From: Thermoplasmata archaeon
GTDB lineage: Archaea; Thermoplasmatota; Thermoplasmata; Lutacidiplasmatales; UBA184
Length of the DNA: 64,000 nt
Reading direction: 5' to 3'
Assembly: GCA_021819135.1 (NCBI GenBank)
Contig: JAKASE010000001.1
Location: 157,683 to 221,682 of the forward strand
Position 1 is the first letter of the stretch. Every line of letters starts with the position of its first letter. The notes under the pieces are model-generated. The model was not told the DNA's origin. It did no database searches and was given only the letters and a program-made list of their open reading frames with translations. Positions 1 to 64,000 of the stretch are shown here, piece by piece. The position numbers and the translations under genes are program-made.

Positions 1-227
1 ATGAGCGGCTCGCCCCCGGTGAACTTCACGGAACGGACACCGAACTCCCGGGCGACGCGGACGATCCGCTCGACCTCGGCGGGCGTCATCTCCTCCCCGT
101 GCGGCGAGCGGGGCCGGGACACCGGGCCGAGCCCCTCGTCGTGGCAATAGATACAGCCGAAATTGCAGCGCTTCGTGACACTGATGCGGATGTCGGTGAC
201 CTCGCGGCCGAACGCATCCGACAGCAT
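1..227 (-). CDS. moaA: GTP 3',8-cyclase MoaA, N-terminal part (radical SAM), runs off the window
   Basis: First committed step of molybdopterin biosynthesis: radical-SAM conversion of GTP to 3',8-cyclo-GTP. The 75 visible residues hold the MoaA-type cluster motif Cx3Cx2C (CNFGCIYC, Cys21, 25 and 28) and a TGGEPL motif near residue 72 that contacts SAM. The beginning [19 protein letters not shown] is typical of MoaA rather than other radical SAM families. ATG at 227 is chosen; a GTG lies one codon upstream (230). The 3' part, with the second cluster and the GTP site, is outside the window. Confidence 0.9.
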
Positions 228-335
228 CACCCGTTCTCCACGGTGTACCCCCATATATGGTCCCGGCACGCGCCCCGAGGGCCCCACGCGACGCCTTCAT
301 AGACCCGGCGCCCCTCGGTGTTTCCAGGGGCAAGA

Positions 336-800
336 ATGGTCGTCGACTTCCAGATCGCCCGGTCCCCCGGTTATCGTGTCGCCGCGGTCCGCTGGAAGGG
401 CCCCTGGAGCGACGCGCGGATCCATCGACAGTTCCTCTCGGTTCTGGCATGGGCCCGCCGAGAGGGGCTCCGCACCGGCGCATGGGTCTTCCGCGAGCCC
501 GCGGAACGCACCTGGGAAGTGGCGATCGAGGTCCGGGGAAAGGCCCGCTCCGAGGGAACGATCCGGATCCGGACGTACCCGGCGAGCGAGGTCGCCCGGG
601 TGGTCTTCGATCCGGACGTCGTGTCGCCCCGTGTCATCCACCATGGTCTCGCCGACTGGCTCCGCTGACGCCGTCGCGACCGGACGATCCGGTCCGTCGG
701 GGCCTACCGCGAGATCTACCGTGGCGACCCATGGAACGATCGGAAGGCCTACGCGCGCACCGAAGTGCAGTTCCTCGTGCGTCGCCGAAAGTCCCGGTGA
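336..800 (+). pseudogene. GyrI-like (AraC effector-binding) domain protein interrupted by an in-frame TGA
   Basis: The reading frame encodes a GyrI-like small-molecule-binding domain made of two similar halves. The first half includes RVAAVRWKGPW and the second ends with VGAYREIYRGDPW followed by an ARTEVQFLV strand, as in standalone archaeal GyrI-like proteins. A TGA at 666-668 falls between ADWLR and RRRDRTI in the same frame; translation then stays open to the TGA at 798-800. Full length would be about 154 residues, the normal family size. A C-to-T change of a CGA Arg codon would explain it. Start ATG 336 is preferred over GTG 318. A pseudogene, a sequencing error or readthrough are all possible. 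Many neighbouring genes end in TGA, so UGA is a normal stop in this genome. Confidence 0.62.
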
Positions 801-891
801 TCGCGTCGAGGCCCGCGCCCCGACGTCGCCGTGTGCGACGGGACGACGCTTCAAATCCCCCTAAAGGGTGAGAGCGACCCGTCCTGCCCCC

Positions 892-1629
892 ATGAGCTCG
901 ACCCGAACCCTTCGATGGTCCGAGGAGGACCGGGTCGGCGCCGGCCGTCTGCGATGGGGCGCCTGGGTCGGTCTCGTCGCCGCCGCGCTCGGCCTGCTTC
1001 TGCCGTCGTTCAGCCTCTTTCTCGCCGGGCAGGGTAGCCTGCGTACGCTGGCGTTCGGGACGGCACTCCTCCGGGCGACCGGTCTCTTCGTCCTGATCGG
1101 CGCGGCGTTCTTCGTCCTGTCGTTGTTCCTGTATCGGCGGGCCTTTGCGCATCTCCGACAATCCTCGCCCGAGTTCGCGCTCGCCTCCGCTCTCTGCCTG
1201 CTCGGCTCCGTGGGATTCCTCCTCATACTGGTGGCCGCCGCGTACCTCACCGGGTCTGCCTCGAACCTCGGGTCCTGCCTCCAGGGGCATCCTTCGAACG
1301 CGCTTTCCTGCATGGAGACGAACCAACCGCTCGGGGCGTACACCGCGATCGTCGGGTTCGTCCTCGGTTGGCTCGGGGGCATCGGCATCGTGCTCGGTCT
1401 GTGGCTCGCGAGCGACCATTTCGAGGAGCGTACGATCGCGCTGGGATCGGCCCTGTACCTCCTGCTTCTCCTCCTCGCCCTCGCTCCGTTCCTCGAGCTC
1501 CTCTTTACCGTCCCGGGCGGAGGTTATCTCCTGCTGCTCCTCCCGCTGGTCGGCGTGGGCGCTCCGACGATGGTCCTCTTCGGCATCCTCCCCCGGACAC
1601 GGCCCTCTCGCCCGGCGGCCTCGGCATGA
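892..1629 (+). CDS. polytopic membrane protein (6-7 TM), DUF973-like
   Basis: About 245 residues with a short charged N-terminus and six or seven hydrophobic helices, for example around residues 25-50, 65-90, 105-130, 150-175, 190-210 and 215-235. No catalytic motif is visible. Alternating helices and short loops resemble the DUF973-type membrane proteins common in Thermoplasmata, but that link is by general appearance only. ATG 892 is preferred over an upstream in-frame ATG at 868. The stop overlaps the msrA start by 4 nt (ATGA), so the two genes are probably translationally coupled. Function unknown. Confidence 0.7.
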   Translation: MSSTRTLRWSEEDRVGAGRLRWGAWVGLVAAALGLLLPSFSLFLAGQGSLRTLAFGTALLRATGLFVLIGAAFFVLSLFLYRRAFAHLRQSSPEFALASALCLLGSVGFLLILVAAAYLTGSASNLGSCLQGHPSNALSCMETNQPLGAYTAIVGFVLGWLGGIGIVLGLWLASDHFEERTIALGSALYLLLLLLALAPFLELLFTVPGGGYLLLLLPLVGVGAPTMVLFGILPRTRPSRPAASA

Positions 1630-2201
1630 GCGAACACGGGAGCGCCCAGGAACCCTTGCCGCCCGGCACCGAGCGGGTGACCCTCGCTGGCGGCTGCTTC
1701 TGGTGCACGGAGGCGGTGTTCTCCGAGCTCGTCGGTATCCGATCCGTGGTCCCCGGGTACTCCGGTGGGAAGGTCGAGCGCCCTTCCTACGAAGCGGTGT
1801 GTTCCGGACGGACCGGCCATGCGGAGGTGGTCGACGTGACGTTCGACCCGTCCGTCCTCCCGCTGCGGGACCTCCTCGGGATCTTCTTCACGACGCACGA
1901 CCCGACCACGAGGGACCGTCAGGGGAACGACGTCGGCCCCCAGTACCGGTCGGCGGTCTTCTATCGGGACGCCGCCCAGAAGGCGACCGCCGAGTCCGTG
2001 CTCCGGGAGATAGAGGCCACCGGGGTCTGGAGCCGGAAGATCGTGACCGAGATCACCCCGTTCAAGGCGTTCTATCCTGCGGAAGAGTACCACCGGGACT
2101 ACTTCCGCCGCAATCCGGAGAAGGCGTACTGCCAGTTGGTGATCGCGCCCAAGGTCGCGAAGCTCCGTCACCAGTACGCGGAGCGGCTGCGATCCCGGTA
2201 G
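1626..2201 (+). CDS. msrA: peptide-methionine (S)-S-oxide reductase MsrA
   Basis: Repairs oxidised proteins by reducing the S epimer of methionine sulfoxide, with thioredoxin-type reductant. The 191-residue protein has the catalytic motif GCFWCTE at residues 23-29 (Cys24 nucleophile), the conserved YxEVxSGxTGHAE-like segment (YEAVCSGRTGHAEVVDV) and a C-terminal Cys in EKAYCQLVI that may act as resolving Cys. Length is typical. The start overlaps the upstream membrane-protein gene by 4 nt. The complementary R-epimer enzyme, MsrB, is encoded separately at 20027-20407. Confidence 0.95.
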   Translation: MSEHGSAQEPLPPGTERVTLAGGCFWCTEAVFSELVGIRSVVPGYSGGKVERPSYEAVCSGRTGHAEVVDVTFDPSVLPLRDLLGIFFTTHDPTTRDRQGNDVGPQYRSAVFYRDAAQKATAESVLREIEATGVWSRKIVTEITPFKAFYPAEEYHRDYFRRNPEKAYCQLVIAPKVAKLRHQYAERLRSR

Positions 2202-2250
2202 GACCGGCACCGGCGGCCCCGTCAGGGGCGCGAGGGGCCTCGTTCCGGGC

Positions 2251-2826
2251 TTAGGCGGAGAGGATGGCGAAGTACGCGGCGAACACCAGCAGGATCCCCG
2301 CCGAGACGTACGTGACCCAACGCTCGAACGCCGGGAACCGTTCGACCCCCCGGCGGAGGGCCCAGGGAAACACCACGATCCAGATCGCGATCGCCCCGAA
2401 GAGACCGAGGAAGATCACGGCCCCTCCGAAGTACGCGAACGCGAGACCGGCGGTGAGCCACCAGAGGATCTGGAACGGGTTCGAGACGCCGAGCCCCAGG
2501 GCGGTCGTGTAGATCCGCGCGTCCCCGAACTCCTGCTCCGAGGGCCGTTGGCGGGCGAGGAGGAGACGGAGGCCGAAGTAGGCCATGACGACCGCGCCGA
2601 CCAGGTAGATGACCCGCACGTATTCGTGGAGGTCGACGAGCTCGGAGAGGGCGTAGACGACCAGCGCGAGGAAGGCGTCCGCGCTCATTGCGCCGAAGCC
2701 GGTGAGGATCCCCCGGCGCAGCGAGCGGACCGCCTGCGACGCGATGAACGCGTTCATAGGTCCGGGAGGGATCGTGAGCGAGAATCCGAGGACGAGGCCG
2801 AAGAGGAGCTCGTAGCCGACGTTCAT
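2251..2826 (-). CDS. LysE/RhtB family amino-acid exporter
   Basis: A 191-residue six-helix membrane protein. It has the hallmark N-terminal segment GFSLTIPPGPMNAF (PPGP near residues 20-23) of the LysE superfamily, which exports amino acids such as lysine, threonine or homoserine by proton antiport. Further helices occur around residues 40-62, 68-88, 107-130, 135-155 and 168-188, and the GVSNPFQILWW segment matches the family's conserved NP motif after helix 3. Substrate cannot be read from sequence. It is convergent with msrA. Confidence 0.85.
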   Translation of the reverse strand: MNVGYELLFGLVLGFSLTIPPGPMNAFIASQAVRSLRRGILTGFGAMSADAFLALVVYALSELVDLHEYVRVIYLVGAVVMAYFGLRLLLARQRPSEQEFGDARIYTTALGLGVSNPFQILWWLTAGLAFAYFGGAVIFLGLFGAIAIWIVVFPWALRRGVERFPAFERWVTYVSAGILLVFAAYFAILSA

Positions 2827-2882
2827 TGACGCGATGGATGCGGCCCGGTCGGCATCGTCGACCGGCGGCTCGTCCCCTCCCG

Positions 2883-3260
2883 CTACGAGGACGGGGGCAC
2901 AACGTGGCCGTCCACCGTGATGAGGCGCGAGGGGGGCGGGGGGTGCCAGGCCATCGCCAGAAGTCCCCCGAGCACCGCGAGCACGAAGCCGAGGATGAGC
3001 CCGGCGAGCGCGAACGGGATGCTCACCAGCGCCAGGACGATCGCGAGGATCCCCCAGATCGTGTGCCCCCGAGGTATGGCGAGCATCAGGACCCCTGCGA
3101 GGAGGGTCAGGAGCCCCAGGAGGATCCCCACTCCGAACAGGGGACTGAACACGCCAAAGATCGCGAAGACGGCGCCGATCAGCGCGAAGACCGTCCCGCC
3201 GACGAGGATGAACAGTCCGCCGAGGATCGTCAGGATCCCCGCGACGATGGGTCGCGACAC
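2883..3260 (-). CDS. small four-helix membrane protein
   Basis: 125 residues, almost entirely hydrophobic and Gly/Ala/Leu-rich, with four probable TM helices (about residues 5-30, 32-55, 66-85 and 88-110). A Pro-rich hydrophilic tail ends in HVVPPSS. This resembles small DUF4064/DUF6114-like membrane proteins found widely in archaea, without a diagnostic motif. It lies about 55 nt upstream of the LysE gene on the same strand and may share its transcript. Confidence 0.65.
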   Translation of the reverse strand: MSRPIVAGILTILGGLFILVGGTVFALIGAVFAIFGVFSPLFGVGILLGLLTLLAGVLMLAIPRGHTIWGILAIVLALVSIPFALAGLILGFVLAVLGGLLAMAWHPPPPSRLITVDGHVVPPSS

Positions 3261-3375
3261 CGGTCCGGTTCGCGCGAACCCTCCTCGGCTATTTTGCCCT
3301 GACGCACGTCCCGGGGAGAAGGGGCCGAGCTCAGCCTCGCTCGAAAGCTATTACAAGTCCCGGTATCCCGGTACC

Positions 3376-3603
3376 GTGTCCCCGAAGTGGATCAGCGAGC
3401 GGCGGGTCATCAAGGTCCTCGTGGAGCCCCAGGGGGCGATCGTCGCCATCACCACGAAGACCTACTCGCATCTGTTCATCGTTTCTCGTGCGTTCATCGG
3501 GCGCAAGAAGATCCTGACCCGGGACCGTATCGTAGCTCGGGCGGGATACAGCACCCCCCGGGTGCTCTCCCTCATCGAGGAGACGTACCCGAACGGTGCC
3601 TGA
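3376..3603 (+). CDS. small conserved-looking protein of unknown function (75 aa)
   Basis: The frame encodes a compact alpha/beta-looking protein with KWISERRVIKVLVEPQG, a hydrophobic core of IVAIT and LFIVSR, and a basic C-terminal half. Start GTG 3376 is chosen because a TATA-like GCTATTACA centred near 3351 lies 25 nt upstream, as expected for a leaderless archaeal mRNA. The frame is open further upstream, but that stretch is antisense to the neighbouring gene and has no start context. No family recognised. Confidence 0.5.
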   Translation: MSPKWISERRVIKVLVEPQGAIVAITTKTYSHLFIVSRAFIGRKKILTRDRIVARAGYSTPRVLSLIEETYPNGA

Positions 3604-3672
3604 GGAGCGCCCCGAGCGCTCCCCTCGTTCCCCCGAGCGGTCCGGACCGAGGGACGGCATAGGGGCGGGGCG

Positions 3673-4845
3673 ATGGGAGGCGAGGAACGGGGGACGCTCG
3701 AGCTGCGGACCGACGGGCGCCGTGCCCCGGTCCGACTGCTCTTCGTCGAGGATCGGGGAGGCTGGTCCGTGGTCCCGTCCGTCCGGGATGCCGAGTGGTT
3801 CTCCCGTGCGGTGCGGGACGGCGGGGTGACGGTGCGTCCGCCGGGAGGAGCGGAGCAGGTCTGCCGGACCGAAGTCGTTCCGGCCGGGCCGGAGTTCGAG
3901 CGGGTGCGGCGGCTCTTCCAGGAAAAGTACGGAGCTTCGATATGGCCGTCCTACTTCGGCCGCGCGACCCTTGCGCTCGCGCTCGATCCCAGCCATCCTC
4001 CGGCTCCGCCCTCCCCGGACCGCCGGCTGGTGGAGGAGTTCGACGCGGCGGCGGGCGGGTACGATGCAGGGGTCGCCTCTCGCCCGGTCGAGCGATACCT
4101 GAAGGAGCGCGTGGCCGAGGTCGTGGAGCGCGCCTTCGTCGATGAGGACCCGATCCTCGAGGTCGGTCCGGGAACGGGGTTCCACACGCTGCGGCTCTTG
4201 GATGCAGGCCATCGTGTCCTTGCGGTCGATGTCTCCCGGAAGATGCTCGAACGGCTCCAGCGCCACGCCGCGGAACGCGGGTCCGACGGACGCCTGGAAG
4301 TGCGCGAAGGCCGCCTCAGGGACCTCAGCGCGCTGCTCGCGGACCGCCCCCCGGGTGCGTTCGGCGGTGCGTTCTCCGCGTTCGGTCCGTTCAACCTCGA
4401 GCCGGAGCTCCGGGAGGCATGCGCCGCGCTCACCCGCCTTGTCGGTCCGAAAGGTCACCTGATCTTCACTTCCCTCAACCGGCCGGGTCTCTTCCCCATG
4501 GTCTGGGAGATCGCCTCCGGGAGCCTCTCGGGGGCATTCCGGCGCACGGCTGCCATGATTCCGGTGGGCGGGGTCCGATATCCTCTCTCCCTCTACGTGC
4601 CGACGATAAAGGGCTGGGACACCTCCCTCTCTCCGGGATTCCGTCGGGAGGCGGTTGGGGCCGTCTCGGTCCTGGCCCCGCCCTTCGACTCCGAGCGATC
4701 GATTCGGTGGCTCGGAACGCGTGGCCTCAGCCGGCTCGGCCGGCTCGACCGTCGCCTTGCCGGTATTCCCGGCTCCTGGGTCGGGGCCGAGTGGATCTTG
4801 CTTCGTTACGTCCGGGGAGACCGATCGGATGTCCATCAGGACTAG
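3673..4845 (+). CDS. class I SAM-dependent methyltransferase with an N-terminal accessory domain
   Basis: 390 residues in two parts. Residues 1-110 form a beta-rich domain beginning RGTLELRTDGRRAPVRLLFVEDRGGWSVVPSV. It looks like a split-barrel flavin/F420-type (DUF385-like) fold, which is a tentative assignment. Residues about 115-385 are a Rossmann methyltransferase with motif I EVGPGTGFHTLRL, motif II VLAVDVSRKML, and a downstream GHLIFTSLNRPG strand. It starts a cluster with GT2-type genes, so the acceptor may be a sugar or lipid, which is inference. GC and codon use match neighbours. Confidence 0.75.
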   Translation: MGGEERGTLELRTDGRRAPVRLLFVEDRGGWSVVPSVRDAEWFSRAVRDGGVTVRPPGGAEQVCRTEVVPAGPEFERVRRLFQEKYGASIWPSYFGRATLALALDPSHPPAPPSPDRRLVEEFDAAAGGYDAGVASRPVERYLKERVAEVVERAFVDEDPILEVGPGTGFHTLRLLDAGHRVLAVDVSRKMLERLQRHAAERGSDGRLEVREGRLRDLSALLADRPPGAFGGAFSAFGPFNLEPELREACAALTRLVGPKGHLIFTSLNRPGLFPMVWEIASGSLSGAFRRTAAMIPVGGVRYPLSLYVPTIKGWDTSLSPGFRREAVGAVSVLAPPFDSERSIRWLGTRGLSRLGRLDRRLAGIPGSWVGAEWILLRYVRGDRSDVHQD

Positions 4846-5000
4846 CGTACCGGATTACGATCGCAACGTGCCGACTCAAGGGTCGTCGGGTCTCCGAGCC
4901 CACGGGAGGTGCCCCACGGAGAGCTCACGCGGCCCCGCCATGCGGAGACGCGATACCCCCGGGGCTCCGTTCCGAACGGCCGGGTAGCGAGGGAAGCCGG

Positions 5001-6029
5001 ATGGATCGGTCGGTCGCCCTTCTGACGTTCGCGCGAAACGACGTGGACGCGGTCATCGACCTGATCGAGGGTCTGCGGGGGGACGTCGACGGGTGCGTGG
5101 TCATCGACAGCTCCTACCCGGAGCAACGGGCGAAACTCCTCCGAGCCCTGCGGGAGCCGCACGAACGGCTCCACGAAGCGCCGCCTGTCGGGGACGTCGA
5201 CCTGCTACGCCCGTACGGGCTTTCGAAGGCGGAGTCGGACTGGGTGCTCCTCCTCGAGAGCGATGAGGCACCCTCACCCGGCCTGCGCGCCCGGCTCCAC
5301 GACCTGGGGAACGTGAATGGCTACATCATCCCCCGGTATGAACGCTCGGCCCGGGGGTACACGTATCACCTCCGTCTCTTTTCCCGGACGGCGGCGACCT
5401 ACTCCGGTCCGAGCCACGCGTACCCGGTCATCCGGGGCCCCACCGGCCGGCTCCCCCGCGAAGAGCATATCGAGCATCGGGCGCCGTCCGGCGCCGAGTT
5501 CTGGTCGAGCGCCGATCGCGCCCGTCGCTACCTCCTCCCCGACACGCTCGAGCGGCCGTACGATGTCTCGTACCTCCGCAACACATTCGGACTCGGACCC
5601 GGTACGTTGGCGACGTACCGTTCCGGTGGGCTGCCGGCGCCGTTGAGGCCCTTGCCCGACCCGATGGTCCGCGTCATGCTCGCGGCCGAGGCGGTTCGGG
5701 AGATACTGACCACGGGCTCCGGGGGGCTCGCCCGGTCCCGATGGGAGCAGGGTAAGGCGCGGCGGCAGTACTGGGCCGCGCTTCCTTCCCCGGAACGTGC
5801 CCGGCTCGCCGCGTGGGCCGCCCGGGTCCGAGAGGAAGGCGGCCTCACCCGGTTCCTCGGCTTCGACCGCCCGGAATACGTCGCGCGCCTCTCGACCCTG
5901 CTGCCCGCCACGCTCGATGGACCGTCCGTGCTCCGCGCCCTCGTGGAATACCGAGCCGGGAGCGGCCGTCCGTGGGACGGAGGGGATGACCTTCCGCTTC
6001 TCCCCGAGTACCGGACGCCCCGTGCGTGA
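5001..6029 (+). CDS. glycosyltransferase family 2-like protein
   Basis: 342 residues. The N-terminus ALLTFARNDVDAVIDLIEGLRG, followed by CVVIDSSYPEQ and later WVLLLESDEAP, follows the GT-A pattern (first Rossmann strand, nucleotide-binding loop, DxD-like ESDE). A helical C-terminal part of about 150 residues has no recognised fold. ATG 5001 is chosen because the preceding open frame is antisense-like and the conserved strand begins right after this ATG. The 3' half lies opposite the reading frame of the convergent membrane-protein gene. Donor and acceptor unknown. Confidence 0.72.
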   Translation: MDRSVALLTFARNDVDAVIDLIEGLRGDVDGCVVIDSSYPEQRAKLLRALREPHERLHEAPPVGDVDLLRPYGLSKAESDWVLLLESDEAPSPGLRARLHDLGNVNGYIIPRYERSARGYTYHLRLFSRTAATYSGPSHAYPVIRGPTGRLPREEHIEHRAPSGAEFWSSADRARRYLLPDTLERPYDVSYLRNTFGLGPGTLATYRSGGLPAPLRPLPDPMVRVMLAAEAVREILTTGSGGLARSRWEQGKARRQYWAALPSPERARLAAWAARVREEGGLTRFLGFDRPEYVARLSTLLPATLDGPSVLRALVEYRAGSGRPWDGGDDLPLLPEYRTPRA

Positions 6030-6746
6030 GGATCCCGGGCCCCCGGGCGACCGCCGAACCGTAAACGCGAGAGGAACCAGCAATGACCCCGACACCTCGG
6101 CCCACGTGTTGATGGGATACACGAGCGGGTTCGTCTCGAACGGCGGAAAGCCGAGGTTCAAGGTGAGTTTCCAAGCGACCATCGCGACAACGAAGCTGCC
6201 AAGGGCCGCGGCCGTGCCGCGGTCGAATCCCAGAGAACTCCAGCGATACATCGCGAGGCTCGCGACCAGCGCCTCGAGCATCACCCAGGAGGCGAGTCCC
6301 GCCCAACCGGTCACCGGCAGGCCCGGCTGAGGGACGAGATACCCCGGCACACCGGCGAGGAGGACGTACAGTACCCCGTACGCGGCTTGGAAGCCTGCGA
6401 CGCCGAGGATACCCAGTACCACCCCGTCCCACCACGCGCCACGGCGCCAGAGCACGACGACGAACGACGTGGCGAAGCTCAGTGCGGTGTAGAAGTAGAT
6501 CCCATACACCGCGACCGGCCATCCACCGTAGAGCTCGATTGGACCGAAGTCGAGGCCCTGGCGCGCGGCGAGCAGCCGAGGGGTCTCGTAGGCGATGAGC
6601 GCAAGCACGGCAACCAGGTAGGCGCTGACGACCCGGTGGGTCCAGGACGTTTCCAAGAGCTCCCACCACCCGCGCTTCCCGGACCGGGAAGCTACGGGCT
6701 CGAGGGAGGGCAGGACCCCCGACGTAGCGACCCCGGTCGGTGACAT
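5274..6746 (-). CDS. polytopic membrane protein; frame runs antisense through the 3' end of the GT gene
   Basis: Residues about 1-235 are a convincing six-helix membrane protein (TM near 38-58, 78-100, 106-130, 145-165, 175-198 and 212-230) with aromatic loops such as FPPFETNPLVYPINTW. After LVPLAFTVRR the frame meets no stop until 5274, and the remaining 250 residues look like an antisense shadow of the glycosyltransferase. A lost stop, a frameshift near 6035, or a genuine long convergent overlap are possible. ATG 6746 lies about 25 nt after a TATA-like AGTAAATC (near 6770), so the leaderless start is well supported. Function unknown; it sits between two GT2 genes. Confidence 0.55.
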   Translation of the reverse strand: MSPTGVATSGVLPSLEPVASRSGKRGWWELLETSWTHRVVSAYLVAVLALIAYETPRLLAARQGLDFGPIELYGGWPVAVYGIYFYTALSFATSFVVVLWRRGAWWDGVVLGILGVAGFQAAYGVLYVLLAGVPGYLVPQPGLPVTGWAGLASWVMLEALVASLAMYRWSSLGFDRGTAAALGSFVVAMVAWKLTLNLGFPPFETNPLVYPINTWAEVSGSLLVPLAFTVRRSPGGPGSSRTGRPVLGEKRKVIPSVPRTAAPGSVFHEGAEHGRSIERGGQQGREARDVFRAVEAEEPGEAAFLSDPGGPRGEPGTFRGRKRGPVLPPRLTLLPSGPGEPPGARGQYLPNRLGREHDADHRVGQGPQRRRQPTGTVRRQRTGSESECVAEVRDIVRPLERVGEEVATGAIGARPELGAGRRPMLDMLFAGEPAGGAPDDRVRVARTGVGRRRPGKETEVIRVPPGRAFIPGDDVAIHVPQVVEPGAQAG

Positions 6747-6903
6747 CCTCCCCACATCGGGGGAGCCGATTTACTCCTTTGACCCAGGGCGCCGGCCCCG
6801 GCCGGGGGTCGCTGCCGGTCTCGGCACAGAACGGGGGACAGCCCCCCGTTGTCATCTCCCGGCGAACGGGCAAGTCTTTCTCTCTCCCGTACCTCGCGAC
6901 TGC

Positions 6904-7848
6904 GTGGGCGGCCGGGCTCGCATCGACATCGTCATCCCGACCCGAGACCGCCCCGCGAAGCTCGAGGCACTGCTGGGCGACCTGGAGGCCCAGACCCTCC
7001 CTCCAGCGTCGACCGTGGTCGTCGACGACAGTCGGGGGGGAGGACCGGTCATGTCCGACCACCCCGAGCTCTCGCTCCGCACAGTGCACCTGCCCGAGCG
7101 CGGGTTCATCACCCGGGCGAAGAACCGGGGCGCCCGAGAGGGAACCTCGGAGTTCCTGGCCTTTATCGACGACGACAACCGGGTCCCGCCGAACCTCCTC
7201 GAGTCGCTGGCCCGCTCCCTTGCGGACCGTCCTCGCCGGGTCGCCGTCATGCCGGGCGTGCTCTACCACGCTCGGCCCGACCTCGTCTGGGTCTACGCCG
7301 CGCCGTTCCGACCGGATCGGTGGGAGTTCGAGCTGATCGGCCGGAACCGCCCGAGGGACCCCCGGTGGGAGGGCCGGATCCTCGGGACCGATGCACTCCC
7401 GAACCTCTCCCTCGTGCGCCGCGAGGCGTTCGCGAACGTCGGGGGCTTCGATGAATCGTTCCCGGTGAACAGCTCGGGGGACCTCTGCCAGCGCCTGAAG
7501 CGGGCCGGCGGCGAGGTCGTGGCGGATACGGGAGTCCTCACCCGCCACGACGTCGAGCCGCCCGGGAGCCGTGCGTTCTGGGGGGCGCATTCGGTCCCGG
7601 ACCCGGGACGTACCCGCTACGAGGTCGCGGACTGGTTCCGCTTTCATCGACGCTGGGGACCCCGTCCTCGGGGATTCTCCGCCCTCGCGACCTACCATGC
7701 CCTCGACTTCCTCGTGCCGCTTCTGATCGCGATGATGGTGCGCCCGAGTCCCTCGCTCCGCTCGCTCCTAGGCGCCATCGGCCGGGGGTATCTCGAAGGG
7801 CTCGTGGGCCCTTTCGTCGACGCGCCGACCGCCCCGTTCCGTGCGTGA
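6904..7848 (+). CDS. glycosyltransferase family 2
   Basis: 314 residues, a GT-A fold glycosyltransferase. It begins RIDIVIPTRDRPAKLEALLGDL, followed by TVVVDDSRGGG, a RAKNRGAREGTSEFLAFIDDDNR block carrying the metal-binding DDD, and a GGFDESFPVNSSGDLCQRLKRAG acceptor-side motif. A moderately hydrophobic segment near residue 265 (DFLVPLLIAMMV) may associate with the membrane. The GTG start is used; no ATG lies nearby. It is divergent from the six-helix membrane protein and convergent with the methyltransferase that follows. Together with neighbouring GT2 and methyltransferase genes it suggests surface glycan or glycolipid synthesis. Confidence 0.88.
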   Translation: MGGRARIDIVIPTRDRPAKLEALLGDLEAQTLPPASTVVVDDSRGGGPVMSDHPELSLRTVHLPERGFITRAKNRGAREGTSEFLAFIDDDNRVPPNLLESLARSLADRPRRVAVMPGVLYHARPDLVWVYAAPFRPDRWEFELIGRNRPRDPRWEGRILGTDALPNLSLVRREAFANVGGFDESFPVNSSGDLCQRLKRAGGEVVADTGVLTRHDVEPPGSRAFWGAHSVPDPGRTRYEVADWFRFHRRWGPRPRGFSALATYHALDFLVPLLIAMMVRPSPSLRSLLGAIGRGYLEGLVGPFVDAPTAPFRA

Positions 7849-7906
7849 TCCCTTTCGGGGATCTCCGGGTCACGCAGGACCCGGGTCCCTCTCCGGTGGG
7901 ACCCGC

Positions 7907-8959
7907 TCACGCGTCCTGCGACCTCGGAGGTCCGGAAGGGCGGGAACCAGGGCCCCGGAACTCGGCCGTCGGCGAAACGTACCGAAGGTCCAGAACCCCC
8001 TCTACACCGTTGCCGCGGAAGCCGCACCGCGCGCACACCGGGTCGTGGTTCTCCTCCCACCCGGAGATCGGAGTCCGGCAGACCGGGCACGCGAAGCGTT
8101 CGGCGTCCCCCTCGGGATCCGGACCCGACCGGCCCGGCTTCTCCAGCACGGCGAAGCGGGCGGGAAAGCCGGGGGCCCGGTGAAGGCCCATGCCCAGTCG
8201 CAGAAAGAACGCCGCGGGGGCCCGGCGCAGCACACGGTACTCCTCGAACCCGGTGCCGAACTCCCCCACCGGACGCAGTCCGGCGCTTCGGGCCACGCCC
8301 TCAAAATCGCACCGCGGCGCGGCGAACAGCGGAAAGGCGTCATGGTCTACCGCGACCCGCCGCCGGGCCCGCGTGACCGGGAACCATCGTTCGTGCGTCC
8401 CGTTCCGCAAGGCGAGTCCGAGGTCGTTCACGATCGTACCCACGGATGGCGTCGGGTTGTACGACACGAGGAAGCGGCCCCCGGGCCGGAGCACCCGTGC
8501 GATCTCCGAGAGCGCCGCCTCCGGTTGGGCGAGGTGGTGATAGACCCTCACCATGGCTCCTCCGGAGAACGATTCCGAGGGGAACGGGAGGTGGAAGAGG
8601 TTCGCGGCGACCCGGGTGAGGGGGACCGGAACCTCCCTCGGGTCCATGCATCGGAGGGCCGAGATATCGAGATCCACCACCGTGACGTGCGATGCGATAC
8701 TCCCCAGGGCCCCGACCAGGCGTCCGTAGCTCGACCCGATGTCGAGCACACGGTCGAGCCGAACTCCGTCGAAGGCACGGGCCACCACGGCCCGTTCGAC
8801 CTCCGTGACCCGGTCCCGTCCCGACCACCGGGACCGGAAATCGTACCGAGAATAGTCGCTCAGCAGCTCCGGTACCTCGGAATGGACGCGGGTGTCCCGC
8901 GTCGGGGCCGCTCCTGGGCTCGGTCCGTCGCTTGCGAACGCGGAGCGATCCGTCGCCAC
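7907..8959 (-). CDS. class I SAM-dependent methyltransferase with C-terminal zinc ribbon
   Basis: 350 residues. The Rossmann core has motif I VLDIGSSYGRLVGAL, an acidic VVDLDISAL motif and the UbiE-like ARVLRPGGRFLVSYNP motif. A C-terminal segment carries a Cys4 ribbon (CPVCRTPISGWEE and CARCGFRG), the reverse of the usual N-terminal position in Trm-like enzymes. GTG 8959 follows a strong GGAGGGAG ribosome-binding site, and the gene lies 23 nt behind the GT2-nucleotidyltransferase fusion, so the two are probably co-transcribed. Substrate unknown. Confidence 0.82.
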   Translation of the reverse strand: MATDRSAFASDGPSPGAAPTRDTRVHSEVPELLSDYSRYDFRSRWSGRDRVTEVERAVVARAFDGVRLDRVLDIGSSYGRLVGALGSIASHVTVVDLDISALRCMDPREVPVPLTRVAANLFHLPFPSESFSGGAMVRVYHHLAQPEAALSEIARVLRPGGRFLVSYNPTPSVGTIVNDLGLALRNGTHERWFPVTRARRRVAVDHDAFPLFAAPRCDFEGVARSAGLRPVGEFGTGFEEYRVLRRAPAAFFLRLGMGLHRAPGFPARFAVLEKPGRSGPDPEGDAERFACPVCRTPISGWEENHDPVCARCGFRGNGVEGVLDLRYVSPTAEFRGPGSRPSGPPRSQDA

Positions 8960-8982
8960 CTACGGTACTCCCTCCGGTCCGA

Positions 8983-10962
8983 TCATCGGTCGACCGGGAT
9001 CCGGGACCCCCGGCGCGAGCCCCCCGCGCTCCCGGGCACGCGGCCATCGAAGTCGTACCCGACCCGCAGCGTATCGAACCGACGGGATTGGAGGGCGAAA
9101 CGATGGAACCCGGTCTGCGTGCGGAACCTCGCGGAGTCGGCGCTCGTCCGCCGGTAGCGCGCGTCCCGGCGTAGACCCGCCAGGTGGAGATAGGTCGCAA
9201 GGAACGGGAAGATGAGCGCGTTCAACGCGCGTATCGCGAGCGGCGCCCGGGTCGGCTCGCAGGGTCCCGGGAACTGCGTGCGCGCGGCGTAGAGGCGGGG
9301 GATCTCGCGACCGATCCAGGGCGTGCGAGCGAGGATCCCCCGGAAGTACGGGTCTCCCTCGAGCATCCGAATCGAAAGGGACTCCCGGGCGAACAGGAAT
9401 CCGGACCCTTCCGTGAACTCCCGATGGGCGGTGGCGTCGTCGAGGACGTAGTTGAAGCAGGGTTCGGGCCGATCCCGGTCCCGGCCGGAGAGCCGGCGAA
9501 GCCGCAGGGTCGCGAAGGCGACCGCGAGGAACCACCAGAGAGCCCCGGTGCGGGTCACGACGAAGAAGTCGAGGTCGTCGTCGACCTCGGGCTCGCCGTA
9601 CGCGGTGGACCCCGTGATCCCGATGCACCGCAGCCAGGGCCGGGTCCGGGCGAGGTCCGCATGCACGAGCCGATGCGCGGACTCTCGGTACCGGAGCGCC
9701 CGGCTCCGTCGTGGATCCACCGACACGGGCCCGAGGTCCGGAGAGACCAGCCGTCCGTTCACCAGCTGCCCCGCCTCGGGGTGATCGGAGATCCACCGGA
9801 CGAGCTCCCCCGGTGTGCGCGGGGCCTCCGGTGGCAGCAGTTCCACCAGCTCTTCGACCGCGACCCCGGTCCCGAACCAACGCGCCGCCTCCACGAGAGT
9901 GCGCAGGCGGCGCTCAAAGGTCGTCGGCGCCGGAGCGGGCGGCGGGACAGGAGGCACTTCCGGGTGCGTCCCCGGACGGTCCGGTGCGGACGAGCCGGTC
10001 CGCTCGATCCGTTCCCAGCGGACGTGGTCCTTGGCGGGCGGGATCCGGTCCCAGCCCGCCAGGGCCCGGGACGCGAGCTCCGCCGCGGCGAGGCTGGCGA
10101 AGCGAAGGAGGCCAGCGGGCTCGCGGGAAACCGACCGTCGGATCACGGCTCCGGCGGCCCGCGGCTGGCGTAGCGCGTAGTCGGCGAGAGTGCTCGGGGA
10201 CGCTCCCAGCAACGCGGTCACCTGCCGGTTCCCGACGTGGATCCGTCGTCGCTGGCGCAGATGGTCGCGCAGGTTCGATGGGACCTCGATCGTGACCTGG
10301 GCGTCCTCCGCGTACAGCCGCGGGCAGCCGCGCTGCGCCAGCCAGACGGCAAGGTACGAGCCGTCATTGATGACCCCTTCCGGGAGGGGTGGGGCGGGCC
10401 CGAGACTGACGAGGAGGAGCTCGTCGGAGAGATGGGCGCCGCCCCCCTCCTGCTGAAGCTGTCGGTGGAAATCATGGTGGAGCTGCCACATCAGCTCGAG
10501 CGGGCCGTTCCATCGTGCCTTCCCGGCCGGGCCGGGGACCGGACGGGCCATGACCGCGTACGGTGCCGGGCGGTCGCGCGCGACGTCGAGGAGTTCCCGC
10601 ACCGCTCCGGGCTCGGCCCGGGCGTCCCCGTTCAGGAGCGCGAGCGCCTGCCCCCTCGCGGTCCGTACCACCGTCCGGATCGCCTCGGACTTTCCGTGAC
10701 GGTCGAGTTCCTCGACGACCGCCACCCTCGGGTCTTCCCGCGCGAGCCGCCGGGCGTTCTCCGCCGTGCGGTCGGTGCACCCGCTCGCGACGACCCAGAT
10801 CCGGCTCCAGCGGACCCCGTCGGGGAGGTCCTGGTCGAGGAGGGACCGAACGGCGCTCTCGATCGTCCGCTCCTCGTTGTGGGCGACCACTCCGCCGGCG
10901 AGCTCGAACTCCGCGGGGCCGGAGGCCGGGACCGTCTGAAGCATCCCCGGTTCTCCCCGCAT
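8983..10962 (-). CDS. GT2 glycosyltransferase fused to a nucleotidyltransferase-like domain
   Basis: 659 residues. Residues about 15-330 are a GT2 domain: AGGVVAHNEERTIESAVRSLL, VVASGCTDRTAE, and a membrane-proximal HLRQRRRIHVGNRQV motif typical of processive GT2 enzymes. A Pro-rich linker near 330-350 leads to a small helical domain, then about residue 455 onward a polymerase-beta-like nucleotidyltransferase signature GSTAYGEPEVDDDLDFFVV (GS, then DxD). Hydrophobic segments near 475 and 590 may anchor it. Such nucleotidyltransferases usually occur as separate genes near sugar or lipid loci, so covalent fusion is notable. The role is inferred: coupling of activation and transfer. Confidence 0.75.
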   Translation of the reverse strand: MRGEPGMLQTVPASGPAEFELAGGVVAHNEERTIESAVRSLLDQDLPDGVRWSRIWVVASGCTDRTAENARRLAREDPRVAVVEELDRHGKSEAIRTVVRTARGQALALLNGDARAEPGAVRELLDVARDRPAPYAVMARPVPGPAGKARWNGPLELMWQLHHDFHRQLQQEGGGAHLSDELLLVSLGPAPPLPEGVINDGSYLAVWLAQRGCPRLYAEDAQVTIEVPSNLRDHLRQRRRIHVGNRQVTALLGASPSTLADYALRQPRAAGAVIRRSVSREPAGLLRFASLAAAELASRALAGWDRIPPAKDHVRWERIERTGSSAPDRPGTHPEVPPVPPPAPAPTTFERRLRTLVEAARWFGTGVAVEELVELLPPEAPRTPGELVRWISDHPEAGQLVNGRLVSPDLGPVSVDPRRSRALRYRESAHRLVHADLARTRPWLRCIGITGSTAYGEPEVDDDLDFFVVTRTGALWWFLAVAFATLRLRRLSGRDRDRPEPCFNYVLDDATAHREFTEGSGFLFARESLSIRMLEGDPYFRGILARTPWIGREIPRLYAARTQFPGPCEPTRAPLAIRALNALIFPFLATYLHLAGLRRDARYRRTSADSARFRTQTGFHRFALQSRRFDTLRVGYDFDGRVPGSAGGSRRGSRIPVDR

Positions 10963-11005
10963 GCGGTTCCCGCGGACCCCTACCGTCTCGGACGACTACC
11001 GAGGA

Positions 11006-12115
11006 TCACGTCGGGAACGAGGACGGAGCCCCCGACTGGACCGAGTAGGGTTCGTAGAGGTTCGTGTTGAGCCCCGAACCGGGACCGCCCGGCGCGAGCG
11101 AGCCGGGCGACGGGACGTAGACCTGCGCGCACGGCGAGACGTGGTCCTCGTGCGTCAGGACCCACCAGATCGGGTTGTTGGCGGCCGAGTTGTAATCCTG
11201 CGCCGCGCTCGAGCAGGTCGTCGCCGCCGCGTAGATCGCGGCGGTGGAGTTGAGGCAGTTCCCGAGGGGCGCCGAGAGATTGGAGGGCACGACCACGGGG
11301 GCGCAGACGCCCGTCGCCCGGTCCGGAAGGATGTTGGGATCCAGGACGAAGACGACGGAGGTCCCCCAGGGAACGATCGGGAAGCTCGTGTAGTTCTCGA
11401 CCATATCGTGGGCGGGGAACGGCAGCACCCCGACCGGCAGCCCTTCGACCCCCGAGGAGAGGCCGGCGTGGACCTCGAACTGGGCAAAGAACGGGGAGAA
11501 CGCATCGGCCGGATGATCCACGCAGGCCGTCGGGGTCGCGCCCGCCCCGCAGTCGGTCAGCACCGCCGAACCGTTCACGGTCGGGAACCCTCGGGTCGTA
11601 GCGTTATAGCCGGTGAGTCCGAACGCCGACAGCCCCGCGTACGCGGGGATGAGGTACCACTCGGGCACCTGCCCGGGCACGGCCGATTGGCTCGCGTTGC
11701 CTGCCCCGCAGGACGTCGTTCCCGACGCGCCCGAGGCATTCGGGTCGTGCGGGAAGAGGGCCGTCAGGGACGGCGTGCACTCGAAGGTGGCCGAACCGTT
11801 GTACACGAACGTCACCACCTGGCCGCTCGAGAACGCGCCCGCCGTGAAGCTCGGCGACTGGCTCGAGGTCGACGACGGACGATAGTAGGAGTAGTATACG
11901 CCGAAACCGCCGGCGGCGATGAGAATCACCGCGATCACCACGGCGATCCAGACCCCTCGGTGGGATCCTCGGGGTGGGGTCGCGGCCGTATCCGGTCGGA
12001 GCGCCGGTGGGGGCGGTCGGGAGGGACCCGGTTCCGGGCCCCCCGATGCCGGTCGGGCTCGGAGCGGCGGCGCGCCGAGCCGTGCTACGATCGGGACCTC
12101 TCTCGCCTCGGCCAT
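11006..12115 (-). CDS. membrane-anchored extracellular glycoprotein-like protein
   Basis: 369 residues: a Pro/Ala-rich cytoplasmic N-terminus (about 1-50), one signal-anchor helix (GVWIAVVIAVILIAAGG, about 53-72), then an extracellular Ser/Thr/Gly-rich domain. That domain has several Asn-X-Ser/Thr sequons (NGS, NAS, NYTS, NLS, NST) and about eight Cys that could form disulfides. No enzyme signature is visible. ATG 12115 is chosen; the longer upstream frame is antisense-like. The layout matches the anchored protein encoded at 14188-15099 on the other strand. It lies downstream of another surface protein gene (12180-13088). Confidence 0.7.
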   Translation of the reverse strand: MAEAREVPIVARLGAPPLRARPASGGPEPGPSRPPPPALRPDTAATPPRGSHRGVWIAVVIAVILIAAGGFGVYYSYYRPSSTSSQSPSFTAGAFSSGQVVTFVYNGSATFECTPSLTALFPHDPNASGASGTTSCGAGNASQSAVPGQVPEWYLIPAYAGLSAFGLTGYNATTRGFPTVNGSAVLTDCGAGATPTACVDHPADAFSPFFAQFEVHAGLSSGVEGLPVGVLPFPAHDMVENYTSFPIVPWGTSVVFVLDPNILPDRATGVCAPVVVPSNLSAPLGNCLNSTAAIYAAATTCSSAAQDYNSAANNPIWWVLTHEDHVSPCAQVYVPSPGSLAPGGPGSGLNTNLYEPYSVQSGAPSSFPT

Positions 12116-12179
12116 GCTCCCCTTCACCGCTCCTCCTTTCGTTCGTCCGCGAACGCGCGCGCGGCTCGACTCCTCGTTC

Positions 12180-13088
12180 TCATTCTTCCTCCGTATCGAA
12201 CACCAGGTCGGACGGTCGCTTCCGGATCCATCGGGCCCCGTAGGCCACGGCGGCGCTGAGCCCGGCCCCGGCACCGACCACCAGGACATAGTCGATCAGC
12301 GGCAGGGAAGCGGGAACCGGTGGGATCGTAACCGCGAAGTACCCGGAGTACGCGAGCGAGAGGACCTCTGGGGACGAGGAAGCGATCATGATCCCAATGG
12401 TCGCGTTCGACGGAGTGACCCGCATCGAGGAGGTCGTGTCCACGGTCGTCCGGGTCCCGTTGTCCCAACCGACCTCGGCGGTCGAGGACGGGATCCACGA
12501 CTCCAGGATCCCCTCGTTCACGTTGGACCGGCTCGCGACCGTCGGGTCCGAGGTGGACCCTCCGCTCAGATGCTCCGCGCTGGGGTGGCTGGGCCAGAGG
12601 GAAAGGTCGAAACCGAGCGAGTCGCCGGGGGCGACCCGCGACCAGTTCGAAAGCAGGACAGACAGCGTGACCTCGTTCGACGGGGCACCGCCGGAGGGGC
12701 TCTCCTCCCCGAGGTCAAAGTCCACGCGGACATCGACCGACCCGTTCCGGGCGTCGACGCCCCCGGCCGCGACGAGCGACGCGTGGGCCGTGTATCCCTC
12801 GTCGTAGCCGGCCCCCCCGCTCGCGTTCTCCACGGTCCAGGTCAATGGAGCGCCCTGGGTCGTCCCGACCACCGTGCCGCCCGGCGAGCGCTCCGCGATG
12901 GTCCCGAGGAGCCCGGCGAGCCCGGAGTCGGGCCGTGCCAGTGCGGAGACATCGACCCCTGGACTGCTCGCGCTGAAGCGGCAGAGCACGACGCCGTTCG
13001 TCCACGACGCCCCTGGGGTGCTCCAGCCGGCCACGGAAGCGGCCCCGACGGCGGGGGCGAATGGGAGCAGGATCAGGGCCAGGGCCAC
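12180..13088 (-). CDS. secreted surface protein with C-terminal membrane anchor
   Basis: About 302 residues. The N-terminal hydrophobic stretch ALALILLPFAPAVGA looks like a signal peptide. A beta-rich Ser/Thr/Gly exodomain follows with sequons (NAS, NGS, NWS, NGT, NAT), then a C-terminal helix (IDYVLVVGAGAGLSAAVAYG) and an RKR stop-transfer tail. GTG 13088 is the only ordinary start codon, but the frame is open upstream and continues with AALVLAGA, which would lengthen the signal-peptide core. A TATA-like AAAAAG lies near 13194, so the true start may be upstream on a rare codon. The C-terminal anchor resembles archaeal S-layer-like exoproteins. Function unknown. Confidence 0.65.
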   Translation of the reverse strand: MALALILLPFAPAVGAASVAGWSTPGASWTNGVVLCRFSASSPGVDVSALARPDSGLAGLLGTIAERSPGGTVVGTTQGAPLTWTVENASGGAGYDEGYTAHASLVAAGGVDARNGSVDVRVDFDLGEESPSGGAPSNEVTLSVLLSNWSRVAPGDSLGFDLSLWPSHPSAEHLSGGSTSDPTVASRSNVNEGILESWIPSSTAEVGWDNGTRTTVDTTSSMRVTPSNATIGIMIASSSPEVLSLAYSGYFAVTIPPVPASLPLIDYVLVVGAGAGLSAAVAYGARWIRKRPSDLVFDTEEE

Positions 13089-13235
13089 CGCCCCGGCGAG
13101 GACCAGGGCCGCGTTCCACGATGGGCCGGGGGCCGTCCAGCGCTGCGAACCGTGCGACGTGAACGCCGAAATGGAACGCTCGGTATGCCGCTTTTTGGTC
13201 CAAGAGCGGAAGGGAAGCAGGCCCCTTGCCCACGG

Positions 13236-13763
13236 TCACACGCGGAAGATCTCCGACCAGGTGCTCAGGAATCGCTCGATCCACTCGTCGGAGAAGCGCG
13301 GGCGGCTGGCGACGACCCATCGAGCGATGCGTTCCGGGTCCACCGGATGGAACGTCCGCAATCGGCCCCGTCGCTTTCCGCAGATCACCCCGGCCGCGAG
13401 CAAGCGACGCAGGTGTACGGAGAGACGGCCCGCGCTCAGGCCGGTCCGCGCCTCGAGGTCCGGCACGGTGAGGCCCGGGGTTTCGAGGAGCGCGACCAGG
13501 AGCCGTCGGGCCGAGGCCGAACGCGTGATCCCGAGCAGCCGGCGGTCGACGGGAGGGACCTCCGAGGCGAAATAGCGGTCCTGGTGAGATCCCCGCTCCC
13601 GGAACACGAGCTGGGCGTGGGTGAGCCGGTCCAGGTGGTAGACCGTCTCTCCCCAGCCGGTTCCCGCGGCGCGTTGGGCCTCCCGCGCGCCCAGGCCCGG
13701 GGCCCGTCGGACCGCCTCGTAGATCCGGCGCCGGGTCTCGAGCGACAGGAGGTCGTCGGCCAT
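13236..13763 (-). CDS. double winged-helix transcriptional regulator (ArsR/MarR-like)
   Basis: 175 residues containing two consecutive winged-helix units. Residues about 5-60 (SLETRRRIYEAVRRAPGLGAREAQ, then LDRLTHAQLVFR) and about 78-140 (SASARRLLVALLETPGLTVPDLEARTGL, then LLAAGVICGKRRGR) each read as HTH plus wing. Tandem wHTH proteins of this shape are common in Thermoplasmata and haloarchaea. The start ATG is 3 nt after the stop of a small membrane-protein gene, suggesting coupled expression and perhaps membrane sequestration of the regulator (inference). Target genes may include the surrounding surface-protein genes. Confidence 0.82.
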   Translation of the reverse strand: MADDLLSLETRRRIYEAVRRAPGLGAREAQRAAGTGWGETVYHLDRLTHAQLVFRERGSHQDRYFASEVPPVDRRLLGITRSASARRLLVALLETPGLTVPDLEARTGLSAGRLSVHLRRLLAAGVICGKRRGRLRTFHPVDPERIARWVVASRPRFSDEWIERFLSTWSEIFRV

Positions 13764-13766
13764 CGG

Positions 13767-14045
13767 TCACACCTTGCGCGGCCAGAGCGACGAGACGAGG
13801 AGGAGGAGGACGGCGACGAACGCGAGCAGAAGGACCGGAAGATCGGCCTCGGCGTACGCCGGCGGACCGAGGGGCAATGTGCCCCAGGCCCAGATCGACC
13901 CGAGCAGGACGAAGGCGAGGCTCGCCCCGCAGAGCAGAAGGAATCGTCCGTCCCCCGCCCGACGCCAGGCGGCGAGGGGAACGGCCGCGTTGATGGCCGA
14001 GATCCCGACGATCAGGACCGCCACGAAGAGCTCGAGGAGCCCCAC
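13767..14045 (-). CDS. small three-helix membrane protein coupled to the wHTH regulator
   Basis: About 92 residues with three TM helices (about 3-25, 35-57 and 68-88). GTG 14045 is chosen because a TATA-like AAAAGATGTA lies about 30 nt upstream (near 14075). The stop is 3 nt before the regulator start, so they form a two-gene unit. In archaea, pairs of a small membrane protein and a winged-helix protein can act as a signalling pair; here that is inference from spacing only. The longer frame upstream overlaps the divergent gene and is not expected to be translated. Confidence 0.55.
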   Translation of the reverse strand: MGLLELFVAVLIVGISAINAAVPLAAWRRAGDGRFLLLCGASLAFVLLGSIWAWGTLPLGPPAYAEADLPVLLLAFVAVLLLLVSSLWPRKV

Positions 14046-14187
14046 GAACAGGGCAGGGGAAACGGGTACATCTTTTCGAGGGGGTCCCGGGACCCGGCCG
14101 ATCGGGGGAGGAATCCCCCCTTCCTCCATCCCGCCGAGAACCGGGAGAAAAGCTGAACCGCACGGGAGGTCCTGCTTCCGATGGTTC

Positions 14188-15099
14188 ATGGGCGTAGAGG
14201 GTACCGAGACGGCACCGACCGCCCCCTCCGCGTCTCGCTCGACACCCACCGGGCCACCGGCCCCCTCGCTCCTCCCTCCCCTCCGCCCGACGCGGACCCG
14301 CCGGACATGGGCCGCGATCGCGGTCATCGTGGTCGCCATCATCGTCCTCGGGTTCCTCGCGTTCACCTTCCTGCTCGGTTTCGGGTCCACCGGGGCCGGC
14401 GGGCCGGTCTCGGTGACGTACCTGAACGCGGCGGCCGCGTCGGATCCGCTCGCCGGATCCACGGCCGGAGGGAACTGGTCGCTGGTCGTCGCGGCCGGCG
14501 TCGAGCTCTCCGAGGCGGCCGTCGCATCCACGTCGGCGACCGTCGGAGGCGGATGCACGTACGCTTCGCCCGGAGGGGGTCCCCCTCCTCCGACCGTGTA
14601 CGTGCCGAACTACGCGGGCTCCTTCGAGTCTGGGAAGTCCCCCTGGTGGGCGATGGCGTACTACCGTTCCGCGACGCAGCAGGTCCTGCTCGTCGAGGTC
14701 GTGAACGGGACCGCGAACGCGCTTCTGGTCGCCTCGGGCAACTGCACGGCGTCGTTCGCGAGCCTTACGGCGATCCCCTCCTCGGGGCTGGCCGACAGCC
14801 CCGCGAGCGCGAGCGCGGTCTGGAACGGCGGGGGCTCCGCCTTCGTCGCCGCGCACGCGAACCTCACCTACAACGCGGAGTTCGCGCTCCTGGGCGGGGG
14901 CTCGGCGTGCCTGAACTCGCTCGGGGTCTGCTGGGGGTACCTCTACACCCCCTGCAACCCGCTCGTCCCCTCCTCCTCCAGTCTCTCCTACCCCGTGTTC
15001 GAGGCCCTGGTCAATCCGGTGAACGGCGGTCTCTTCACCCGGGCGACGAGCATGAACTGCAGCGCGTCGTCCCTACCGGGGCTCGGCGGGCTCCCCTAG
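14188..15099 (+). CDS. membrane-anchored extracellular protein (signal anchor, sequon-rich)
   Basis: 303 residues: Pro/Thr-rich N-terminus (about 1-35), signal-anchor helix (TWAAIAVIVVAIIVLGFLAF and on, about 38-65), then a Ser/Gly/Ala-rich exodomain with Asn-X-Ser/Thr sites (NWS, NGT, NCT, NLT, NCS) and six to seven Cys. The plan is the same as the protein encoded at 11006-12115, and they may be distant paralogs. Start ATG 14188 gives a short cytoplasmic tail. No fold is recognisable. It probably faces the medium on a wall-less cell, which is inference from the Thermoplasmata setting. Confidence 0.7.
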   Translation: MGVEGTETAPTAPSASRSTPTGPPAPSLLPPLRPTRTRRTWAAIAVIVVAIIVLGFLAFTFLLGFGSTGAGGPVSVTYLNAAAASDPLAGSTAGGNWSLVVAAGVELSEAAVASTSATVGGGCTYASPGGGPPPPTVYVPNYAGSFESGKSPWWAMAYYRSATQQVLLVEVVNGTANALLVASGNCTASFASLTAIPSSGLADSPASASAVWNGGGSAFVAAHANLTYNAEFALLGGGSACLNSLGVCWGYLYTPCNPLVPSSSSLSYPVFEALVNPVNGGLFTRATSMNCSASSLPGLGGLP

Positions 15100-15268
15100 A
15101 CCCACGCGGCCGGTCCCTCATCCCGGGGGCATCGCCTTCGGGGCGGCCGGAGGGGTACGGGCCAGGCGACCCCGAGCGCATCCGCCCGGAGGGGAACGAT
15201 CTGCCCGAAACCTCGGGGTCACGCAGCGGCTTGATAGCAGGACCGTTGCTGGGGCGGGGCGAAGCGCG

Positions 15269-15772
15269 ATGCTCGAGCGGATCCTGGTCGCCTACGACGG
15301 GTCCCATCACTCGAGGCATGCCTGCGACCTGGGGGTCGAGGTTGCGGGCCGGTTCGCGGCCTCCCTCACGATGGTGGTCGTCCGGCCGCCGAACCCGGAC
15401 GGGGTCGACGACACCCTGGAGGACCTCGTGCCCGCCGCGGAGGGGGGGAGGACCTTCGCCGACGCGATCGACGAGATCCGCCGGCGGGCCACGGCCCGGG
15501 GGGCCCGGCGGGTCGATGTGGTCTACCTGCGAGGGGAGGCGCTCGAACAGATCTTAGGATGGCTGCGGACCCACCCCCAGGACCTCGTCGTGGTCGGCTC
15601 CCGGGGACTCTCGCGCGGTCGTCGTATCCTGATGGGCAGCGTTTCCTCCGGCCTCGTGAGCGACGCTCCATGCCCCGTGCTGGTGGTCCGGGGCCATGCG
15701 GGGGCCCGCGCCCACGGCAAGATGCCGTCCCCCCCGGCGCCGGCCGCCCCCCCAACAGTGCCGAATCCGTGA
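15269..15772 (+). CDS. universal stress protein (UspA family)
   Basis: 167 residues with the Usp fold. The first strand is ERILVAYDGSHHSRHACDLG, and the C-terminal ATP-binding signature is GSRGLSRGRRILMGSVSSGLV (G-2x-G-9x-G-S/T type), followed by the last strand CPVLVVRG. A Pro/Ala-rich tail of about 25 residues follows. The nucleotide-binding glycines are present, so this is likely an ATP-binding subtype. Role: cytoplasmic stress or signalling protein. ATG 15269 directly precedes the conserved first strand. Confidence 0.9.
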   Translation: MLERILVAYDGSHHSRHACDLGVEVAGRFAASLTMVVVRPPNPDGVDDTLEDLVPAAEGGRTFADAIDEIRRRATARGARRVDVVYLRGEALEQILGWLRTHPQDLVVVGSRGLSRGRRILMGSVSSGLVSDAPCPVLVVRGHAGARAHGKMPSPPAPAAPPTVPNP

Positions 15773-15805
15773 GACGGCTCGGACCCGGGACCGCGTCCGC
15801 AACCG

Positions 15806-16090
15806 ATGCTCTATCTAGGGGGTCCGCGCTCTTTCCGGAGCGTGCGCAGCGGGATGGCCGTCTACGTCATCGGGCTGATCCTGGTCACGGCCGCGGTCGA
15901 GCTGCTCATCGCCTACGTCATCGCGACCCGAGCGAACGACGTGGCCCAATCCTCCACGCTCTGGCCGACCTACTTCGGGGCCGTGATCGGGCTCGCGGTG
16001 AGCGGAGGGGTCCTCATCCCCCGGGGCCTCTCGGCATTGCGGTCCCCCCGGCGACCGACCGAGCCCGGGGGCGGCGCGGCCGCTCCCTAG
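15806..16090 (+). CDS. small two-helix membrane protein
   Basis: 94 residues with two TM helices (about 17-42 and 50-72) and a charged, Pro-rich tail. No recognisable motif. It lies 33 nt downstream of the UspA gene and may be co-transcribed with it. Its stop almost abuts the stop of the convergent DUF2341 protein gene. Confidence 0.55.
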   Translation: MLYLGGPRSFRSVRSGMAVYVIGLILVTAAVELLIAYVIATRANDVAQSSTLWPTYFGAVIGLAVSGGVLIPRGLSALRSPRRPTEPGGGAAAP

Positions 16091-16091
16091 G

Positions 16092-17996
16092 TCAGGGTGG
16101 GTCCCCGCGGGGGGAATCCCCCGCCGTTCCGCCTCGCGGCGCCCGGGACCCATTGCCCGGTGGGGGCGGTGGCGGACGCCGTCGTGCCGTGAACAGGAGC
16201 ACCGGAAGGACCCCTGCCAGGACCACCACGCCCGCGACGGCGCCGGCGAGGACGTATCCCTCGAACGGTGTCAGCGTGGGCGGTGAGGGGGTCGGGGGGT
16301 TCATCACCGTGATCGTGATCGAGTTCGACGTCTGGACCCCGACGCTGTCCTCGACCGTCACCTCGATCGCGAACGTCCCGGTCACTCCGGGAAGGCAGGT
16401 GAGGGTGGCGGTGTCGTGGTTCGGGCACCCGGGCGGCAGCCCGGCGTAGCTGTAGAGGAACGGCGAGGTCCCTCCGGTGACATTCACGATCAGGTTGAGA
16501 CCCGAGCCGATATCGATCGTCGACGGCACCGCCTGGAAGAGGAGGATCGTGAGGTCCGCGTTGACCCGGAACGGTATCGTATCCGACCCGACCGCCCCCA
16601 GCGGCCCGGAGACCGTGCAGGTCGCCGAATACGTCCCGGCGTGGGAGAACGCGTGGGCGACCACCCGTCCCGAGGCATAGCCTCCGTCCGAGAAGTTCCA
16701 CGCGTACGAGGGCGACGTCACGGAAGTGGACGTCGTGCACGTGAACGCGCTCGGGAGTCCCGGGTCGCTCGCCGGGAGGACGGAGGCCACCACTACCCCG
16801 GCCGGGGCGAACGCCTCGTTCGAGACCACCGGCATCGGGTCCGGCGACGAGCGGACCCGGGTCCAGGCCACCGACCAGGTCGGGCAGGTGGCATTGCATA
16901 CCGCGCCGAGTCCATAGGCGACCAGCGGGCCGTTGGTGGCGTTGATCTGGGAGATGAACGGCACGTAGTTCACGCTCCCCACCTCGCTCGCGTTCGCCGC
17001 GCGCCAGGTGAGCCCGACCACGTGGAGGCTCTGGGCGAAGTCCGTGGGCGCGTTGACGACGGCGACGTGCTGGACCGGGATCCCGTCGGCCCCGCTGGTG
17101 AGGAGGCCGCCGGTCGAGTTCCCGTTGACCCCGGGTTCGAGCGCGTAGGCGTTCGGGAAGAACTGGCTGCCGGTGCGGATGCCGGTGGCCCCCGCGACAA
17201 AGAGGACGAGCGGACCGCCGGACCCGCTCGTCCGCGACTCGGCCTCGACCGTCAGCGTGGAGGAGTACGACGAAGGCAGGATATCCTCGACGGCCCCGGT
17301 CGCCGACGACGAGGCCACGGTGAGGCCATCCCGGACGGTGCCGACCCAGCTGCCGAGCGGTGACCAGTCCGCGGGCAACGACGTTCCCGAGAAGTTCGCA
17401 TAGGCATCGAAGACCCTCCAGCCGTTGTCGAACTCGGCATACGGGGTGCTCAGGAGGGGATTCTCCCCCATGTACCCGTTCTCCGACAGGTTGGTCGAGT
17501 TCTTGGGCCAGAACCAGAGCGAGACGTTCGTCGACCCGCTAGCGGGGATGGAGTTGAGGCGCAGCCAGAGGACCGTGTCCCACGAGGTGTTCGAGGCGCC
17601 CGACTCGATCCACCCGTAGATGGGCGTGCCGTTCGCGGTGTATTCCGCGATGCCGTTGCTCCAGTCCGTGTTGATGAGGGAAGCGTATTCGGAGCTGTTG
17701 ATCCCGATCGGCTGGTCGTAGGTCCCGGTCGCGTTGGTTCCTGGGTTCTGTATCGTGATGTTGAGCCCGCCGATCGCCCCCGGGTGAGCCACGGAGCTTC
17801 GGACGGTCCCCGGAGCCGACACCGACGCCGCCGGAAGGCCGGGGAGCCCCGCGGACCCGACGTCGGCCGCGTGGGGGACCGGCCCGGATGGGCCCCCCAA
17901 GGGCACCTGGAGGAGCGAGACCAGCACACAGGCCGCGATGGCGATCCCCCAGCCGACGGTCGAAGGGCCCGATCGCAGGGGGATGGACACGGCCAT
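16092..17996 (-). CDS. DUF2341/PKD-domain surface protein with C-terminal anchor
   Basis: 634 residues. An N-terminal signal helix (about 15-33) is followed by a DUF2341 domain (about 75-200, with TDWSNGIAEYTANGTPIYGWIE and SLWFWPKNSTNLS). A concanavalin-like region runs to about 390, then PKD-type repeats (FSDGGYASGRVVAHAFSHAG near 455 and VTGTFAIEVTVEDSVG near 565), a C-terminal TM helix (about 585-608) and an Arg/Pro tail. More than a dozen Asn-X-Ser/Thr sequons suggest heavy N-glycosylation. DUF2341 and PKD domains typify adhesins and S-layer-like proteins of Euryarchaeota. A TATA box at 18035-18041 lies about 40 nt upstream of the ATG. Confidence 0.85.
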   Translation of the reverse strand: MAVSIPLRSGPSTVGWGIAIAACVLVSLLQVPLGGPSGPVPHAADVGSAGLPGLPAASVSAPGTVRSSVAHPGAIGGLNITIQNPGTNATGTYDQPIGINSSEYASLINTDWSNGIAEYTANGTPIYGWIESGASNTSWDTVLWLRLNSIPASGSTNVSLWFWPKNSTNLSENGYMGENPLLSTPYAEFDNGWRVFDAYANFSGTSLPADWSPLGSWVGTVRDGLTVASSSATGAVEDILPSSYSSTLTVEAESRTSGSGGPLVLFVAGATGIRTGSQFFPNAYALEPGVNGNSTGGLLTSGADGIPVQHVAVVNAPTDFAQSLHVVGLTWRAANASEVGSVNYVPFISQINATNGPLVAYGLGAVCNATCPTWSVAWTRVRSSPDPMPVVSNEAFAPAGVVVASVLPASDPGLPSAFTCTTSTSVTSPSYAWNFSDGGYASGRVVAHAFSHAGTYSATCTVSGPLGAVGSDTIPFRVNADLTILLFQAVPSTIDIGSGLNLIVNVTGGTSPFLYSYAGLPPGCPNHDTATLTCLPGVTGTFAIEVTVEDSVGVQTSNSITITVMNPPTPSPPTLTPFEGYVLAGAVAGVVVLAGVLPVLLFTARRRPPPPPPGNGSRAPRGGTAGDSPRGDPP

Positions 17997-18032
17997 GGTT
18001 GACCCGAAGGGTCTCCACGATGCCTCGGACCT

Positions 18033-18043
18033 GTCTTATACCC
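18033..18043 (-). promoter_or_regulatory. promoter of the DUF2341/PKD surface-protein gene
   Basis: GTATAAG on the minus strand, about 40 nt upstream of ATG 17996, with GGAG in the short leader. Confidence 0.55.
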
Positions 18044-18093
18044 CCGGTAGGAGCCGGCAAATCGCGGAGGCGGGGTGGAACGCGACCCCGCCG

Positions 18094-18501
18094 CTAGGCG
18101 TGGTGTGCCTCCCGCAGCGTCCGTATGGGTCGGTCGTCGAAGTACACCTGCCACTCCTCCACGCGGCCGTCGCGAACGACCGCGCGCCAGGCCGCGTTCA
18201 TCGACCAGCGGGTCGCCGGGGCGTTCTCCCCACCGTCCGTCGCGGTGCCACTCGCGACGCCGAAGAGGCCGACCACCGGTCCGAGAGTAAGGTGGTCCCG
18301 GATCACGATGTGGAGATCGGGGAACCGACCGAAGAGGGCCGACCAGACCTCAGCCATCCGCTCCTTGCCCCGCACCTCCTGACCCAGATGGTCGATGTAC
18401 CGGATGTCCGGGGCCATCAGCTCGAGGAGCACCGTGACATCGTGGCGATTGATCTCGTTGACGAACCGCAGTGCCGTCCGATCCGGGTCCGACTCAACCA
18501 T
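18094..18501 (-). CDS. SnoaL-like / nuclear transport factor 2 superfamily protein
   Basis: 135 residues with an alpha+beta cone-fold pattern: RTALRFVNEINRHDVTVLLELM, IRYIDHLG, RGKERMAEVWSALFGRFPDLHI, and strands ending VEEWQVYFDD. This is typical of SnoaL-like polyketide-cyclase or ketosteroid-isomerase-like proteins. Function cannot be assigned; many are small-molecule isomerases or hydrolases. ATG 18501 is preferred to the upstream start at 18570, which would add a 23-residue extension without family counterpart. Confidence 0.75.
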   Translation of the reverse strand: MVESDPDRTALRFVNEINRHDVTVLLELMAPDIRYIDHLGQEVRGKERMAEVWSALFGRFPDLHIVIRDHLTLGPVVGLFGVASGTATDGGENAPATRWSMNAAWRAVVRDGRVEEWQVYFDDRPIRTLREAHHA

Positions 18502-18757
18502 CGGGAGGACCGCCGCCCACGCCGTGACACCGGGGCTCGCCCACCGGCATGCGGTTCCGGGATAAGCCACTCTCGTCGGGGGAACCGGGCCGCCGCGGTC
18601 CTTCCCCCGGCCCGCGCGAGTGGAGAGACGGTGCTCCGTCTTCCGCTCCTCGCCCGATACCCCTCGGAGAGCCCGTTCGTCAATCCGTTCTTACTCCCGG
18701 TCTAAGTACTGTAAATCCCGGGTACCCCCCCGGCGGGCGAAAGTCCGCAGGGACTCC

Positions 18758-19225
18758 ATGGCCTCGGCGGTCATCGTCTACGACTCGTGGTACGGGTGCA
18801 CCAAGGCGGTCGCCGACGAGATCGCCCGCGGGCTCTCCGGTGAGGGACGGATCCCGACGGTGGTCGCCCACGTCAAGGATACCTCCCCCGAGCAGCTCTT
18901 GCGGCACGACGTGATCGTGATCGGTTCCCCCTGCCACTTCGGCGCCCCCACGCCCCGGATCCGGGACCTCCTGCAGAAGATGCGTACGCTCGATCTCCGG
19001 GGGAAGCGGCTCGCGTTCTTCGACACCTGTTTCTCCTCCGATCGGGGCCGGGTGACCGCGCGCATGGAGACCATGCTGCGCAACCGGAACCCGTTCGTCT
19101 CGCCGCCGTTCCTCGGCCTCTCGGTCATGGTGGAGGAGACGCGGGGACCGGTCGCCCCGGGCGAGATGGGGAAGGCGCGCGATCTCGGGCGCACGATTCG
19201 CACCTCGCTGCTCCTGTCCCCCTAG
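18758..19225 (+). CDS. flavodoxin-family protein
   Basis: 155 residues. The FMN phosphate loop is YDSWYGCTKAVADEI (T/S-x-T/S-G-x-T-like, with GCT), followed by VIVIGSPCHFGAPTPRIRDLL and LAFFDTCFSSDRG, the usual flavodoxin strand-loop order. It likely acts as an FMN-binding electron carrier or small oxidoreductase. ATG 18758 begins the first strand. A TATA-like TACTGTAAATC lies near 18710. It is upstream of the convergent DUF1028-msrB pair, so a reducing role for sulfoxide repair is conceivable but unproven. Confidence 0.85.
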   Translation: MASAVIVYDSWYGCTKAVADEIARGLSGEGRIPTVVAHVKDTSPEQLLRHDVIVIGSPCHFGAPTPRIRDLLQKMRTLDLRGKRLAFFDTCFSSDRGRVTARMETMLRNRNPFVSPPFLGLSVMVEETRGPVAPGEMGKARDLGRTIRTSLLLSP

Positions 19226-19299
19226 CCCGATCGACCCGAACTGGCGTGTCGGCGACCCGGACCCGGTCGCACCGGGGCCCGAGCGCGGGTGCCCCGCGA

Positions 19300-20016
19300 T
19301 CAGGCCCGCCGCTTCGCGTTCCGACGAGGCGCGCGACGGCGGCGGGCGACGTACCGCGCCAGGAAGCGCCGGGTCTCCCCCTCCTCCCGTCGCAGGATCC
19401 GGCCGAGCTCGGCGACCGGCCGCTCATGCTGGTCGACCCGAAGATCGACCCACCGGTCCCCCCAGGCCGGATCGAACCGCGCCTCCCGGTGGACGACCAG
19501 GATCGCCGCCGACTCCATCCCTCGGCGGTCCCCGCCGGCGCGTTCCCCTGCGACCAACGCTCGGAAGAGCCGGTTCGCGAGCGTCCCCTTCGCCCGCTCG
19601 AACTCGCGGGCCATCGCCGGGACCACGCGCTCGTTCGCGAGCAGGTTCCCCTGGCACGCAAAGCCGTCGCCGGTCACCTGGCCGGCCCAGTCGTGGCACT
19701 TCGCGCCGGTCCACGCCGCCGCGTCGCCGCGACGGTCGACGACCCCGAGCTGGCGGGTGTCGCGTCCGGGATCGGTCCGCGTGAGGCGGCGAACGACCTC
19801 GTCGGCGGACCGACCCCGTCGCAATGCCTCGAGGCCGAGGGGACCGTAGCGGACGTTCGACTGGGCTTGGGTCGCGAGCGCCCCCACCCGCCACTCCGCC
19901 CAGGGGACCACGGCCCCCACGGCCATCGGCTTCGTGGCGACCACGACCCCCCAGTACTGGCGCTCGTCGTCCGTGGCGACCAGCGAGAACGTCCCCCCCG
20001 CACCGCGACCGTACAT
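19300..20016 (-). CDS. DUF1028 family protein (Ntn-hydrolase-like)
   Basis: 238 residues. The N-terminal TFSLVATDDERQYWGVVVAT, AVGAVVPWAEWRVGALATQA and later CQGNLLANERVV plus GGDRRGMESAAILVV are the conserved blocks of DUF1028, a family with an Ntn-hydrolase-like fold that often accompanies peptidase genes. The usual Lys/Arg-rich tail is extended here. The start is 10 nt behind msrB and preceded by CCGAGGG, so the gene is second in an msrB operon. Biochemical activity is not established for the family. Confidence 0.85.
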   Translation of the reverse strand: MYGRGAGGTFSLVATDDERQYWGVVVATKPMAVGAVVPWAEWRVGALATQAQSNVRYGPLGLEALRRGRSADEVVRRLTRTDPGRDTRQLGVVDRRGDAAAWTGAKCHDWAGQVTGDGFACQGNLLANERVVPAMAREFERAKGTLANRLFRALVAGERAGGDRRGMESAAILVVHREARFDPAWGDRWVDLRVDQHERPVAELGRILRREEGETRRFLARYVARRRRAPRRNAKRRA

Positions 20017-20026
20017 CGGCCCTCGG

Positions 20027-20407
20027 CTACGGCTCCGGGGTGAAGACGAGGGAGAGCGAGTTCACGCAGTGCCGGATGTCCTTCGGGGTGAACCCTTCGC
20101 CCTCGAAGACGTGGCCGAGATGCGCGCCGCAGGCTTCGCACCGGATCTCCGTGCGGAGGCCATCGGGATCCGGGACCCGGCGGACCGAACCCGGCACCTC
20201 CTCGTCGAAGCTCGGCCAGCCGCACCCCGCGTCGAACTTGGTCTCCGACCGGTACAACAGGGCGCCGCAGCGTTTGCAGGAGTACGCGCCCCGGGCGAAG
20301 GTCGCCTCGTACTCTCCCGAGAACGGCGCCTCGGTGCCCTTGCGGACGATCACCCGCTCCTCGGCGGGCGTGAGCTTCCTCCAGGCGGCCGGAGGCCCCG
20401 TCGACAC
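20027..20407 (-). CDS. msrB: peptide-methionine (R)-S-oxide reductase MsrB
   Basis: 126 residues. Zinc-binding CxxC pairs are at Cys44/47 and Cys90/93, a GCGWPSF motif holds the candidate resolving Cys62, and the catalytic Cys114 lies in RHCVNSLSL. It reduces the R epimer of methionine sulfoxide in proteins and complements MsrA at 1626-2201. The GTG start lies 24 nt from a TATA-like GTAAAGAG (20428-20435 on the complement), so the mRNA is probably leaderless. It leads a two-gene unit with DUF1028. Confidence 0.95.
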   Translation of the reverse strand: MSTGPPAAWRKLTPAEERVIVRKGTEAPFSGEYEATFARGAYSCKRCGALLYRSETKFDAGCGWPSFDEEVPGSVRRVPDPDGLRTEIRCEACGAHLGHVFEGEGFTPKDIRHCVNSLSLVFTPEP

Positions 20408-20426
20408 GACCGGGCATCCCGCCTTG

Positions 20427-20545
20427 GCTCTTTACCCCTGCCCGCTCCGACCCCGCGGGCGGACGCTCCGGGCTCCCCCATCCGCGATCGCCGGTTCCGT
20501 GCGAGGCCGTAGCATGTAGCGACGCGGTCCACGCGTGATTTATCC
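20427..20545. promoter_or_regulatory. divergent promoters between msrB-DUF1028 and the GltD-like gene
   Basis: On the minus strand GTAAAGAG (20428-20435) lies 24 nt from the msrB GTG. On the plus strand ATTTATC (20538-20544) lies about 58 nt before the GltD-like ATG, implying a leader with GAGG near position 20585. Confidence 0.5.
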
Positions 20546-20595
20546 GTCCGGGGCGATTGGTTTGAGTAGCTCCAGAGGTACCAAGAGGCCACACC

Positions 20596-22029
20596 ATGAC
20601 CGATGCCGAGTCCCGATACGAGCGCATCGAGATCCCCGAAGAACACCCGGAGGACCGGGTGAACGATTTCCGCGAGGTCCTGCACTCCTACACGCGCGAA
20701 GAGGCGATGCTGGAAGCGCAGCGGTGCCTCCAGTGCGCGCTCCCGTTCTGCGTCGAGGCGTGCCCGATCACGCAGGACTGCCGCGGGTACATCGGACTGG
20801 TCGCGCACGGGCAGTTCGATGCGGCGGCCCGGCTGACGCTGAGGGAGAACCCGCTCGCGACGACGCTGTGCAAGGTCTGCTACCACTACTGCGAGGACGC
20901 GTGCATCATGCGGGGTCGCGGCGTCCCGATCGCGATCCGCCACATCAAACGGGCCGCCCTCGAGCACGGGAACTCGAACCTCGAGTACCGCCACAGCGCC
21001 CCGAAACACGAGCGGATCGCGATCATCGGGGCCGGGCCCGCGGGCATCATGGCCGCCTGGGAGCTCTGCCTGCGCGGATACTCGGTCACGATCTTCGAGA
21101 AGCAGTCGGCGGTCGGCGGGCAGGCGGGGGCGATCCCGCACTACCGGATGCCCCACCACGAGCTGCTGATCGACCTGCAGCGGTTCCGGGACTTCGACCT
21201 CACGTTCTCCGAGGGGAAGACCGCCGGGGTCGACTACACTCCCGAGAGCCTCCTTGCCGAAGGGTACCGGGCGGTCTTCGTCGCGATCGGCGCGTCGAAG
21301 GCGAGCTACCCCGGCATACCGGGCGAGAACCTTCCCTGCGTCCTCCCGGCCCTCGACTTCCTCTACGACGTGAACCAGGGCCGGCCCGTGGTCCTTGGGA
21401 AGAGGATCGTCGTGATCGGGGGCGGGGACGTCGCGGTGGACGCGGTGCGGACCGCCCGCCGGATCTCTCCGGGCGCCGAGGTCACCATGGCCTATCGACG
21501 GACCCGGGGCGAGTCCCCCGCCGGCGAGGAGGAGCTTCGGGAGACGGAGCCGGAGGGGATCGCGTTCCGCTGGCTTCTCTCTCCCCTCAAGGTCCTCGGC
21601 ACCGACCGCGTCGAGGGAGTGGTCTTCCAGGAGATGGAGTTGAGCGCTCCCGATGCCTCCGGACGGCGGGCGGTCCGGCCCGTCGAGGGGCGGACCGTCA
21701 CCCTCGGGTGCGACACGGTCATCATGGCGATCGGCGAGAAGGCCGACCTCACCGGCTTCCGGCCGGAGCTCGGGCTCAAGATCGGGAACAAGGGCTGGCC
21801 CGAGGGGCGGCCCGCGGACTACATGACCGCGGTGGAGGGGATCTTCGCCGCGGGGGGTCGGTCGGTCGTGCACGCGATGGCCGCGGGGACCCGGGCCGCC
21901 GATGCGATCGACGCCTATCTGGCCCGGAAGGCGGGCCGTCCGGCCACCCCCAAGCCCGACCCGTACGGTGAGGGGGCCAGCCCACCTCAGGTACCGGACG
22001 GCTACTCCTCCCCCGTCTGGAAGCCGTAG
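20596..22029 (+). CDS. NAD(P)-dependent FeS flavoprotein, GltD-like (glutamate synthase small-subunit family)
   Basis: 477 residues. The N-terminal dihydroprymidine-dehydrogenase-type domain binds two [4Fe-4S] clusters: CLQCALPFCVEACPIT (about 42-57) and CKVCYHYCEDAC (about 95-106). An FAD Rossmann motif AIIGAGPAGIMAAWEL lies near 140, and an NADPH site GGGDVAVDAVRTAR near 275. The C-terminal GIFAAGGRSV holds the FAD GD-type motif in altered form. No large glutamate synthase subunit is adjacent, so it may serve as NADPH:ferredoxin-type or sulfide-dehydrogenase-like reductase. Its promoter TATA is at 20538-20544. Confidence 0.88.
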   Translation: MTDAESRYERIEIPEEHPEDRVNDFREVLHSYTREEAMLEAQRCLQCALPFCVEACPITQDCRGYIGLVAHGQFDAAARLTLRENPLATTLCKVCYHYCEDACIMRGRGVPIAIRHIKRAALEHGNSNLEYRHSAPKHERIAIIGAGPAGIMAAWELCLRGYSVTIFEKQSAVGGQAGAIPHYRMPHHELLIDLQRFRDFDLTFSEGKTAGVDYTPESLLAEGYRAVFVAIGASKASYPGIPGENLPCVLPALDFLYDVNQGRPVVLGKRIVVIGGGDVAVDAVRTARRISPGAEVTMAYRRTRGESPAGEEELRETEPEGIAFRWLLSPLKVLGTDRVEGVVFQEMELSAPDASGRRAVRPVEGRTVTLGCDTVIMAIGEKADLTGFRPELGLKIGNKGWPEGRPADYMTAVEGIFAAGGRSVVHAMAAGTRAADAIDAYLARKAGRPATPKPDPYGEGASPPQVPDGYSSPVWKP

Positions 22030-22171
22030 GCGTCCCGATCTCTGAGCTGCCCGCGGGTTGTGCGCCTTGGAAAGCGATCCGGTCCGGAAGAAGGTCAAGG
22101 TCGATGCACCCCGGTGATATAGACCCCTTTCTGCTCCGCACCGCGGCCACGGGGCAGGTGCTCGGGAGCGG

Positions 22172-22762
22172 ATGATGGGACCAGCGACCGCGAGTTGGTG
22201 GGCGGAACATGCCGGGGGCCTCAAGACCGTCTTTCGGCTCTTGCTCGGCGTCGTCTGGCTCGTGGACGGGGTGCTGAAGTTCACCTCCGGATTCGTCGAC
22301 GGTTTCCCCGGGGCCGTGCAGTTGGCTCAGTCCAACGCCCCCAGCTGGCTATCGGGCTGGTTCTCGTTCTGGTCGACCCAGGCGAGCGCGAACCCGTCTC
22401 TGATCGTCTACACGGTCGGCACGCTCGAGCTCCTCCTCGGGATCGCGCTGATCCTCGGCCTCATGCGCAAGGTCGCCTACGCCGGCGGGGTCGTCCTCAG
22501 CCTGCTCATCTGGGCGGTCCCCGAGGGGTTTGGCGGACCGTACCAGACCGGGGCGGGGGGCACGGACGTCGGGACCGGGATCATCTACGCGATCGCCTTC
22601 CTCGGGCTGATCGTCATCAACGCGACGTACGGGACGAGCCGGTGGAGCCTCGACGGCCTGATCGAGAAGCGGTTCCCCGGCTGGGCCCGGGTCGCCGAGT
22701 TCTCCGGAGGGGGTCCGGGGGCCTCCGGGTCGTCGGCGAGCGCGAAGGCCCCGTCCCACTGA
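22172..22762 (+). CDS. DoxX/DoxD-like membrane protein
   Basis: 196 residues with four TM helices (about 15-35, 75-98, 103-122 and 132-152). The N-terminal FRLLLGVVWLVDGVLKFTSGF and GTLELLLGIALILGLMRK match the DoxX/DoxD superfamily. In acidophilic archaea DoxD is part of thiosulfate:quinone oxidoreductase. Here no DoxA-like partner is next to it, so the role is only inferred as redox- or quinone-linked. A TATA-like GTGATATAG lies at 22114-22122; ATG 22172 or 22175 follows a GGGAG site. Confidence 0.8.
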   Translation: MMGPATASWWAEHAGGLKTVFRLLLGVVWLVDGVLKFTSGFVDGFPGAVQLAQSNAPSWLSGWFSFWSTQASANPSLIVYTVGTLELLLGIALILGLMRKVAYAGGVVLSLLIWAVPEGFGGPYQTGAGGTDVGTGIIYAIAFLGLIVINATYGTSRWSLDGLIEKRFPGWARVAEFSGGGPGASGSSASAKAPSH

Positions 22763-22810
22763 GCGCTCTCGGTCGGCCCCGGGGGGCCGGCCCGTTCGGG
22801 GCGGCCGGGA

Positions 22811-24433
22811 TCAGTGGGCGAGGAACGGGCGCCGCCAGTCGTCGGGCAGCACCGCGGTCTCCTTGATGTTCCGCGGGGTCAGCCACCGCAGGAGATTGAC
22901 GATCGACCCGGCCTTGTCGTTCGTGCCCGATCGTCGGGCGCCGCCGAACGGCTGTCGGCCGACGATCGCTCCCGTCGGCTTGTCGTTGATGTAGAAGTTC
23001 CCGGCGCTCCAGCGTAGGGCACGCTCGGCGGCAGCGACCGCGTCGCGGTCCTGGGCGAAAATCGACCCCGTGAGCGCGTACGGGGACGTGCGGTCGCAGA
23101 GGCGCAGCGTCTCCTCGAACTTCGCGTCCGGGTAGACGTACACCGTGAGGATCGGTCCGAAGATCTCCTCCGACATGAGGATCCCCTGAGGGTCCGTCGT
23201 GCGGACGACCGTCGGCCGGACGAACCAGCCCTGGGAGCGGTCGACTTCGCCCCCCACCACCACCTCGTAGTGCTCGGGATCCTCCCGCGCGCGGGCGAGG
23301 TACCCACCGATGTTCGTGAACGATCCTTCATCGATCACCGCTCCCATCCAGTGGCCGAGATCGTCCACCGGCCCGACGGGCAACCGGGGCACCTCCTCGC
23401 GCAGGATCCGGGCGACCTCGGGCCACCGGCTCTCGGGGATGTACGCCCGGGAACAGGCCGAGCACTTCTGTCCCTGGTACTCGAACGCGCCCCGGATCAG
23501 GTTGATCGCCGTGCCGCGGACGTCGGCGGAGGGATGCATGAAGATGAAGTCCTTCCCGCCGGTCTCTCCCACGATCCGGGGGAAGTTGCGGTACCGCTCG
23601 ACGTTCTGCCCCACGCGCTTCCAGATCTGGACCAGCGACGCGTAGCTTCCCGTGAAGTGGATGCCGGCGAGCGCCGGGTGGTCGAGCAACACTGTCGCGT
23701 CGCGGCTCGAGAACGGCACGAAGTTCACGACGCCCGCCGGGAGGCCTGCCTCCTGGAGCACTCGGAAGATCTCGTAGTTCGCCGCGATGACCGCACGGGC
23801 CGGCTTCCAGATCGTGACGTTCCCCACGATCGCCGGGGCGGTGGGGAGGTTCCCCCCGATCGAGTAGAAGTTGAACGGCGGGATCGCGAGGACGAACCCC
23901 TCGAGCGGCCGCCAGTCGAACCGGTTCGCCTCGCCCGGGTACTGGTCGGGCTGCATGTCGTAGATCTGGCGTGCGAAGAACGCGTTGAAGTTCCAGAAGT
24001 CGACCAGCTCGGCCAGGTCGATCTCGGCCTCGTAGGGGTTCTTCGACTGATTGAGCATGATCGCGGCGATGTTCCGTAGTCGGCGCGGCCCCGCGAGGAG
24101 GGTCGCCGCCTTCTGGAAGATCGCGATGCGGGAGGCCCAGTCCCGGTTCGCCCAGGCGTCGTGGGCCGCGAGCGCGCTCTCGGCACCCGCGGCGAGCTCC
24201 GCGGGTCCGGCGACGTGCGCCTTCGCGAGGACGACCGAACGGTCGTGGGGCGATACGACGTCGACCGTCTCCGCGCCGCGAACCTCCCGGCCGCCGATCA
24301 CGAGCGGAATGTCGAGGGGGCTTCGCTTCGCTCGCTCGATCTCGGCTTGGAGCGCCCGACGTTCGGCGGAATCCGGCAGGTACTGGCGGATCGAGTTGAC
24401 ATCGTTGACCGGATGGTCGATCTTCGCGATCAT
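22811..24433 (-). CDS. pruA: L-glutamate gamma-semialdehyde (1-pyrroline-5-carboxylate) dehydrogenase
   Basis: 540 residues, the size of the long P5CDH subfamily. It oxidises glutamate semialdehyde to glutamate with NAD+ in proline catabolism. Visible motifs: PPFNFYSIGGNLPTAP, GNVTIWKPA, the Glu-containing VGETGGKDF, the catalytic-Cys block GQKCSACSRAYIP, and EEIFGPILTVYVYPD. The C-terminal FGGARRSGTNDKAGS is characteristic of P5CDH. ATG 24433 gives the standard N-terminus; upstream frame residues lack homology. No proline dehydrogenase gene is adjacent. Confidence 0.93.
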   Translation of the reverse strand: MIAKIDHPVNDVNSIRQYLPDSAERRALQAEIERAKRSPLDIPLVIGGREVRGAETVDVVSPHDRSVVLAKAHVAGPAELAAGAESALAAHDAWANRDWASRIAIFQKAATLLAGPRRLRNIAAIMLNQSKNPYEAEIDLAELVDFWNFNAFFARQIYDMQPDQYPGEANRFDWRPLEGFVLAIPPFNFYSIGGNLPTAPAIVGNVTIWKPARAVIAANYEIFRVLQEAGLPAGVVNFVPFSSRDATVLLDHPALAGIHFTGSYASLVQIWKRVGQNVERYRNFPRIVGETGGKDFIFMHPSADVRGTAINLIRGAFEYQGQKCSACSRAYIPESRWPEVARILREEVPRLPVGPVDDLGHWMGAVIDEGSFTNIGGYLARAREDPEHYEVVVGGEVDRSQGWFVRPTVVRTTDPQGILMSEEIFGPILTVYVYPDAKFEETLRLCDRTSPYALTGSIFAQDRDAVAAAERALRWSAGNFYINDKPTGAIVGRQPFGGARRSGTNDKAGSIVNLLRWLTPRNIKETAVLPDDWRRPFLAH

Positions 24434-24901
24434 GGGACCGTCGACCGGGGAGGGGCTCGTAACGCTTTCGCGCGCCCGTGAGGAAGTCGCTCGCGGGGAG
24501 CGCTCCTGCGACGAGATCCCGGAGCGGAGACGAGGGCATCCCGCCAGTCCCGATCGTCGGGACCGATCCCCCGGGCGCTGCCGGTATGAAGAGGGGGCGG
24601 GGTGGGCGGGCTCCCAGGGTATCCCTCCGCCAGCCCCCCGCCCGGCCGCTCGGAGCGCGGTCGGATACGGAGGAACATCGCGCCAGAGAGGAACTCGGGT
24701 TGACGCATGCGTCCCCCCGTCCCAAGAGGTATCACCCTTGAGATACCCCGGAAAGCCTCGATCCAGTAACACGGCTCGCGGGAGCCCATTTATCAACGGC
24801 CGGTCGGTTCGCTGGCCGATGATCGCTCCCGTCCCGGGACGAACCCTCCACCCACCGGTGGAACGCCCGGAGACGAGGACACGATCGGATGGAGGCGAGG
24901 T
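24434..24901. other. non-coding stretch upstream of the ABC transporter genes
   Basis: It contains a perfect hairpin GTCCCGA-TCG-TCGGGAC (24547-24563), an inverted repeat GGTATC-ACCCTTGA-GATACC near 24727-24746, and the TATA-like TTTATC (24789-24794) that probably drives the ABC genes. A possible 28-codon leader frame starts at ATG 24819 and ends in TGA overlapping the GTG of the ATPase gene. No protein gene is recognised. Confidence 0.5.
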
Positions 24902-25585
24902 GTGACCGAAGCGGTCGTGGTCGGTCAGGACGTGTGGAAGGTCTACGGCAGCGGCAACACCGCGGTCCCGGCGCTCCAGGGGATCTCGGTCCAGATCCTC
25001 CGCGGGGAGATGCTCGCAGTGATGGGCCCCTCCGGGTGCGGGAAGACGACGTTTCTGAACTGTTTCAGCGGGCTCGATGACATCTCACGAGGCACCGTCA
25101 CGATCGAAGGCACGAACATCCATGCGATGAGCGACGCGAAGAAGAGCGAGTACCGCGCGCTCCGCACCGGGTTCGTCTTCCAGTCGTACAACCTCCTCCC
25201 GATCCTCAGTGCCGAGGAGAACGTCGAGCTCCCCCTCCTCATCGCAGGTCGCAGCGCCCGGGAGGCTCGGGCCGAGGCCCGGGGAATCCTGAACCGGCTG
25301 GGTCTCGGGGACCGGAGGGCCCATCGGCCGGCCGAGCTCTCCGGCGGCCAGCAGCAACGGGTCTCCCTCGCGCGGGCGCTGGTGGCGAAGCCCGCGATCG
25401 TCTGGGCGGACGAACCGACCGGCAACCTGGACGCCGAAGGCTCGCGAGACGTGACGACGTTGCTGCGCGAGCTCAATCGGGAGTACGGTCAAACGATGGT
25501 GGTCGTCACGCACGACGGCGAGGTCGCCTCCCAGTGCGATCGGACCCTGCGCATGCGGGATGGAAAGTTCGTCGACGGAGCGTGA
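24902..25585 (+). CDS. ABC transporter ATP-binding protein (MacB/LolD type)
   Basis: 227 residues. Walker A GPSGCGKTT (residues 42-50), Q-loop FQSYNLLP, signature LSGGQQQR (about 141-148), Walker B IVWADEPTG and switch His in VVVTHD are all present. The NLLPILSAEENVELPL segment is characteristic of the MacB/LolD/FtsE branch. GTG 24902 overlaps the stop of a possible 28-codon leader frame. It pairs with the large permease gene that starts 7 nt after its stop. Likely substrates are lipids, lipoproteins, peptides or drugs; this is not determinable here. Confidence 0.95.
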   Translation: MTEAVVVGQDVWKVYGSGNTAVPALQGISVQILRGEMLAVMGPSGCGKTTFLNCFSGLDDISRGTVTIEGTNIHAMSDAKKSEYRALRTGFVFQSYNLLPILSAEENVELPLLIAGRSAREARAEARGILNRLGLGDRRAHRPAELSGGQQQRVSLARALVAKPAIVWADEPTGNLDAEGSRDVTTLLRELNREYGQTMVVVTHDGEVASQCDRTLRMRDGKFVDGA

Positions 25586-25591
25586 CCCCGC

Positions 25592-28555
25592 ATGGCGTCG
25601 GTCTCGGTCGTAGGCGCCGTCCTTCTCCTCCTGGTCCTCGTCGGGCTCATCACCGTCGCGCTCGCGCTTCGGCACCGCCTCGCCTTCCGTCTCGCGATCC
25701 GGAACGTGCGTCGGGGCCGGACGAGGACCGTGCTCCTGGTCGCGGGCCTGCTGGTCGCGACGACCATCGTTTCCGGGAGCCTGATCGTGGGCGATACGGT
25801 CGATCAGCTCGTCGTGCACTACTCGTACCTCGGTGCGGGGTTCAACGATGAGGCGATCTCCGCGCCCTCGGCCACGGGCGGGAACGTCTTCTACAACTAC
25901 TCGGTCTACACTCAGACCGTCTCGCTGGCCGGCGCGCACCCGGGGATCGCCGGCATCGCCCCCGAGATCATCTCCGGGGCCTCGGCGTATGATCTCGAGA
26001 GCAGGGTTCCCGAGACCGGACTCAACCTCATCGGCGTGAACGGCAACCAGAGCACCGCCCTCGGTGCGTTCGTCGCCGACAGCGGCACCTCGCTCGCGGG
26101 CGCGGCACCAGGGATGGTGCTGGTCGACGACCAGGCGGCGTCCGCGCTGAACGCGACCGCCGGGCAGACCCTGGTGGTCTACGGGATCCGGAGCGCGCCC
26201 CTCACGATCGAGGCGGTCGTCCAGGACAACGTCCGGGGGGCGTTCATCACGGGGGGACTGACCCCGGGCAACCTCTTCGTCGACCTCGCGACGGCCCAGT
26301 ACCTCGAGAACGCCACCGGGTCGATCAATTACATCAGCCTCACGAACACGGGCACCCAGATCGAAGGCGCGGACGCGTCGCCGGGGATCGCGGCGTACCT
26401 CAACACGACGCTCGCCCCGGTGCTCGAGCCGTACGGTCTGACCGTGCAAACCCCCCTCAAGACCTCGCTCGACGCCTCCACCCAGAGCGGCACCAGCCTC
26501 GTCACCCTGTTCCTCGCCCTCGGACTCTTCTCGATCGTCGCGGGCGCGGTGCTGATCGTCGGACTCTTCGTGATGCTCGCCGAGGAACGCAAGGGCGAGA
26601 TGGGCATGCTTCGGGCGATCGGACTGCGACGTCGGGAGCTGGTGTATGCGTTCTTCTTCGAAGGGGTGATCTACTCCGCGGGGAGCGCCTTCGCCGGGAC
26701 CGCGCTCGGGGTGGGGGTCGGCTACCTGCTCGTCTACCTCGCGGGGCAGATCCTCGCCTTTGAGATCCCGCCCGCCGTGTTCCTGCAATCGTTCACGGTG
26801 ACCGGCGAGAGCCTCGTGATCGCGTACGTCGTGGGGTTCCTCCTGACGCTCGCCACCGTGATCGTCGCCTGCCGTCGGGCGAGCCGGCTGAACATCGTTC
26901 GGGCGATCCGGGACACTCCCGAGCCTCCCCCACGCCTCCGGACGTACACGTTCCTCGCATACCTCGGCGTGCTCTGCGCGGTCGCGGGGTTCCTTCTGTT
27001 CTTCGGGACCTACCGGGGGTCGGCCGACATCTCCTACCCGATCATCGGAGGCAGCCTCGCGATCCTCGGGATGGGCCTCGTGGCCGCGCGCTTCCTGAAG
27101 AACCGCCTGGTGTTCACCACCGCGGGTTTCGGCCTCGTGGTCTGGGCGGGCTTCGAGCCCCTCCATACTGACCTCTTGGGCACCTCCCACACGGGTGGAA
27201 TCTTCGTTCTCTTCGTGACGGGGATCGTCCTGATCACGGGGGTCCTCCTCGTTTTCGTCTTCAACGCCCCCACGATCGCCCGGGCGCTCTCTCACCTGTT
27301 TGGCCGTCGCACGGATTCGAGCCCGGTCGTCCGGATCGGGCTCGCGTACCCGACGCGTCAGGCGACGCGGACGGCGGTCAGCCTGACGATCTTTGCCCTT
27401 GTGGTCTTCACGATGGTCGCGACGGCCACGTTCGGGTCGATCGCCTCCGCAAGCCTCGACAGCACGGTCCAGGACCAGACCGGCGGGTACAGCCTCTTCG
27501 GCTACTCCCAGACGCCGATACCGGACCTCTGGGGGATGATCTCCTCGAACGCGACCCTCGCCCCCCTCTTCTCTGCCGGAGTGTCGGTCGTGACCGCCTC
27601 GATCGACGTGAACGTGACCGGCTTCGCGGGGAACCCGTATCGGGACCAGATGTACGCGCCCCCGCCGAACACGACCGGTCCTTCGAGCTTCTACGCCACC
27701 GAGCAGTTCTCGTTCGCCGCGCTGTGGCGGGGAATGACCGCCTCCGAGACCTGGAGCGACCTCGCGACCAACTCTTCGGTCGCGATCGTGGACCAGACCT
27801 ACGGACCGAGCTCCACGGCTTCCTCCGTGACCGGAACGACCGCGGGGCCGGCCCACCCCAGCGTACACGTGGGGGACACGATCCGGATCGCCACGATCCG
27901 CGGGGCGCAGCCCACCGCGTTGACCGTCATCGGGATCCTGACCACCTCCTCGGTGCGCGGGGTGTGGGTGAACCCGGGCGTGGCGGCCTCCCTCGGATAC
28001 GGCGAGGCCACCGGGTACGCCCTGACGATCGCCCCGGGGGTCGACGTGACGCACGCCGAGCAGCAGGCCAAGATCGCGTTCTTCCCGTGGGGGCTCGTTC
28101 TCATCGACCTGAAGGCGATCCTCCAGACCTCCATCAGTACGACCGAGGGGTTCATCGGACTCCTCGAGATCTTCGTCGGCCTCGGCCTCGCCGTCGGGAT
28201 CGCGGCCATGGGGATCCTCGCCCTGCGGGCCGTGGTCGAGCGTCGGCGCGAGATCGGCATGCTCCGGGCCTCCGGCTTCACGCAGCGGATGGTCCTGCAA
28301 GCCCTGGCGCTCGAGTACTCGTTCGTCACCCTTGCCGGCATCGTCATCGGCGTGGGTTTGGGCCTCCTGGTCGCCTACAACCTCACGGTGAGCGCCGGCG
28401 CGGTGTCGGCCGGCTTCGGGACCTTTGCGGTCCCCTGGGTCACGGTCCTCGAGATCGCCGGGATCGCCTACGCGCTCGTCCTCGTGGCGATCGCCACTCC
28501 GTCGCTCCGCGCGGCCCGGCTCTCTCCGGCAGACGCTGTACGCTCGACCGAATGA
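25592..28555 (+). CDS. ABC transporter permease, duplicated FtsX-type (MacB-like)
   Basis: 987 residues with two FtsX modules. An N-terminal TM (about 5-25), a large extracellular domain, three TMs around 300-450 (VILGLFVMLAEERKGEMGMLRAIG-type coupling motif), further TMs near 455-570, a second exodomain, and a C-terminal set (about 860-980) with EIGMLRASGFTQRMVLQALALEY. Both EMGMLRAIG and EIGMLRASG are coupling helices for the ATPase. It is encoded 7 nt after the ATPase gene. A 1071-codon open frame on the opposite strand is a GC-rich shadow. Confidence 0.92.
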   Translation: MASVSVVGAVLLLLVLVGLITVALALRHRLAFRLAIRNVRRGRTRTVLLVAGLLVATTIVSGSLIVGDTVDQLVVHYSYLGAGFNDEAISAPSATGGNVFYNYSVYTQTVSLAGAHPGIAGIAPEIISGASAYDLESRVPETGLNLIGVNGNQSTALGAFVADSGTSLAGAAPGMVLVDDQAASALNATAGQTLVVYGIRSAPLTIEAVVQDNVRGAFITGGLTPGNLFVDLATAQYLENATGSINYISLTNTGTQIEGADASPGIAAYLNTTLAPVLEPYGLTVQTPLKTSLDASTQSGTSLVTLFLALGLFSIVAGAVLIVGLFVMLAEERKGEMGMLRAIGLRRRELVYAFFFEGVIYSAGSAFAGTALGVGVGYLLVYLAGQILAFEIPPAVFLQSFTVTGESLVIAYVVGFLLTLATVIVACRRASRLNIVRAIRDTPEPPPRLRTYTFLAYLGVLCAVAGFLLFFGTYRGSADISYPIIGGSLAILGMGLVAARFLKNRLVFTTAGFGLVVWAGFEPLHTDLLGTSHTGGIFVLFVTGIVLITGVLLVFVFNAPTIARALSHLFGRRTDSSPVVRIGLAYPTRQATRTAVSLTIFALVVFTMVATATFGSIASASLDSTVQDQTGGYSLFGYSQTPIPDLWGMISSNATLAPLFSAGVSVVTASIDVNVTGFAGNPYRDQMYAPPPNTTGPSSFYATEQFSFAALWRGMTASETWSDLATNSSVAIVDQTYGPSSTASSVTGTTAGPAHPSVHVGDTIRIATIRGAQPTALTVIGILTTSSVRGVWVNPGVAASLGYGEATGYALTIAPGVDVTHAEQQAKIAFFPWGLVLIDLKAILQTSISTTEGFIGLLEIFVGLGLAVGIAAMGILALRAVVERRREIGMLRASGFTQRMVLQALALEYSFVTLAGIVIGVGLGLLVAYNLTVSAGAVSAGFGTFAVPWVTVLEIAGIAYALVLVAIATPSLRAARLSPADAVRSTE

Positions 28556-28603
28556 AGCGGGACCGACGGCCGGACCGCGGAGGGGTCCGACCCCACCGGC
28601 CGA

Positions 28604-28924
28604 CTAGAGCTCCTTGATGATCCGGTCGATCTCGTGCGCCGCCTCGTCGAGCTCCTTTGCGACGCGTTGCGCGGCCTTCTTGGCCGAGCCGGAAGGGTTC
28701 TTCGCGGCCACCTGCGCCTTCTCCACGAGCCGCTTCGACAGGCGGGCCGTCGCCCGCCCCAGGTCCTGGGCCGCCCGCCGCGTCTCATGGAGCACGGACT
28801 CCAGCGTGTCCCCCCCTCCGACCGTGCCGGCGGAGGGCGGCGGGGTCCAAGGCAGCGCAGCGCCGCAGGCGGGACAGCTCGTCGCGCCCGATGGGGCTTC
28901 ACGACCGCAGTGGGGACAGAACAT
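28604..28924 (-). CDS. zinc-ribbon protein with C-terminal amphipathic helix
   Basis: 106 residues. The N-terminal Cys4 ribbon CPHCGREAPSGATSCPACG (Cys3, 6, 17 and 20) is followed by a Pro/Gly linker and a long basic/acidic helix (about 42-106) rich in Ala, Lys, Glu and Arg, probably a coiled coil. Zinc-ribbon plus helix proteins of this size are numerous in archaea and have no agreed function. It is convergent with the ABC permease gene. Confidence 0.75.
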   Translation of the reverse strand: MFCPHCGREAPSGATSCPACGAALPWTPPPSAGTVGGGDTLESVLHETRRAAQDLGRATARLSKRLVEKAQVAAKNPSGSAKKAAQRVAKELDEAAHEIDRIIKEL

Positions 28925-29059
28925 GGGCTCTTCCTCGAGGTCTCACGAGGACAGACGCCTACTTACGGCTTCGTCCGACGGGTCGGAGCCCCCCCGGGCG
29001 GATTCTGTCGGGGGGTACGAAAGGTTCGTGGCCCGCCGAGCCCTTCTTTGGGACGAACC

Positions 29060-29581
29060 ATGATCCCGACCCCTTCCGCGGACGGCACGAACGTCTCGGT
29101 CGTCACGCTCGGAACGGGGGACCGGGAACTCGCCGTCCCGATCCTGCGGGAGGGGTTCGAGGGGATCTACCGATGGCACGCAAAGCGGACCCTCCGCACG
29201 GTCTCCGTGGTGCGGGCCGCGCTCGTGGGGGGCGAGCTCGCGGGCGTCTCGTTGCTCGAGCGGCTGGGCCCCGAGGTGGGGTACGTCTACTACCTCGCGG
29301 TCGGGGCGAGGCACCGGCGCACGGGGATCGGCGGACTCCTCCTCGACGACGCCCTCGAGCGGTTCCGGTCTGAGGGCGTCGTGGTCGTCTACGGCGCGGT
29401 CGAGGAAGAGAATCGGTCCTCCCGTCGATTGTTCGAGTCCCGGCGTTTCCGGCTGGTGGATCGGAACGAGACCAGCTATCGGCTCGGGGGCCTCGGAGCC
29501 CAGGGCCTCCGGACCCGGATGTGGATCGTCCACGGCGAGGTCCTCTACGGTCTTCGTCTCATCGGATCGGATCCGCGGTGA
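29060..29581 (+). CDS. GNAT-family N-acetyltransferase
   Basis: 173 residues. The acetyl-CoA pyrophosphate-binding motif A appears as VYYLAVGARHRRTGIGGLLLDDAL (R/Q-x-x-G-x-G/A form: RRTGIGG), followed by motif B ENRSSRRLFESRRFRLV. The N-terminal 60 residues look like a substrate-binding region. Substrate unknown; the basic, Arg-rich nature is consistent with amine or protein N-terminus acetylation. ATG 29060 precedes the first strand. Confidence 0.85.
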   Translation: MIPTPSADGTNVSVVTLGTGDRELAVPILREGFEGIYRWHAKRTLRTVSVVRAALVGGELAGVSLLERLGPEVGYVYYLAVGARHRRTGIGGLLLDDALERFRSEGVVVVYGAVEEENRSSRRLFESRRFRLVDRNETSYRLGGLGAQGLRTRMWIVHGEVLYGLRLIGSDPR

Positions 29582-29658
29582 CCCCTCCGAGCGTCCGACT
29601 GCCGGAGGGACGGCGCACGGGATCGTCGGCGATCCGTGCCTCGTTCGCAGACGGCCGG

Positions 29659-30360
29659 CTAGGGCCCGAGGAGCCACCGGTCGAGGTCGAGGTCGATCCA
29701 CGCCTCCCGCAGGGGCCGGGGCCGGCGTCGGTCGCTGTCGACGGGTCCGTGCTCCGCCCATACCTGGGCGTCGGACCAGTGCAATCCCCCGGAGTCCTCG
29801 ATCCGGAAGACCCGCGCGAACGCCTGACGCAGCGACGCCTCCGGTGCGCCGTCGAACGTCGCCACGATCGGGATTCCGGACTCCCGAAGCGAGGGGGGAA
29901 CCGCCGGCTCGGTGAGGGCGGCCCGCAGGACCCCGGGCGGGAGCCGCTCGACGTGGGAGAGCAGGAGCGGGGGCCGGTCGCCCGCCGGTGTCCCCGGTGG
30001 GCCGGCCAGCATCTGGAGGAGCGGCGGGAGTCGAAGCAGAGAGAGCAAGCGCGCGCGTTCCGCGGGTGGCCCGGAGGCGACGAACGTATCGAGCTGCGCA
30101 TGGGGTATGGCCTGCGGCTCTAGGTCGGAGGGCGACACCGAGTCGAACCGGAGACCTGCGCCGTCCGCGAGCCACATCGCGCGCGCCGCCCCCGAGAGGG
30201 CGTCGGCGGCGCCCACGCAACGGCCCCACGCAAAGTAGGGAGCGATCCGCCGCGCGAGTCCGAGGGCCAGCATCGAGATCGCCGGCTCTCCCCGCCCGTA
30301 GACGAGGGCCGATCGGGGGTCTGGCGCGACGGGTCCGGGGACCGGTGGTGGCGGGTGCAT
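29659..30360 (-). CDS. hypothetical protein, possible RecA/KaiC-like fold without Walker A
   Basis: 233 residues. The order of hydrophobic strands (SALVYGRGEPAISMLALGLARRIAPYFAWGRCV near 18-50, PPLLLSHVERLPPGVLRAAL near 128-147, and GIPIVATFDG near 160-170) resembles P-loop RecA/KaiC-like ATPases of archaea, but no GxxxxGKS motif is seen at GRGEPAIS. It may therefore be an inactive relative, or an unrelated fold. It lies downstream of the tandem HTH_10 genes on the same strand with a 108-nt gap and no clear promoter. Low certainty of function. Confidence 0.55.
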   Translation of the reverse strand: MHPPPPVPGPVAPDPRSALVYGRGEPAISMLALGLARRIAPYFAWGRCVGAADALSGAARAMWLADGAGLRFDSVSPSDLEPQAIPHAQLDTFVASGPPAERARLLSLLRLPPLLQMLAGPPGTPAGDRPPLLLSHVERLPPGVLRAALTEPAVPPSLRESGIPIVATFDGAPEASLRQAFARVFRIEDSGGLHWSDAQVWAEHGPVDSDRRRPRPLREAWIDLDLDRWLLGP

Positions 30361-30468
30361 AGCAGCGGGCGGGGCCGACCTCGTACGCGGGAGGTCCGGT
30401 CGACCGATGACGCTGGCCCGAACCGCTTCGGGGACCCGAACGGGTTCGGGTCGCGCGGGAGTGCTCCG

Positions 30469-31302
30469 TCAGGACCTATAGAACGCGGAGGAGGGGGTCA
30501 GGGCCGACTCGAGCAGCTTTCGCTCGATCACCGCGATGGACTGTGAGAGCCCCGAAAGACTTCGGCCGAGCGTGCGGGCGAGCTCGGTCAACGTGACTCT
30601 GCGGGGAACGGCGAAGTACCCGAGAGCTAGCGCGCGATGGAGGAGCTCCTGCTGGTTCGGTCGGAGCTCCGGCAGGTGGCTCCTCAGCGGGCCCTTTCGG
30701 ATCGGTATGACCTCCATCCTCGGGTCCGCCGCCCGCGCGAACTCGGTGATCCGACGGATCTGCCGGAGGCGGCCGACGACCTCGATCCACCCCAGCCCGG
30801 CTTGGATCGATATGGGGAACTGAAGAGGTACACCGAGCTTCTGAAGGAAGGCGAACAGGGGCGGGTCGTGGTACAGGACCCGATAGAGGCACCCGTCCCC
30901 GACTTCCGCAAGGCCCCGCGCGTCGATCACGTCCGGCAGCGTCCGAATGTCCTGGGCCCAGCCTCCGGGAGAGCCTCCGGACACCCAGCAGTCCGAGACC
31001 GAAATCCCGGGCCGGGCCTCGCCTCGGTTCAGTACCTCCAGGCGCAACGTCGGATGGCGCTCGGAGAACGGACCCACCCAGACCCGGGCGGGGATCCGGA
31101 AGCGGAACGTCGCGAGGACCACGTCGTTCGAGAGCCGGGAGTCGACAGTGCGGCGGAGCGCCCGAAGGCGGGCCGCGGAACCCTTTGGGTCGCGTGCGGC
31201 CTCCGGGGGGCGGGCATCGCCCGGAACGGCTCGCGACCTGCCGGGTCGGGACCGGACGTGGGACCTCGGACGATCTCGCGCGGAAACCCTGCGTCCTCCC
31301 AT
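30469..31302 (-). CDS. HTH_10 (bacterio-opsin activator-type) regulator, second of a tandem pair
   Basis: 277 residues. The C-terminal HTH_10 domain (about 205-270) reads LRPNQQELLHRALALGYFAVPRRVTLTELARTLGRSLSGLSQSIAVIERKLLE. The middle portion (about 60-200) is a conserved sensor-like region found with HTH_10 (VLATFRFRIPARVWVGPF...LRLEVLNRG). The first about 58 residues are Arg-rich and lack homology. ATG 31302 lies 13 nt after the paralog's stop and is preceded by GAGGAG, supporting translation from an operon. Target genes unknown. Confidence 0.85.
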   Translation of the reverse strand: MGGRRVSARDRPRSHVRSRPGRSRAVPGDARPPEAARDPKGSAARLRALRRTVDSRLSNDVVLATFRFRIPARVWVGPFSERHPTLRLEVLNRGEARPGISVSDCWVSGGSPGGWAQDIRTLPDVIDARGLAEVGDGCLYRVLYHDPPLFAFLQKLGVPLQFPISIQAGLGWIEVVGRLRQIRRITEFARAADPRMEVIPIRKGPLRSHLPELRPNQQELLHRALALGYFAVPRRVTLTELARTLGRSLSGLSQSIAVIERKLLESALTPSSAFYRS

Positions 31303-31314
31303 CCGGCCCGCTCC

Positions 31315-32088
31315 TCAGGGAAAGCTCCCGGACGGCGGCAGGATCGATTCGAGCAATCGCTTCTCGATGAGGGCGATCGACTCGGAGACGCTCGACTTGC
31401 TGCGGTTCAGTTTCCGGGCCAGCGCGGTCAGGGTGATCCCACGGGGGACGGCAAAGTACCCGGCGGCCATCGCTTGGGCGAGGAGCGACTGCTGGGTCTC
31501 CGTGAGGGGCGGAAGGTGGCTGCGCAGCGGTCGCCGTCGGATCGAGACGATGCGCGCCGCCGGGTCCGCGATCCGCGCGTGCCGCAGGATCTCCTGGAAC
31601 TCCGAGTACCGGGCCACGACCTCCCAGTCGATGGACCCCGCCAGCATCCGCAGGGGGAACTGGAGCGGTAGCCTCAGCCGCCGGTAGAGATAGACCACGG
31701 GAGGATTCCGATACGTGATCCGGTAGAGGGAACCCTCGCCCATCTGTGTCAGGCTCTCGACCTTGAGCACGTCCGGGTAGCCCGCGATCTCCCGGGCCCA
31801 GACACCGGGAGGGCCCCCACTGAACCAGTAATCCGAGACCGATACTTCGGGGGTGACCTCGCCACGGTTCAGTGCCTCGAATCGGACCGTGGGGTGGGCG
31901 GCGGAGAAACGCCCGGTCCAGAGGTCTTTCGGCATCCGGAGTCGAAGGGTCGCGATGAACAGCCGATCGGGCGCCTCCTCGTCCGGGCCCGCCGGGCGTT
32001 CGTTTCTCCCTCCTACCCGACCTTGGGTGGAGTCGAGTCCCGCGTCGGGCGGGTGGGAGACGCGACGCCCCGGTCGGCCCGCCGGCAT
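31315..32088 (-). CDS. HTH_10 (bacterio-opsin activator-type) regulator, first of a tandem pair
   Basis: 257 residues, clearly paralogous to the following protein throughout the sensor-like region (IATLRLRMPKDLWTGRF...HPTVRFEALNRGEVTPEVSVSDYW) and HTH (ETQQSLLAQAMAAGYFAVPRGITLTALARKLNRSKSSVSESIALIEKRLLE). ATG 32088 is chosen because a GTTTTTTC TATA-like box (32113-32120) lies 28 nt upstream, consistent with a leaderless start. It is divergent from a GNAT gene, with which it may share control. Function beyond DNA binding unknown. Confidence 0.85.
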   Translation of the reverse strand: MPAGRPGRRVSHPPDAGLDSTQGRVGGRNERPAGPDEEAPDRLFIATLRLRMPKDLWTGRFSAAHPTVRFEALNRGEVTPEVSVSDYWFSGGPPGVWAREIAGYPDVLKVESLTQMGEGSLYRITYRNPPVVYLYRRLRLPLQFPLRMLAGSIDWEVVARYSEFQEILRHARIADPAARIVSIRRRPLRSHLPPLTETQQSLLAQAMAAGYFAVPRGITLTALARKLNRSKSSVSESIALIEKRLLESILPPSGSFP

Positions 32089-32247
32089 CCCTTCCCGAAG
32101 GGAGAGCGGGGAGAAAAAACCCCCACGCTCCCGGCGGCCTCTTCTGTGGACTCCGGGCCAGGGGAGGGCCGCCGTCGCTGTACCGGGCCGTCGTCCCGGG
32201 ACCCGCCGGGCCAAAGGGTATGCGCCGGTGCCCGCTCGGGACCACGT

Positions 32248-32730
32248 ATGAGCCCTCCGCGGCCCCTTCGGATCGGGGCGGCCGTCGACGAGCGCTCGGT
32301 ATCGGCTGCGCGCGTGCTGTTCCGGGAGTACGCCGAAGGGCTCGACTTCGCCTTGGATTTCCAGGATTTCGAGCACGAGCTCGCAAGCCTGCCCGGTGAG
32401 TACCGGGCCCCCCACGGGATCCTGCTCCTCGCCTGGTCCGGCGGGTCGCCGGCCGGTTGCGTCGGGGTGCGGCGTCTCGGGGAGGAGACTTGTGAGATGA
32501 AGCGGCTCTACGTTCGACCGGCGTACCGAGCCGGCGGGATCGGCCGCCGACTGGCCGAGGAGGCCCTCCGGGCCGGGCGGTCCCTGGGGTACCGCCGAAT
32601 GCGTCTCGACACGGTCCCCTCGATGGGCGCGGCGATCGCGCTCTACCGATCGCTGGGGTTCGTTGACATTCCGGCCTACCGGTTCAATCCGATCCCGGGC
32701 GCGGTGTACCTCGAGGTCGATCTCCAGTAG
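32248..32730 (+). CDS. GNAT-family N-acetyltransferase
   Basis: 160 residues. MKRLYVRPAYRAGGIGRRLAEEAL is acetyl-CoA-binding motif A (RAGGIGR), and AAIALYRSLGFVDIPAYRFNPIPGAVYLEVDL is motif B plus the C-terminal strand. This is the layout of small, often peptide- or amine-specific GNATs. A Cys-rich or zinc motif is absent. ATG 32248 starts the protein; the longer upstream frame is a shadow of the divergent HTH_10 gene. Confidence 0.88.
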   Translation: MSPPRPLRIGAAVDERSVSAARVLFREYAEGLDFALDFQDFEHELASLPGEYRAPHGILLLAWSGGSPAGCVGVRRLGEETCEMKRLYVRPAYRAGGIGRRLAEEALRAGRSLGYRRMRLDTVPSMGAAIALYRSLGFVDIPAYRFNPIPGAVYLEVDLQ

Positions 32731-32782
32731 GTATGGGGCCCCGGAGGGGGCCCGGGGACCATCCGAAGACGGTGGCGAAGCG

Positions 32783-33202
32783 TCAGGTCGGCGAGCGGTC
32801 GGATCCCGAACGACGGGACCGAGCCGCCTGCTCGAGCACGAACCGGACCTCCTCCGCCGGGGTCTCTCTCGGCAGTCGGAAGGCGTGCCCGTCGATCGCG
32901 ATACCGGGGATCACCACGCGATCCCCGTAGCCGATCCGCATCTGGAACGGGCGGGCCTCGATCTGTCGGATCGACTCGAGCGGGAGCGTCACATCGGGGG
33001 ACTCGGCGTCCTGGGCCCGGGCGCGCCACCCGCCCCGGCGCACGAAGAGCAGGCGCCGATCGGTGAGGATGAGCCAACCCGACCGGTCCGCTTCGCCGTC
33101 CGCTCGCGCCGATTCGGCCGGCCAGTGCCGGACCACGCGCTCCGAGCGGTCGCGGAGGATTCGGTCCCACGGAGGCTCCGACATTCCGACGGCCCATGAC
33201 AT
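32783..33202 (-). CDS. PH-like domain protein of unknown function
   Basis: 139 residues. A beta-rich core (VVRHWPAESARADGEADRSGWLILTDRRLLFVRRGG, then VTLPLESIRQIEARPFQMRIGYGDRVVIPGIAIDGHAFRLP) follows the bacterial PH-domain pattern in which LILTDRRLLFV is a hallmark. The C-terminal helix (EEVRFVLEQAARSRR) completes the fold. ATG 33202 fits a TATA-like GGGGATAGGGG near 33225; ATG 33184 is an alternative. Upstream codons are antisense to the C2H2 gene. Role unknown; PH-like domains often bind lipids or proteins. Confidence 0.7.
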   Translation of the reverse strand: MSWAVGMSEPPWDRILRDRSERVVRHWPAESARADGEADRSGWLILTDRRLLFVRRGGWRARAQDAESPDVTLPLESIRQIEARPFQMRIGYGDRVVIPGIAIDGHAFRLPRETPAEEVRFVLEQAARSRRSGSDRSPT

Positions 33203-33388
33203 GCCGAGGCAAGAGCGCACCCCTATCCCCGGCCGCCCCGTCGACCGGCCGTCGGGCTCGACGCGCCGGACGCCATGATCCGGGTCGCGGGCGTAGCCGG
33301 TCCCGCCCGTCGCGAGGTTCTCGGATTCTCTCCCCGCGCCCAATCGCTTATGCGGCCCGAGACGATGCCCGTTCGGGCGGGCGAGGGT

Positions 33389-33607
33389 ATGCCGTACGTC
33401 GAGTACGACGAGGTTCAGGCGATCTGCTCCGATTGCGGGCGGGTCTTCCGTTCCGAGGAGGACCTCGCGGAGCACCAGGCGGAAGCACATTCGGGGCAGG
33501 AAAAGGCCCCGATCCCCGCCACGACCGTTCGGTGCTCGCTCTGCAAGAAGATGTTCCACTCCACGGCCGCTCTGAGGACGCACAACGCCCACGAGCACAC
33601 GGGCTGA
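33389..33607 (+). CDS. two-finger C2H2-type zinc-finger protein
   Basis: 72 residues. Two C2H2 fingers: CSDCGRVFRSEEDLAEHQAEAH (CxxC, then HxxxxH) and CSLCKKMFHSTAALRTHNAHEH (CxxC, HxxxxH). Small proteins of this type exist in archaea and may bind nucleic acid or protein partners. ATG 33389 follows GCGAGGG at a plausible distance from a TATA-like CGCTTATGC near 33347; ATG 33365 is an alternative start, adding eight residues. Confidence 0.8.
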   Translation: MPYVEYDEVQAICSDCGRVFRSEEDLAEHQAEAHSGQEKAPIPATTVRCSLCKKMFHSTAALRTHNAHEHTG

Positions 33608-33683
33608 CCGGCGCGTACCGGCCTTCGGCGCCCCCAGCACTCGGTTTATCAGGCCGGGTTCCGTGACCGGACCCAGGTTCCCC

Positions 33684-34235
33684 ATGCCGCGACCGCGTGC
33701 CCGGCCCAAGCGCGCGACGAAACGTGCCTCCTCGACCGGTCCGATTCCTCGGGGGTATCCCACCCTGGTGCCGTACCTCGCGGTGCAGGACGGGGTCGCC
33801 GCGTTGGCCTTTTACGAGAAGGCGTTCGGCGCGAAGGTGCTGGCGCGGGAGACGACCCCCGATGGCAAGCTCATCCACGGGCGGCTGCGGATCGGCTCCT
33901 CTCTCCTCATGCTGTCGGACGTGTTCCCCGGAGCCGGTGTCGCGGCCCCCACCTCCGTCGGCACCACGACCGCGACGATCCACCTCTACTCGAAGGACGT
34001 CGACGCCCTCTGGGACCGGGCGGTGGCGGCGGGAGCCAAGGTCACGATGCCGCTCGAGAACCGGTACTGGGGAGAACGGTACGGACACCTGCTGGACCCG
34101 TTCGGGCATCACTGGTCGCTCTCGATGCGCGTACGGATGTCGCCGAAGGAAAAGGCGGAGAAGCGGCGCGAGGCCGAGGCGGCGTTCGCGCGCGGCGAGC
34201 ACCCTGGACGCGAACCGTCGGACGTCGACGCGTAA
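33684..34235 (+). CDS. VOC superfamily (PhnB/glyoxalase-like) protein
   Basis: 183 residues. After a basic Arg/Lys/Pro-rich N-terminus of about 25 residues, VPYLAVQDGVAALAFYEKAFGAKVLARETTPDGKLIHGRLRIGSSLLMLSD and the C-terminal LLDPFGHHWSLSMRV show the VOC beta-alpha-beta-beta-beta repeats of PhnB-like proteins, including the terminal PFGHxWS-type strand. Metal ligands are not certain. A TATA-like GGTTTATC (33643-33650) is about 25 nt before the TSS expected for ATG 33684. An acidic C-terminal tail follows. Confidence 0.85.
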   Translation: MPRPRARPKRATKRASSTGPIPRGYPTLVPYLAVQDGVAALAFYEKAFGAKVLARETTPDGKLIHGRLRIGSSLLMLSDVFPGAGVAAPTSVGTTTATIHLYSKDVDALWDRAVAAGAKVTMPLENRYWGERYGHLLDPFGHHWSLSMRVRMSPKEKAEKRREAEAAFARGEHPGREPSDVDA

Positions 34236-34340
34236 GGGTTCGCGCACGGGATTCCCCGACGGTTCCCGCGGCCCGGAGCGGGTCCCTGCCCCGAACCATC
34301 CGGTAGGTCATAGAATCGGGGTTAACCTCCTTTGACCTCG

Positions 34341-34376
34341 CCATTATCGCTCGCGGGCCGGTCCAAGAACGGGAGG
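34341..34376 (+). promoter_or_regulatory. thermosome promoter and ribosome-binding site
   Basis: A TATA-like CCATTATC (34341-34348) is followed by a GGGAGG Shine-Dalgarno-like site (34371-34376) just before ATG 34382. Confidence 0.45.
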
Positions 34377-34381
34377 CGCCC

Positions 34382-36007
34382 ATGCTGGCGGGTACTCCGG
34401 TCATTCTGCTGAAAGAAGGGGCGGAACGCGCCGAGGGAGCGGACGCGCGGGAACGGATCATCAAGGCCGCCAGTGCCTTGGCGGAGTCGGTACGATCGAC
34501 GCTGGGGCCTCGCGGACGGGACAAGATGCTCGTCGACTCGCTCGGTGACGTCGTGATCACGAACGATGGGGTCACGATCCTCCAGAAGATGGAGGTCGAC
34601 CATCCGGCCGCGCGCATGCTGGTCGAGGTCGCGAAGGCCCAAGACCAGGAGTGCGGCGACGGGACGAAGACCTCGGTGATCCTCACCGGGGAGCTCCTCC
34701 ATCGGGCCCAGGCGCTGATCGAACAGAAGATCCATCCGACGGTGATCGTCCAGGGGTTCCAGATCGCCTCGGGCAAGGCGCTGGAGCGCCTCGCGGCGAT
34801 CGCCCGGCCCGTCGGTCCGGCCGACTCGGCCATCCTCGAGGGGATCGCGATGACCTCGATGATCTCGAAGGGCGTCGGCGGGTTCCGCTCGGGGCTCGCC
34901 CGCCTCGCCGTCCGGGCGGTCACCGAGGTCGTGGATACCGTCGACGGCCGGGTCCGCTTCGACCGGAAGAACATCCAGATCGTGAAGCGTCCCGGAGGAG
35001 AGGTCCAGGACTCCGAGCTGATCGATGGCCATATCGTCGAGCAGTCCGCGGTCCACCCGGACTGTCCGAAGCGGGTCGGCCCGGCCCGCATCGCCCTGGT
35101 CGAGGGGGCATTCGAGTTCCGCAAGACCGAGTACACCGCAGAGATCCGGATCTCTGAGGCCTCCCAGATCGAGGCGTTCCGGGCCGAGGAGGAGCGGAGC
35201 GTGCAAACGATGGTCGACGCGGTCGTACGGTCCGGGGCGAACGCGGTCTTCTGCGAGAAGGGGATCGACGACGTCGCCGCCGAGCACCTCGCCCGGGCGC
35301 ACATCCTGGCGGTCCGCCGGGCCAAACGCAGCGATCTCGAGCTCCTCGCCCGGGCGACCGGGGGACGGCTGGTCGCGCGTCCGGCCGATATCACCCCGGC
35401 CGACCTCGGCACGGCCGCATGGGTGGAGGAGCGCAAGATCGGGGACGACCGCCTCACGGTGGTGCTCGGTTCCCCGCATGCGAAGGCCGTCACCCTCCTG
35501 GTCCGAGGAGGGACCGAGCATGTCGTGGACGAGGTCGAGCGGTCGCTCACCGACGCGGTCATGACCGTCGGGATCGCGCTCGAGGACGGTCGGATCGTCA
35601 CGGGCGCCGGCGCCGCCGCGATGGAGCTGAGCCGGTCGCTCCACGACTTCGCGCCGTCGCTCGGCGGTCGGGCGCAGATGGCCGTGGACGCGTTCGCGAC
35701 CGCGCTCGAGATCGTACCATCGACCCTCGCCGAGAACGCCGGGATGGACACGATCGACGCGCTGATCGAGATGCGCCGTCGGCACAAGGCCGGGGCGATC
35801 CACGCCGGCATCGATGTGCTCGGGGGCCGCGTCGCGGACATGGAGACCGTCGCGGTCGAGCCGATGCGGGTGGACCGGCAGATCATCCTCGGGGCGACCG
35901 AGGCGAGCACGATGCTCTTGCGGATCGACGATATCATCGCATCGAAGCGATCGGCCTCGGGGGCCCCTCCGGGAGGACACCCACCGGTCGGAGAGTTCGG
36001 CGCCTGA
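34382..36007 (+). CDS. ths: thermosome (group II chaperonin) subunit
   Basis: 541 residues: chaperonin equatorial domains flank intermediate and apical domains. Motifs: STLGPRGRDKMLVD (ATP P-loop, about 40-52), TNDGVTIL (60-67) and CGDGTKTSV (91-99). The usual GDGTT is GDGTK here, a nonstandard residue by the nucleotide. EIVPSTLAENAGMD and the final VDRQIILGATEASTMLLRIDDII match the equatorial domain. The C-terminal GGM repeats are absent and the tail ends GHPPVGEFGA. SD-like GGGAGG at 34371-34376 and a TATA-like ATTATC support the start. It folds cytosolic proteins. A second, more typical subunit is likely encoded elsewhere (inference). Confidence 0.95.
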   Translation: MLAGTPVILLKEGAERAEGADARERIIKAASALAESVRSTLGPRGRDKMLVDSLGDVVITNDGVTILQKMEVDHPAARMLVEVAKAQDQECGDGTKTSVILTGELLHRAQALIEQKIHPTVIVQGFQIASGKALERLAAIARPVGPADSAILEGIAMTSMISKGVGGFRSGLARLAVRAVTEVVDTVDGRVRFDRKNIQIVKRPGGEVQDSELIDGHIVEQSAVHPDCPKRVGPARIALVEGAFEFRKTEYTAEIRISEASQIEAFRAEEERSVQTMVDAVVRSGANAVFCEKGIDDVAAEHLARAHILAVRRAKRSDLELLARATGGRLVARPADITPADLGTAAWVEERKIGDDRLTVVLGSPHAKAVTLLVRGGTEHVVDEVERSLTDAVMTVGIALEDGRIVTGAGAAAMELSRSLHDFAPSLGGRAQMAVDAFATALEIVPSTLAENAGMDTIDALIEMRRRHKAGAIHAGIDVLGGRVADMETVAVEPMRVDRQIILGATEASTMLLRIDDIIASKRSASGAPPGGHPPVGEFGA

Positions 36008-36059
36008 CCGCCGTGGACTCGTTCGCGGGATCGGAGGGACCGCGTCCCCGGAGCGCACC

Positions 36060-36776
36060 ATGACGACCGAGGGGGGGACGAACGCGCCGTTGCCGGCCCG
36101 ATCCCCGAACGGGGGCGGGTCGGTCCGCTTCGAGGTCCCCGGGGGCGCGATCACGGGCGACCTCACCGTGCCGGTGGGGGCGATCGGGATCGTCGTCTTC
36201 GCCCACGGGAGCGGGAGCGGACGGACGAGCCCGCGGAACACCCGTGTCGCCCGTGAGCTCGAACGATCGCGGATCGCCACCCTCCTGCTCGACCTGCTCA
36301 CCGGGGAGGAGTCGACGGTCGACGCCGAGACCCGCCGCTACCGGTTCGACGTGCCCCGGCTCGCCACCCGGCTCGTGGCCGTCATCGACGCCCTTTCCCA
36401 GTGGGGGAACACGGCCGAGCTGCCGGTGGGGCTCTACGGTGCGAGCACCGGGGGGGCGGCCGCCCTCGACGCGGCGGCCGCCCGTCCCCTCCGGGTCGCG
36501 GCGCTCGTCCTCCGGGGGGCCCGCAGTGACCTCGCCGGCCCGACGGTCTACGCGGTCCGGGCCCCGACGCTCTTCCTCGTGGGGGAGCTCGACCCCGAGG
36601 TCCGCCGGTGGAACGAAGAGACCCGGTCGGCGATGTCGGCCCCGACGGAGCTTCAGGTGCTGCGGGGTGCCGGCCACCTGTTCGAGGAGGCGGGGGCGCT
36701 CGACGAGGTGGCCGCCCGGACCAACGCGTTCTTCCGGACCTGGCTCACCCGGTCTCGATGGGAGGTCCCCCGATGA
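36060..36776 (+). CDS. alpha/beta hydrolase, dienelactone-hydrolase-like
   Basis: 238 residues. VVFAHGSGSGRTSPRNTRVARELERSRIATLLLDLLT contains the oxyanion region, YGASTGG is the nucleophile elbow (GxSxG), APTLFLVGELDPEV supplies the Asp, and GAGHLFEE the His. This is the pattern of dienelactone-hydrolase/acyl-esterase family proteins without a signal peptide. The 3' end overlaps the next gene by 4 nt (ATGA). Confidence 0.9.
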   Translation: MTTEGGTNAPLPARSPNGGGSVRFEVPGGAITGDLTVPVGAIGIVVFAHGSGSGRTSPRNTRVARELERSRIATLLLDLLTGEESTVDAETRRYRFDVPRLATRLVAVIDALSQWGNTAELPVGLYGASTGGAAALDAAAARPLRVAALVLRGARSDLAGPTVYAVRAPTLFLVGELDPEVRRWNEETRSAMSAPTELQVLRGAGHLFEEAGALDEVAARTNAFFRTWLTRSRWEVPR

Positions 36777-37519
36777 TGCTCCGGGACCCGCGGCCATCGC
36801 CCCGGGCCTCGTCCGTGGACCGGGAAGAGTGGAGCCTCGATGCCGCCGCCGTGCTCGAGCGACGGACCCGGGTCGCGGGCATCGGCTGGCGACTGCGGGC
36901 GCCCGATGGAAGCGGCTCGGTACGGACGGGCACCCTCCGTCACGGGCGGACCCTGATCTACTCGGAGTTCGCCGCGCTGCGGCGCGGCCTCGCGCAGGCC
37001 CAGCGGTCCGGCTGCCGACGCCTGGTCGTCCGATTCAGTGACCCTCATGCCGCCCGCCTGTTGACCGCGGCGCCGACCCCACGATGGCGGGGGGCCCATC
37101 GCTCGGCGCTCGAGATCGTGCCGCAGCTCCGACGGTTCGACCAGGTTCGGTTCGAGTCGGGTGCCCCGACCGACCCCGAGCTCACCCGGGCGGTGGGGGA
37201 GGCGCTCGATTCAGGGCTGCGCACGGCAACGGACCGGGAGGAGGAGCAGACCCGCTCTCTGGAGGCGGTCGTGGCCCGCGCCCGCGCCGTGACCCTCGAG
37301 GAGGGAAGCGAGGGCTGGGTTGCGAACGGCCGGTACCGTGTCTCGCTCGATCCGATGCGCTGCGACTGCCCGTCTTGGACCGCGCGGTGGGCCGGGGTGC
37401 CGATCGCCGGGCGGCGGGCCGGGCGACTGCCGTGCAAGCACCTCGTCGCGCTCGCCCTCCGCGTGGGAGGCACGGTCCCATCGGACTGGGTGGCGATGGC
37501 TCGACGGGCTCCCCCCTGA
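36773..37519 (+). CDS. RNase H-like domain fused to a SWIM zinc finger
   Basis: 248 residues. Residues about 30-145 follow an RNase HI-like fold: GIGWRLRAPDGSGSV..., the Glu block YSEFAALRRGLAQAQRSGC, then LVVRFSDPHAARLL with the third Asp. The first catalytic Asp of RNase HI is not seen. Residues about 200-235 are a SWIM finger: CDCPSWTARWAGVPIAGRR, then CKHLVALAL (C-x-C ... C-x-H). SWIM domains bind DNA or proteins, so this fusion is unusual. It is translationally coupled to the upstream hydrolase. The activity of the RNase H part is doubtful without the Asp. Confidence 0.62.
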   Translation: MMLRDPRPSPRASSVDREEWSLDAAAVLERRTRVAGIGWRLRAPDGSGSVRTGTLRHGRTLIYSEFAALRRGLAQAQRSGCRRLVVRFSDPHAARLLTAAPTPRWRGAHRSALEIVPQLRRFDQVRFESGAPTDPELTRAVGEALDSGLRTATDREEEQTRSLEAVVARARAVTLEEGSEGWVANGRYRVSLDPMRCDCPSWTARWAGVPIAGRRAGRLPCKHLVALALRVGGTVPSDWVAMARRAPP

Positions 37520-37562
37520 CCCGGACCGCTCGGGCGGGGCCAGGGGCGACCCCGGAGGGGCC

Positions 37563-38696
37563 TCACTCGAGGACGAAGATGTTCTTCCGGGCGCTGATCT
37601 GCTTGAGGATCCTCGGCCAGACCGTCACGCTGACCTCGCCGATGTGCGCCTTGCGCAGGAGCAGCATCTGGGTGCGCGACTGACCGATCCCCCCGCCGAT
37701 GCTGAGCGGGATCTCCCCGTTCATGATCGCCCGGTGGTAGGGGAATTCGAGGAACGACAGCTGTCCGGAGAGCGTGAGCTGTTGCCGGAGGCTGGCCGGG
37801 ACCACCCGGATGCCGCCAGACATGAGCTCGTGCCGTCGACGCGTCACCGGGTTCCAGACCAGGATGTCGCCGTTGAGGCCATGGAACGTGCGGCCGTCCG
37901 CCTCCCGCGTCTCGGTCACCCAGTCATCGTAGTCCGCGGCCCGCATCTCGTGCGGAAACCCGTCGCGCAGCGGCCAGCCGATGCCGAGGATGAAGACCGC
38001 CGGGTACTTCTGGACGAGAAGCGTCTCCCGCTGCTTGCGGGGCAGGTCCGGATACATGTCGAGGATCTCCTCGGCATGGAGGAACCGGATCTCCTCGGGC
38101 AGCGGCGGGTATCTCGGGTCCCGGAGCGCGGGAAAGAGCGACTCCACGTGCTTCTGGGCCCCGGTCAGGACCTTCCAGATCTTCCCGACCGTGTCCTTGA
38201 GGTAGTCGAGCGTGCGGTCCCGCTCGGTGATCACGCGCTCCCAGTCCCACTGGTCGACGTAGGCACTGTGGTCGTGGTCGAGGAAGTAGTCCTTCCGCAC
38301 GGCCCGCATGTCGGTGATCAGTCCCTCGCCGGGCCCGAGCCCGAACTGCCGCAGGGCCATCCGCTTCCATTTCGTGGCCGCCTGCACGACCTGGGCGTTG
38401 ATCGGGTGCTCGTCCCGGTCGTTCGAGATATGGAACTGGACGGGAGTGCGGGAGCCGTCCCGGTCCAGCATGTCGTTGACCCCGCTCTCCGAGTCGACGA
38501 TGAGCGGCACCTGGACCATCATCAGGTTGAGCTCCTTCGCAAGGTGCTCCTCGATGTACGCCTTGACCGCATAGATCGCCCGCTGAGTGTCGCGGAGCGA
38601 GAGCAACGAGTGGTAGTCGCTGGGCAGTGCCTTCTCCACGTCGGAGTAGTTCCCGATCCCCGGGCCCGCCAGGTCGGCCTGCTTGGACGCCTGCAT
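37563..38696 (-). CDS. asnA: aspartate-ammonia ligase (asparagine synthetase A)
   Basis: 377 residues. It makes asparagine from aspartate, ATP and ammonia, as the bacterial-type AsnA class II aaRS-like enzyme. Diagnostic segments are VQVPLIVDSESGVNDML, AVFILGIGWPLRDGFPHEMRAADYDDW, LNGDILVWNPVTRRRHELMSGGIRV and SIGGGIGQSRTQMLLLRKAHIGEVSVTVWP. ATG 38696 is chosen because a TATA-like CTTATCG lies near 38735; an upstream start at 38750 would add 18 residues without family support. AsnA rather than AsnB suggests free ammonia as nitrogen donor. Confidence 0.93.
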   Translation of the reverse strand: MQASKQADLAGPGIGNYSDVEKALPSDYHSLLSLRDTQRAIYAVKAYIEEHLAKELNLMMVQVPLIVDSESGVNDMLDRDGSRTPVQFHISNDRDEHPINAQVVQAATKWKRMALRQFGLGPGEGLITDMRAVRKDYFLDHDHSAYVDQWDWERVITERDRTLDYLKDTVGKIWKVLTGAQKHVESLFPALRDPRYPPLPEEIRFLHAEEILDMYPDLPRKQRETLLVQKYPAVFILGIGWPLRDGFPHEMRAADYDDWVTETREADGRTFHGLNGDILVWNPVTRRRHELMSGGIRVVPASLRQQLTLSGQLSFLEFPYHRAIMNGEIPLSIGGGIGQSRTQMLLLRKAHIGEVSVTVWPRILKQISARKNIFVLE

Positions 38697-38922
38697 GAGC
38701 TTCCGTCCCCCGCGCGGGTCCGGTCCGGGAAACGATAAGGGGTCCGTCAACCGACCTGCACCGAATCGTCCCGGGCCTTCCGGGGACCGGCGCGTGCGGG
38801 GCGGAAGCGGGAGCGCCCCCCCGCAAGGGATAGTTTTTCCTTCCCTCGCGTATGGAACCGCGGCGGGGCCGGCACCGGTCGCCTACCCCGCACCGCACAC
38901 GGAGGACGGAGATCCGGGGCCC

Positions 38923-39462
38923 ATGGTCGACTGGTTCAGCATCGCGGTCTGGACGCTGGTAGGCACGTGGGTGCTGCTGATCGGCACGATCGTCCTCATG
39001 TACTGGCAGACCCGGCAGAACCAGCACATCAACTCCGCCAACGCGGTCATGAACCTTCGGGAGCGCTTCGACTCGGCCCGGATGCGAGCCGCGCGCCGCC
39101 ACCTCGCGGACCGGCTCCTCCGGGGAGCCCACCAGGACATCGCGAGCGTCGAGGTCGTGACGTTCTTCGAGCTCATGGGGACCCTGACCCACCGCAAGGT
39201 GCTCCACGATGACCTCGTGTGGGAGGCGTTCGGGTCATGGATCGAGGCCTACTACTGGTCGCTCCGTCATCCGGTCGATATGATCGACCAGCTTAGGACG
39301 AACCTCCACGACCCGCTCATCTTCCACGAGTTCGAGTGGCTCCATGACCGGATCCTCGCGCTCAACCGGCGACACCTCGGTCCCCAGGCCCCCGCGTCCC
39401 CTCGACCCGAGGAGGACTTCCAGAGCCTGCTCCGACGGGAGACGGCCCTCGAATCGATCTGA
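38923..39462 (+). CDS. membrane-anchored DUF4760-like protein
   Basis: 179 residues: an N-terminal TM helix (about 6-30) followed by a helical cytoplasmic domain with INSANAVMNLRERFDSARMRAARRHLADRLLRG and HQDIASVEVVTFFELMGTLTHRKVLHDDLVWEAFGSWIEAYY. The pattern of a TM plus conserved helical domain with Arg/Glu pairs resembles DUF4760 proteins of unknown function. The ATG follows a GGGGCCC stretch; a TATA-like TAGTTTTTCC lies near 38835. Confidence 0.75.
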   Translation: MVDWFSIAVWTLVGTWVLLIGTIVLMYWQTRQNQHINSANAVMNLRERFDSARMRAARRHLADRLLRGAHQDIASVEVVTFFELMGTLTHRKVLHDDLVWEAFGSWIEAYYWSLRHPVDMIDQLRTNLHDPLIFHEFEWLHDRILALNRRHLGPQAPASPRPEEDFQSLLRRETALESI

Positions 39463-39620
39463 CGCCTCCCCGCGCGGGTCTCGCGGCCCCATCCCCCGAC
39501 CCCGGGCAGCCGCTCGGTGGCTCCGGGGCTCGAGGAACGTGGGGCCACTTCTCGCGACCCGTCAAGTCGGGTAGACCTGAGGTCTTTCGGCGTTGTCGAC
39601 CTACCGGTCATGAGCCGGCC

Positions 39621-40298
39621 ATGTTCTTTCCCCCCGCGCCCGCCGGTGCTCTGCGCGACCGGACCGAGGCGGGAGTGCGCTTGGCCGAACGTCTCGCCCG
39701 ATACCGCGACGAGCACCCGGTCGTGCTCGCGCTCCCGCGCGGAGGGGTACCGGTCGCGTTCGAGATCGCCCGCCGACTCCAAGCCCCCCTGGACGTCCTC
39801 ATCGTCCGGAAGATCGGAGCGCCGATGAACCCCGAGTACGGCCTCGGGGCCCTGGTGGAGGATGGCACGCGCTACCTGGACGAGCGACGGGTGCGCGAGG
39901 CCGGATACACGGTGCACGACCTCGACCGGACGATCACGACCGAGCTTGAGGAGGTCCGTCGCCGGGCCCGGGAGTACCGGCGGAGTCTACCACCGCTCGA
40001 CATCCGGGGTCGATGCGTGATCCTCGTCGATGATGGGGTCGCCACCGGGGGCACGCTCCGCGCGGCGATCCGCTCGGTGCGCTCGCGGCAGCCACGACGC
40101 GTGGTGGTCACGCTGGGGGTCTGCCCGCGCGACACCCTCCGGGATCTTCAGGCGGAGGCCGATGAGGTGATCGCCATCGTCGTGCCCGAGGTGTTCTTCG
40201 CCGTGGGCGAGTGGTACTCCCGGTTCGACCAGGTGAGCGATGCCGAGGTCCTGCGGCTCCTGGACCGGGTCCCCCGCCCTCCGGCCGGTTCGGGGTAG
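39621..40298 (+). CDS. phosphoribosyltransferase-domain protein
   Basis: 225 residues. The PRPP-binding motif CVILVDDGVATGGTLRAAI is the type I phosphoribosyltransferase signature (about 133-151), preceded by LALPRGGVPVAFEIARRL and VRKIGAP. Such standalone PRT proteins, often with RelA/StbE-like context, carry various activities. No second catalytic domain is visible. The gene starts with ATG 39621 after a short intergenic region. Confidence 0.9.
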   Translation: MFFPPAPAGALRDRTEAGVRLAERLARYRDEHPVVLALPRGGVPVAFEIARRLQAPLDVLIVRKIGAPMNPEYGLGALVEDGTRYLDERRVREAGYTVHDLDRTITTELEEVRRRAREYRRSLPPLDIRGRCVILVDDGVATGGTLRAAIRSVRSRQPRRVVVTLGVCPRDTLRDLQAEADEVIAIVVPEVFFAVGEWYSRFDQVSDAEVLRLLDRVPRPPAGSG

Positions 40299-40333
40299 GG
40301 TCCCATCTCAGGTCCGACGGTCCCGGACCGTCT

Positions 40334-40801
40334 TCACTCGAGGGGGTCGCGAACGCCGCCTTCCGCCACGGCGGCGGCGGCCTCGGGGGACTGAGGCGGG
40401 ACGACGACCACCGCGACCTCCACCGGTATCTGGGCCCGACGGAAGATCATCCCGACCCCGCACGTGGCGAGCGCGGCTCGCAGGACCCGCGAGACCTCCG
40501 CGAACTCGACCCGGCTGCGGAGCCGGAGCGTCCCATGCACTCGCTCGAACGGACCGTTCCGTCCTCCCGGGTCCGCCTCGAGCGCGAGGTGGAGGCCGTA
40601 GTAGGCGAGGTGGTGCTTCTCGGCCAGTTCCGCGAACCTCGTCGCGATCGATCCGGCGAGCGCCACCAGCGCTAGGTCGACCGGCGTGGGTCCGATGCTC
40701 CGGCCGCCTAGGTCCACGGGGAGATCGACCTCCACGTCGTGGGCCCGCCCGTCCTCGACCCGGAACTCGAAGCCTCCTTTCCAGGTGGCGAACGCCTGCA
40801 T
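40334..40801 (-). CDS. OsmC/Ohr-family protein with the first catalytic Cys replaced
   Basis: 155 residues. The family core VDLALVALAGSIATRFAELAEKH corresponds to the region around the peroxidatic Cys of OsmC/Ohr, where the Cys is Ser here (ALAGS instead of ALAGC). The second Cys is kept in AALATCGVGMIF, and the strands LHLALEAD and VEVAVVVV match. The protein may thus not be a two-Cys peroxidase. ATG 40801 is the start; other OsmC-like proteins without the Cys are known from various taxa. Confidence 0.78.
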   Translation of the reverse strand: MQAFATWKGGFEFRVEDGRAHDVEVDLPVDLGGRSIGPTPVDLALVALAGSIATRFAELAEKHHLAYYGLHLALEADPGGRNGPFERVHGTLRLRSRVEFAEVSRVLRAALATCGVGMIFRRAQIPVEVAVVVVPPQSPEAAAAVAEGGVRDPLE

Positions 40802-40921
40802 TCTCCGCCGAATGCCCCGATGCGAGGGATGGTTTGTCGGTGGAGCCGACTTGACCGTGAGCGAGCGGCACGGAAGCCCGCGAACGCGCCCCCGCCCGCT
40901 CCGTTACGAGCGGCCCTCCCC

Positions 40922-41395
40922 CTAGTACCAGGTCGCGACGAGGATCTCGGCCTGGAAGGATGCGGTGATCCCCCCGACCCACGCCGCACCAAACCCGTAA
41001 TCAGGGGCCAGGAAGAGCAGGACGTGGGTGCCGTTCGGCAAGGGATTCCCGAGCGCGAAAGAGTACGCGGTCCCGTTCGGTTCGGTCCCGATGCCGTTCA
41101 CCACTCCCCCGAGCAGCGGGTTCCAGTTCGAGAGCCAAAGCCGGAACGTCACGTTCCGGAACGTGACGTTCCAAGGGGCGGTGTGGTCCGAGAACAACGG
41201 TGCATGGAGAGGAGTGTAGGTGGCGTCGAACGTGTGGCCGTTGACCGTGGTCGTCCAAGTGCTGGGGATCGACGCCTTCACTCCGGTCAGGTACCCCCCG
41301 AACAGCGCGACCCCGATCCCTGCCATGACCACGAGCCCGATCACCATCACGATGGCGGCCCGACGGGTCATCGGATAGTCCTGGTCCATCACCAT
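40922..41395 (-). CDS. membrane-anchored extracellular protein with tandem NVTFR repeat
   Basis: 157 residues. A short basic N-terminus, then a TM helix (about 13-36), then an extracellular beta-rich segment with several Asn-X-Ser/Thr sequons: PWNVTFRNVTFRLW, NGTAYS and NGTHV. The tandem NVTFR motif is encoded by the perfect 30-bp palindrome at 41143-41172. ATG 41395 is used; ATG 41389 is possible. Similar single-TM exoproteins are frequent in this window. Confidence 0.65.
   Translation of the reverse strand: MVMDQDYPMTRRAAIVMVIGLVVMAGIGVALFGGYLTGVKASIPSTWTTTVNGHTFDATYTPLHAPLFSDHTAPWNVTFRNVTFRLWLSNWNPLLGGVVNGIGTEPNGTAYSFALGNPLPNGTHVLLFLAPDYGFGAAWVGGITASFQAEILVATWY
41143..41172. repeat. perfect 30-bp palindrome within a coding region
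   Basis: The 15-base half is GGAACGTCACGTTCC; the second half is its exact reverse complement, GGAACGTGACGTTCC. On the coding strand it specifies the tandem NVTFR-NVTFR glycosylation motif. The flanks at 41142 and 41173 do not pair, so the palindrome ends there. Confidence 0.9.
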
Positions 41396-41482
41396 GGTAC
41401 GTCCGCGACGACAGCGGCGGGGCCTATGACCCTAGCCGGTTCCCTGTCCGGGAGCCTGCCACCCGTTTCATACCGACCGGAC

Positions 41483-42442
41483 ATGACCCCTTCCGTGCAA
41501 GCCGTCGCGGTCCTGCAGTTCGGGGAACCCCCGTCCGTCATGGAGGTTCCTGCCCCGATGCCCGGGCCGGGGGAGCTCCTCGTTCGGATGACCGCGGTGG
41601 GGATGAACCCCTACGATGCGAAGATCCTGGATGGCATTCTCCGTCCGCGCCCCCACGTGTTCCCGCTCATCGCGGGCGTGGATGGCGCAGGGGTCGTGAC
41701 GTCGGTCGGCGAAGGGGTCCGTCGCTTCCGGGCGGGGGACCGGGTCTTCGGACAGTTCCTGCATGACCCGGTAGGTACCGGGACCTACGCCGAGCTCGCT
41801 CCGGTTCCGGAGCGGATAGGGGTCGCCCGCGTCCCCGCCGAGGTCACTGACGCCGAGGCTGCGGCGATCCCGACCGCCGGCATGACGGCCCGCGACGCCC
41901 TCGACCGGCTCGCCCTTCGCCCGGGGGCCACGCTGCTCGTCGTCGGCGCGTCCGGGGGCATCGGATCGTTCGCCGTGCCGTTCGCCGTCGCCGAAGGGGT
42001 GCACGTGATCGCAGCGGCCCGCCCTCGCTCGTTCGATCGGCTCCGCGCTCTCGGGGCCGGGGAGACCGTGGATGTCTCCGCGCCCGATTGGGAGGAGGGT
42101 CTCCTCCGGGGCCATCCGGGCGGCGTCGATGGGCTCCTCGACCTCATGAGCGACCGCGAGCGGTTCGCCCGCCGGATCTCGCTCCTTCGAATCGGGGGCC
42201 GGGCGGCCACGACGGTGTACGCGGCCGATCCCGAGCATCCTCCGTCCCACTCGGTCGAGGCCTTCAACATCGATCTCCAGCCCTCCGCCCCCCTTCTCGA
42301 GCGGACGGTCGGTACGATCCAACGGCACCGCACTCCCGTATCGATCGAGCGGTCGATCGGTCTCGCGGAGGCACCGGCGGCGCTCGTCGAGATCCGGGCC
42401 GGCCGCGCGGTCGGAAAGTCGATCATCCGGTTTCCGGAGTGA
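41483..42442 (+). CDS. zinc-free MDR-family NADP-dependent oxidoreductase (quinone-oxidoreductase-like)
   Basis: 319 residues. The GroES-like N-terminus reads MEVPAPMPGPGELLVRMTAVGMNPYDAKILDG, with no catalytic zinc Cys/His set. The Rossmann NADPH motif is LLVVGASGGIGSFAVPFAVAEGVHVIAA, followed by the FDRLRALGAGETVDVSAPDW segment. Family members reduce quinones or enones. A TATA-like GTTTCATACC lies near 41466. Confidence 0.9.
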   Translation: MTPSVQAVAVLQFGEPPSVMEVPAPMPGPGELLVRMTAVGMNPYDAKILDGILRPRPHVFPLIAGVDGAGVVTSVGEGVRRFRAGDRVFGQFLHDPVGTGTYAELAPVPERIGVARVPAEVTDAEAAAIPTAGMTARDALDRLALRPGATLLVVGASGGIGSFAVPFAVAEGVHVIAAARPRSFDRLRALGAGETVDVSAPDWEEGLLRGHPGGVDGLLDLMSDRERFARRISLLRIGGRAATTVYAADPEHPPSHSVEAFNIDLQPSAPLLERTVGTIQRHRTPVSIERSIGLAEAPAALVEIRAGRAVGKSIIRFPE

Positions 42443-42521
42443 GGCGGCCGGCCTCCGTGGCGGCCGTTCCTGGTTCCGCCGGGTCGGCAAGGCTCATGAG
42501 AACCGATCCCTCGCGAGGACG

Positions 42522-43331
42522 ATGACCCTCCGCCCCGCGCCGGCATACGCGATCTCCGCCGCGGTGTACGACCGGGTCTACTCCTGGAAGGATTACGGGG
42601 CAGAGGCGCGCCGGGTGCGCGCGCTCATCCGCCGCTACGGACCTCCGGACGCCCACACGCTCCTCGATGTCGCCTGCGGCACGGGGGAGCACCTCGAGAC
42701 CCTCTCCCGCTGGTTCGAGACGGCGGGGGTCGACGCGAGCGCCGCCATGCTGGCGGTCGCCCGGAAGAAGCTCCCCCGCGTCCGGTTCGTGCGGTCGACG
42801 ATGCAGACGTTCCGTTTCGACCGGCAGTTCGACGCGATCACGTGCCTCTTCTCGGCCATCGGCTACGTCCGCACTCCCTCCGAGCTGCGCCGAACCCTCC
42901 GGAACTTCGCGGGCCACCTCCGCCCCGGAGGCGTGGTCCTGGTGGAACCCTGGATCGCGCCGGAGGACTACCGGCCGGGGGCGGTCCATCTCGGGAAGTA
43001 CGGGACGGCCGAATCACCGATCGCGCGGATGAACATCTCCGAGCGGCGAGGCGGCCGCTCGATCATGGACATGCACTATCTCATGCCGTACCGTGGCCGC
43101 GTTCGACACTGGGTGGAGCGGCACGAGATGGGCTTGTTCGACGACGCGACGATGCGCGACGCGTTCGTCCGGGCCGGCCTGACCGTCCGCCGCGTACCGA
43201 GCCGCTTCACCACGAATCGAGGGCTCTACGTAGGGGTGAAGCCGTGGGGGCACGATCGGCGGAGTTCGACCCACGCACCGGGACGTAGACGGGCCGCCCC
43301 CGGCCGACCCCGCCGACGGATGCCGCGCTGA
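42522..43331 (+). CDS. class I SAM-dependent methyltransferase (DesVI/UbiE-like)
   Basis: 269 residues. The N-terminal ISAAVYDRVYSWKDYGAEARRV, motif I TLLDVACGTGEHLETL, motif II AGVDASAAMLAVARKKLP and the FDAITCLFSAIGYVRTPSELRRTLRNFAGHLRPGGVVLVEP block match the sugar-N/O-methyltransferase DesVI/TylM1 type. The C-terminus is Arg/Pro-rich. The gene lies downstream of the MDR oxidoreductase with an 79-nt gap. Substrate unknown; amino-sugar methylation would fit the family but is not shown. Confidence 0.88.
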   Translation: MTLRPAPAYAISAAVYDRVYSWKDYGAEARRVRALIRRYGPPDAHTLLDVACGTGEHLETLSRWFETAGVDASAAMLAVARKKLPRVRFVRSTMQTFRFDRQFDAITCLFSAIGYVRTPSELRRTLRNFAGHLRPGGVVLVEPWIAPEDYRPGAVHLGKYGTAESPIARMNISERRGGRSIMDMHYLMPYRGRVRHWVERHEMGLFDDATMRDAFVRAGLTVRRVPSRFTTNRGLYVGVKPWGHDRRSSTHAPGRRRAAPGRPRRRMPR

Positions 43332-43350
43332 GCGTGGAACGACCCGCGGG

Positions 43351-43527
43351 TCACTTGAGGACGACCGTCTCGACCCGGGGCGCCCGGAACCCGACCTTCT
43401 GGTGGGTCCCATCGCAGAACGGCTTGTGCGCCGATTGCCCGCACCGACAGAAGGCGTACCGCACTTTCCCGTCGATCATCACGAGGTTGGGTCCGTTCTC
43501 GGACGAGAGCACTACGACCTTCGGCAT
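43351..43527 (-). CDS. CDGSH iron-sulfur domain protein
   Basis: 58 residues. The complete CDGSH motif occurs as CRCGQSAHKPFCDGTH (C-x-C-x2-S-x3-P-x-C-D-G-x2-H), binding a [2Fe-2S] cluster through three Cys and one His. ATG 43527 fits a TATA-like GGGCTTATCCG near 43560; a 25-residue upstream extension in the same frame is also open. It is likely a redox or Fe-S transfer protein. Confidence 0.9.
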   Translation of the reverse strand: MPKVVVLSSENGPNLVMIDGKVRYAFCRCGQSAHKPFCDGTHQKVGFRAPRVETVVLK

Positions 43528-43771
43528 GGTGGCCTCTTCCGAACCGTAGGGGACGGATAAGCCCACTAGGCGGACGATCTCCGCGTCTTCCCCCGCAGCC
43601 ATCGGTATCTGATGGGAGGGACGGGCACCCCGGCACGGCGGGTACTCCCAGGCCCGGGTGCGGCGGCGCCCCCGGAGAAGGGGAATGGCCCGGCAGCGGA
43701 ACTGGGGTACCGGTCCGCGGTAAAGGTCGGTTTACGAACGTGTCAAGGCCTTCGCCAGGGACCGGGCGACG

Positions 43772-44464
43772 ATGGCGATGGATTCCGTCGGCTACGCTAC
43801 CGATGCCTCCCTGTGGATGCTCGGGGGGCTGCTGGCCTACCTTGCCGTACGCAACGTGATCCGGTACCGGACCGAGCCCCGGGGCGCCCTCCTCTGGTGG
43901 GCGACCGGGCTCGGGGCGGCGGCAGCGGCCATGATGCTCGAAGCGGTCGTCTTCGTCGGGATCTCGGCGCCCGGTCTTCTCGACGCGTACTTCTTCCTGA
44001 CCGCCGCGACGGTCGCCGCGCTCTCGATCGGCGCGACGGGGGTGCTCGGACATCGCCGGATCGAACTCGGCTACGAAGGGTACATCCTCGCCGTGACCGC
44101 CGCCGTCGGGGTCGCCTCGTTCAGCCTGCCCCTGCCCGACGGGATCGTGTCGAACGGGGTGATCTCGGGCAGTCCGTCCGTGTGGGTGGTGGTCCTCTCC
44201 TCGCTGGTCACGTTCCCGGCGACGATCCTCCTCTTGGCCGCCACGGCGCTCGCGATCCGGAGCTCGCGCCAATGGAGACCGGGGCTCATCGTGGTCGGTG
44301 TGGGGGTCCTCGCTGCGGGGGGGACCCTGTACATCGCGTCGCTCCCGGCCGCGCTCTACTACGCCGAGTTCCTCGGGATCCTCCTGCTCTTCCTGGGCCT
44401 GGTCAGCCTTCCGCACGCTCGTCCGGCGAAGGCCCCGAGCCCCGCGGGTCGTCCCGCCCCGTGA
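43772..44464 (+). CDS. seven-helix membrane protein of unknown function
   Basis: 230 residues, with TM helices near 12-30, 40-64, 70-95, 107-125, 132-155, 165-185 and 190-212. The loops are short and there is no visible family signature. It is immediately upstream of the cytochrome bd-like oxidase genes, with which it may be co-expressed, though a separate promoter (TGTATTAG, 44569-44576) precedes cydA. Confidence 0.65.
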   Translation: MAMDSVGYATDASLWMLGGLLAYLAVRNVIRYRTEPRGALLWWATGLGAAAAAMMLEAVVFVGISAPGLLDAYFFLTAATVAALSIGATGVLGHRRIELGYEGYILAVTAAVGVASFSLPLPDGIVSNGVISGSPSVWVVVLSSLVTFPATILLLAATALAIRSSRQWRPGLIVVGVGVLAAGGTLYIASLPAALYYAEFLGILLLFLGLVSLPHARPAKAPSPAGRPAP

Positions 44465-44564
44465 CCGGCGATCGGTGCGGCCGACACCGCGATGCGCGGC
44501 CGACCGGACCTCCTCCTGAGGGGCGTACGGACCGGCGAGCTCCCCCGTGAAGTTCCGTTGACTG

Positions 44565-44579
44565 ACCCTGTATTAGGGT
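44565..44579 (+). promoter_or_regulatory. cydA promoter with palindrome overlapping the TATA box
   Basis: ACCCT-GTATT-AGGGT is an inverted repeat with a 5-nt centre containing the TATA-like TGTATTAG (44569-44576). It lies about 40 nt before the cydA ATG (44611), so a repressor bound here would block initiation. The regulator is not identified. Confidence 0.4.
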
Positions 44580-44610
44580 TCGAGAATGGTGAGCGAGAGG
44601 GTTCTCGGCC

Positions 44611-45966
44611 ATGGGAATCTCGATGGTGGATTTCGACCGGTTCCTCTTCGCGTTCACGATCGGGTCGCACATCCTGCTCGTCTCCGTGAGCATCGCTCTC
44701 GCGCTGCTCCTCTCGGTGTTCGAGTTCCTCTCGGCCCGCACGTCGGACCGGTACTACGCCGCGTTCGCCCGTCGGCTGATCCGGCCCTTCGTAGTTTCCT
44801 TCGGGGTCGGGACCGCGAGCGGGATCGTGATGGCGGTAGAGCTGGTGAACCTCTTCCCGAAGTTCATGACGCTCGTCTCGGAGACCGGCGTGATCGGGGT
44901 CTTCTACGTCGAGGTCTTCGCGTTCTTCGCTGAGACGATCTTCCTCGTCGTCTACGTCTACTTCGGTCGGTCGTTCACGCGCCGGTACGCGCGGTGGTGG
45001 CTCACGGTACCGATCGTGATCGGGACCCTCCTCTCCGCCGTGCTGATCACCATGGTCAATGCCTGGATGAACACCCCGAACGGCTTCGACATCGGGGCGT
45101 TCATGGCCACCGGGGCGGTGACCGGCGTGAACCCCTGGGCCCCGTTCCTCACCACTTCGACCGGCTACGAGGTCTTCCAGGTCACGGTCGGGGTGCCCCT
45201 CGCGGGCATCATGCTGATCGGCGGATACTTCGCCCTGCGGCATCTCCGGGCGCGCGACCCGGACGAGCGGACGTTGTTCCGGAAGGGGCTTCGGGTCACG
45301 GTGGCGCTCGCGCTCATCCTCGTGGTTCTGACGATACTCGCCGGTATCCTCGAGATCGAGGGGCTCTACACCTACCAACCGCTCAAGTACGCCGCCATCG
45401 AGCTCAACCCGTATCCCGGGACCGGACTATCGGAGAACCTCTTCGGCTGGCTCTCGGGCATGAGCGTCGTGGGGGCGCTCCAGATCCCGGGTCTGCAGGG
45501 GGCTCTCGGCCATGGCGCGTACCTTCCCGGCCTCTCCCAGTACCCGAGCTCCGAATGGCCCCCCCTGATCATCCACGATCTCTTCGATGCCATGGTCCTC
45601 GGCGGGGTCCTCATCGGTCTCTTCCTCCTCGTGTTCGCGGCGCTCTGGGTGACCCACCGCCGACCGTTCGACAAGCGCTCCCTCGCGTACGGGTTCGCGT
45701 TCTTCGGGGTCCTGACCGAGCTCGTCATGGAGCTCGGATGGGCGACCGACGAGATCGGCCGGCAGCCGTGGATCATCTATCAGGTGATGCCGGTCGCCAG
45801 CGCGGCGAACTACAGCTCCGCGCTCCTCGTTCCCGGGATCCTCATCATCGCGTTCTACTTCCTCCTCGTCCCGCTCACGTTCTACTTCATGGTCCGGGTA
45901 TTCAACGGACGGCCCCTCGACCTCGATCTGAAGGGACCGCCGGCGGGGCACGATGCCAACTACTAA
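44611..45966 (+). CDS. cydA: cytochrome bd-type oxidase subunit I (CydA-like), with b558 His replaced by Gln
   Basis: 451 residues with about nine TM helices; transfers electrons from quinol to O2. By comparison with E. coli CydA recalled from memory: His19-equivalent present (FTIGSHILL), Glu99/Glu107-type EVFAFFAET present, quinol-site Lys/Glu in YTYQPLKYAAIELNP present, and the GRQPW motif preceded by the Glu of ELGW present. The helix with low-spin heme b558 His186 reads YEVFQVTVGVPLAGI, with Gln in place of His. The Q-loop is short. It overlaps cydB by 14 nt. Quinol oxidase function is probable; heme ligation should be verified. Confidence 0.9.
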   Translation: MGISMVDFDRFLFAFTIGSHILLVSVSIALALLLSVFEFLSARTSDRYYAAFARRLIRPFVVSFGVGTASGIVMAVELVNLFPKFMTLVSETGVIGVFYVEVFAFFAETIFLVVYVYFGRSFTRRYARWWLTVPIVIGTLLSAVLITMVNAWMNTPNGFDIGAFMATGAVTGVNPWAPFLTTSTGYEVFQVTVGVPLAGIMLIGGYFALRHLRARDPDERTLFRKGLRVTVALALILVVLTILAGILEIEGLYTYQPLKYAAIELNPYPGTGLSENLFGWLSGMSVVGALQIPGLQGALGHGAYLPGLSQYPSSEWPPLIIHDLFDAMVLGGVLIGLFLLVFAALWVTHRRPFDKRSLAYGFAFFGVLTELVMELGWATDEIGRQPWIIYQVMPVASAANYSSALLVPGILIIAFYFLLVPLTFYFMVRVFNGRPLDLDLKGPPAGHDANY

Positions 45967-46918
45967 CGGGATCTTCTACGTCAACTTCGCGATCTTCGCG
46001 GTCTTCCTCACGCTCTTCATCACCGAGCTGATGGGGGCCTTCCTGCTCCTCTTCTGGTACGAGAAGGCGAAGCGGCGGGTACTCGAGTACGTTGTCCCGA
46101 TCTGGGAGGTGACCGGCACCTTCGCGGTCCTGTGGGTGGTGACCGCGGATTTCGCCTACCCATCGATGCTCTTCCCGGTCGCGAGCCTGCTCGCGGCGTA
46201 CATCGTCCTATTCCTCATCTTCCTGGTCGCCCGGAACGCCTCGATCTCGTTCGCTGAGTTCATCATCAAGCGGCGCTGGCTCGATGAGAAGAAGCTCTAC
46301 CAGGCGTACGCGGTCTCCACCCTGCTCCTCGGGATCGTGGTCGTGATCATGCTCTCCGCGATCGTGAGCGGAGCGGGCGTCGACCTCACGGCGCTCACCT
46401 TCTCGTTCACCGGGTGGGTCACCGACCCGGGGAGCATACCGTACCTTCTCGGGGTCCTGATCCTCGGGGTCGGCCTCGCGCCCGTGTTCTACGACATCTC
46501 CGAGCTCCGGCGATGGACGCTCCCGCTCACGACGCTCGGGGTCGTGATCGAAGCGGTCGCCCTCGACCTCTACGCGAGCAGTTTCCTGACCTGGGTCTTC
46601 CTGGTCCCGGCGGGGCTCACGGTGCTTCCGGCGGCCGCCTACCAGCACCCGGGCCTCGCGAAGGCGGTGACGAACAAGGTCTTGCTCGGCTTCGTGGGTA
46701 CGGTGGTCCTCTTCTCACAGAGCTACCTTGTCTACCCGACGGCGTTCCACGGGGGGATCACCGTGGACTCGGTCACGACGACCGGGCCGATGGTCGGTGC
46801 CTATCTGGTCCTGTCCGCGGCGGGCGTAGTGATCGTCGGCGCGCTCATGGGGTTCTATCTCTACGTCGCCTATCGGTCGCGTTCGCCGCCGGCGGCCGGA
46901 ACGCCCGGGCCGGCGTAG
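45953..46918 (+). CDS. cydB: cytochrome bd-type oxidase subunit II (CydB-like, divergent)
   Basis: 321 residues with about nine TM helices. It begins FYVNFAIFAVFLTLFITELMGAFLLLFWYEKAKRRVLEYVVPIWEVTGTFAVLW, the topology and WxVxGT-like segment of CydB (IW-E/D-V). It starts inside the 3' end of cydA. It may also be read as the CydA'-type subunit of the archaeal CydAA' oxidase; the low similarity prevents a firm call. Either way it is the partner of the CydA-like protein. A short Pro/Gly tail ends the protein. Confidence 0.8.
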   Translation: MPTTNGIFYVNFAIFAVFLTLFITELMGAFLLLFWYEKAKRRVLEYVVPIWEVTGTFAVLWVVTADFAYPSMLFPVASLLAAYIVLFLIFLVARNASISFAEFIIKRRWLDEKKLYQAYAVSTLLLGIVVVIMLSAIVSGAGVDLTALTFSFTGWVTDPGSIPYLLGVLILGVGLAPVFYDISELRRWTLPLTTLGVVIEAVALDLYASSFLTWVFLVPAGLTVLPAAAYQHPGLAKAVTNKVLLGFVGTVVLFSQSYLVYPTAFHGGITVDSVTTTGPMVGAYLVLSAAGVVIVGALMGFYLYVAYRSRSPPAAGTPGPA

Positions 46919-47053
46919 CGCATCGCGGGTCGTTCCTATCCCGCGGGCACAACGCCGGGGATACCTCCTCCCCGGCCCGGAGCATGACCGCCGGGTCAAG
47001 GCCGGCTCACCCCGTGTTCTTGAGACCGGTTCCGCTCCGAGGTCGCGATCGTC

Positions 47054-47404
47054 ATGACGGAGGAGAACCCCATCGACTGGCTCGAGGCGCTGCCCTGTTC
47101 CGTAACGGTGTGCGACCGGGACTACACGGTCCTCTACCTGAACGACCGGTCCGCGACCGTGAACGCGAAGGACGGAGGGAAGGCCCTCCGGGGCCGGAAC
47201 CTGCGGGAGTGCCACCCTCCCCTCGCCTTCGACAAGCTCGAGCAGGTGATGGCCTCCGAGGGGCCGAACGTCTATACGATCGAGAAGAACGGCGTCCGGA
47301 AGATCGTCTTCCAGGCACACTGGAAGCGGGAGGGCCGGGACGCCGGACTGGTCGAGATCACCTTCGAGATCCCCCCGAACACCCCGCACTTCGTCCGGAC
47401 CTGA
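47054..47404 (+). CDS. single PAS-domain protein
   Basis: 116 residues. The PAS pattern is DWLEALPCSVTVCDRDYTVLYLNDRSATVN (first strand and helix), then GRNLRECHPPLAFDKLEQVM, and the last strands VRKIVFQAHWKREGRDAGLVEITFEI. A DUF438/HEPN-like partner domain is absent. Cys16 and Cys20 could allow redox sensing, but that is conjecture. The gene is convergent with the small chorismate-mutase-like frame on the other strand. Confidence 0.8.
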   Translation: MTEENPIDWLEALPCSVTVCDRDYTVLYLNDRSATVNAKDGGKALRGRNLRECHPPLAFDKLEQVMASEGPNVYTIEKNGVRKIVFQAHWKREGRDAGLVEITFEIPPNTPHFVRT

Positions 47405-47707
47405 GCGCGGCGGCCACGGGCCGGTCTCCGCGGGGTGTGGCCATCGAGAGTGTCTCCCGAGCGGCGCCTGCGCCGGGGGGATCCCCTCGGCCGCCAGCCT
47501 TGTGCGCCCGTATCCGAGCACTTTCCGCCTCACCGAGTAATTTCGGAGGGCTTGCCCCGAGCGGGCCCATTCGAGGGCGATCTCCCGGGCGAGACGCAGG
47601 CGATGCGCGAACGACTCGAGGAGTCTATCATCGACGGTTCGGATCGCATGTCGCAGCGATTTGACGGTCCTCGATGCCGCCTTGGTCGGCGCCCATCTCG
47701 CCGGCAT
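47405..47707 (-). other. possible chorismate mutase (AroQ)-like small helical gene, perhaps degraded
   Basis: In this frame, residues about 17-60 read LRHAIRTVDDRLLESFAHRLRLAREIALEWARSGQALRNYSVRRKVLGYGRTRLAAEG. This matches the first two helices of AroQ chorismate mutase (R-x2-I-x2-V/I-D-x2-LL, the active-site Arg-rich helix and the R-x2-V at the second helix). The third helix is missing, and the frame stays open antisense into the PAS gene. The gene may be a frameshifted AroQ or coincidental. Start ATG 47707 is uncertain: it overlaps a TATA-like CTTATC. Confidence 0.4.
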
Positions 47708-47773
47708 AGATAAGGCCCTGCTAGAGTGTAGCACGGCCTCGTCCGGGAGGGAGCCCGGGTCGGGCGTGCGGTG

Positions 47774-48115
47774 CTACAGATCGACCTCGAGCAGTCCGTC
47801 CCGTTCGGTCACTCGATAGGTCCGGAGCGGAACCTGGAGCGCTTCCATCTCGCAGGGGATCTCGGGCTTGATCCTCGGCGGCTCGAGGAGCTGACCGGTG
47901 CGGACGTCGTAGCGGGCCTCATGGGCGGGGCAGACCGCGGTGTGACCCTGGGCCTCGGACAAGAGCGCGCAGCCCATGTGGGCGCAGACGGCATCCATCG
48001 CATACAACTTGCCCTCGACACGCGCCAGGAGGACCGGTCGCCCCCCGACCCAGGTGAGGACCGAGCTCCGATGCTCGAACAGGCGGGTGGAGATCGCGAC
48101 CCGACGGGGTGTCAT
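47774..48115 (-). CDS. Rieske [2Fe-2S] ferredoxin-like protein
   Basis: 113 residues. The Rieske motifs are CAHMGC (C-x-H) and CPAHEARYD (C-x2-H), separated as in ferredoxin-like Rieske proteins of the dioxygenase/nitrite reductase type, with preceding GGRPVLLARVEGKLYAMDAV. It likely serves as an electron carrier. ATG 48115 is chosen; in-frame ATGs at 48127 and further upstream are possible. The C-terminal TYRVTERDGLLEVDL closes the domain. Confidence 0.88.
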   Translation of the reverse strand: MTPRRVAISTRLFEHRSSVLTWVGGRPVLLARVEGKLYAMDAVCAHMGCALLSEAQGHTAVCPAHEARYDVRTGQLLEPPRIKPEIPCEMEALQVPLRTYRVTERDGLLEVDL

Positions 48116-48630
48116 ACACGGTGGCATCGGGGATCGCATCATCAACCCTTCGCGAGTCCGGGGATTTTCCCCTTCCCCTGCCCTGCAGGGCACCCCGCCC
48201 GAAGACGGGTCACGAGATGCCGATCGGACCCAGCGGGAGGACATTCGCGCAGAGCGGCTCGAGGTCGGGCCGCAGTGGTCCGGGAAAGTGGTCAGGTGCG
48301 GTTCCGGACGATCCCCCAGGGAATACGTCGTGCGACCCGAGCTCCTCGATCGATGAGGCCTTCGATCGAGAGGGATCGGGAACGACAGCCTTGTCCACCG
48401 AAGGGAGGGTCCGTTAGATTGCCCCTGTCCCCCATTACCGGACGGCTAGTCCACCCAGCTCGTGCCGCATGGTCTCCTCGGGCCGGGAGAGGTCGCTTGC
48501 GCGGGACGGGTATCTCACGATAGAGACCGGGACGGCAACTCCCTGTGGGTTCGTGAGATCACGGACCTCGCCGGTGGTCGTGCTTGCGGGTGGGCTCTTA
48601 AGCCGCCTGAGGCTCGCAACCCGATAGGTC
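48116..48630. other. intergenic region with no recognisable gene
   Basis: Between the Rieske gene and the APH-like kinase. Only the kinase TATA-like CTCTTAAGCC (48595-48604) is identified. Small open frames on both strands lack start context or family similarity. Confidence 0.5.
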
Positions 48631-49617
48631 ATGAACGTCGGAGGAAGACCGAACTCGGTCCGCACCTCCCGACCGGCCTTCCCACGTGCTCTCGGACCCC
48701 GACTGGACTGGAGCGACGTTCCGGAACCGGTTCGGCTCGCGATCGAAGTCCGTCTCGGGGCCAAGATCACGGACACCCAGACACGACGCGATGGGTTCAC
48801 GCGGGCGTTCGCCGGGATCGTGACGGACGCGTCCGGTGCGAAGACGTTCCTGAAGACCGTCGGCCCGATACCGAACCCGTCCGCGCCCGAGGTCCACCGG
48901 CGGGAGATTCGGTACATGTCGCAGCTACCGCCCGGTCTCCCCGTGCCCAGGTTGCTCTGGAGTCACGAGCAGGATGGATGGGTCACGCTGGCCCTCGAGC
49001 CGATCGACGGCCACTCACCGCGCCTTCCCTGGCACTCGTCCGATCTCGAGCGAGTCTTTGCGGCGTGGAAAGGGCTCTCCGAGCGGTTGACCCCCGCGCC
49101 ATCGGGATTCCCGGCCCTCGCCGACGACGAACAGTTTGGATGGAGATCGTTGCAGGCGAGGGCGAAGTCCCACGAGAGCGACCTGGCCGGACGACTCCCG
49201 CCTTGGGTACGCGTTCACCTTCAGGAGCTCGTGGACGTGGAGGCCGAGTGGCACCAGGCCACGGTCGGGCGCAGTCTCCTGCATGGTGACCTTAGGGCGG
49301 AGAACATCCTGCTCACGAAGGACGACGTGTTCTTCGTAGATTGGCCCAATGCGTCCGTGGGCGCCCGGTGGGTCGACATCCTGTGCATGTTGCCGAGCGT
49401 GGCCGTGCAGGGTGGGCCCCCTCCCTGGAAGCTCTGGGGTCGCGTCCCGGGTACTGAGGACGTGCCCGTTCACGAAGCCCGGGCGATGCTGGCCGCGATC
49501 TCCGGGTACTGGGCCGAGAGTTCGCTCAAGGCCGCTCCGCCGGACCGTCGGACACTGAGAGCGTATCAGAAAGCTCAAGGAGACTGGGCCGTCGCCTGGC
49601 TGCGGAAGTTGATATAA
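48631..49617 (+). CDS. aminoglycoside phosphotransferase (APH)-family kinase
   Basis: 328 residues. The catalytic loop RSLLHGDLRAENILLT (HGDxxxxN, with His-Gly-Asp) near 213-228 and DW (VDWPNASVGARWVDIL) follow the APH/choline-kinase fold. A Lys-like strand AKTFLKTVGP and ALEPIDGHSP hinge are consistent. In archaea such kinases phosphorylate small molecules, not necessarily antibiotics. A TATA-like CTCTTAAGCC (48595-48604) lies 31 nt before the ATG, suggesting a leaderless mRNA. Confidence 0.85.
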   Translation: MNVGGRPNSVRTSRPAFPRALGPRLDWSDVPEPVRLAIEVRLGAKITDTQTRRDGFTRAFAGIVTDASGAKTFLKTVGPIPNPSAPEVHRREIRYMSQLPPGLPVPRLLWSHEQDGWVTLALEPIDGHSPRLPWHSSDLERVFAAWKGLSERLTPAPSGFPALADDEQFGWRSLQARAKSHESDLAGRLPPWVRVHLQELVDVEAEWHQATVGRSLLHGDLRAENILLTKDDVFFVDWPNASVGARWVDILCMLPSVAVQGGPPPWKLWGRVPGTEDVPVHEARAMLAAISGYWAESSLKAAPPDRRTLRAYQKAQGDWAVAWLRKLI

Positions 49618-49655
49618 ACCGGCCATTTGCGCTCGTAGGCGCATCAGCCAGGATC

Positions 49656-49671
49656 GAGGTGGACACGGGGG
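49656..49671. repeat. distal att-like copy of the tRNA-Ala 3' end
   Basis: GAGGTGGACACGGGGG is identical to 51268-51283, the 3' end of tRNA-Ala with three flanking bases. The match extends to 20 nt with one mismatch (49652-49671). Confidence 0.8.
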
Positions 49672-49703
49672 TGTCTCTCTGGTCTGCAAGCTGGACACGA
49701 ATC

Positions 49704-49927
49704 TCAGAGGAGCTCGAGGAACTCTTCCGTGCTGAGTCCCGCCTGCCGAAGTATGGCCCGCGACGTACCTGGCCGCAAGTCCTCGCCGTGAATCGGCACG
49801 GTGACCACGCGGGGGGTACCTCCTTGCCCAAGTGGACATGGCTCCCGCGTTGCCGGAGGGCGGTCCAGCCGCCCCGGGTCAGCGCCTTCACGGTCTCGCG
49901 ACCGGTCACTTGGGGAAGGCGCGGCAT
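49704..49927 (-). pseudogene. hicA: HicA toxin, frameshifted (224 nt, one base short)
   Basis: The N-terminus MPRLPQVTGRETVKALTRGGW then ALRQRGSHVHLG is in one frame, and GTPRVVTVPIHGEDLRP then GTSRAILRQAGLSTEEFLELL in another. Together they form the whole HicA/YcfA dsRBD-like toxin, including the catalytic-His motif GSHVHL. The join is at about 49815, in the GGAGGTACCCCCC stretch. 224 nt is one less than a multiple of three, so a single base is missing. The ATG is adjacent to the stop of hicB, the usual antitoxin-first order of some hicBA systems. The toxin is probably inactive. Confidence 0.85.
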
Positions 49928-50167
49928 TCAAACTGGAGTGGCGGATACCTCGTATCGGAAAGTGCCTACAACGACCTGGTTCCTCGAAGGTCTGCCGTGT
50001 TTGGCGCGAAGCTCGGCCAGAGCCTCCACGTGACCCTCCAGAGCCTCTGAGAAGCGGGAACGTACCTGATTCAATGTCCGACCCTGGGTCACGACCCCCG
50101 GGAGCTCCTTGCACTGGGCGATGTACCAACCGTCCTCATCGCGAGTAGTCACCGCCGTGAGCGGCAT
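49928..50167 (-). CDS. hicB: HicB-family antitoxin (type II toxin-antitoxin)
   Basis: 79 residues. The HicB partial RNase H-like fold begins LTAVTTRDEDGWYIAQCKELPGVVTQGRTLNQVRSRFSEALEGHVEAL, the standard antitoxin core. A short basic C-terminus replaces a DNA-binding domain. A TATA-like CGCTTATCC (50191-50199 on the complement) lies 28 nt upstream of the start, so the mRNA is leaderless. It precedes hicA, whose frame is broken. It lies in the tRNA-Ala-bounded insert. Confidence 0.9.
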   Translation of the reverse strand: MPLTAVTTRDEDGWYIAQCKELPGVVTQGRTLNQVRSRFSEALEGHVEALAELRAKHGRPSRNQVVVGTFRYEVSATPV

Positions 50168-50404
50168 CGCAATGCGACTACTGTTGCCGAGGATAAGCGT
50201 TCGCTAATGGTTGGAGCTCGGTGGGCTGAGAGAAACTGCGACGCAACTCTCCCTCGTATCGCTGGTGCGTGCAACACCGAAACCCCCAGTGCGGGTCCGA
50301 AGTGCTGCCACACGACGCGATGTCGGGCGATGCCCGACTTCATGGAGGTGGCAGGCGAGTCGCGAGCAACCATTTTGGCCCGGACGATTTCATGCTCGCC
50401 TAGG

Positions 50405-51154
50405 ATGCCCGTTCGACTCTGGAGTAAGAAGCAATCGTCCCGGAACGTCGCGGTGCTCTGGACGGGGGGCAAAGATTCGGCCCTTGCCCTTCACGAGGTC
50501 TGTGCCAAGGGACGGTCGGTCCCCACTCTAGTCACGTTTGCACCACGCCGAGGAACCTTTCGAGCACACCCGGTGCGCGTCATGCGCCTACAGGCCAAGG
50601 CCCTCGGGGTCCGTCATCGCGTCTTCCATCTTGGACCTCCCTATCGCGCCGCCTATCAACGGGTTTTCCGGCGGCTCCTCCGCGAAGGGATTACGGCGGT
50701 TGCCACCGGGGACATTGACCGAATCGAGAACCGCACGAACTGGGTGCGCTCAATCGCTGCGCCGATGGGCCTCGAGGTACTCATGCCACTCTGGCATCGT
50801 AGCCGAACCGGTATCCTCCGTCGACTCCGCGCGCTCGAGTTCGACGTGGTTGTCTCGTATGTAGATACCACTCGGCTCCCCGAAGATTGGGTGGGACGGC
50901 GTTTGGATTGGTCCGCGGCCAAGGAATTGGAAACGGCGTTCAGTTCCCGGGGGGTTGATCCCGCGGGTGAGAATGGAGAGTATCACACCTGGGTGCTCAA
51001 CGCGCCCCTCTTTCGTGCGCGACTCTCACTCGAGAGGCTCTCGATTGAGCGGCGTCCGAAGAGCTGCTGGCTCCGACCCGGAAGGGTAGCGCTTGCCTCA
51101 AAGCTTCCGAGGCAGAGAGGCACGAAGCACAGCAGCGGTGGCCGTCGGAAGTGA
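50405..51154 (+). CDS. PP-loop ATPase, Dph6-like (diphthine-ammonia ligase family)
   Basis: 249 residues. The PP-loop is WTGGKDSALALHE (Thr20-Ser25) and the family-specific GENGEYHTWVLNAPLF near residue 183-198 matches the Dph6/MJ0570 family, which activates diphthine for amidation of EF2. It also has VFRRLLREGITAVATGDIDR. Its GC (about 60% in sampled lines) is lower than the surroundings, and it lies in the tRNA-bounded insert, so it may be a second, acquired copy. A basic tail of about 45 residues extends past the family length. True diphthamide function is unproven. Confidence 0.8.
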   Translation: MPVRLWSKKQSSRNVAVLWTGGKDSALALHEVCAKGRSVPTLVTFAPRRGTFRAHPVRVMRLQAKALGVRHRVFHLGPPYRAAYQRVFRRLLREGITAVATGDIDRIENRTNWVRSIAAPMGLEVLMPLWHRSRTGILRRLRALEFDVVVSYVDTTRLPEDWVGRRLDWSAAKELETAFSSRGVDPAGENGEYHTWVLNAPLFRARLSLERLSIERRPKSCWLRPGRVALASKLPRQRGTKHSSGGRRK

Positions 51155-51267
51155 GCGCGCCGATGTGTCCGAATCGAGTAGTTTCGACGCACCCCCAGGG
51201 GTAGCGGTATGTCGTGCCCCTCAAGGAGACTCCCTGATCGTACCTCGCGCACGCGGGTCTGGTGATG

Positions 51268-51283
51268 GAGGTGGACACGGGGG
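51268..51283. repeat. tRNA-proximal att-like repeat
   Basis: The 16-nt GAGGTGGACACGGGGG covers the tRNA-Ala acceptor 3' strand, discriminator, and part of the T-stem. It is repeated at 49656-49671. Confidence 0.8.
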
Positions 51284-51343
51284 GATTTGAACCCCCGACC
51301 TCTGCTTTGCGAAAGCAGCGATCTTCCGCTGATCTACGTGCCC
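51272..51343 (-). tRNA. tRNA-Ala (anticodon CGC)
   Basis: Acceptor stem GGGCACG/CGTGTCC (one G-U), D-stem GATC/GATC, anticodon stem CTGCT/AGCAG with loop TTCGCAA (anticodon CGC), T-arm GGGGG-TTCAAAT-CCCCC. No CCA is encoded (CCT follows the discriminator A). A TATA-like box (GAGGATAAGC, about 51368-51377) lies 29 nt upstream. The 3' end (51268-51283) is repeated at 49656-49671, marking an integration site. Confidence 0.95.
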
Positions 51344-51492
51344 AGCGGCGCGGGCACAGGATGTCCCGCTTATCCTCTTTCCTCTCCGGACCGGCTCCCG
51401 GAGTCAGCGCGCCGCGCGCCTGGCAGTCCTTGCCCGGGACGGAAGAGGAACCGGCGGGCCGAGATGCGGTCGGTCTGGGCCACGACGAGGGA

Positions 51493-52107
51493 CTACGACG
51501 TGGCGGCTGCGGTCCCCGGGGGCGGGGGGTCGGAGGCCGCCGTCGCGCTCTTGGACCCGGTGGGGACTCCGCTTCTCGCCGGGTCCCGCGGAGTGCCGGG
51601 CGGCGGGGGGCGGTTCATCCCCGACCGCGGGCCGGCCGTACGACGGACCATGACGAGGCGGTGCTGGACCGAGTCGTAGCGGAAGAGGTCGGCGTAGCGC
51701 CCCCAGTTGACGATGTTCTGCACCGCGGCGTCGATCGGCGCGGTCGTCAGGGAGACGATCTGGTTCAGCTCCTCGTCCGACAGGCAGTGGTCGGGCGAGC
51801 CCTCGAGGGCCCGCAGGAGGGTCCGGAACAGGGTCGTCCGCTTGAGCTGGTCGCGGATGATCGACTTGCGCTCGCGAATGCTCGCCTGGACGACCCGCTT
51901 CCCGAGGTCCGAGAACGACACCCGGCCGTCCTTCACGAGGACGAGCTGGAGGACCGCGGCGAACTCGAGCGACGGCAGGATCTCGTCGATCTCAAGGTCC
52001 AGATCGTCGGCGAGGAGGGCCACGTCCTCGTCTCCCTTGTGAGAGTTCAGGAGCACGAGGAGCCCCATCATCTCGGTGGGGCTCGCTTTGGGAAAGGTGG
52101 TCGGCAC
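51493..52107 (-). CDS. standalone AAA-associated domain protein (COG4754 type)
   Basis: 204 residues. The sequence LVLLNSHKGDEDVALLADDLDLEIDEILPSLEFAAVLQLVLVKDGRVSFSDLGKRVV... and LFRTLLRALEGSPDHCLSDEELNQIV match the AAA-associated domain that is commonly fused to the C-terminus of nitrate/sulfonate-type ABC ATPases; here it is encoded separately. A Pro/Ser tail of about 50 residues follows. It is the third gene of an ABC-transporter operon (permease, ATPase, this protein). A winged-helix-like fold suggests a regulatory role. Confidence 0.8.
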   Translation of the reverse strand: MPTTFPKASPTEMMGLLVLLNSHKGDEDVALLADDLDLEIDEILPSLEFAAVLQLVLVKDGRVSFSDLGKRVVQASIRERKSIIRDQLKRTTLFRTLLRALEGSPDHCLSDEELNQIVSLTTAPIDAAVQNIVNWGRYADLFRYDSVQHRLVMVRRTAGPRSGMNRPPPPGTPRDPARSGVPTGSKSATAASDPPPPGTAAATS

Positions 52108-52144
52108 GGTCTTCCGCGGTGCGGCTCCCTACGCGAGGTGGAGC

Positions 52145-52957
52145 CTATAAGGGTTTATCCAGCGCCGGAGCACCGTTCGCCCCGGCGGAGGCCGCGGACG
52201 GCGCCCCCTCGGTGATGAGCGAGAAGACCCGGTCGGTGAGATCGTAGAACGCGGTCGACTTGCGGTCCCGGGGACGGGGGAGGTCGACCGGTACCTCCGC
52301 GAGGATGTGACCCGGGCGCCGCGAGAGCACGATCACCCGGTCCGCGAGCTCGATCGCCTCCTCGATGTTGTGCGATATGAGGAGGACCGCTTCCGGCGGG
52401 AGGGCCGGGTCCCTCCAGAGCTGGAGGACCTCGTCGCGAAGGTTGGCCGCGGTGAGGGGGTCGAGCGCGCTGAACGGCTCGTCCATGAGCAAGACGGCCG
52501 GCTCCACCGCGAGCGCCCGAGCGAGCCCGACGCGCTGGCGCATCCCGCCGGAGAGCTCCCTCGGGTACGCCTCCTGGAAGCCGTCGAGCCCGATGACGGA
52601 GATGTACCGCTCCACCTGGGGTCCGATCCGACCGGGCGACCAGCCGAGCGCCTCGAGGCCGAACGCCACGTTCTCGGACACCGTAAGCCACGGGTAGAGG
52701 GCGAAGCTCTGGAAGACCATCGCCATCTGGCGGCAGACCCCGTCGACCGGCGCGTCCCGGAAGTAGATCTGGCCGCCGGAGGGGCGGTCCAGGCCCTGGA
52801 TCAGCCGGAGCAGGGTCGACTTGCCGCATCCGGACGGCCCGACGATGGCGAGGAAGTCGGCATCCTTCACCTCGAAGGAGATGTCCTGCATGATCGCGAT
52901 CGAGCCGTGGCGCGAGGCGAAGTTCTTGTCGACGTGCTCGACCCGGATCAGCGCCAC
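52145..52957 (-). CDS. ABC transporter ATP-binding protein, nitrate/sulfonate/taurine type (TauB-like)
   Basis: 270 residues. Walker A GPSGCGKSTLL, Q-loop FQSFALYPWLTV, signature LSGGMRQR, Walker B VLLMDEPFSALD and SHNIEEAIELADRV are all present. FQSFALYPWLTV and ALDPLT are the TauB/SsuB style. GTG 52957 follows GGGAGGGCAAG, consistent with a coding start 33 nt after the permease stop. It works with the duplicated permease encoded just upstream. Confidence 0.93.
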   Translation of the reverse strand: MALIRVEHVDKNFASRHGSIAIMQDISFEVKDADFLAIVGPSGCGKSTLLRLIQGLDRPSGGQIYFRDAPVDGVCRQMAMVFQSFALYPWLTVSENVAFGLEALGWSPGRIGPQVERYISVIGLDGFQEAYPRELSGGMRQRVGLARALAVEPAVLLMDEPFSALDPLTAANLRDEVLQLWRDPALPPEAVLLISHNIEEAIELADRVIVLSRRPGHILAEVPVDLPRPRDRKSTAFYDLTDRVFSLITEGAPSAASAGANGAPALDKPL

Positions 52958-52989
52958 CTTGCCCTCCCGACCGCGGACCGCGACCCCGG

Positions 52990-54630
52990 TCAGTCGTACC
53001 GGTACTGGGTGACCGCTCGGCGGTAGAGCGGCTTCCATATGAGCTCGTTGATGGCGACGACCGTGCCGACGAGCGTCAGGAGGGCGACCGCGAGGAGCGC
53101 GTACCCCGACGCCCCCAGGTTGGTGCCGATGTCGATCAATTGACCGATCCCGAGGACGCTCAGCTGCTCGTGCTGCCCGAGACTGAGGTACTCGGCCACG
53201 ATCAGCGTGTTCCAGCCTCCGCCGAACGCCGTGATCGAACCGGTGATGAGCGCGGGGAACGTCGCGGGCAGGAGCACGCGCCGCAGGAACCGGGGGCCGC
53301 GCACCCCGTAAGCGTGGGCGGCCTCGACCAGGTCCGGCGGGACCGCGCGGATCCCGGAAAGGAGATTGAAGAACAGGTACCAGATCATGCCGGTGAGCAG
53401 CATCAGGATGGCGGCGCCTTCCGGGGTGAGGAACGGCACAAGGCCGAAGATGATCACCGGGAAGAGGGCGGTCGCGGGGAACGAGGCGACCACTTCGATG
53501 ACCGGAAGCCCGACGCGGCCCGCGAGGGAGCTGCGGGCGACCTGGATCGCGAGGGGCAGGGCGATCGCAAGGCAGATCGCATAGGCCGCGACGACCCGCA
53601 GGATCGAGGCGCCCATCGCGAGCGGGACGAGCGCGATGTCGTGCTGCTCGGTGCTCGCGATCGGCCCCCGGAAGACGTCGAAGATCGCCACGCCGAGCGC
53701 GATGAGAAGGAGCCAGAGGAGCACCAGGATCGCTCCGAGCGACAGATAGTACACGAGGGATCGGGTGCGGGCGCTGGCGGTATGACCGGGACGGGCCCGG
53801 ATCAGCGCGAGCTGGACGAACGGGGTGCTCAGTCGAGCCATCCCGGTGCGCACTCCGCGCGTGACGAACATCGTGGCCCGTCGGATCCGGCCCGAGGCAT
53901 CCCGGCCGGGGAGCGCCTCCGAGGCCTCGCCCGCCGGGGTCGTGTCATAGCGGAACCGCTCGGCCCACCGGCCGAGCGGTCGCCACACCGCGAAGTCGAG
54001 GATCGCGATGACGAGGACCAGGACGAGGATCCCCGCCAGGAACTCGGCACTGTTCCCGTCGCTCGCCGCGTAGGAGAGGTAGCTCCCGATCCCGGAGAGC
54101 GAGGTGGAGGTGCCCGTGGTGAAGATCTCCGCCTCGACCAGGAAGAACCAGCCGGCGGTCCAGGAAAGGACCGAGTTGTAGACGAGCCGGTTGACCGTCG
54201 CTGGGAACAGGACGCGCCGGAAGAGGAGGATCCCCCGGAGGCCGAAGGTGTCGGCGGCCTCCTTGAGGTCCGCCGGCAGGGTCTTCAGCGACTCGTAGAC
54301 GCCGAAGACCATGTTCCAGGCCATGGACGTGAAGATTAGGAAGACGGACGCGAAGTTCGGGCCGACGAAGCTCCCGGGGGTCGCCATCGCGAGCACGGCG
54401 ATCGCGAACGGGAAGAACCCGAGGATCGGGACGGACTGGAGGATATCGAGGACCGGGATCATGACGCGTTCGCCGCCGCGGTGGGTGGCGGCATAGTAGC
54501 CGTATCCGAGCGCGAAGCCGAGCGAGAGCGCGTAGGCGATCAGCATCCGGACGAAGGAGTACGACGTGTCGAGCACGGCGGTCGGCAGATAGGCGCCGAT
54601 CCCGCCGAGGCCACCGCCGGCGGAGACCAC
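52990..54630 (-). CDS. duplicated ABC permease (COG4986 type), N-terminus uncertain
   Basis: At least 546 residues with two binding-protein-dependent permease domains. The EAA-type loops are LKEAADTFGLRGILLFRRVLFPA (about 120-142) and LVEAAHAYGVRGPRFLRRVLLPA (about 440-462). GTG 54630 is the only ordinary start, but the frame is open upstream and encodes more of TM1 (LYVAIPLGTTALLVV). No ATG, GTG or TTG precedes it. A TATA-like CAAATAG (near 54855) and an ATG at 54833 occur in another frame, so a frameshift near the N-terminus or a rare start is likely. Anion import (for example sulfonate or nitrate) is the family role; substrate unknown. Confidence 0.8.
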   Translation of the reverse strand: MVSAGGGLGGIGAYLPTAVLDTSYSFVRMLIAYALSLGFALGYGYYAATHRGGERVMIPVLDILQSVPILGFFPFAIAVLAMATPGSFVGPNFASVFLIFTSMAWNMVFGVYESLKTLPADLKEAADTFGLRGILLFRRVLFPATVNRLVYNSVLSWTAGWFFLVEAEIFTTGTSTSLSGIGSYLSYAASDGNSAEFLAGILVLVLVIAILDFAVWRPLGRWAERFRYDTTPAGEASEALPGRDASGRIRRATMFVTRGVRTGMARLSTPFVQLALIRARPGHTASARTRSLVYYLSLGAILVLLWLLLIALGVAIFDVFRGPIASTEQHDIALVPLAMGASILRVVAAYAICLAIALPLAIQVARSSLAGRVGLPVIEVVASFPATALFPVIIFGLVPFLTPEGAAILMLLTGMIWYLFFNLLSGIRAVPPDLVEAAHAYGVRGPRFLRRVLLPATFPALITGSITAFGGGWNTLIVAEYLSLGQHEQLSVLGIGQLIDIGTNLGASGYALLAVALLTLVGTVVAINELIWKPLYRRAVTQYRYD

Positions 54631-54936
54631 GAGGAGGGCCGTGGTCCCGAGGGGGATCGCTACATAGAGGGCCGCGGCCCGGCCGCGGCCGGGGAGCGGC
54701 GCGCGAGCGCCGGAGGACCGCCGGAGCCCCCGCGAAGAGGTCCGACCCGATTGTGCGTGCGCCGTCGCGTCCTCGGAACCATAGCCTGGGCGGACCGTAC
54801 CTCGCCTCCCCCATGCGGAACCCGGAGCATGGACCGATGCGCCACTCTCCGCGTCTATTTGTCGCTATGGTCGGAACCCGGGACCACCCCGGGCCAGGGA
54901 GGAAAGCAGAGGGCCAGCCGGCCGTCCGTGCGGCAA

Positions 54937-54946
54937 CTTTTATCAA
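54937..54946 (+). promoter_or_regulatory. TATA box for the tRNA-Gln/tRNA-Leu pair
   Basis: CTTTTATC with centre about 29 nt upstream of the tRNA-Gln 5' end. No separate box is seen before tRNA-Leu, so both are likely in one transcript. Confidence 0.65.
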
Positions 54947-54969
54947 CGGTCCGACGCTGGGATTGGCGT

Positions 54970-55076
54970 AGCCCCGTGGTGTAGTGGCCAATCATGCGAG
55001 ACTCTGGATCTCGCGACGCAGGTTCGAACGCCGCGGGGGAGGCGAACCCCGACGACCGAGACTCCTGCCGGGGCTA
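54970..55076 (+). tRNA. tRNA-Gln (anticodon CTG) with a 34-nt intron in the T-loop
   Basis: Exons 54970-55028 and 55063-55076. Acceptor AGCCCCG/CGGGGCT (discriminator A), D-arm GTGT...TCAT, anticodon stem CGAGA/TCTCG with loop CTCTGGA (anticodon CTG), variable CGAC, T-stem GCAGG/CCTGC, T-loop TTCGAA+T. The intron (55029-55062) is inserted after nucleotide 59. A bulge-helix-bulge is formed by central helix TTCG/CGAG (one G-U) with bulges AAC and ACT, each cut after the second base. Noncanonical introns at 59/60 are known elsewhere in archaea. A TATA-like CTTTTATC (54937-54944) lies about 30 nt upstream. Confidence 0.88.
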
Positions 55077-55103
55077 CTCCGATCGCGTGAACGAGGTCAC
55101 TGT

Positions 55104-55248
55104 GCGGGGGTGCTCCAGCTCGGCCAAACCGTCCTTCGCGGACGGGGCTCGCGAGGCAGGGCTTAGGACCCTGTTGCCTAGGGCATGCGCCGGTTCAAAA
55201 CACCGGGCGGCGAACGTCGCCGCCGGTCGGAAACTCCGGCCCCCCGCA
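55104..55248 (+). tRNA. tRNA-Leu (anticodon TAG) with two introns (D-arm, T-loop)
   Basis: Exons 55104-55127, 55152-55199 and 55235-55248 make an 86-nt class II tRNA. Acceptor GCGGGGG/CCCCCGC, D-stem CTC/GAG, anticodon stem CAGGG/CCCTG with loop CTTAGGA (anticodon TAG), variable arm TGCC-TAG-GGCA, T-stem GCCGG/CCGGC, T-loop TTCAAA+T. Intron 1 (24 nt, 55128-55151) has a perfect BHB: central GGCC/GGCT, bulges AAA and CGC, inner hairpin CCGTCC/GGACGG. Intron 2 (35 nt, 55200-55234) is at 59/60 with a relaxed BHB (TTCA against GGAA, three pairs). It is 27 nt from the Gln gene and probably co-transcribed. Confidence 0.85.
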
Positions 55249-55280
55249 TTCCGCCCCGCGACGGGGCGAGGTCGCCTCCG

Positions 55281-56180
55281 ATGGGCGCGTTCGTGAGCCC
55301 GACCCCGGCGGAGATCCTCGCCCTCGAGCCCGAGGCCGCCGACGAGCTCCTCGAGGAGCTCGAGCGGAACGTGCCGGTGCAGCCTTCGCTCCTCCCCCTG
55401 CGAGGCGCCGAGGAGGCGTTCGTCTTCGGGGACTCGCACGGAGATTGGCGTTCGACCCAGGAACTCGTCACGCGCTGGCTCACCCTCGACCCCCCGGCGC
55501 TCCTGGTCGGGTTAGGGGACTACGTCGACCGTCATCCGGACGACTGCCCGAACGGCTCGGTGGCGAACGCCCTGTACCTGCTCAGCCTGGCCGCCCGATT
55601 CCCCCAGCGGGTCGTACTGATCCAGGGCAACCACGAGACCGCCCGCCGGCTCCCGGTCCTCCCGCGATCCCTGCCTGAGGAGATCGATGACCTCTGGGGA
55701 CCCCGCGACGACCGGTACGAGCGGCTGGTCGGACTCCTCGAGCGGGGACCGGTCGCCGCCACCACCGAGAGCGGGGTCTACCTCGCTCACGCCGGTTTCC
55801 CGCGGGAGCGGCCGCCGGGGCGCTGGGCGGGGGCGTTCGAGCGCCCGGACGACGACGCGCTCGCCGACATCGTGTGGGCCGAATGCGATGCCTCGCGCAA
55901 CCGGCGGGGAGCGGCGCCCGCTTGGGGTCGGGCGGATCTCGATCGGTTCCGGCAGGATTCCGGGCTCGGCGTCTTCCTCCGGGGACATGACCCGGATGTG
56001 GTCGGCCGACCGCTCTACGACGACCGGTGCCTCACGCTCCACACGACGCGGATCTACGAGCGCTACGGAGGGGTCATCGCGGCCCGGGTCCCCCTCGGGA
56101 GCCGGATCGATTCGGTCCGCTCCCTGTCGGTGGAGCACCTCCCCAGCGAGGGGCGATCGTACCGGTCAGCGGTCGACTAG
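55281..56180 (+). CDS. PPP-family metallophosphoesterase (Ser/Thr phosphatase-like)
   Basis: 299 residues. Motifs: FGDSHGDWRS (about 58-67), GDYVDRHPDD (about 88), GNHETARR (about 127) and later GVYLAHAGF and LRGHDPDVVGRPL. This is the PPP-phosphatase metal-site series GDxHG, GDxVDRG-like, GNHE, and two His. ATG 55281 lies in the spliced-tRNA flank. Substrate unknown; archaeal PPP enzymes act on phosphoproteins. Confidence 0.88.
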   Translation: MGAFVSPTPAEILALEPEAADELLEELERNVPVQPSLLPLRGAEEAFVFGDSHGDWRSTQELVTRWLTLDPPALLVGLGDYVDRHPDDCPNGSVANALYLLSLAARFPQRVVLIQGNHETARRLPVLPRSLPEEIDDLWGPRDDRYERLVGLLERGPVAATTESGVYLAHAGFPRERPPGRWAGAFERPDDDALADIVWAECDASRNRRGAAPAWGRADLDRFRQDSGLGVFLRGHDPDVVGRPLYDDRCLTLHTTRIYERYGGVIAARVPLGSRIDSVRSLSVEHLPSEGRSYRSAVD

Positions 56181-56746
56181 TTCCGCCGCTCCCGCGGGCG
56201 GCTCCCGGGGTCCGGACCGGCAGTCGACGGCTCGGCGCCGAAGAGCGTTCGTTCCGCCCGGAGCACCGCGTCGGGGTCACCGGCCTCCTCGTAGGCCCGG
56301 ATCCGTTCCCGGTTCACCTCGAAGAACGACCGCCCGCCGGCGAACCCGTCCAGGAGCGCACGCCCCTCGTCCTCGTGCCCGAGGATCGCGAGCGCCGCGC
56401 CGAGGGCCTCGGCCGTGTTGAGCTCGCCGACTCGGCCGTAGTGCTGGGGGTTCGTGGCGACCAGGAGGGGAAGCCTTCGCCCGTGTCCCCCGCGCGCGGA
56501 CCCGAGGCTCCTCGGGGCGAGGTGCCCTTCGGCCGAGAGGCGGTTCCAGGAGCAATCGACCGCCAGGAGGCCTCCCTGCTCCGCGACCGTCCGGTCGACC
56601 CGGGAGAGGGGCCTCGCCGCGAACGGATCGAGCACGATCGGCGCGACGCCGGCCGAGCTCCTTCGGGGCGGCTCGCTCGCCCAACCGAACCGCAGCAGGC
56701 GAGCCCCGGTGCACGCACGGGGGTGGTCGTCCCCCACCCGGATCAC
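56177..56746 (-). CDS. tsr3: rRNA aminocarboxypropyltransferase Tsr3
   Basis: 189 residues. It transfers the aminocarboxypropyl group of SAM to a modified uridine in small-subunit rRNA. The N-terminal Tsr3-type VIRVGDDHPRACTGARLLRFGWA, then VLDPFAARPLSRVD, GGLLAVDCSWNRL, PLLVATNPQHYGRVGELNTAEALGAALAILG, and FFEVNRERIRAYEEA match the family. GTG 56746 is the expected N-terminus (the family starts with this strand); an in-frame ATG at 56803 would overlap the aldolase gene. It lies 19 nt after the aldolase stop. Confidence 0.9.
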   Translation of the reverse strand: MIRVGDDHPRACTGARLLRFGWASEPPRRSSAGVAPIVLDPFAARPLSRVDRTVAEQGGLLAVDCSWNRLSAEGHLAPRSLGSARGGHGRRLPLLVATNPQHYGRVGELNTAEALGAALAILGHEDEGRALLDGFAGGRSFFEVNRERIRAYEEAGDPDAVLRAERTLFGAEPSTAGPDPGSRPRERRN

Positions 56747-56765
56747 GTACCGTCGGATCGGAGGC

Positions 56766-57740
56766 CTATCCGGGAGGTTGGGCGTACTCCCGGAAGATCT
56801 CATGGAGCTCGCGCGTCAGGCGAAGGGCGTCCGCCTTCGGGCGCTGCCATAGGTTGCGCCCGAAGATGATCCCGGTCGCCCCGGCGTCCATCGACGATCG
56901 TACCTTCTTCAGGAGCTCGGGGTCCCCCATCTTCTCCCCGCCGGAGACCAGGACGAGGGCGCGGCCGGCGCTCTCCACGACCTTGCGGAACGCCTCGTCC
57001 GGCGTGAGCCGCAGCGTGTTGTACGGGGACGGGCTGTCGGCGTCCTTCTCGGAGGCGACCGGATAGTTCAGCTTCACGATGTCCGCGCCGAGCTCGAGGG
57101 CGACCCGGGCGGCGTAGTCGACCGCGTAGAGGCTCTCCTTGCCCCCCTTCTTCGCGATCGCCTCGCCCCGCGGGTAGGCCCAGACGATCACCGGCATCCC
57201 GAACCGCTCCGCGTCCCGGCGGACCTCGAGGAACTGACGGAAGTCCCGGTCCTGGGCCGGGGAGCCGACGTAGACGGTGTATCCCACGGCGTCCGCGCCG
57301 AGCCGTACCGCGTCCTCGACCGTGCCCGTGAGCGGACTGAACGCCTGCGCGTCGGACGGTACCGCGGTCTTGCCGTTGAGCTTCAGGATGAGCGGAACGT
57401 CCCCCGCGTACTCGTGAAAGTACTTCTCGGCGAGGCCGATGTGCAGCGCGATCGCGCTGAACCGCCCCTCATGCGCGAGCTCGTACTGGTACTGCGGGTC
57501 GAGGGAGTCCGGGTTCGCAAAGAAGTCGACCGGACCGTGCTCGAGCCCCTGGTCGATCGGGAGGACGAGGAGCGTCCCGCCCCCGGGACCGTGCTCGTAG
57601 AGGAGCCGCTTGAGGCGGGTCCTCTTGCCCGGAGAGAGCCCGAGCCGGTGGAGCGGGGGTCGGGGGAACCGATGGGCCACGGTCCCGGGACCGGAAGGAT
57701 CGGACGGAACGCTCGGGGGCCGGACGCGGGCGTCGTTCAT
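56766..57740 (-). CDS. fba: class I fructose-bisphosphate aldolase, archaeal type
   Basis: 324 residues. It cleaves fructose 1,6-bisphosphate through a Schiff base. The family markers are [28 protein letters not shown], and [10 protein letters not shown] (putative Schiff-base Lys), then [17 protein letters not shown] and [18 protein letters not shown] 57740 fits a TATA-like CTTAAATCG near 57776 with a short leader. The N-terminus is extended by 25-30 Pro-rich residues. It precedes tsr3 on the same strand. Confidence 0.93.
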
Positions 57741-57882
57741 CGAAGCGCCTCGGCCCGAGCAGCGGCCGGCGCGATTTAAGGGTTGGTTCCCGGCCATCCG
57801 GACCGCACGTGCGGGGGGGACCGAGGCTTTATCCCGCGCGGACCGGTTTGTACCGGGACCCGGAGAACGGCTCCCGTCACCG

Positions 57883-58767
57883 ATGCGCACCCAGGTCGTC
57901 ATCGTCGCAACCGTCCTGCTCAACGGGGTGCTGTTCGCGGCGAACTTCCTCGTCGCGGAGCTCTCGGGCAGCCGCGCGGTCCTCGCCCAGGCGATCTACA
58001 CCGTGACCGACCTGGTCGGGTCGGTCCTCCTGCTCTGGGGGCTCTACGTTTCCCGGCGTCCCGCCGACTACCAGTATCCGTTCGGGCGCGGCAAGGAGCG
58101 TTTCTTCTGGGCGTTCGTCTCGATCCTCATCACGTTCACGACCGCCGGGATGCTCGCGCTCGTGACCGGAGTCGAGCAGGCGGTCTCCCCCGAGCCGATC
58201 TCGCACATCAACATCTCGCTCCTGGTCGTTGCCATCTCGGCCCTGGTCAGCCTGGGTGGGATCTGGATCACCCTGCGCGAGCTACGGATCGGCCGACAGA
58301 CCCTCCAGGCCCTCCTCGAGTCGGCGAACCAGGGGTTGAAGTCGATCTTCTTCCAGGACCTCGTCACCGTCGCAGGATGCATCGTGGCCCTCGCCGGGCT
58401 CGCGATCGTCTACCGCACCCACGCCGACGCGATCGACGGAGTGACGGCCGCGATCGAGGGGATCCTCCTGATCTCGACCGGCTTCATCCTGACCGCGGAG
58501 AGCCGCGAGTACCTCATCGGCCGCGCGCTCGCGCCCGACGTGGCCCGGCGCGTGCTCGGCCTGGTCGAAACGGACCCGCGCGTGGCCCGGGTTCGGAGCC
58601 TGCAGTCGATGCTTCTCGGCCCGGAGGATGCCCTCCTCGCCCTCCGGATCAACTTCCGCGACGGGCTGACCACCGACCAGATCGAGCGGGCGATCGACGA
58701 TGTGAGCCTGATCCTGAAGGGCCACTACCCGATGCTGCGGCACATCGTCATCGAGCCGGAGTCCTGA
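57883..58767 (+). CDS. cation diffusion facilitator (CDF) family transporter, atypical metal site
   Basis: 294 residues with six TM helices (about 6-28, 36-54, 78-100, 110-130, 165-182 and 190-208) and a cytoplasmic C-terminal domain ([28 protein letters not shown]). The TM2 motif is [14 protein letters not shown] (Tyr in place of the usual His/Asp) and TM5 [12 protein letters not shown], so the usual paired His/Asp metal site is only partly kept, as in ZnT9-like CDFs. ATG 57883 lies downstream of a TATA-like GGCTTTATC (57826-57834). Metal unknown. Confidence 0.85.
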
Positions 58768-59998
58768 GGGCCCCGCCGGCCCGGAGCCCCGGGTCGCGGT
58801 ACCGCGCGACCGTCAGGAGGACGAGCGCCCCCGCGATGGAGCCGAAGAAGACGTAGAGCCCCGGGTTCCCGAACAGCGCGAACAGCCCGGTCGAGGAGAC
58901 CAGGCCGAGGACCATGCCGGCGCTGATCAGGAGCGAGTAGATCGCCATCGTCGTCGCGCGGCTGATCTCGACCGACAGGTCCGCGAGCGCGGCGAGCGCC
59001 GCCGGGCCGTAGGCGAGCGCCGGGAGGACGCTCGCCCCGAGGCCCACCAGGAGCTCGACCCGCGCCCCGAACGCGACGACCAGGGAGGCGAAGACCATCA
59101 GGGACACGAAGCCGATGGCGCCGGACGTCATCAGGCGGTTCCGGCCCCAGCGGTCGGAGAGCCGACCGAAGTACGGCTGCGTCAGGACCAGGAGGAGGCC
59201 ACCGATCGCGATGATGCCGGCGAGGAGCTCGGTGGAGACCCCGACCCCGTTCGCGGCCGAGCCGAGGAAGATGAGCGCGGTCCCGATGAGCATGTAGATC
59301 ACGAGCCAGGGGAGGGTGACGAGGAGGACGCTCCGGCGGAAGACCTGCCGCAGGACCTCTCGGAAGACGTAGCTCGAGCCGGCGGCGTGAACGGGGAGCC
59401 CCCGGATGAGGCGTCGGGCCGAGAAGAGCCCGACCGTGAGCACCCCCGCTCCCACCACGAAGACGAACCAGAGGGTCGCGTTGTCCACGAGCCCGAGGGC
59501 GGCGAAACCGAACGCGAACCCGCCGACCCAGCCGGAGAGGTTCATCGCGTCGAACCGACCCATCTCGAGGCCCCGCTCGTCGGCCCCCGACCAGTCCCCG
59601 ATCAGGCCGAGGCTGGCGGCGAGGATCGCCCCGCTCGCCACCCCGAAGAGAAGGTTCAACCCGCCGAGCGCGACCGGCGCGCGGGTCGTCGACTTCAGGG
59701 CGAAGATCACCGCGGACGCCCCGATGCCCGAGAACAGGACCGGGAAGCGCCCGTACCGGTCGGCGAGCGCCCCCGACAGGAGGACGGTCGCGAGCTCGCC
59801 CGCGGGCGCCATGGCGCTCACGATCCCGACGACCCCCGCCTCCCCCTGGCCGATCCCGGCGGTCGACCGGGTGATGTAGCTCGCGAAGACCGCGGTCGTG
59901 ATCCCGAAGGCGAACCGGACGAAGAACGTCGAGGAGAACACCGCGAGGAGCGCCCGCCGCTGCGCGGAGGCGGCCGGGATCGCCGGGGCGCCGGTCAC
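58748..59998 (-). CDS. major facilitator superfamily transporter
   Basis: 416 residues with 12 TM helices. MFS motif A appears as SGALADRYGRFPVL (G-x3-D-R-x-G-R) and is repeated in the second half as FGRLSDRWGRNRLMTSG. Loops contain the GDWSGADERGLEMGRFDAMN segment. Substrate unknown. The gene overlaps the CDF gene by 20 nt at the 3' end in convergent orientation. GTG 59998 is the start. Confidence 0.93.
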   Translation of the reverse strand: MTGAPAIPAASAQRRALLAVFSSTFFVRFAFGITTAVFASYITRSTAGIGQGEAGVVGIVSAMAPAGELATVLLSGALADRYGRFPVLFSGIGASAVIFALKSTTRAPVALGGLNLLFGVASGAILAASLGLIGDWSGADERGLEMGRFDAMNLSGWVGGFAFGFAALGLVDNATLWFVFVVGAGVLTVGLFSARRLIRGLPVHAAGSSYVFREVLRQVFRRSVLLVTLPWLVIYMLIGTALIFLGSAANGVGVSTELLAGIIAIGGLLLVLTQPYFGRLSDRWGRNRLMTSGAIGFVSLMVFASLVVAFGARVELLVGLGASVLPALAYGPAALAALADLSVEISRATTMAIYSLLISAGMVLGLVSSTGLFALFGNPGLYVFFGSIAGALVLLTVARYRDPGLRAGGALRTPAR

Positions 59999-60008
59999 AG
60001 CGGATCCG

Positions 60009-60398
60009 CTAGCCGCGGGTCGGCGCCCGTTCGATCAGCTCGATCCAGACGTCGTTCGGGTCGAGGATGAAGGCGATCCGGGAGGACCCTCCCGACAGGC
60101 GATACGGCTCCTTCGCGACCCGTACCTCCTTCGCGCGAACCTTCAGCAGGAACCGGTCGAGGTCATCGACCTCGAAGGCGAGGTGATCGAGCTGCTCGCC
60201 CGCCTCGAACGACTCCTTGCCGTCCCAGTGGGTCAGTTCGACGCGCGCGCCGCTCTCGGGGTCCCGGACGAAGGCGATCTCCGCATGGTTCTCCGGGATC
60301 GTGCGCCGCCGCTCGAACTCGAGCCCCAGGACCTCGGTGTAGAAGCGGAGGCTCTCCTCCATGCGCCGCACCGTGATCGACGTGTGAAGGAACTTCAT
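60009..60398 (-). CDS. VOC superfamily lyase (lactoylglutathione lyase-like)
   Basis: 129 residues. HTSITVRRMEESLRFYTEVLGLEFERRRTIPENHAEIAFVRDPESGARVELTHW and DHLAFEVDDLDRFLLKVRAKEVRV, then RIAFILDPNDVWIELIER form the two VOC modules of glyoxalase I. The expected metal ligands (His, Glu, His, Glu) all appear in conserved places. ATG 60398 follows a TATA-like CTTAGAATC near 60433. It is downstream of gltX and upstream of the MFS gene on the same strand. Confidence 0.9.
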   Translation of the reverse strand: MKFLHTSITVRRMEESLRFYTEVLGLEFERRRTIPENHAEIAFVRDPESGARVELTHWDGKESFEAGEQLDHLAFEVDDLDRFLLKVRAKEVRVAKEPYRLSGGSSRIAFILDPNDVWIELIERAPTRG

Positions 60399-60450
60399 GG
60401 CCCCTCGGCCGGAGGGAGCGTCCGCGGAGGATTCTAAGGTTTCGGCGCGC

Positions 60451-62181
60451 CTACGGGTGTCCGTAGACGACCCGCAGCGGCGCCGTCCCTGGGGCCCAGT
60501 CCCGCTCGACCCGGACGAATCCGACCCGCTCGAACTGGTAGGTGTCGGCCGGGTGGGCGTCCGCGAGCGACGCCTCGCCCATCCCCGAGCCGTGCCGCCC
60601 GTCCACCTCGAGCACATCCACGGGGAACGCGGCGGACGCGCCGACCCACTGGAGGCGCGCGAGCTTCTGGTTCGCCCGGCTCGTGAACTCGGCCCGCAAC
60701 GTGCCCCCGGGCGGGGGGATCGACTCGGGGAGCCGCACGTTCGCGAGATCCTTCAGCCGGACCTCCGCCCCGGCGCGTGGCACGAGATCGCGGTGCGCGA
60801 GGTAGAAGTGCGGCCCGGCCGGGACGCGGCGGGTGCCGAGCTCGGGGCGGTCCGGGTGGTTCGGGAGCGTGACCTCGGTGAGGTCCATCGGGAACCCGTC
60901 CACTTCGACGCGGACCGGGTCGTACACGAACGATCGGCGAAACGTCGTGGCATCGATCCGCTGGCGGTTCTCGGCGTAAAGCGTCTCCGCCGGGACCTCG
61001 ATGTCCGCGAGCGAGAGCCCGAAGGAGAGCGTGAACTCCCGGACCGCGTCCATCGAGATCCCCCGGCGGTCGAGCGAGCGGAGCGACCAGGTCCGGGGGT
61101 CGGCCCATCCGTCGTAGAGCCCGCCCTTGACCTCGGCGTAGGACTTGCTCTTCGAGACCTTCGCCTCCCGCACCCGCAGGATCCCCCAGTGGAGGAACGG
61201 CGGCCCCCGGATCCCGAGGAGGTCCCAGATGTACTGCTGCATCCGGTCCTCGATGACGAGGTCCTTGCCCCGAACGATGTGGGTGACGCCAAGCTCGATG
61301 TCGTCCACGGCCCAGGAGAACTCGAGCAGTGGCCAGACGCGGTAGCGGTGACCGACCCGCGGGTGGTCGAGGTCGCTGATGCGGAAGAGGACCCGGTCCC
61401 GGAACGCCGGGTCCGGATCCTGAAGGTCGGTCCGGAGCCGCAGGACCGCCTCCCCCGGGCCGTACCGGTTCCCGAGCATGCCGTCCCACGCCTCGAGGGT
61501 CTCCGTGATCGACTGCGACCGCTCCGGGCAGGCGACGCCGTGGGCCCGGTTCTCTCGCAGCTGGTCAGGCGGGCAATGGCAGACGTAAGCGGCGCCTTTC
61601 TCGATGACCCGGCGCGCCCAGGGATAGTGGTTCGCGATCCGGTCGGACTTGTAATAGACCGCGTCGGGTCGGATGCCCGCCAGCTCGAGGTCTCCGAGGA
61701 TCAGGTCGAAGAACTCGGTCTCGACGCGCTTCTTCTCGGTCCCGACCGTGTCGTCGAAGACGAGGATGAGCTTCCCCCGGTAGCGCTGCCGGTAGTACTC
61801 GTTGACGAAGAGCATCCGGCCGCTCCCGATGTGCAAGGCTCCGCTCGGGAACGGGGCCATCCGGAGGACCACCCCGCCGGGAACCGCTCCGGAAAGCTCG
61901 GGGAAGACGGCCTCGTCGCTCCGGGCGGCCCTCGGCCGCTCCGGTTCCGGCCCTCCGAGGGCCGTCAGGCGGTCCTCGAGCTCGGCCACCGGCAGCGATC
62001 GGATCTCCGCCACGACGTTCGACACGAGATCCCGGAGCTCCCCGGCAAGGGGGCGTAGGGTCGGGTCCGTCGCGAGGAGCCGGGAGACGACCGGTCCCGC
62101 CTGGGCGGACCCCTCGTGCGCGATCGCGTTCTCGAGCGCCACCCGGCGGGCCCGTCGCTCTACCTCGGGGGAAAGTGTCAC
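60451..62181 (-). CDS. gltX: glutamate-tRNA ligase, archaeal/eukaryotic type
   Basis: 576 residues. Charges tRNA-Glu, and probably also tRNA-Gln in organisms using the transamidation route. The class I HIGH motif is FPSGALHIGSGR (about 110-121), and KMSKS is KVSKSKSY. The C-terminal anticodon-binding beta-barrels (FRRSFVYDPVRVEVDGFP; PETPHFYLAHRDL-like) are of the archaeal type. GTG 62181 fits a TATA-like CTTTAATC 25 nt upstream (leaderless). The N-terminal 80 residues are the typical helical GluRS N-terminal domain. Confidence 0.96.
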   Translation of the reverse strand: MTLSPEVERRARRVALENAIAHEGSAQAGPVVSRLLATDPTLRPLAGELRDLVSNVVAEIRSLPVAELEDRLTALGGPEPERPRAARSDEAVFPELSGAVPGGVVLRMAPFPSGALHIGSGRMLFVNEYYRQRYRGKLILVFDDTVGTEKKRVETEFFDLILGDLELAGIRPDAVYYKSDRIANHYPWARRVIEKGAAYVCHCPPDQLRENRAHGVACPERSQSITETLEAWDGMLGNRYGPGEAVLRLRTDLQDPDPAFRDRVLFRISDLDHPRVGHRYRVWPLLEFSWAVDDIELGVTHIVRGKDLVIEDRMQQYIWDLLGIRGPPFLHWGILRVREAKVSKSKSYAEVKGGLYDGWADPRTWSLRSLDRRGISMDAVREFTLSFGLSLADIEVPAETLYAENRQRIDATTFRRSFVYDPVRVEVDGFPMDLTEVTLPNHPDRPELGTRRVPAGPHFYLAHRDLVPRAGAEVRLKDLANVRLPESIPPPGGTLRAEFTSRANQKLARLQWVGASAAFPVDVLEVDGRHGSGMGEASLADAHPADTYQFERVGFVRVERDWAPGTAPLRVVYGHP

Positions 62182-62202
62182 GTACCGGCCGACCCGGGTC
62201 GA

Positions 62203-62211
62203 GATTAAAGC
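62203..62211 (-). promoter_or_regulatory. gltX TATA box (leaderless)
   Basis: CTTTAATC centred 25 nt upstream of the GTG start, the spacing expected for a leaderless archaeal mRNA. Confidence 0.6.
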
Positions 62212-63017
62212 GGTTCTCGGCCTCGAACCGGGGACGACGGGGAGGCCCGCGGCGGACGCCGCTGCATGGTCTCGTCCACTGCTTGGGCCAGCGTGAGCTC
62301 CCCGCGAAGGACCCGGTGGGCGCTCGATCGGGAGATCGTCACTCGTCCCTCGCTCCCCTCACGACTGAGGCGCTGGAGGTTGGCGACCTCCCCGGGGGTG
62401 AACGTCGCCTCGAGCGGCTCACGGACCGACGGGCCCGGAGTACCCGCGATCGTTCGAGCGGCCGCGGCGTCCCGGGGCCGACGGCTTCCCCGCGGGGTAC
62501 TGCCCCGCTCGTTGACGAGCTCGACGCTGCGCTGGTGCGCGAGGAGGGCATTCACGATGCGGTTCCGAGCGGGAGGATCTCCCGCGCCCACCCGGAAGAG
62601 GACATGGCGTGAGGAGAACCGGTGCCGCAGGTGGTTTGCGAACGGGCCGGCTGCTTCGGGCGATTCAAGAATCCCCTCGCCGATCACCGACGACCCGACC
62701 AGCACGGCGTATCCGGGGCGCGGACCGGGATCGATCCCGACGATGATCTCGCCCTGCGAGTCCCCCGAATCGAGCGCGTGGCGCACGGCCGCACCCAGTG
62801 CGCGGCGGTCGACCTCCTCCCCGACCGTGAGAATGTTCGGATGGTTGATCGCGGGGGCTTCACCGGGAGAGGTCAGGACCACCGCCACCCGGTCCGGGAT
62901 CCGTTCCCCCGGAAGAAGACTGAGGGTCGGCCATCGTCGCTCCCGCAGAAAACCCGCGAGCTCGTGGTAGAGCGCCGGGTCTCGGGTGACGAGCGCTACC
63001 GACCGGGGTCTCACCAT
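62205..63017 (-). CDS. RNase H/RuvC-like fold protein
   Basis: 270 residues. After an N-terminal CheY-like strand-helix unit (VALVTRDPALYHELAGFL...), residues about 90-200 contain GEIIVGIDPGPRPGYAVLVGSS, the first-strand Asp of the RNase H/RuvC fold, followed by GEGILESPEAAG and VLFRVGAGDPPARNRIVNALL. Later acidic residues are not obvious. The Ser/Arg-rich C-terminal 70 residues are probably disordered. ATG 63017 is 26 nt from a GGTTAATGC box. Function, perhaps as nuclease or its inactive relative, is unproven. Confidence 0.7.
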   Translation of the reverse strand: MVRPRSVALVTRDPALYHELAGFLRERRWPTLSLLPGERIPDRVAVVLTSPGEAPAINHPNILTVGEEVDRRALGAAVRHALDSGDSQGEIIVGIDPGPRPGYAVLVGSSVIGEGILESPEAAGPFANHLRHRFSSRHVLFRVGAGDPPARNRIVNALLAHQRSVELVNERGSTPRGSRRPRDAAAARTIAGTPGPSVREPLEATFTPGEVANLQRLSREGSEGRVTISRSSAHRVLRGELTLAQAVDETMQRRPPRASPSSPVRGREPL

Positions 63018-63029
63018 GGTCCCTGACGA

Positions 63030-63048
63030 TGATATACGGCATTAACCT
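63030..63048. promoter_or_regulatory. overlapping divergent TATA boxes (RNase H-like gene / zinc-ribbon gene)
   Basis: GATATACG (63031-63038) serves the plus gene (28 nt to its ATG). GGTTAATGC on the minus strand (63039-63047) is 26 nt from the minus ATG. Confidence 0.5.
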
Positions 63049-63061
63049 TGCCCCCCACGGC

Positions 63062-63442
63062 ATGCCGGTCTGTCTCCATTGTGGCGAGCTCGGGCCCGAC
63101 GGGGCCCTCTTCTGCCCGAAGTGCGGCTTCACGCTCCCTCAGGTACAGCCTCCCTCCCCCGCCGGGTCCGCGGCTCCGACCCCGTCGGCGGCCGTTCCGG
63201 GATCCGCGCCCGCCACCGCGCCGTCTACCGGGTTCGCTCCCACGGCGCCGCCGTCTCCACCTTTGGCCCGCCCGTACGCGTACCCGGTCCCGGTGCCGCC
63301 GACGACCTACATCATGCCGACCCCGGCGGGCGCGGCCGGGCCGATCCCTCCCCCACCGAGCGCGAAGTACTGCAACCGATGCGGCACGCTGATCTCCCGG
63401 GTCGCGGTCTACTGCCCCGTATGCCAGCAGCCCCAGTCGTAA
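63062..63442 (+). CDS. double zinc-ribbon protein with Pro/Ala linker
   Basis: 126 residues. Cys4 ribbons at both ends: CLHCGELGPDGALFCPKCG (Cys4, 7, 18 and 21) and CNRCGTLISRVAVYCPVCQ (near 103-121). The linker is Pro/Ala/Thr-rich and low-complexity. ATG 63062 is about 28 nt from GATATACG (63031-63038), giving a leaderless mRNA, and it is divergent from the RNase H-like gene. Function unknown. Confidence 0.8.
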   Translation: MPVCLHCGELGPDGALFCPKCGFTLPQVQPPSPAGSAAPTPSAAVPGSAPATAPSTGFAPTAPPSPPLARPYAYPVPVPPTTYIMPTPAGAAGPIPPPPSAKYCNRCGTLISRVAVYCPVCQQPQS

Positions 63443-63477
63443 GACGCGGCGGCCGGCGGGGCCGTCGCACCGGTACG

Positions 63478-63891
63478 ATGGTCCGACTTGCGGGGGAGCG
63501 GATCGCCGACCTGTTCGCGCTCGCGGAGCGGGAAGCGGTCACGGGAGACCCTGCCCGGGCGGACCGGTACGTCGCGCTCGCCCGCCGGATCGGCATGCGC
63601 TACAATGTCCGCCTGATGCCCGAGTATCGGGAGCTCTACTGCCGGGGGTGCTCACGGTTCTGGGTCGAGGGGCGAACGGTTCGAACCCGGATCCGGAGCG
63701 GTCGTCGGATCCGGACCTGTCTCGCCTGCGGTCGTGAGCGCCGCACGATCCTCCGCCCCGGCTCGTGGTCTTCGCGGCGGACGGGGTGGGGCACCCCCAC
63801 CGCCACGCCCCGAGACCAGGGGGTGCTCACCGGCCCGCTCTCGGAGGAAGAGCCCGAGTCGGAGTCCGAGGATGAGACCGAAGAATCTTAA
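63478..63891 (+). CDS. rnp4: ribonuclease P protein component 4 (Rpp21/Rpr2)
   Basis: 137 residues. The N-terminal helices (RIADLFALAEREAVTGDPARADRYVALARRIGMRYNVRL) are followed by a zinc ribbon CRGCSRFWVEG...CLACGRERR (Cys73/76 and about 104/107), as in archaeal RNP4/Rpp21. The C-terminal tail is acidic (EEPESESEDETEES). It assists tRNA 5' processing. A tRNA-Leu gene follows 26 nt downstream, and its promoter lies in this gene's 3' end. Confidence 0.93.
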   Translation: MVRLAGERIADLFALAEREAVTGDPARADRYVALARRIGMRYNVRLMPEYRELYCRGCSRFWVEGRTVRTRIRSGRRIRTCLACGRERRTILRPGSWSSRRTGWGTPTATPRDQGVLTGPLSEEEPESESEDETEES

Positions 63892-63917
63892 CGCAGCGCG
63901 ACCCCTGCGACCGTTGC

Positions 63918-64000
63918 GCCGGGGTGGCCGAGCGGCCAAAGGCGGCAGACTCAAGATCTGCTCTCGCAGGAGTTCCCAGGTTCGAATCCTGGCCCCGGCA
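63918..64000 (+). tRNA. tRNA-Leu (anticodon CAA)
   Basis: Class II tRNA with acceptor GCCGGGG/CCCCGGC (discriminator A at 64000), anticodon stem GCAGA/TCTGC with loop CTCAAGA (anticodon CAA), an extended variable arm, and T-arm CCAGG-TTCGAAT-CCTGG. Unlike the Gln and Leu(TAG) genes at 55 kb, it has no intron. A TATA-like AATCTTAACG (63884-63893) lies about 29 nt upstream. Confidence 0.95.

Follow-up and report, generated by a model that had tools for sequence, protein, structure and literature searches.

Within the 64,000-nucleotide stretch of DNA analysed here (the window; host genome of 2.2 Mb, 91% complete), one open reading frame joins a GT2 glycosyltransferase (GT) to a nucleotidyltransferase (NTase) domain. 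This 659-aa fusion is real, and it is one arrangement of a wider association of GT, NTase and methyltransferase that lies beyond a single-sequence view. The phylum-wide association, and not the fusion alone, is the larger finding, and it points to an undescribed mode of cell-surface glycan decoration. The fusion is assembled from known folds:

8983..10962, minus strand: fusion CDS, 659 aa, GT2 + linker + winged-helix-like region + Pol-beta NTase (ORF and translation)
10015..10911, minus strand: GT2 domain, aa 18-316 (PF00535; PDB 6yv7 profile and Foldseek matches)
9913..10014, minus strand: Pro-rich linker, aa 317-350 (composition; pLDDT <50 for aa 323-341)
9733..9912, minus strand: small alpha/beta domain preceding the NTase, winged-helix-like (predicted helix/strand order)
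9043..9717, minus strand: predicted Pol-beta-type NTase domain, aa 416-640 (AF2 model, Foldseek, PF01909 in homologues)
9556..9612, minus strand: NTase signature GSTAYGEPEVDDDLDFFVV, aa 451-469 (G451, S452, D463 and D465 invariant, 76/76)
9436..9459, minus strand: third core strand CFNYVLDD, aa 502-509 (C502 invariant; D508 is D/E in 69/76)

The ORF contains no internal stop. Its GC3 is 0.82–0.93 in every 60-codon block, the junction included, and the frame is therefore coding through the GT2/NTase junction. Uninterrupted fusions were also found in about 23 homologues. An earlier note, made from the sequence of this DNA alone, had described a GT2-NTase fusion in one polypeptide; the intact ORF, the fused homologues and the continuous GC3 bear this out, and the two motifs that it quoted are both found in the ORF.

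The GT2 domain matched PF00535 with an E-value of 2.5e-17 and 63.7 bits, above the curated cut-off of 23.3, and the same family was matched by 37 of the 38 GT homologues. Residues R88, G90, K91, D113, E181, N199, D200, Q237 and R240 are invariant in these 38 sequences. The family signature, composed of the conserved catalytic/metal acids (D113, N199-D200) and Q-x-x-R (Q237, R240), is thus present; the Q-x-x-R motif is all that suggests the "processive" character previously attributed to the domain. The nearest solved structure is that of PcManGT (PDB 6yv7), detected both by PDB profile (E 2.9e-18) and by Foldseek with the full-length model (E 2.9e-11). Candidate membrane helices are of borderline hydrophobicity, with median KD-19 values of 1.52 and 1.47 (1.55 and 1.05 in the window protein), which counts against the membrane attachment proposed below. 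The domain would be an active glycosyltransferase, and its putative donor and acceptor are considered below.

Between W316 and R351, the linker contains 10 prolines in 34 residues, in agreement with the Pro-rich linker first noticed. In 21 fused proteins it measures 27–36 residues and carries 2–10 prolines, but its sequence is not conserved. As to whether linker and domain order are kept, a check that the earlier note suggested, the order and the presence of a linker are constant and the linker sequence is not. The full-length AlphaFold model (pLDDT 90.2, pTM 0.68), in which the GT2 and NTase domains are each predicted with high confidence, shows a disordered linker at aa 323-341; given this disorder and the pTM value, the placement of the GT2 and NTase domains relative to each other is not established by the model. 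The linker is followed by a C-terminal unit (aa ~348-640) with a winged-helix-like part and the NTase. We read the small alpha/beta domain preceding the NTase as winged-helix-like from the order of its predicted elements (helices 348-362, 369-375 and 384-393, strands 399-401 and 404-406). NTases of family f19 (L059-L065, L069, L071) are shorter, about 210–250 aa, and do not have this N-terminal part.

No Pfam match was obtained at E<=0.1 for the NTase domain of the window protein. Among 42 NTase homologues, 27 matched PF01909 (NTP_transf_2) at E<=1, with a best value of 1.1e-5, and 12 matched Polbeta (PF18765). The sole PDB profile match of the domain was 1wot (E 0.0071). An AF2 model of aa 340-659 was computed with 76 sequences (pLDDT 92.9, pTM 0.89), and its top Foldseek PDB matches are Pol-beta-type NTases (MNT, 2rff, TUT4, AadA, HalB, KNTase, Tam41). 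The E-values are weak, all at or above 0.011, and nearly all matches belong to one superfamily. According to this model, the C-terminal domain has the Pol-beta NTase fold, as anticipated by the earlier note. The hG[GS] and D-x-D motif of the superfamily is present, and G451, S452, D463, D465 and C502 are invariant across the 76 homologues. No acid is found at the centre of the third core strand, where C502 and N504 sit; D508, at a position that is acidic in 69 of the 76 sequences and hence not invariant, is a candidate third carboxylate. The NTase and GT catalytic signatures are both kept despite divergence to 17–47% identity. Searches of PHROGs and NCBIfam gave no meaningful family for the NTase, NCBIfam having no model for it, the viral structure library returned weak NTase matches only, and two queries found no plasmid homologue.

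Lutacidiplasmatales are acid-soil archaea. In this order of the Thermoplasmatota, the NTase gene was detected in 24 of the 25 good genomes of the genus, which counts 78 species in the genome collection. Across the phylum it was found in 98/395 genomes at E<=0.001, many weaker matches being probably other NTases. The arrangement of GT and NTase was compared at 80 NTase loci: 22 are fused, 17 have the NTase then the GT on the same strand, 14 are convergent, 3 have the GT then the NTase, 2 have the genes far apart, and 22 show no GT within the available stretch. One more fusion, the 23rd (L038), is truncated at the end of its contig. The domain order in fused proteins is always GT then NTase, as stated at the outset, and the fusion is found in about half of the order Lutacidiplasmatales, in line with the phylum Thermoplasmatota proposed for a survey. 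NTase homologues also accompany GT2 at most of the order's loci, so that neither of the two refuting outcomes named in the earlier note was observed. The GT adjoins the NTase in further families of the class as well (f11, f19). In genome G047 (family f11; L048:9259-11124), only one stop codon separates GT and NTase, which share a reading frame, and the arrangement looks like a fusion recently split or about to form.

In a tree of GT and NTase together, 17 of 21 fused proteins cluster, that of the window among them (SH-aLRT 97). The tree requires four changes in total, and the test does not reject one common origin of the fusion (p-AU 0.193). When genome contigs were scanned with a tighter alignment (A3), a scan in which bacterial sampling was poor, 44 loci were obtained; their labels read Thermoplasmata or Euryarchaeota archaeon, the one exception being L151 ("bacterium"). 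Loci in named records are from Thermoplasmata MAGs, including UBA184 and AcS/SubAcS; these are named under Lutacidiplasmatales, the order of the fusion, in a genome paper that mentions neither glycosyltransferases nor nucleotidyltransferases (PMC9287336). Literature searches found no paper on a GT2-NTase fusion of such type.

The genes surrounding the fusion in the window were then compared with those of 53 related loci:

7907..8959, minus strand: SAM methyltransferase MT1 (PF08241, E 6e-16; in 24/53 related loci)
3673..4845, plus strand: SAM methyltransferase MT2 (PF13649, E 7e-12; MT2 profile across the phylum)
6904..7848, plus strand: second GT2 gene (PF00535, E 1.2e-12; homologue in 9/53 loci)
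4875..6029, plus strand: possible divergent GT2 with WVLLLESDE, start approximate (CruG, E 0.051; homologue in 3/53 loci)
13236..13763, minus strand: HTH regulator upstream of the fusion (homologue L114:4336-4863 is HTH_HVO_0163_N, E 7.6e-15)
12180..13088, minus strand: predicted secreted/membrane protein between the regulator and the fusion (no Pfam match; 18/53 loci, mostly fused)

MT1 lies 23 nt downstream of the fusion on the same strand, and this spacing and orientation make an operon likely. C-terminal to its methyltransferase domain, MT1 carries a Cys-x2-Cys ... Cys-x2-Cys pattern (CPVC ... CARC) with the look of a zinc ribbon. Both methyltransferase neighbours that had been noticed are thus confirmed by Pfam. 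The "two more GT2 genes" reported with them are only partly shown, since 6904-7848 is confirmed and the ORF at 4875-6029 has no Pfam match at 0.01 and only the weak NCBIfam CruG match listed above. The HTH regulator is present at 16 of the 53 loci, mostly fused ones. Companions of the GT/NTase pair at these loci are MT2 (41), a GT87-like membrane protein (29), MT1 (24), a further GT2 (9) and GT4 (9). The GT87-like protein (e.g. L125:7185-8699) lies beside the pair, and a search of the window's own genome gave no such gene. Near split gene pairs, two other proteins recur, an SPFH/Band_7 protein (14 loci; e.g. L128:9686-10900) and a PF04185 phosphoesterase (11 loci; e.g. L047:100-1674 and relatives). 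The glycan or glycolipid context proposed earlier is upheld by the recurrence of GT2, GT4, GT87-like and methyltransferase genes nearby.

The partnership with a methyltransferase extends across the phylum. With the MT2 profile, which has one match only within the 64-kb window, 56 of 69 distinct loci were found to have a member of the MT2 family at most 6 kb from the NTase (59/72 before three genomes present twice, L138=L201, L139=L202 and L143=L200, were counted once). The conserved unit is hence GT, NTase and methyltransferase. The f19 enzymes are relatives of the window's MT2 at about 1e-37, those of f42 and f37 at 1e-11 to 1e-8. Its methyltransferase domain is preceded by ~130 residues that are conserved to f19 (3673-4845; homologues L201:6871-8070 and L202:9779-10960); this part matches no Pfam family and has the predicted look of a small beta-barrel, flavin/F420-reductase-like. 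Outside the class, the NTase keeps its adjacent methyltransferase and the other neighbour is a membrane protein, usually a large one of 630–700 aa in f37, f42 and f45. Three of these large proteins were scanned: one matches PMT_2 (8.8e-7), and the other two, without Pfam match, may likewise be of GT-C type. At L192-L198 (f37, f45), the genes for the NTase, the methyltransferase and usually the large membrane protein adjoin or overlap one another, and an NAD-dependent epimerase is often next door. As the methyltransferase is constant and the other neighbour varies, NTase and MT2 look like the older pair, with a glycosyltransferase partner that varies.

These observations could be explained if the fusion is a bifunctional glycan-modifying enzyme working in one pathway with a SAM methyltransferase, a reading to which we give an even chance. 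The N-terminal GT2 would add a sugar to a glycan that is associated with the membrane, probably through a polyprenyl or lipid link. The NTase would then form a phosphodiester on the GT product, with either an NTP as the source of an NMP or a CDP-polyol as the source of a polyol-phosphate, and the partner methyltransferase (MT2, and in many genomes MT1 too) would act in the same pathway. From the domains and their setting we infer catalysis by both of them, the succession of steps, an attachment to the membrane, and the donor and acceptor. The GT4, GT87-like and GT2 genes that recur around the NTase speak for this reading. Against it count the weak Foldseek E-values of the NTase, the third carboxylate at a position that is not invariant and the negative result for a GT87-like gene in the window's genome; nor did the neighbourhood of the pair show a conserved gene for a CDP-polyol synthase or for making any other donor. 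More tentatively, the conserved unit of GT, Pol-beta NTase and SAM methyltransferase may be the basis of a previously undescribed archaeal pathway that decorates a surface glycan or glycolipid with a nucleotide or polyol (possibly methylated) through a phosphodiester link; the fusion would then be one enzyme that both adds a sugar and caps it.

The NTase could instead be a regulator that modifies a protein (the GT, the methyltransferase or some other) by AMPylation or UMPylation, in the way that GlnE modifies glutamine synthetase and MNT AMPylates HEPN toxins. MNT antitoxins, which AMPylate their partner protein, are among the top Foldseek matches, with GlnE at rank 50, and tight gene pairing and fusion would suit an enzyme that carries its own modifier. 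However, the neighbouring enzyme varies (GT2 in the class, an unrelated membrane protein elsewhere) whereas NTase and methyltransferase are constant, so that a pathway step fits better than the modification of one GT. Nor did any conserved feature of a modification site come to light, and we regard regulation as unlikely. The third acid that is not invariant, and a third core strand holding C502 and N504, would agree with a degenerate, non-catalytic domain that binds or scaffolds, by which the GT would be tethered either to the methyltransferase or to its own substrate. Such strict retention of G451, S452, D463 and D465 in 76 divergent sequences, together with the acid mostly kept at position 508, is nevertheless unusual in a dead domain and makes this quite improbable.

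The remaining possibilities have very little probability. Consecutive enzymes are commonly fused, and the NTase might accordingly supply the NDP-sugar donor of the GT2 domain, as implied when the two activities were said to be usually encoded near sugar loci. That statement mixed the Pol-beta NTase (G-S-x10-D-x-D) with sugar-1-phosphate nucleotidylyltransferases, the usual suppliers of NDP-sugars, whose fold and motif are unrelated, and the implied supply is wrong because of this different fold. The domain gave matches to PF01909, through its homologues, and to NTase-fold structures, but to no sugar-1-phosphate nucleotidylyltransferase family or fold in Pfam, NCBIfam or Foldseek, which leaves this idea hardly credible. 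It is equally far-fetched that the NTase replaces a lipid cytidylyltransferase and makes CDP-archaeol like Tam41, a Pol-beta-type enzyme found at Foldseek rank 36, since that match is weak (E 0.21) and CarS (PF01864) is encoded in the window's genome and in every good genome searched (19/19); this candidate was ruled out. Finally, weak PADLOC matches to the candidate families PDC-S09 and PDC-M05A (best 3.7e-6), and MNT and Hailong HalB among the fold matches, could place the pair in a defence or toxin-antitoxin system. Yet the NTase is near-universal in the genus (24/25 good genomes), its partnership with GT and MT2 is mostly stable, and no HEPN or effector gene was recognised next door: the neighbours scanned gave no Pfam HEPN match, and the recognised partners are GT and methyltransferase genes. 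In the one member inspected, the PADLOC match spans ~40 residues around the common motif. The matches being weak and at motif level only, this reading was set aside as highly improbable. Overall, the earlier interpretation is partly supported.

The bifunctional glycan-modifying enzyme that we favour can be compared with known systems. LicD and fukutin-type proteins are the best-known examples of NTase-fold enzymes that act on glycans, and to our knowledge no archaeal glycan NTase physically joined to its own glycosyltransferase has been described. The fusion serves as a "Rosetta stone" that links an uncharacterised Thermoplasmatota NTase family to glycan synthesis; gene order extends this link phylum-wide and adds the methyltransferase, and a concrete function can be proposed for a family that is near-universal in the genus and without NCBIfam model. 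PcManGT, a GT2 mannosyltransferase of Pyrobaculum calidifontis, is an archaeal GT2 like the GT domain of the fusion, to which it is about 20–22% identical, but it is a separate protein without NTase domain. The minimal and aminoglycoside NTases (PF01909; 1wot, 2rff, AadA, kanamycin NTase) share the G-S-x10-D-x-D core and the fold; the fusion's NTase adds a winged-helix-like N-terminal part and a long C-terminal helix, and has no antibiotic or HEPN context. LicD-family phosphotransferases (PF04991), such as CpsC of capsule loci, serve capsule synthesis and are, like the fusion's NTase, NTase-superfamily enzymes in glycan pathways (PMC11666461). In contrast to them, neither the window protein nor any of the 42 NTase homologues matches PF04991, and GT2 fusions are not reported in that study. 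The parallel with FKRP, LicD and aminoglycoside NTases is thus an argument that the domain may work like these enzymes. FKRP, an NTase-fold ribitol-phosphate transferase, moves a polyol-phosphate onto a glycan, and its stem, joined to the NTase-fold domain, resembles the glycosyltransferase ppGalNAcT-10, which provides a precedent for combining a GT-A-like with an NTase domain (PMC6965139). No sequence relation between FKRP and the fusion is shown, and the FKRP stem is said to be without GT activity; FKRP further differs in having a zinc-finger loop and in that its third aspartate (Asp416) is defined (PMC6965139). What FKRP and the fusion have in common is a GT-resembling domain attached to an NTase-fold domain that carries hG[GS] and D-x-D. 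FKRP acts on a glycan (PMC6965139), as the fusion is proposed to do.

Follow-up and report, generated by a model that had tools for sequence, protein, structure and literature searches.

Conserved T-loop introns at position 59/60 in neighbouring tRNA-Gln and tRNA-Leu genes of Candidatus Lutacidiplasma, an archaeon with a loopless two-unit splicing endonuclease

Here we describe two neighbouring interrupted tRNA genes in a 64,000-nucleotide stretch of DNA (the window) from an archaeon of soil or acid habitats. The first-pass annotation of the window, made from its letters alone, had proposed a Thermoplasmatota origin, and this was correct; the host genus is Candidatus (Ca.) Lutacidiplasma. The type genome, Ca. 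Lutacidiplasma silvani AcS3-62, agrees in contig numbers and in match coordinates with a genome that is assigned to the window's genus. The tRNA pair is flanked by genes whose translations read as an ABC-transporter ATPase and permease on one side and a metallophosphoesterase-like protein on the other. The features of the locus are as follows, with an arrow marking each predicted cut:

52145-54630, minus strand: ABC-transporter ATPase/permease genes
54938-54946, plus strand: TATA-box-like putative promoter element TTTTATCAA, read in the sequence
54970-55076, plus strand: interrupted tRNA-Gln(CUG), whose spliced form is a full cloverleaf
54970-55028 and 55063-55076, plus strand: tRNA-Gln(CUG) exons, by exact mapping
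55029-55062, plus strand: Gln intron of 34 nt at position 59/60, four-pair helix TTCG/CGAG, bulges AA↓C and AC↓T
55104-55248, plus strand: doubly interrupted tRNA-Leu(UAG), folding as a full class II cloverleaf once spliced
55104-55127, 55152-55199 and 55235-55248, plus strand: tRNA-Leu(UAG) exons, by exact mapping
55128-55151, plus strand: Leu D-arm intron of 24 nt at about position 21/22, helix GGCC/GGCT, 3-nt bulges AA↓A and CG↓C
55200-55234, plus strand: Leu T-loop intron of 35 nt at position 59/60, TTC/GAA pairs plus an A57.G mismatch, bulges AA↓A and AC↓T
55185-56180, plus strand: metallophosphoesterase-like gene

The TATA-like element lies ∼25-30 bases upstream of tRNA-Gln, and several congeners carry a similar TTTATCAA at the matching place. 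Since only 27 nt separate the two tRNA genes and the element stands upstream of both, they are likely to be read as a single transcript.

Exact mapping confirmed to the base the lengths and splice sites that had been proposed for all three introns, two in T-loops and one in a D-arm. Once spliced, both genes yield proper cloverleaves in ARAGORN, in line with the earlier proposal that intron removal restores the stems. Read without splicing, tRNA-Gln is reported by ARAGORN as a malformed tRNA and scores 22.4 bits against the Rfam tRNA family, under the gathering cut-off of 29 bits, and the contiguous tRNA-Leu is neither recognised by ARAGORN nor matched by the Rfam family. That standard tools miss these genes or score them low would suit a reading of both as decayed pseudogenes or misassemblies with random inserts, to which we assign an almost negligible probability. 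A tRNA family search of the genome found no second or intron-free copy of either gene, whose intact presence elsewhere the first-pass annotation had named as evidence against splicing; no further Gln(CUG) or Leu(UAG) gene turned up. The same tandem is present in 12 separate assemblies of the genus, the window's genome included (nearly all the genomes compared in this work are apparently metagenome assemblies), with a mean exon identity of 98% for Gln and Leu alike and an intron identity of 70% for Gln, 65% for the Leu D-arm and 68% for the Leu T-loop. Despite this drift in sequence, intron length is conserved and the central helix TTCG/CGRR of the Gln intron is kept in 12/12 genomes, as are GGCC/GGCY in the Leu D-arm intron (24-30 nt long) and TTC/GRA with a constant A57.G in the Leu T-loop intron. 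Conserved exons, diverged introns and maintained pairing together argue that the inserts are not the product of chance, and the same anatomy recurs in the 118 interrupted T-loops that we collected across the phylum; on the strength of this conservation the pseudogene or misassembly reading was rejected.

The proposed membership of these introns in the bulge-helix-bulge (BHB) class is borne out most fully by two of the three, as had been claimed: the Gln T-loop and Leu D-arm introns show an exact four-pair helix with two 3-nt bulges in all 12 genomes. In the Leu D-arm intron of the window, this is joined by an inner helix of six pairs (CCGTCC/GGACGG), and the inner helix abuts the bulge in most of the 12 genomes. 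Removal of the introns gives a standard cloverleaf for both genes, and the genome encodes both a splicing endonuclease (EndA) and the ligase RtcB, one gene of each. Two observations on the Leu T-loop intron count against the BHB assignment, namely that it has only three Watson-Crick pairs followed by A57.G in all 12 genomes, and that the minimum-energy fold of the isolated Leu T-arm lacks the central helix, so that the BHB is not formed. The isolated Gln T-arm, by comparison, folds spontaneously into the expected central helix.

EndA composition had been put forward as a check: the enzyme is of the two-unit alpha-prime-2 type, and the loop of the broad-specificity types is absent. It is encoded by a single open reading frame with two PF01974 units, and its nearest relatives in the PDB are the enzymes of Methanopyrus, A. 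fulgidus, M. jannaschii and ARMAN-2. From YG to LSLLEA, the catalytic unit aligns without gaps to the M. jannaschii and A. fulgidus enzymes, and the alignment shows none of the extra residues of ARMAN-2 EndA; neither a three-unit protomer with the ARMAN-specific loop nor an (alpha-beta)2 enzyme with the Crenarchaea-specific loop describes the EndA found here. The Crenarchaea-specific loop is judged absent from the gap-free match to these narrow enzymes rather than from a direct alignment with A. pernix EndA. Acquisition of a crenarchaeal-type EndA by transfer was considered and rejected, as the only EndA found is the two-unit alpha-prime-2 protein, and inspection of the catalytic unit by eye revealed no loop peculiar to the genus. 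The structural unit is longer than that of A. fulgidus, as it also is in relatives outside the genus, and other families of the phylum show the same EndA layout by eye. Extra EndA loops have been tied to broad specificity, and the alpha-prime-2 enzyme of A. fulgidus is reported to accept only the canonical BHB (PMC12397907); an opposing view holds that homodimeric EndA also cuts bulge-helix-loop (BHL) motifs (PMC8707768). Two readings accordingly remain. A narrow EndA may be enough because the motif is canonical though its position is not, which suits the Gln T-loop and Leu D-arm introns, or homodimers may be broader than thought, a breadth that A57.G and the 13-nt introns described below would require.

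The collected T-loop introns follow a strict rule. All 118 lie between A59 (118/118) and T60 (118/118), and in 118/118 nucleotides 54-56 form three pairs with the intron, against 0-44 when the pairing partner is slid, although these counts include related sequences and are not independent. G57 stands opposite C in 42/48 introns. A57 is opposite T in 17/19 and G in 2/19 introns outside the Lutacidiplasma family, and within that family it is opposite G in 42/51, a mismatch that ends the central helix. The absence from EndA of the loops linked to broad specificity would fit inserts that are retained in the mature RNA, where the enlarged T-loops would serve some special function. We hold this to be very improbable, as the insert always falls between A59 and T60, so that its removal restores the consensus T-loop, as its length ranges from 13 to 50 nt, and as the conserved pairing of nucleotides 54-57 would block the elbow between D-loop and T-loop.

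We conclude with high confidence that these are genuine BHB introns, with predicted cutting by EndA and joining by RtcB, in two single-copy and probably co-transcribed tRNA genes of Ca. Lutacidiplasma, with 59/60 as the main intron site of the lineage. In the mechanism that we propose for the T-loop, T54-R57 would pair with the 3′ end of the intron, leaving A58-A59↓N and NN↓T60 as the bulges. After transcription, the alpha-prime-2 EndA would cut each bulge between its second and third bases, and RtcB would then join the exons into a standard TTCRA-A59-T60 T-loop. The introns are free to drift save at the helix and bulges, and their gain is likely to have preceded the genus and, probably in part, the order.

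A census of the window's genome found 42 tRNA genes by combining the Rfam tRNA family, inspection of weak matches and searches with a covariance model derived from seven interrupted tRNAs, and is a lower bound, as genes with several introns may escape it. Their introns are distributed as follows:

59/60 introns (12/42 genes): Gln CUG, Leu UAG, Glu CUC, Asp GUC, Arg UCU, Arg UCG, Gly UCC, Ala GGC, Ser GCU, Ser GGA, Lys UUU and His GUG
D-arm introns: Leu UAG, Lys UUU, Arg GCG, Pro UGG and one Met
Anticodon introns: Tyr, Met, Glu UUC and Leu UAA

Some 45% of the genes (19/42) are thus interrupted, as compared with ∼8% in Euryarchaeota (PMC4090602). The presence of A59 and T60 is not significantly special to the tRNAs interrupted at 59/60 (12/12 against 22/30 of the others, P 0.08). 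The D-arm-interrupted tRNA-Met (which starts AGCGGGG), tRNA-Arg(GCG) and tRNA-Pro(UGG) are loci L029, L043 and L138. The genome also holds two tRNA-Ile(GAU) genes (L006 and L007), both near contig ends, with T-stems GCCGG/CCGGC and GTCGG/CCGAC respectively.

The site shared by Gln and Leu had been taken in the first-pass annotation as a sign of recent intron movement or duplication, and the two genes are indeed adjacent, with identical sites and similar intron lengths; a different genus of the phylum, moreover, does show copying between tRNA genes (see below). The comparison with other tRNAs of the genome that the annotation had called for did find the 59/60 site again, in 12 genes, but not alike sequences: the 12 T-loop introns are no more similar to one another than shuffled sequences are (P ∼0.39), leaving recent movement in this genome unsupported. 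Both introns are present in 12/12 tandems of the genus with diverged sequences, and both tRNA-Gln(CUG) and tRNA-Leu(UAG) are also interrupted at 59/60 in a sister family. Recent local duplication or transposition between the neighbours was rejected on the lack of similarity beyond shuffles, and we consider it improbable. Gln and Leu share the site as a result of the preference for 59/60 introns in the genome and the order as a whole.

The reach of these introns beyond the genus was followed with the covariance model. Within the family, 58/58 sampled genomes from 7 genera gave 7-13 matches at E ≤ 1e-10; among the matches listed, most are ∼100 nt long, and a few intronless tRNAs also fall under this threshold. 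In the sister family (f3, represented by G014), nine tRNAs carry 59/60 introns of 13-14 nt, close to the 11 nt quoted for the shortest archaeal tRNA introns. In one example, TTCAAA↓AGTGAACTGAAAA↓T, the helix TTCA/TGAA can form but the intron is too short for an inner helix. A further intron, of the anticodon or D-arm kind, is present in several of these nine genes (L068 and L140-L147). The sister family and the window's genome have seven of the nine isoacceptors in common (P ∼0.0005-0.001), a result in favour of either common ancestry or a strong bias in targeting. Across the phylum, 53/245 genomes gave a match at E ≤ 1e-12, some of these matches being of intronless length, and all of the long matches retrieved from outside the order (20/20) carry 59/60 introns. 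One such group (f8) belongs to the same class, has methyl-coenzyme M reductase (MCR) in 7/7 tested genomes and is interrupted in tRNA-Arg(UCU); its MCR and class make it probably Methanomassiliicoccales. In these MCR-bearing Thermoplasmata (L185, L187, L190, L193 and L194) the 59/60 intron of tRNA-Arg(UCU) is 20-27 nt long. Judged from the sequences, 59/60 introns thus appear to be a trait of the whole order and to be scattered through Thermoplasmatota. The Lutacidiplasmatales paper used tRNAscan-SE and does not mention introns (PMC9287336), and PMC8450103 mentions a BHB model whose training set consisted of introns from Crenarchaeota and Euryarchaeota.

Movement of 59/60 introns is better seen elsewhere in the phylum. 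In a genome outside the class (G088), a near-identical intron, ATGAAGGGYTKNNCCCTTTCAAAACC..TGAAAA, occurs in five tRNA genes, Asp, Glu, Ala(UGC), Arg(CCU) and Leu(CAA), which have three different T-stems; this likeness, computed on four of the five genes, is significant at P<0.001. The near-identical intron was read at loci L176, L177, L278, L280 and L306, and the loci compared in its congener G304 are L311, L313 and L314. G304 has no exact copy of this intron pattern, but related introns are found in its Arg(GCG), Arg(CCG), Gly(CCC), Ser(CGA) and Ser(GGA) genes, and its tRNA-Asp is intron-free, reading TTCGAAT as against TTCAAA↓T in G088. Five genes with nearly the same intron in one genome and an empty Asp site in the other indicate that 59/60 introns spread, and their movement in this genus is well supported by the sequences compared. 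That the filled Asp gene has A57 where the empty one has G57 hints at co-conversion, although a later compensatory change towards pairing with the intron would look alike. More broadly, and tentatively, since we rate it at somewhat less than an even chance, the T-loop introns of Thermoplasmatota may be site-specific mobile RNA introns that keep inserting at TTCRAA↓T of tRNA genes in archaea with a loopless EndA, whether through reverse splicing with reverse transcription or through conversion of short tracts.

The kind of intron described here is already known; its distribution, its focus on one site and the enzyme that accompanies it are unexpected. Thermoproteales carry BHB introns that include 59/60 and may number several per gene (Sugahara 2008; Fujishima 2010, reviewed in PMC4033280 and PMC4090602), much as in the genomes described here, and near-identical introns in their different tRNA genes have been taken as transposition (PMC4033280, PMC4090602), a pattern absent from the window's genome but seen in G088. 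In contrast to the many intron positions and the (alpha-beta)2 EndA with its Crenarchaea-specific loop in Thermoproteales, nearly all noncanonical introns seen here fall either at a single T-loop site or within the D-arm, and the accompanying EndA is a loopless alpha-prime-2 enzyme. The earlier remark that crowded noncanonical introns are known mostly from Thermoproteota was incomplete, as they are also known from Thaumarchaeota (PMC8450103), from Korarchaeum and ARMAN (PMC4033280), and from Asgard archaea. Korarchaeum cryptofilum, called in 2014 the only alpha-2 archaeon with noncanonical introns (PMC4033280), likewise combines these with a homodimeric two-unit EndA, but its enzyme is said to have a specific loop that the enzymes here lack, and the trait here is order-wide and partly phylum-wide. 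ARMAN-2 similarly pairs noncanonical introns with a homodimeric (epsilon-2) EndA (PMC12397907); its protomer, however, has three units and an ARMAN-specific loop with Y160/K161, as against a two-unit enzyme here that lacks any insertion at the corresponding place. The Asgard Atabeyarchaeia and Freyarchaeia also have many noncanonical introns outside Thermoproteota, but with 92-95% of tRNA genes interrupted (PMC11291895) they far exceed the 59/60-focused set of the window's genome.

On a practical level, users should be aware that tRNA finders, and with them completeness checks of metagenome assemblies, can miss genes of this kind, as happened here with ARAGORN and Rfam. Noncanonical tRNA introns are linked, in the current model, to an EndA with an extra RNA-anchoring loop, and a whole order, with scattered members of the phylum, that combines a loopless alpha-prime-2 EndA with many 59/60 introns, together with minimal introns of 13-14 nt that lack an inner helix, offers a direct test of that model. 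Should the group with interrupted tRNA-Arg(UCU) prove to be Methanomassiliicoccales, its cultured members would make splicing testable now. The occurrence of filled and empty sites within one genus opens the gain of tRNA introns, a long-standing question, to study.
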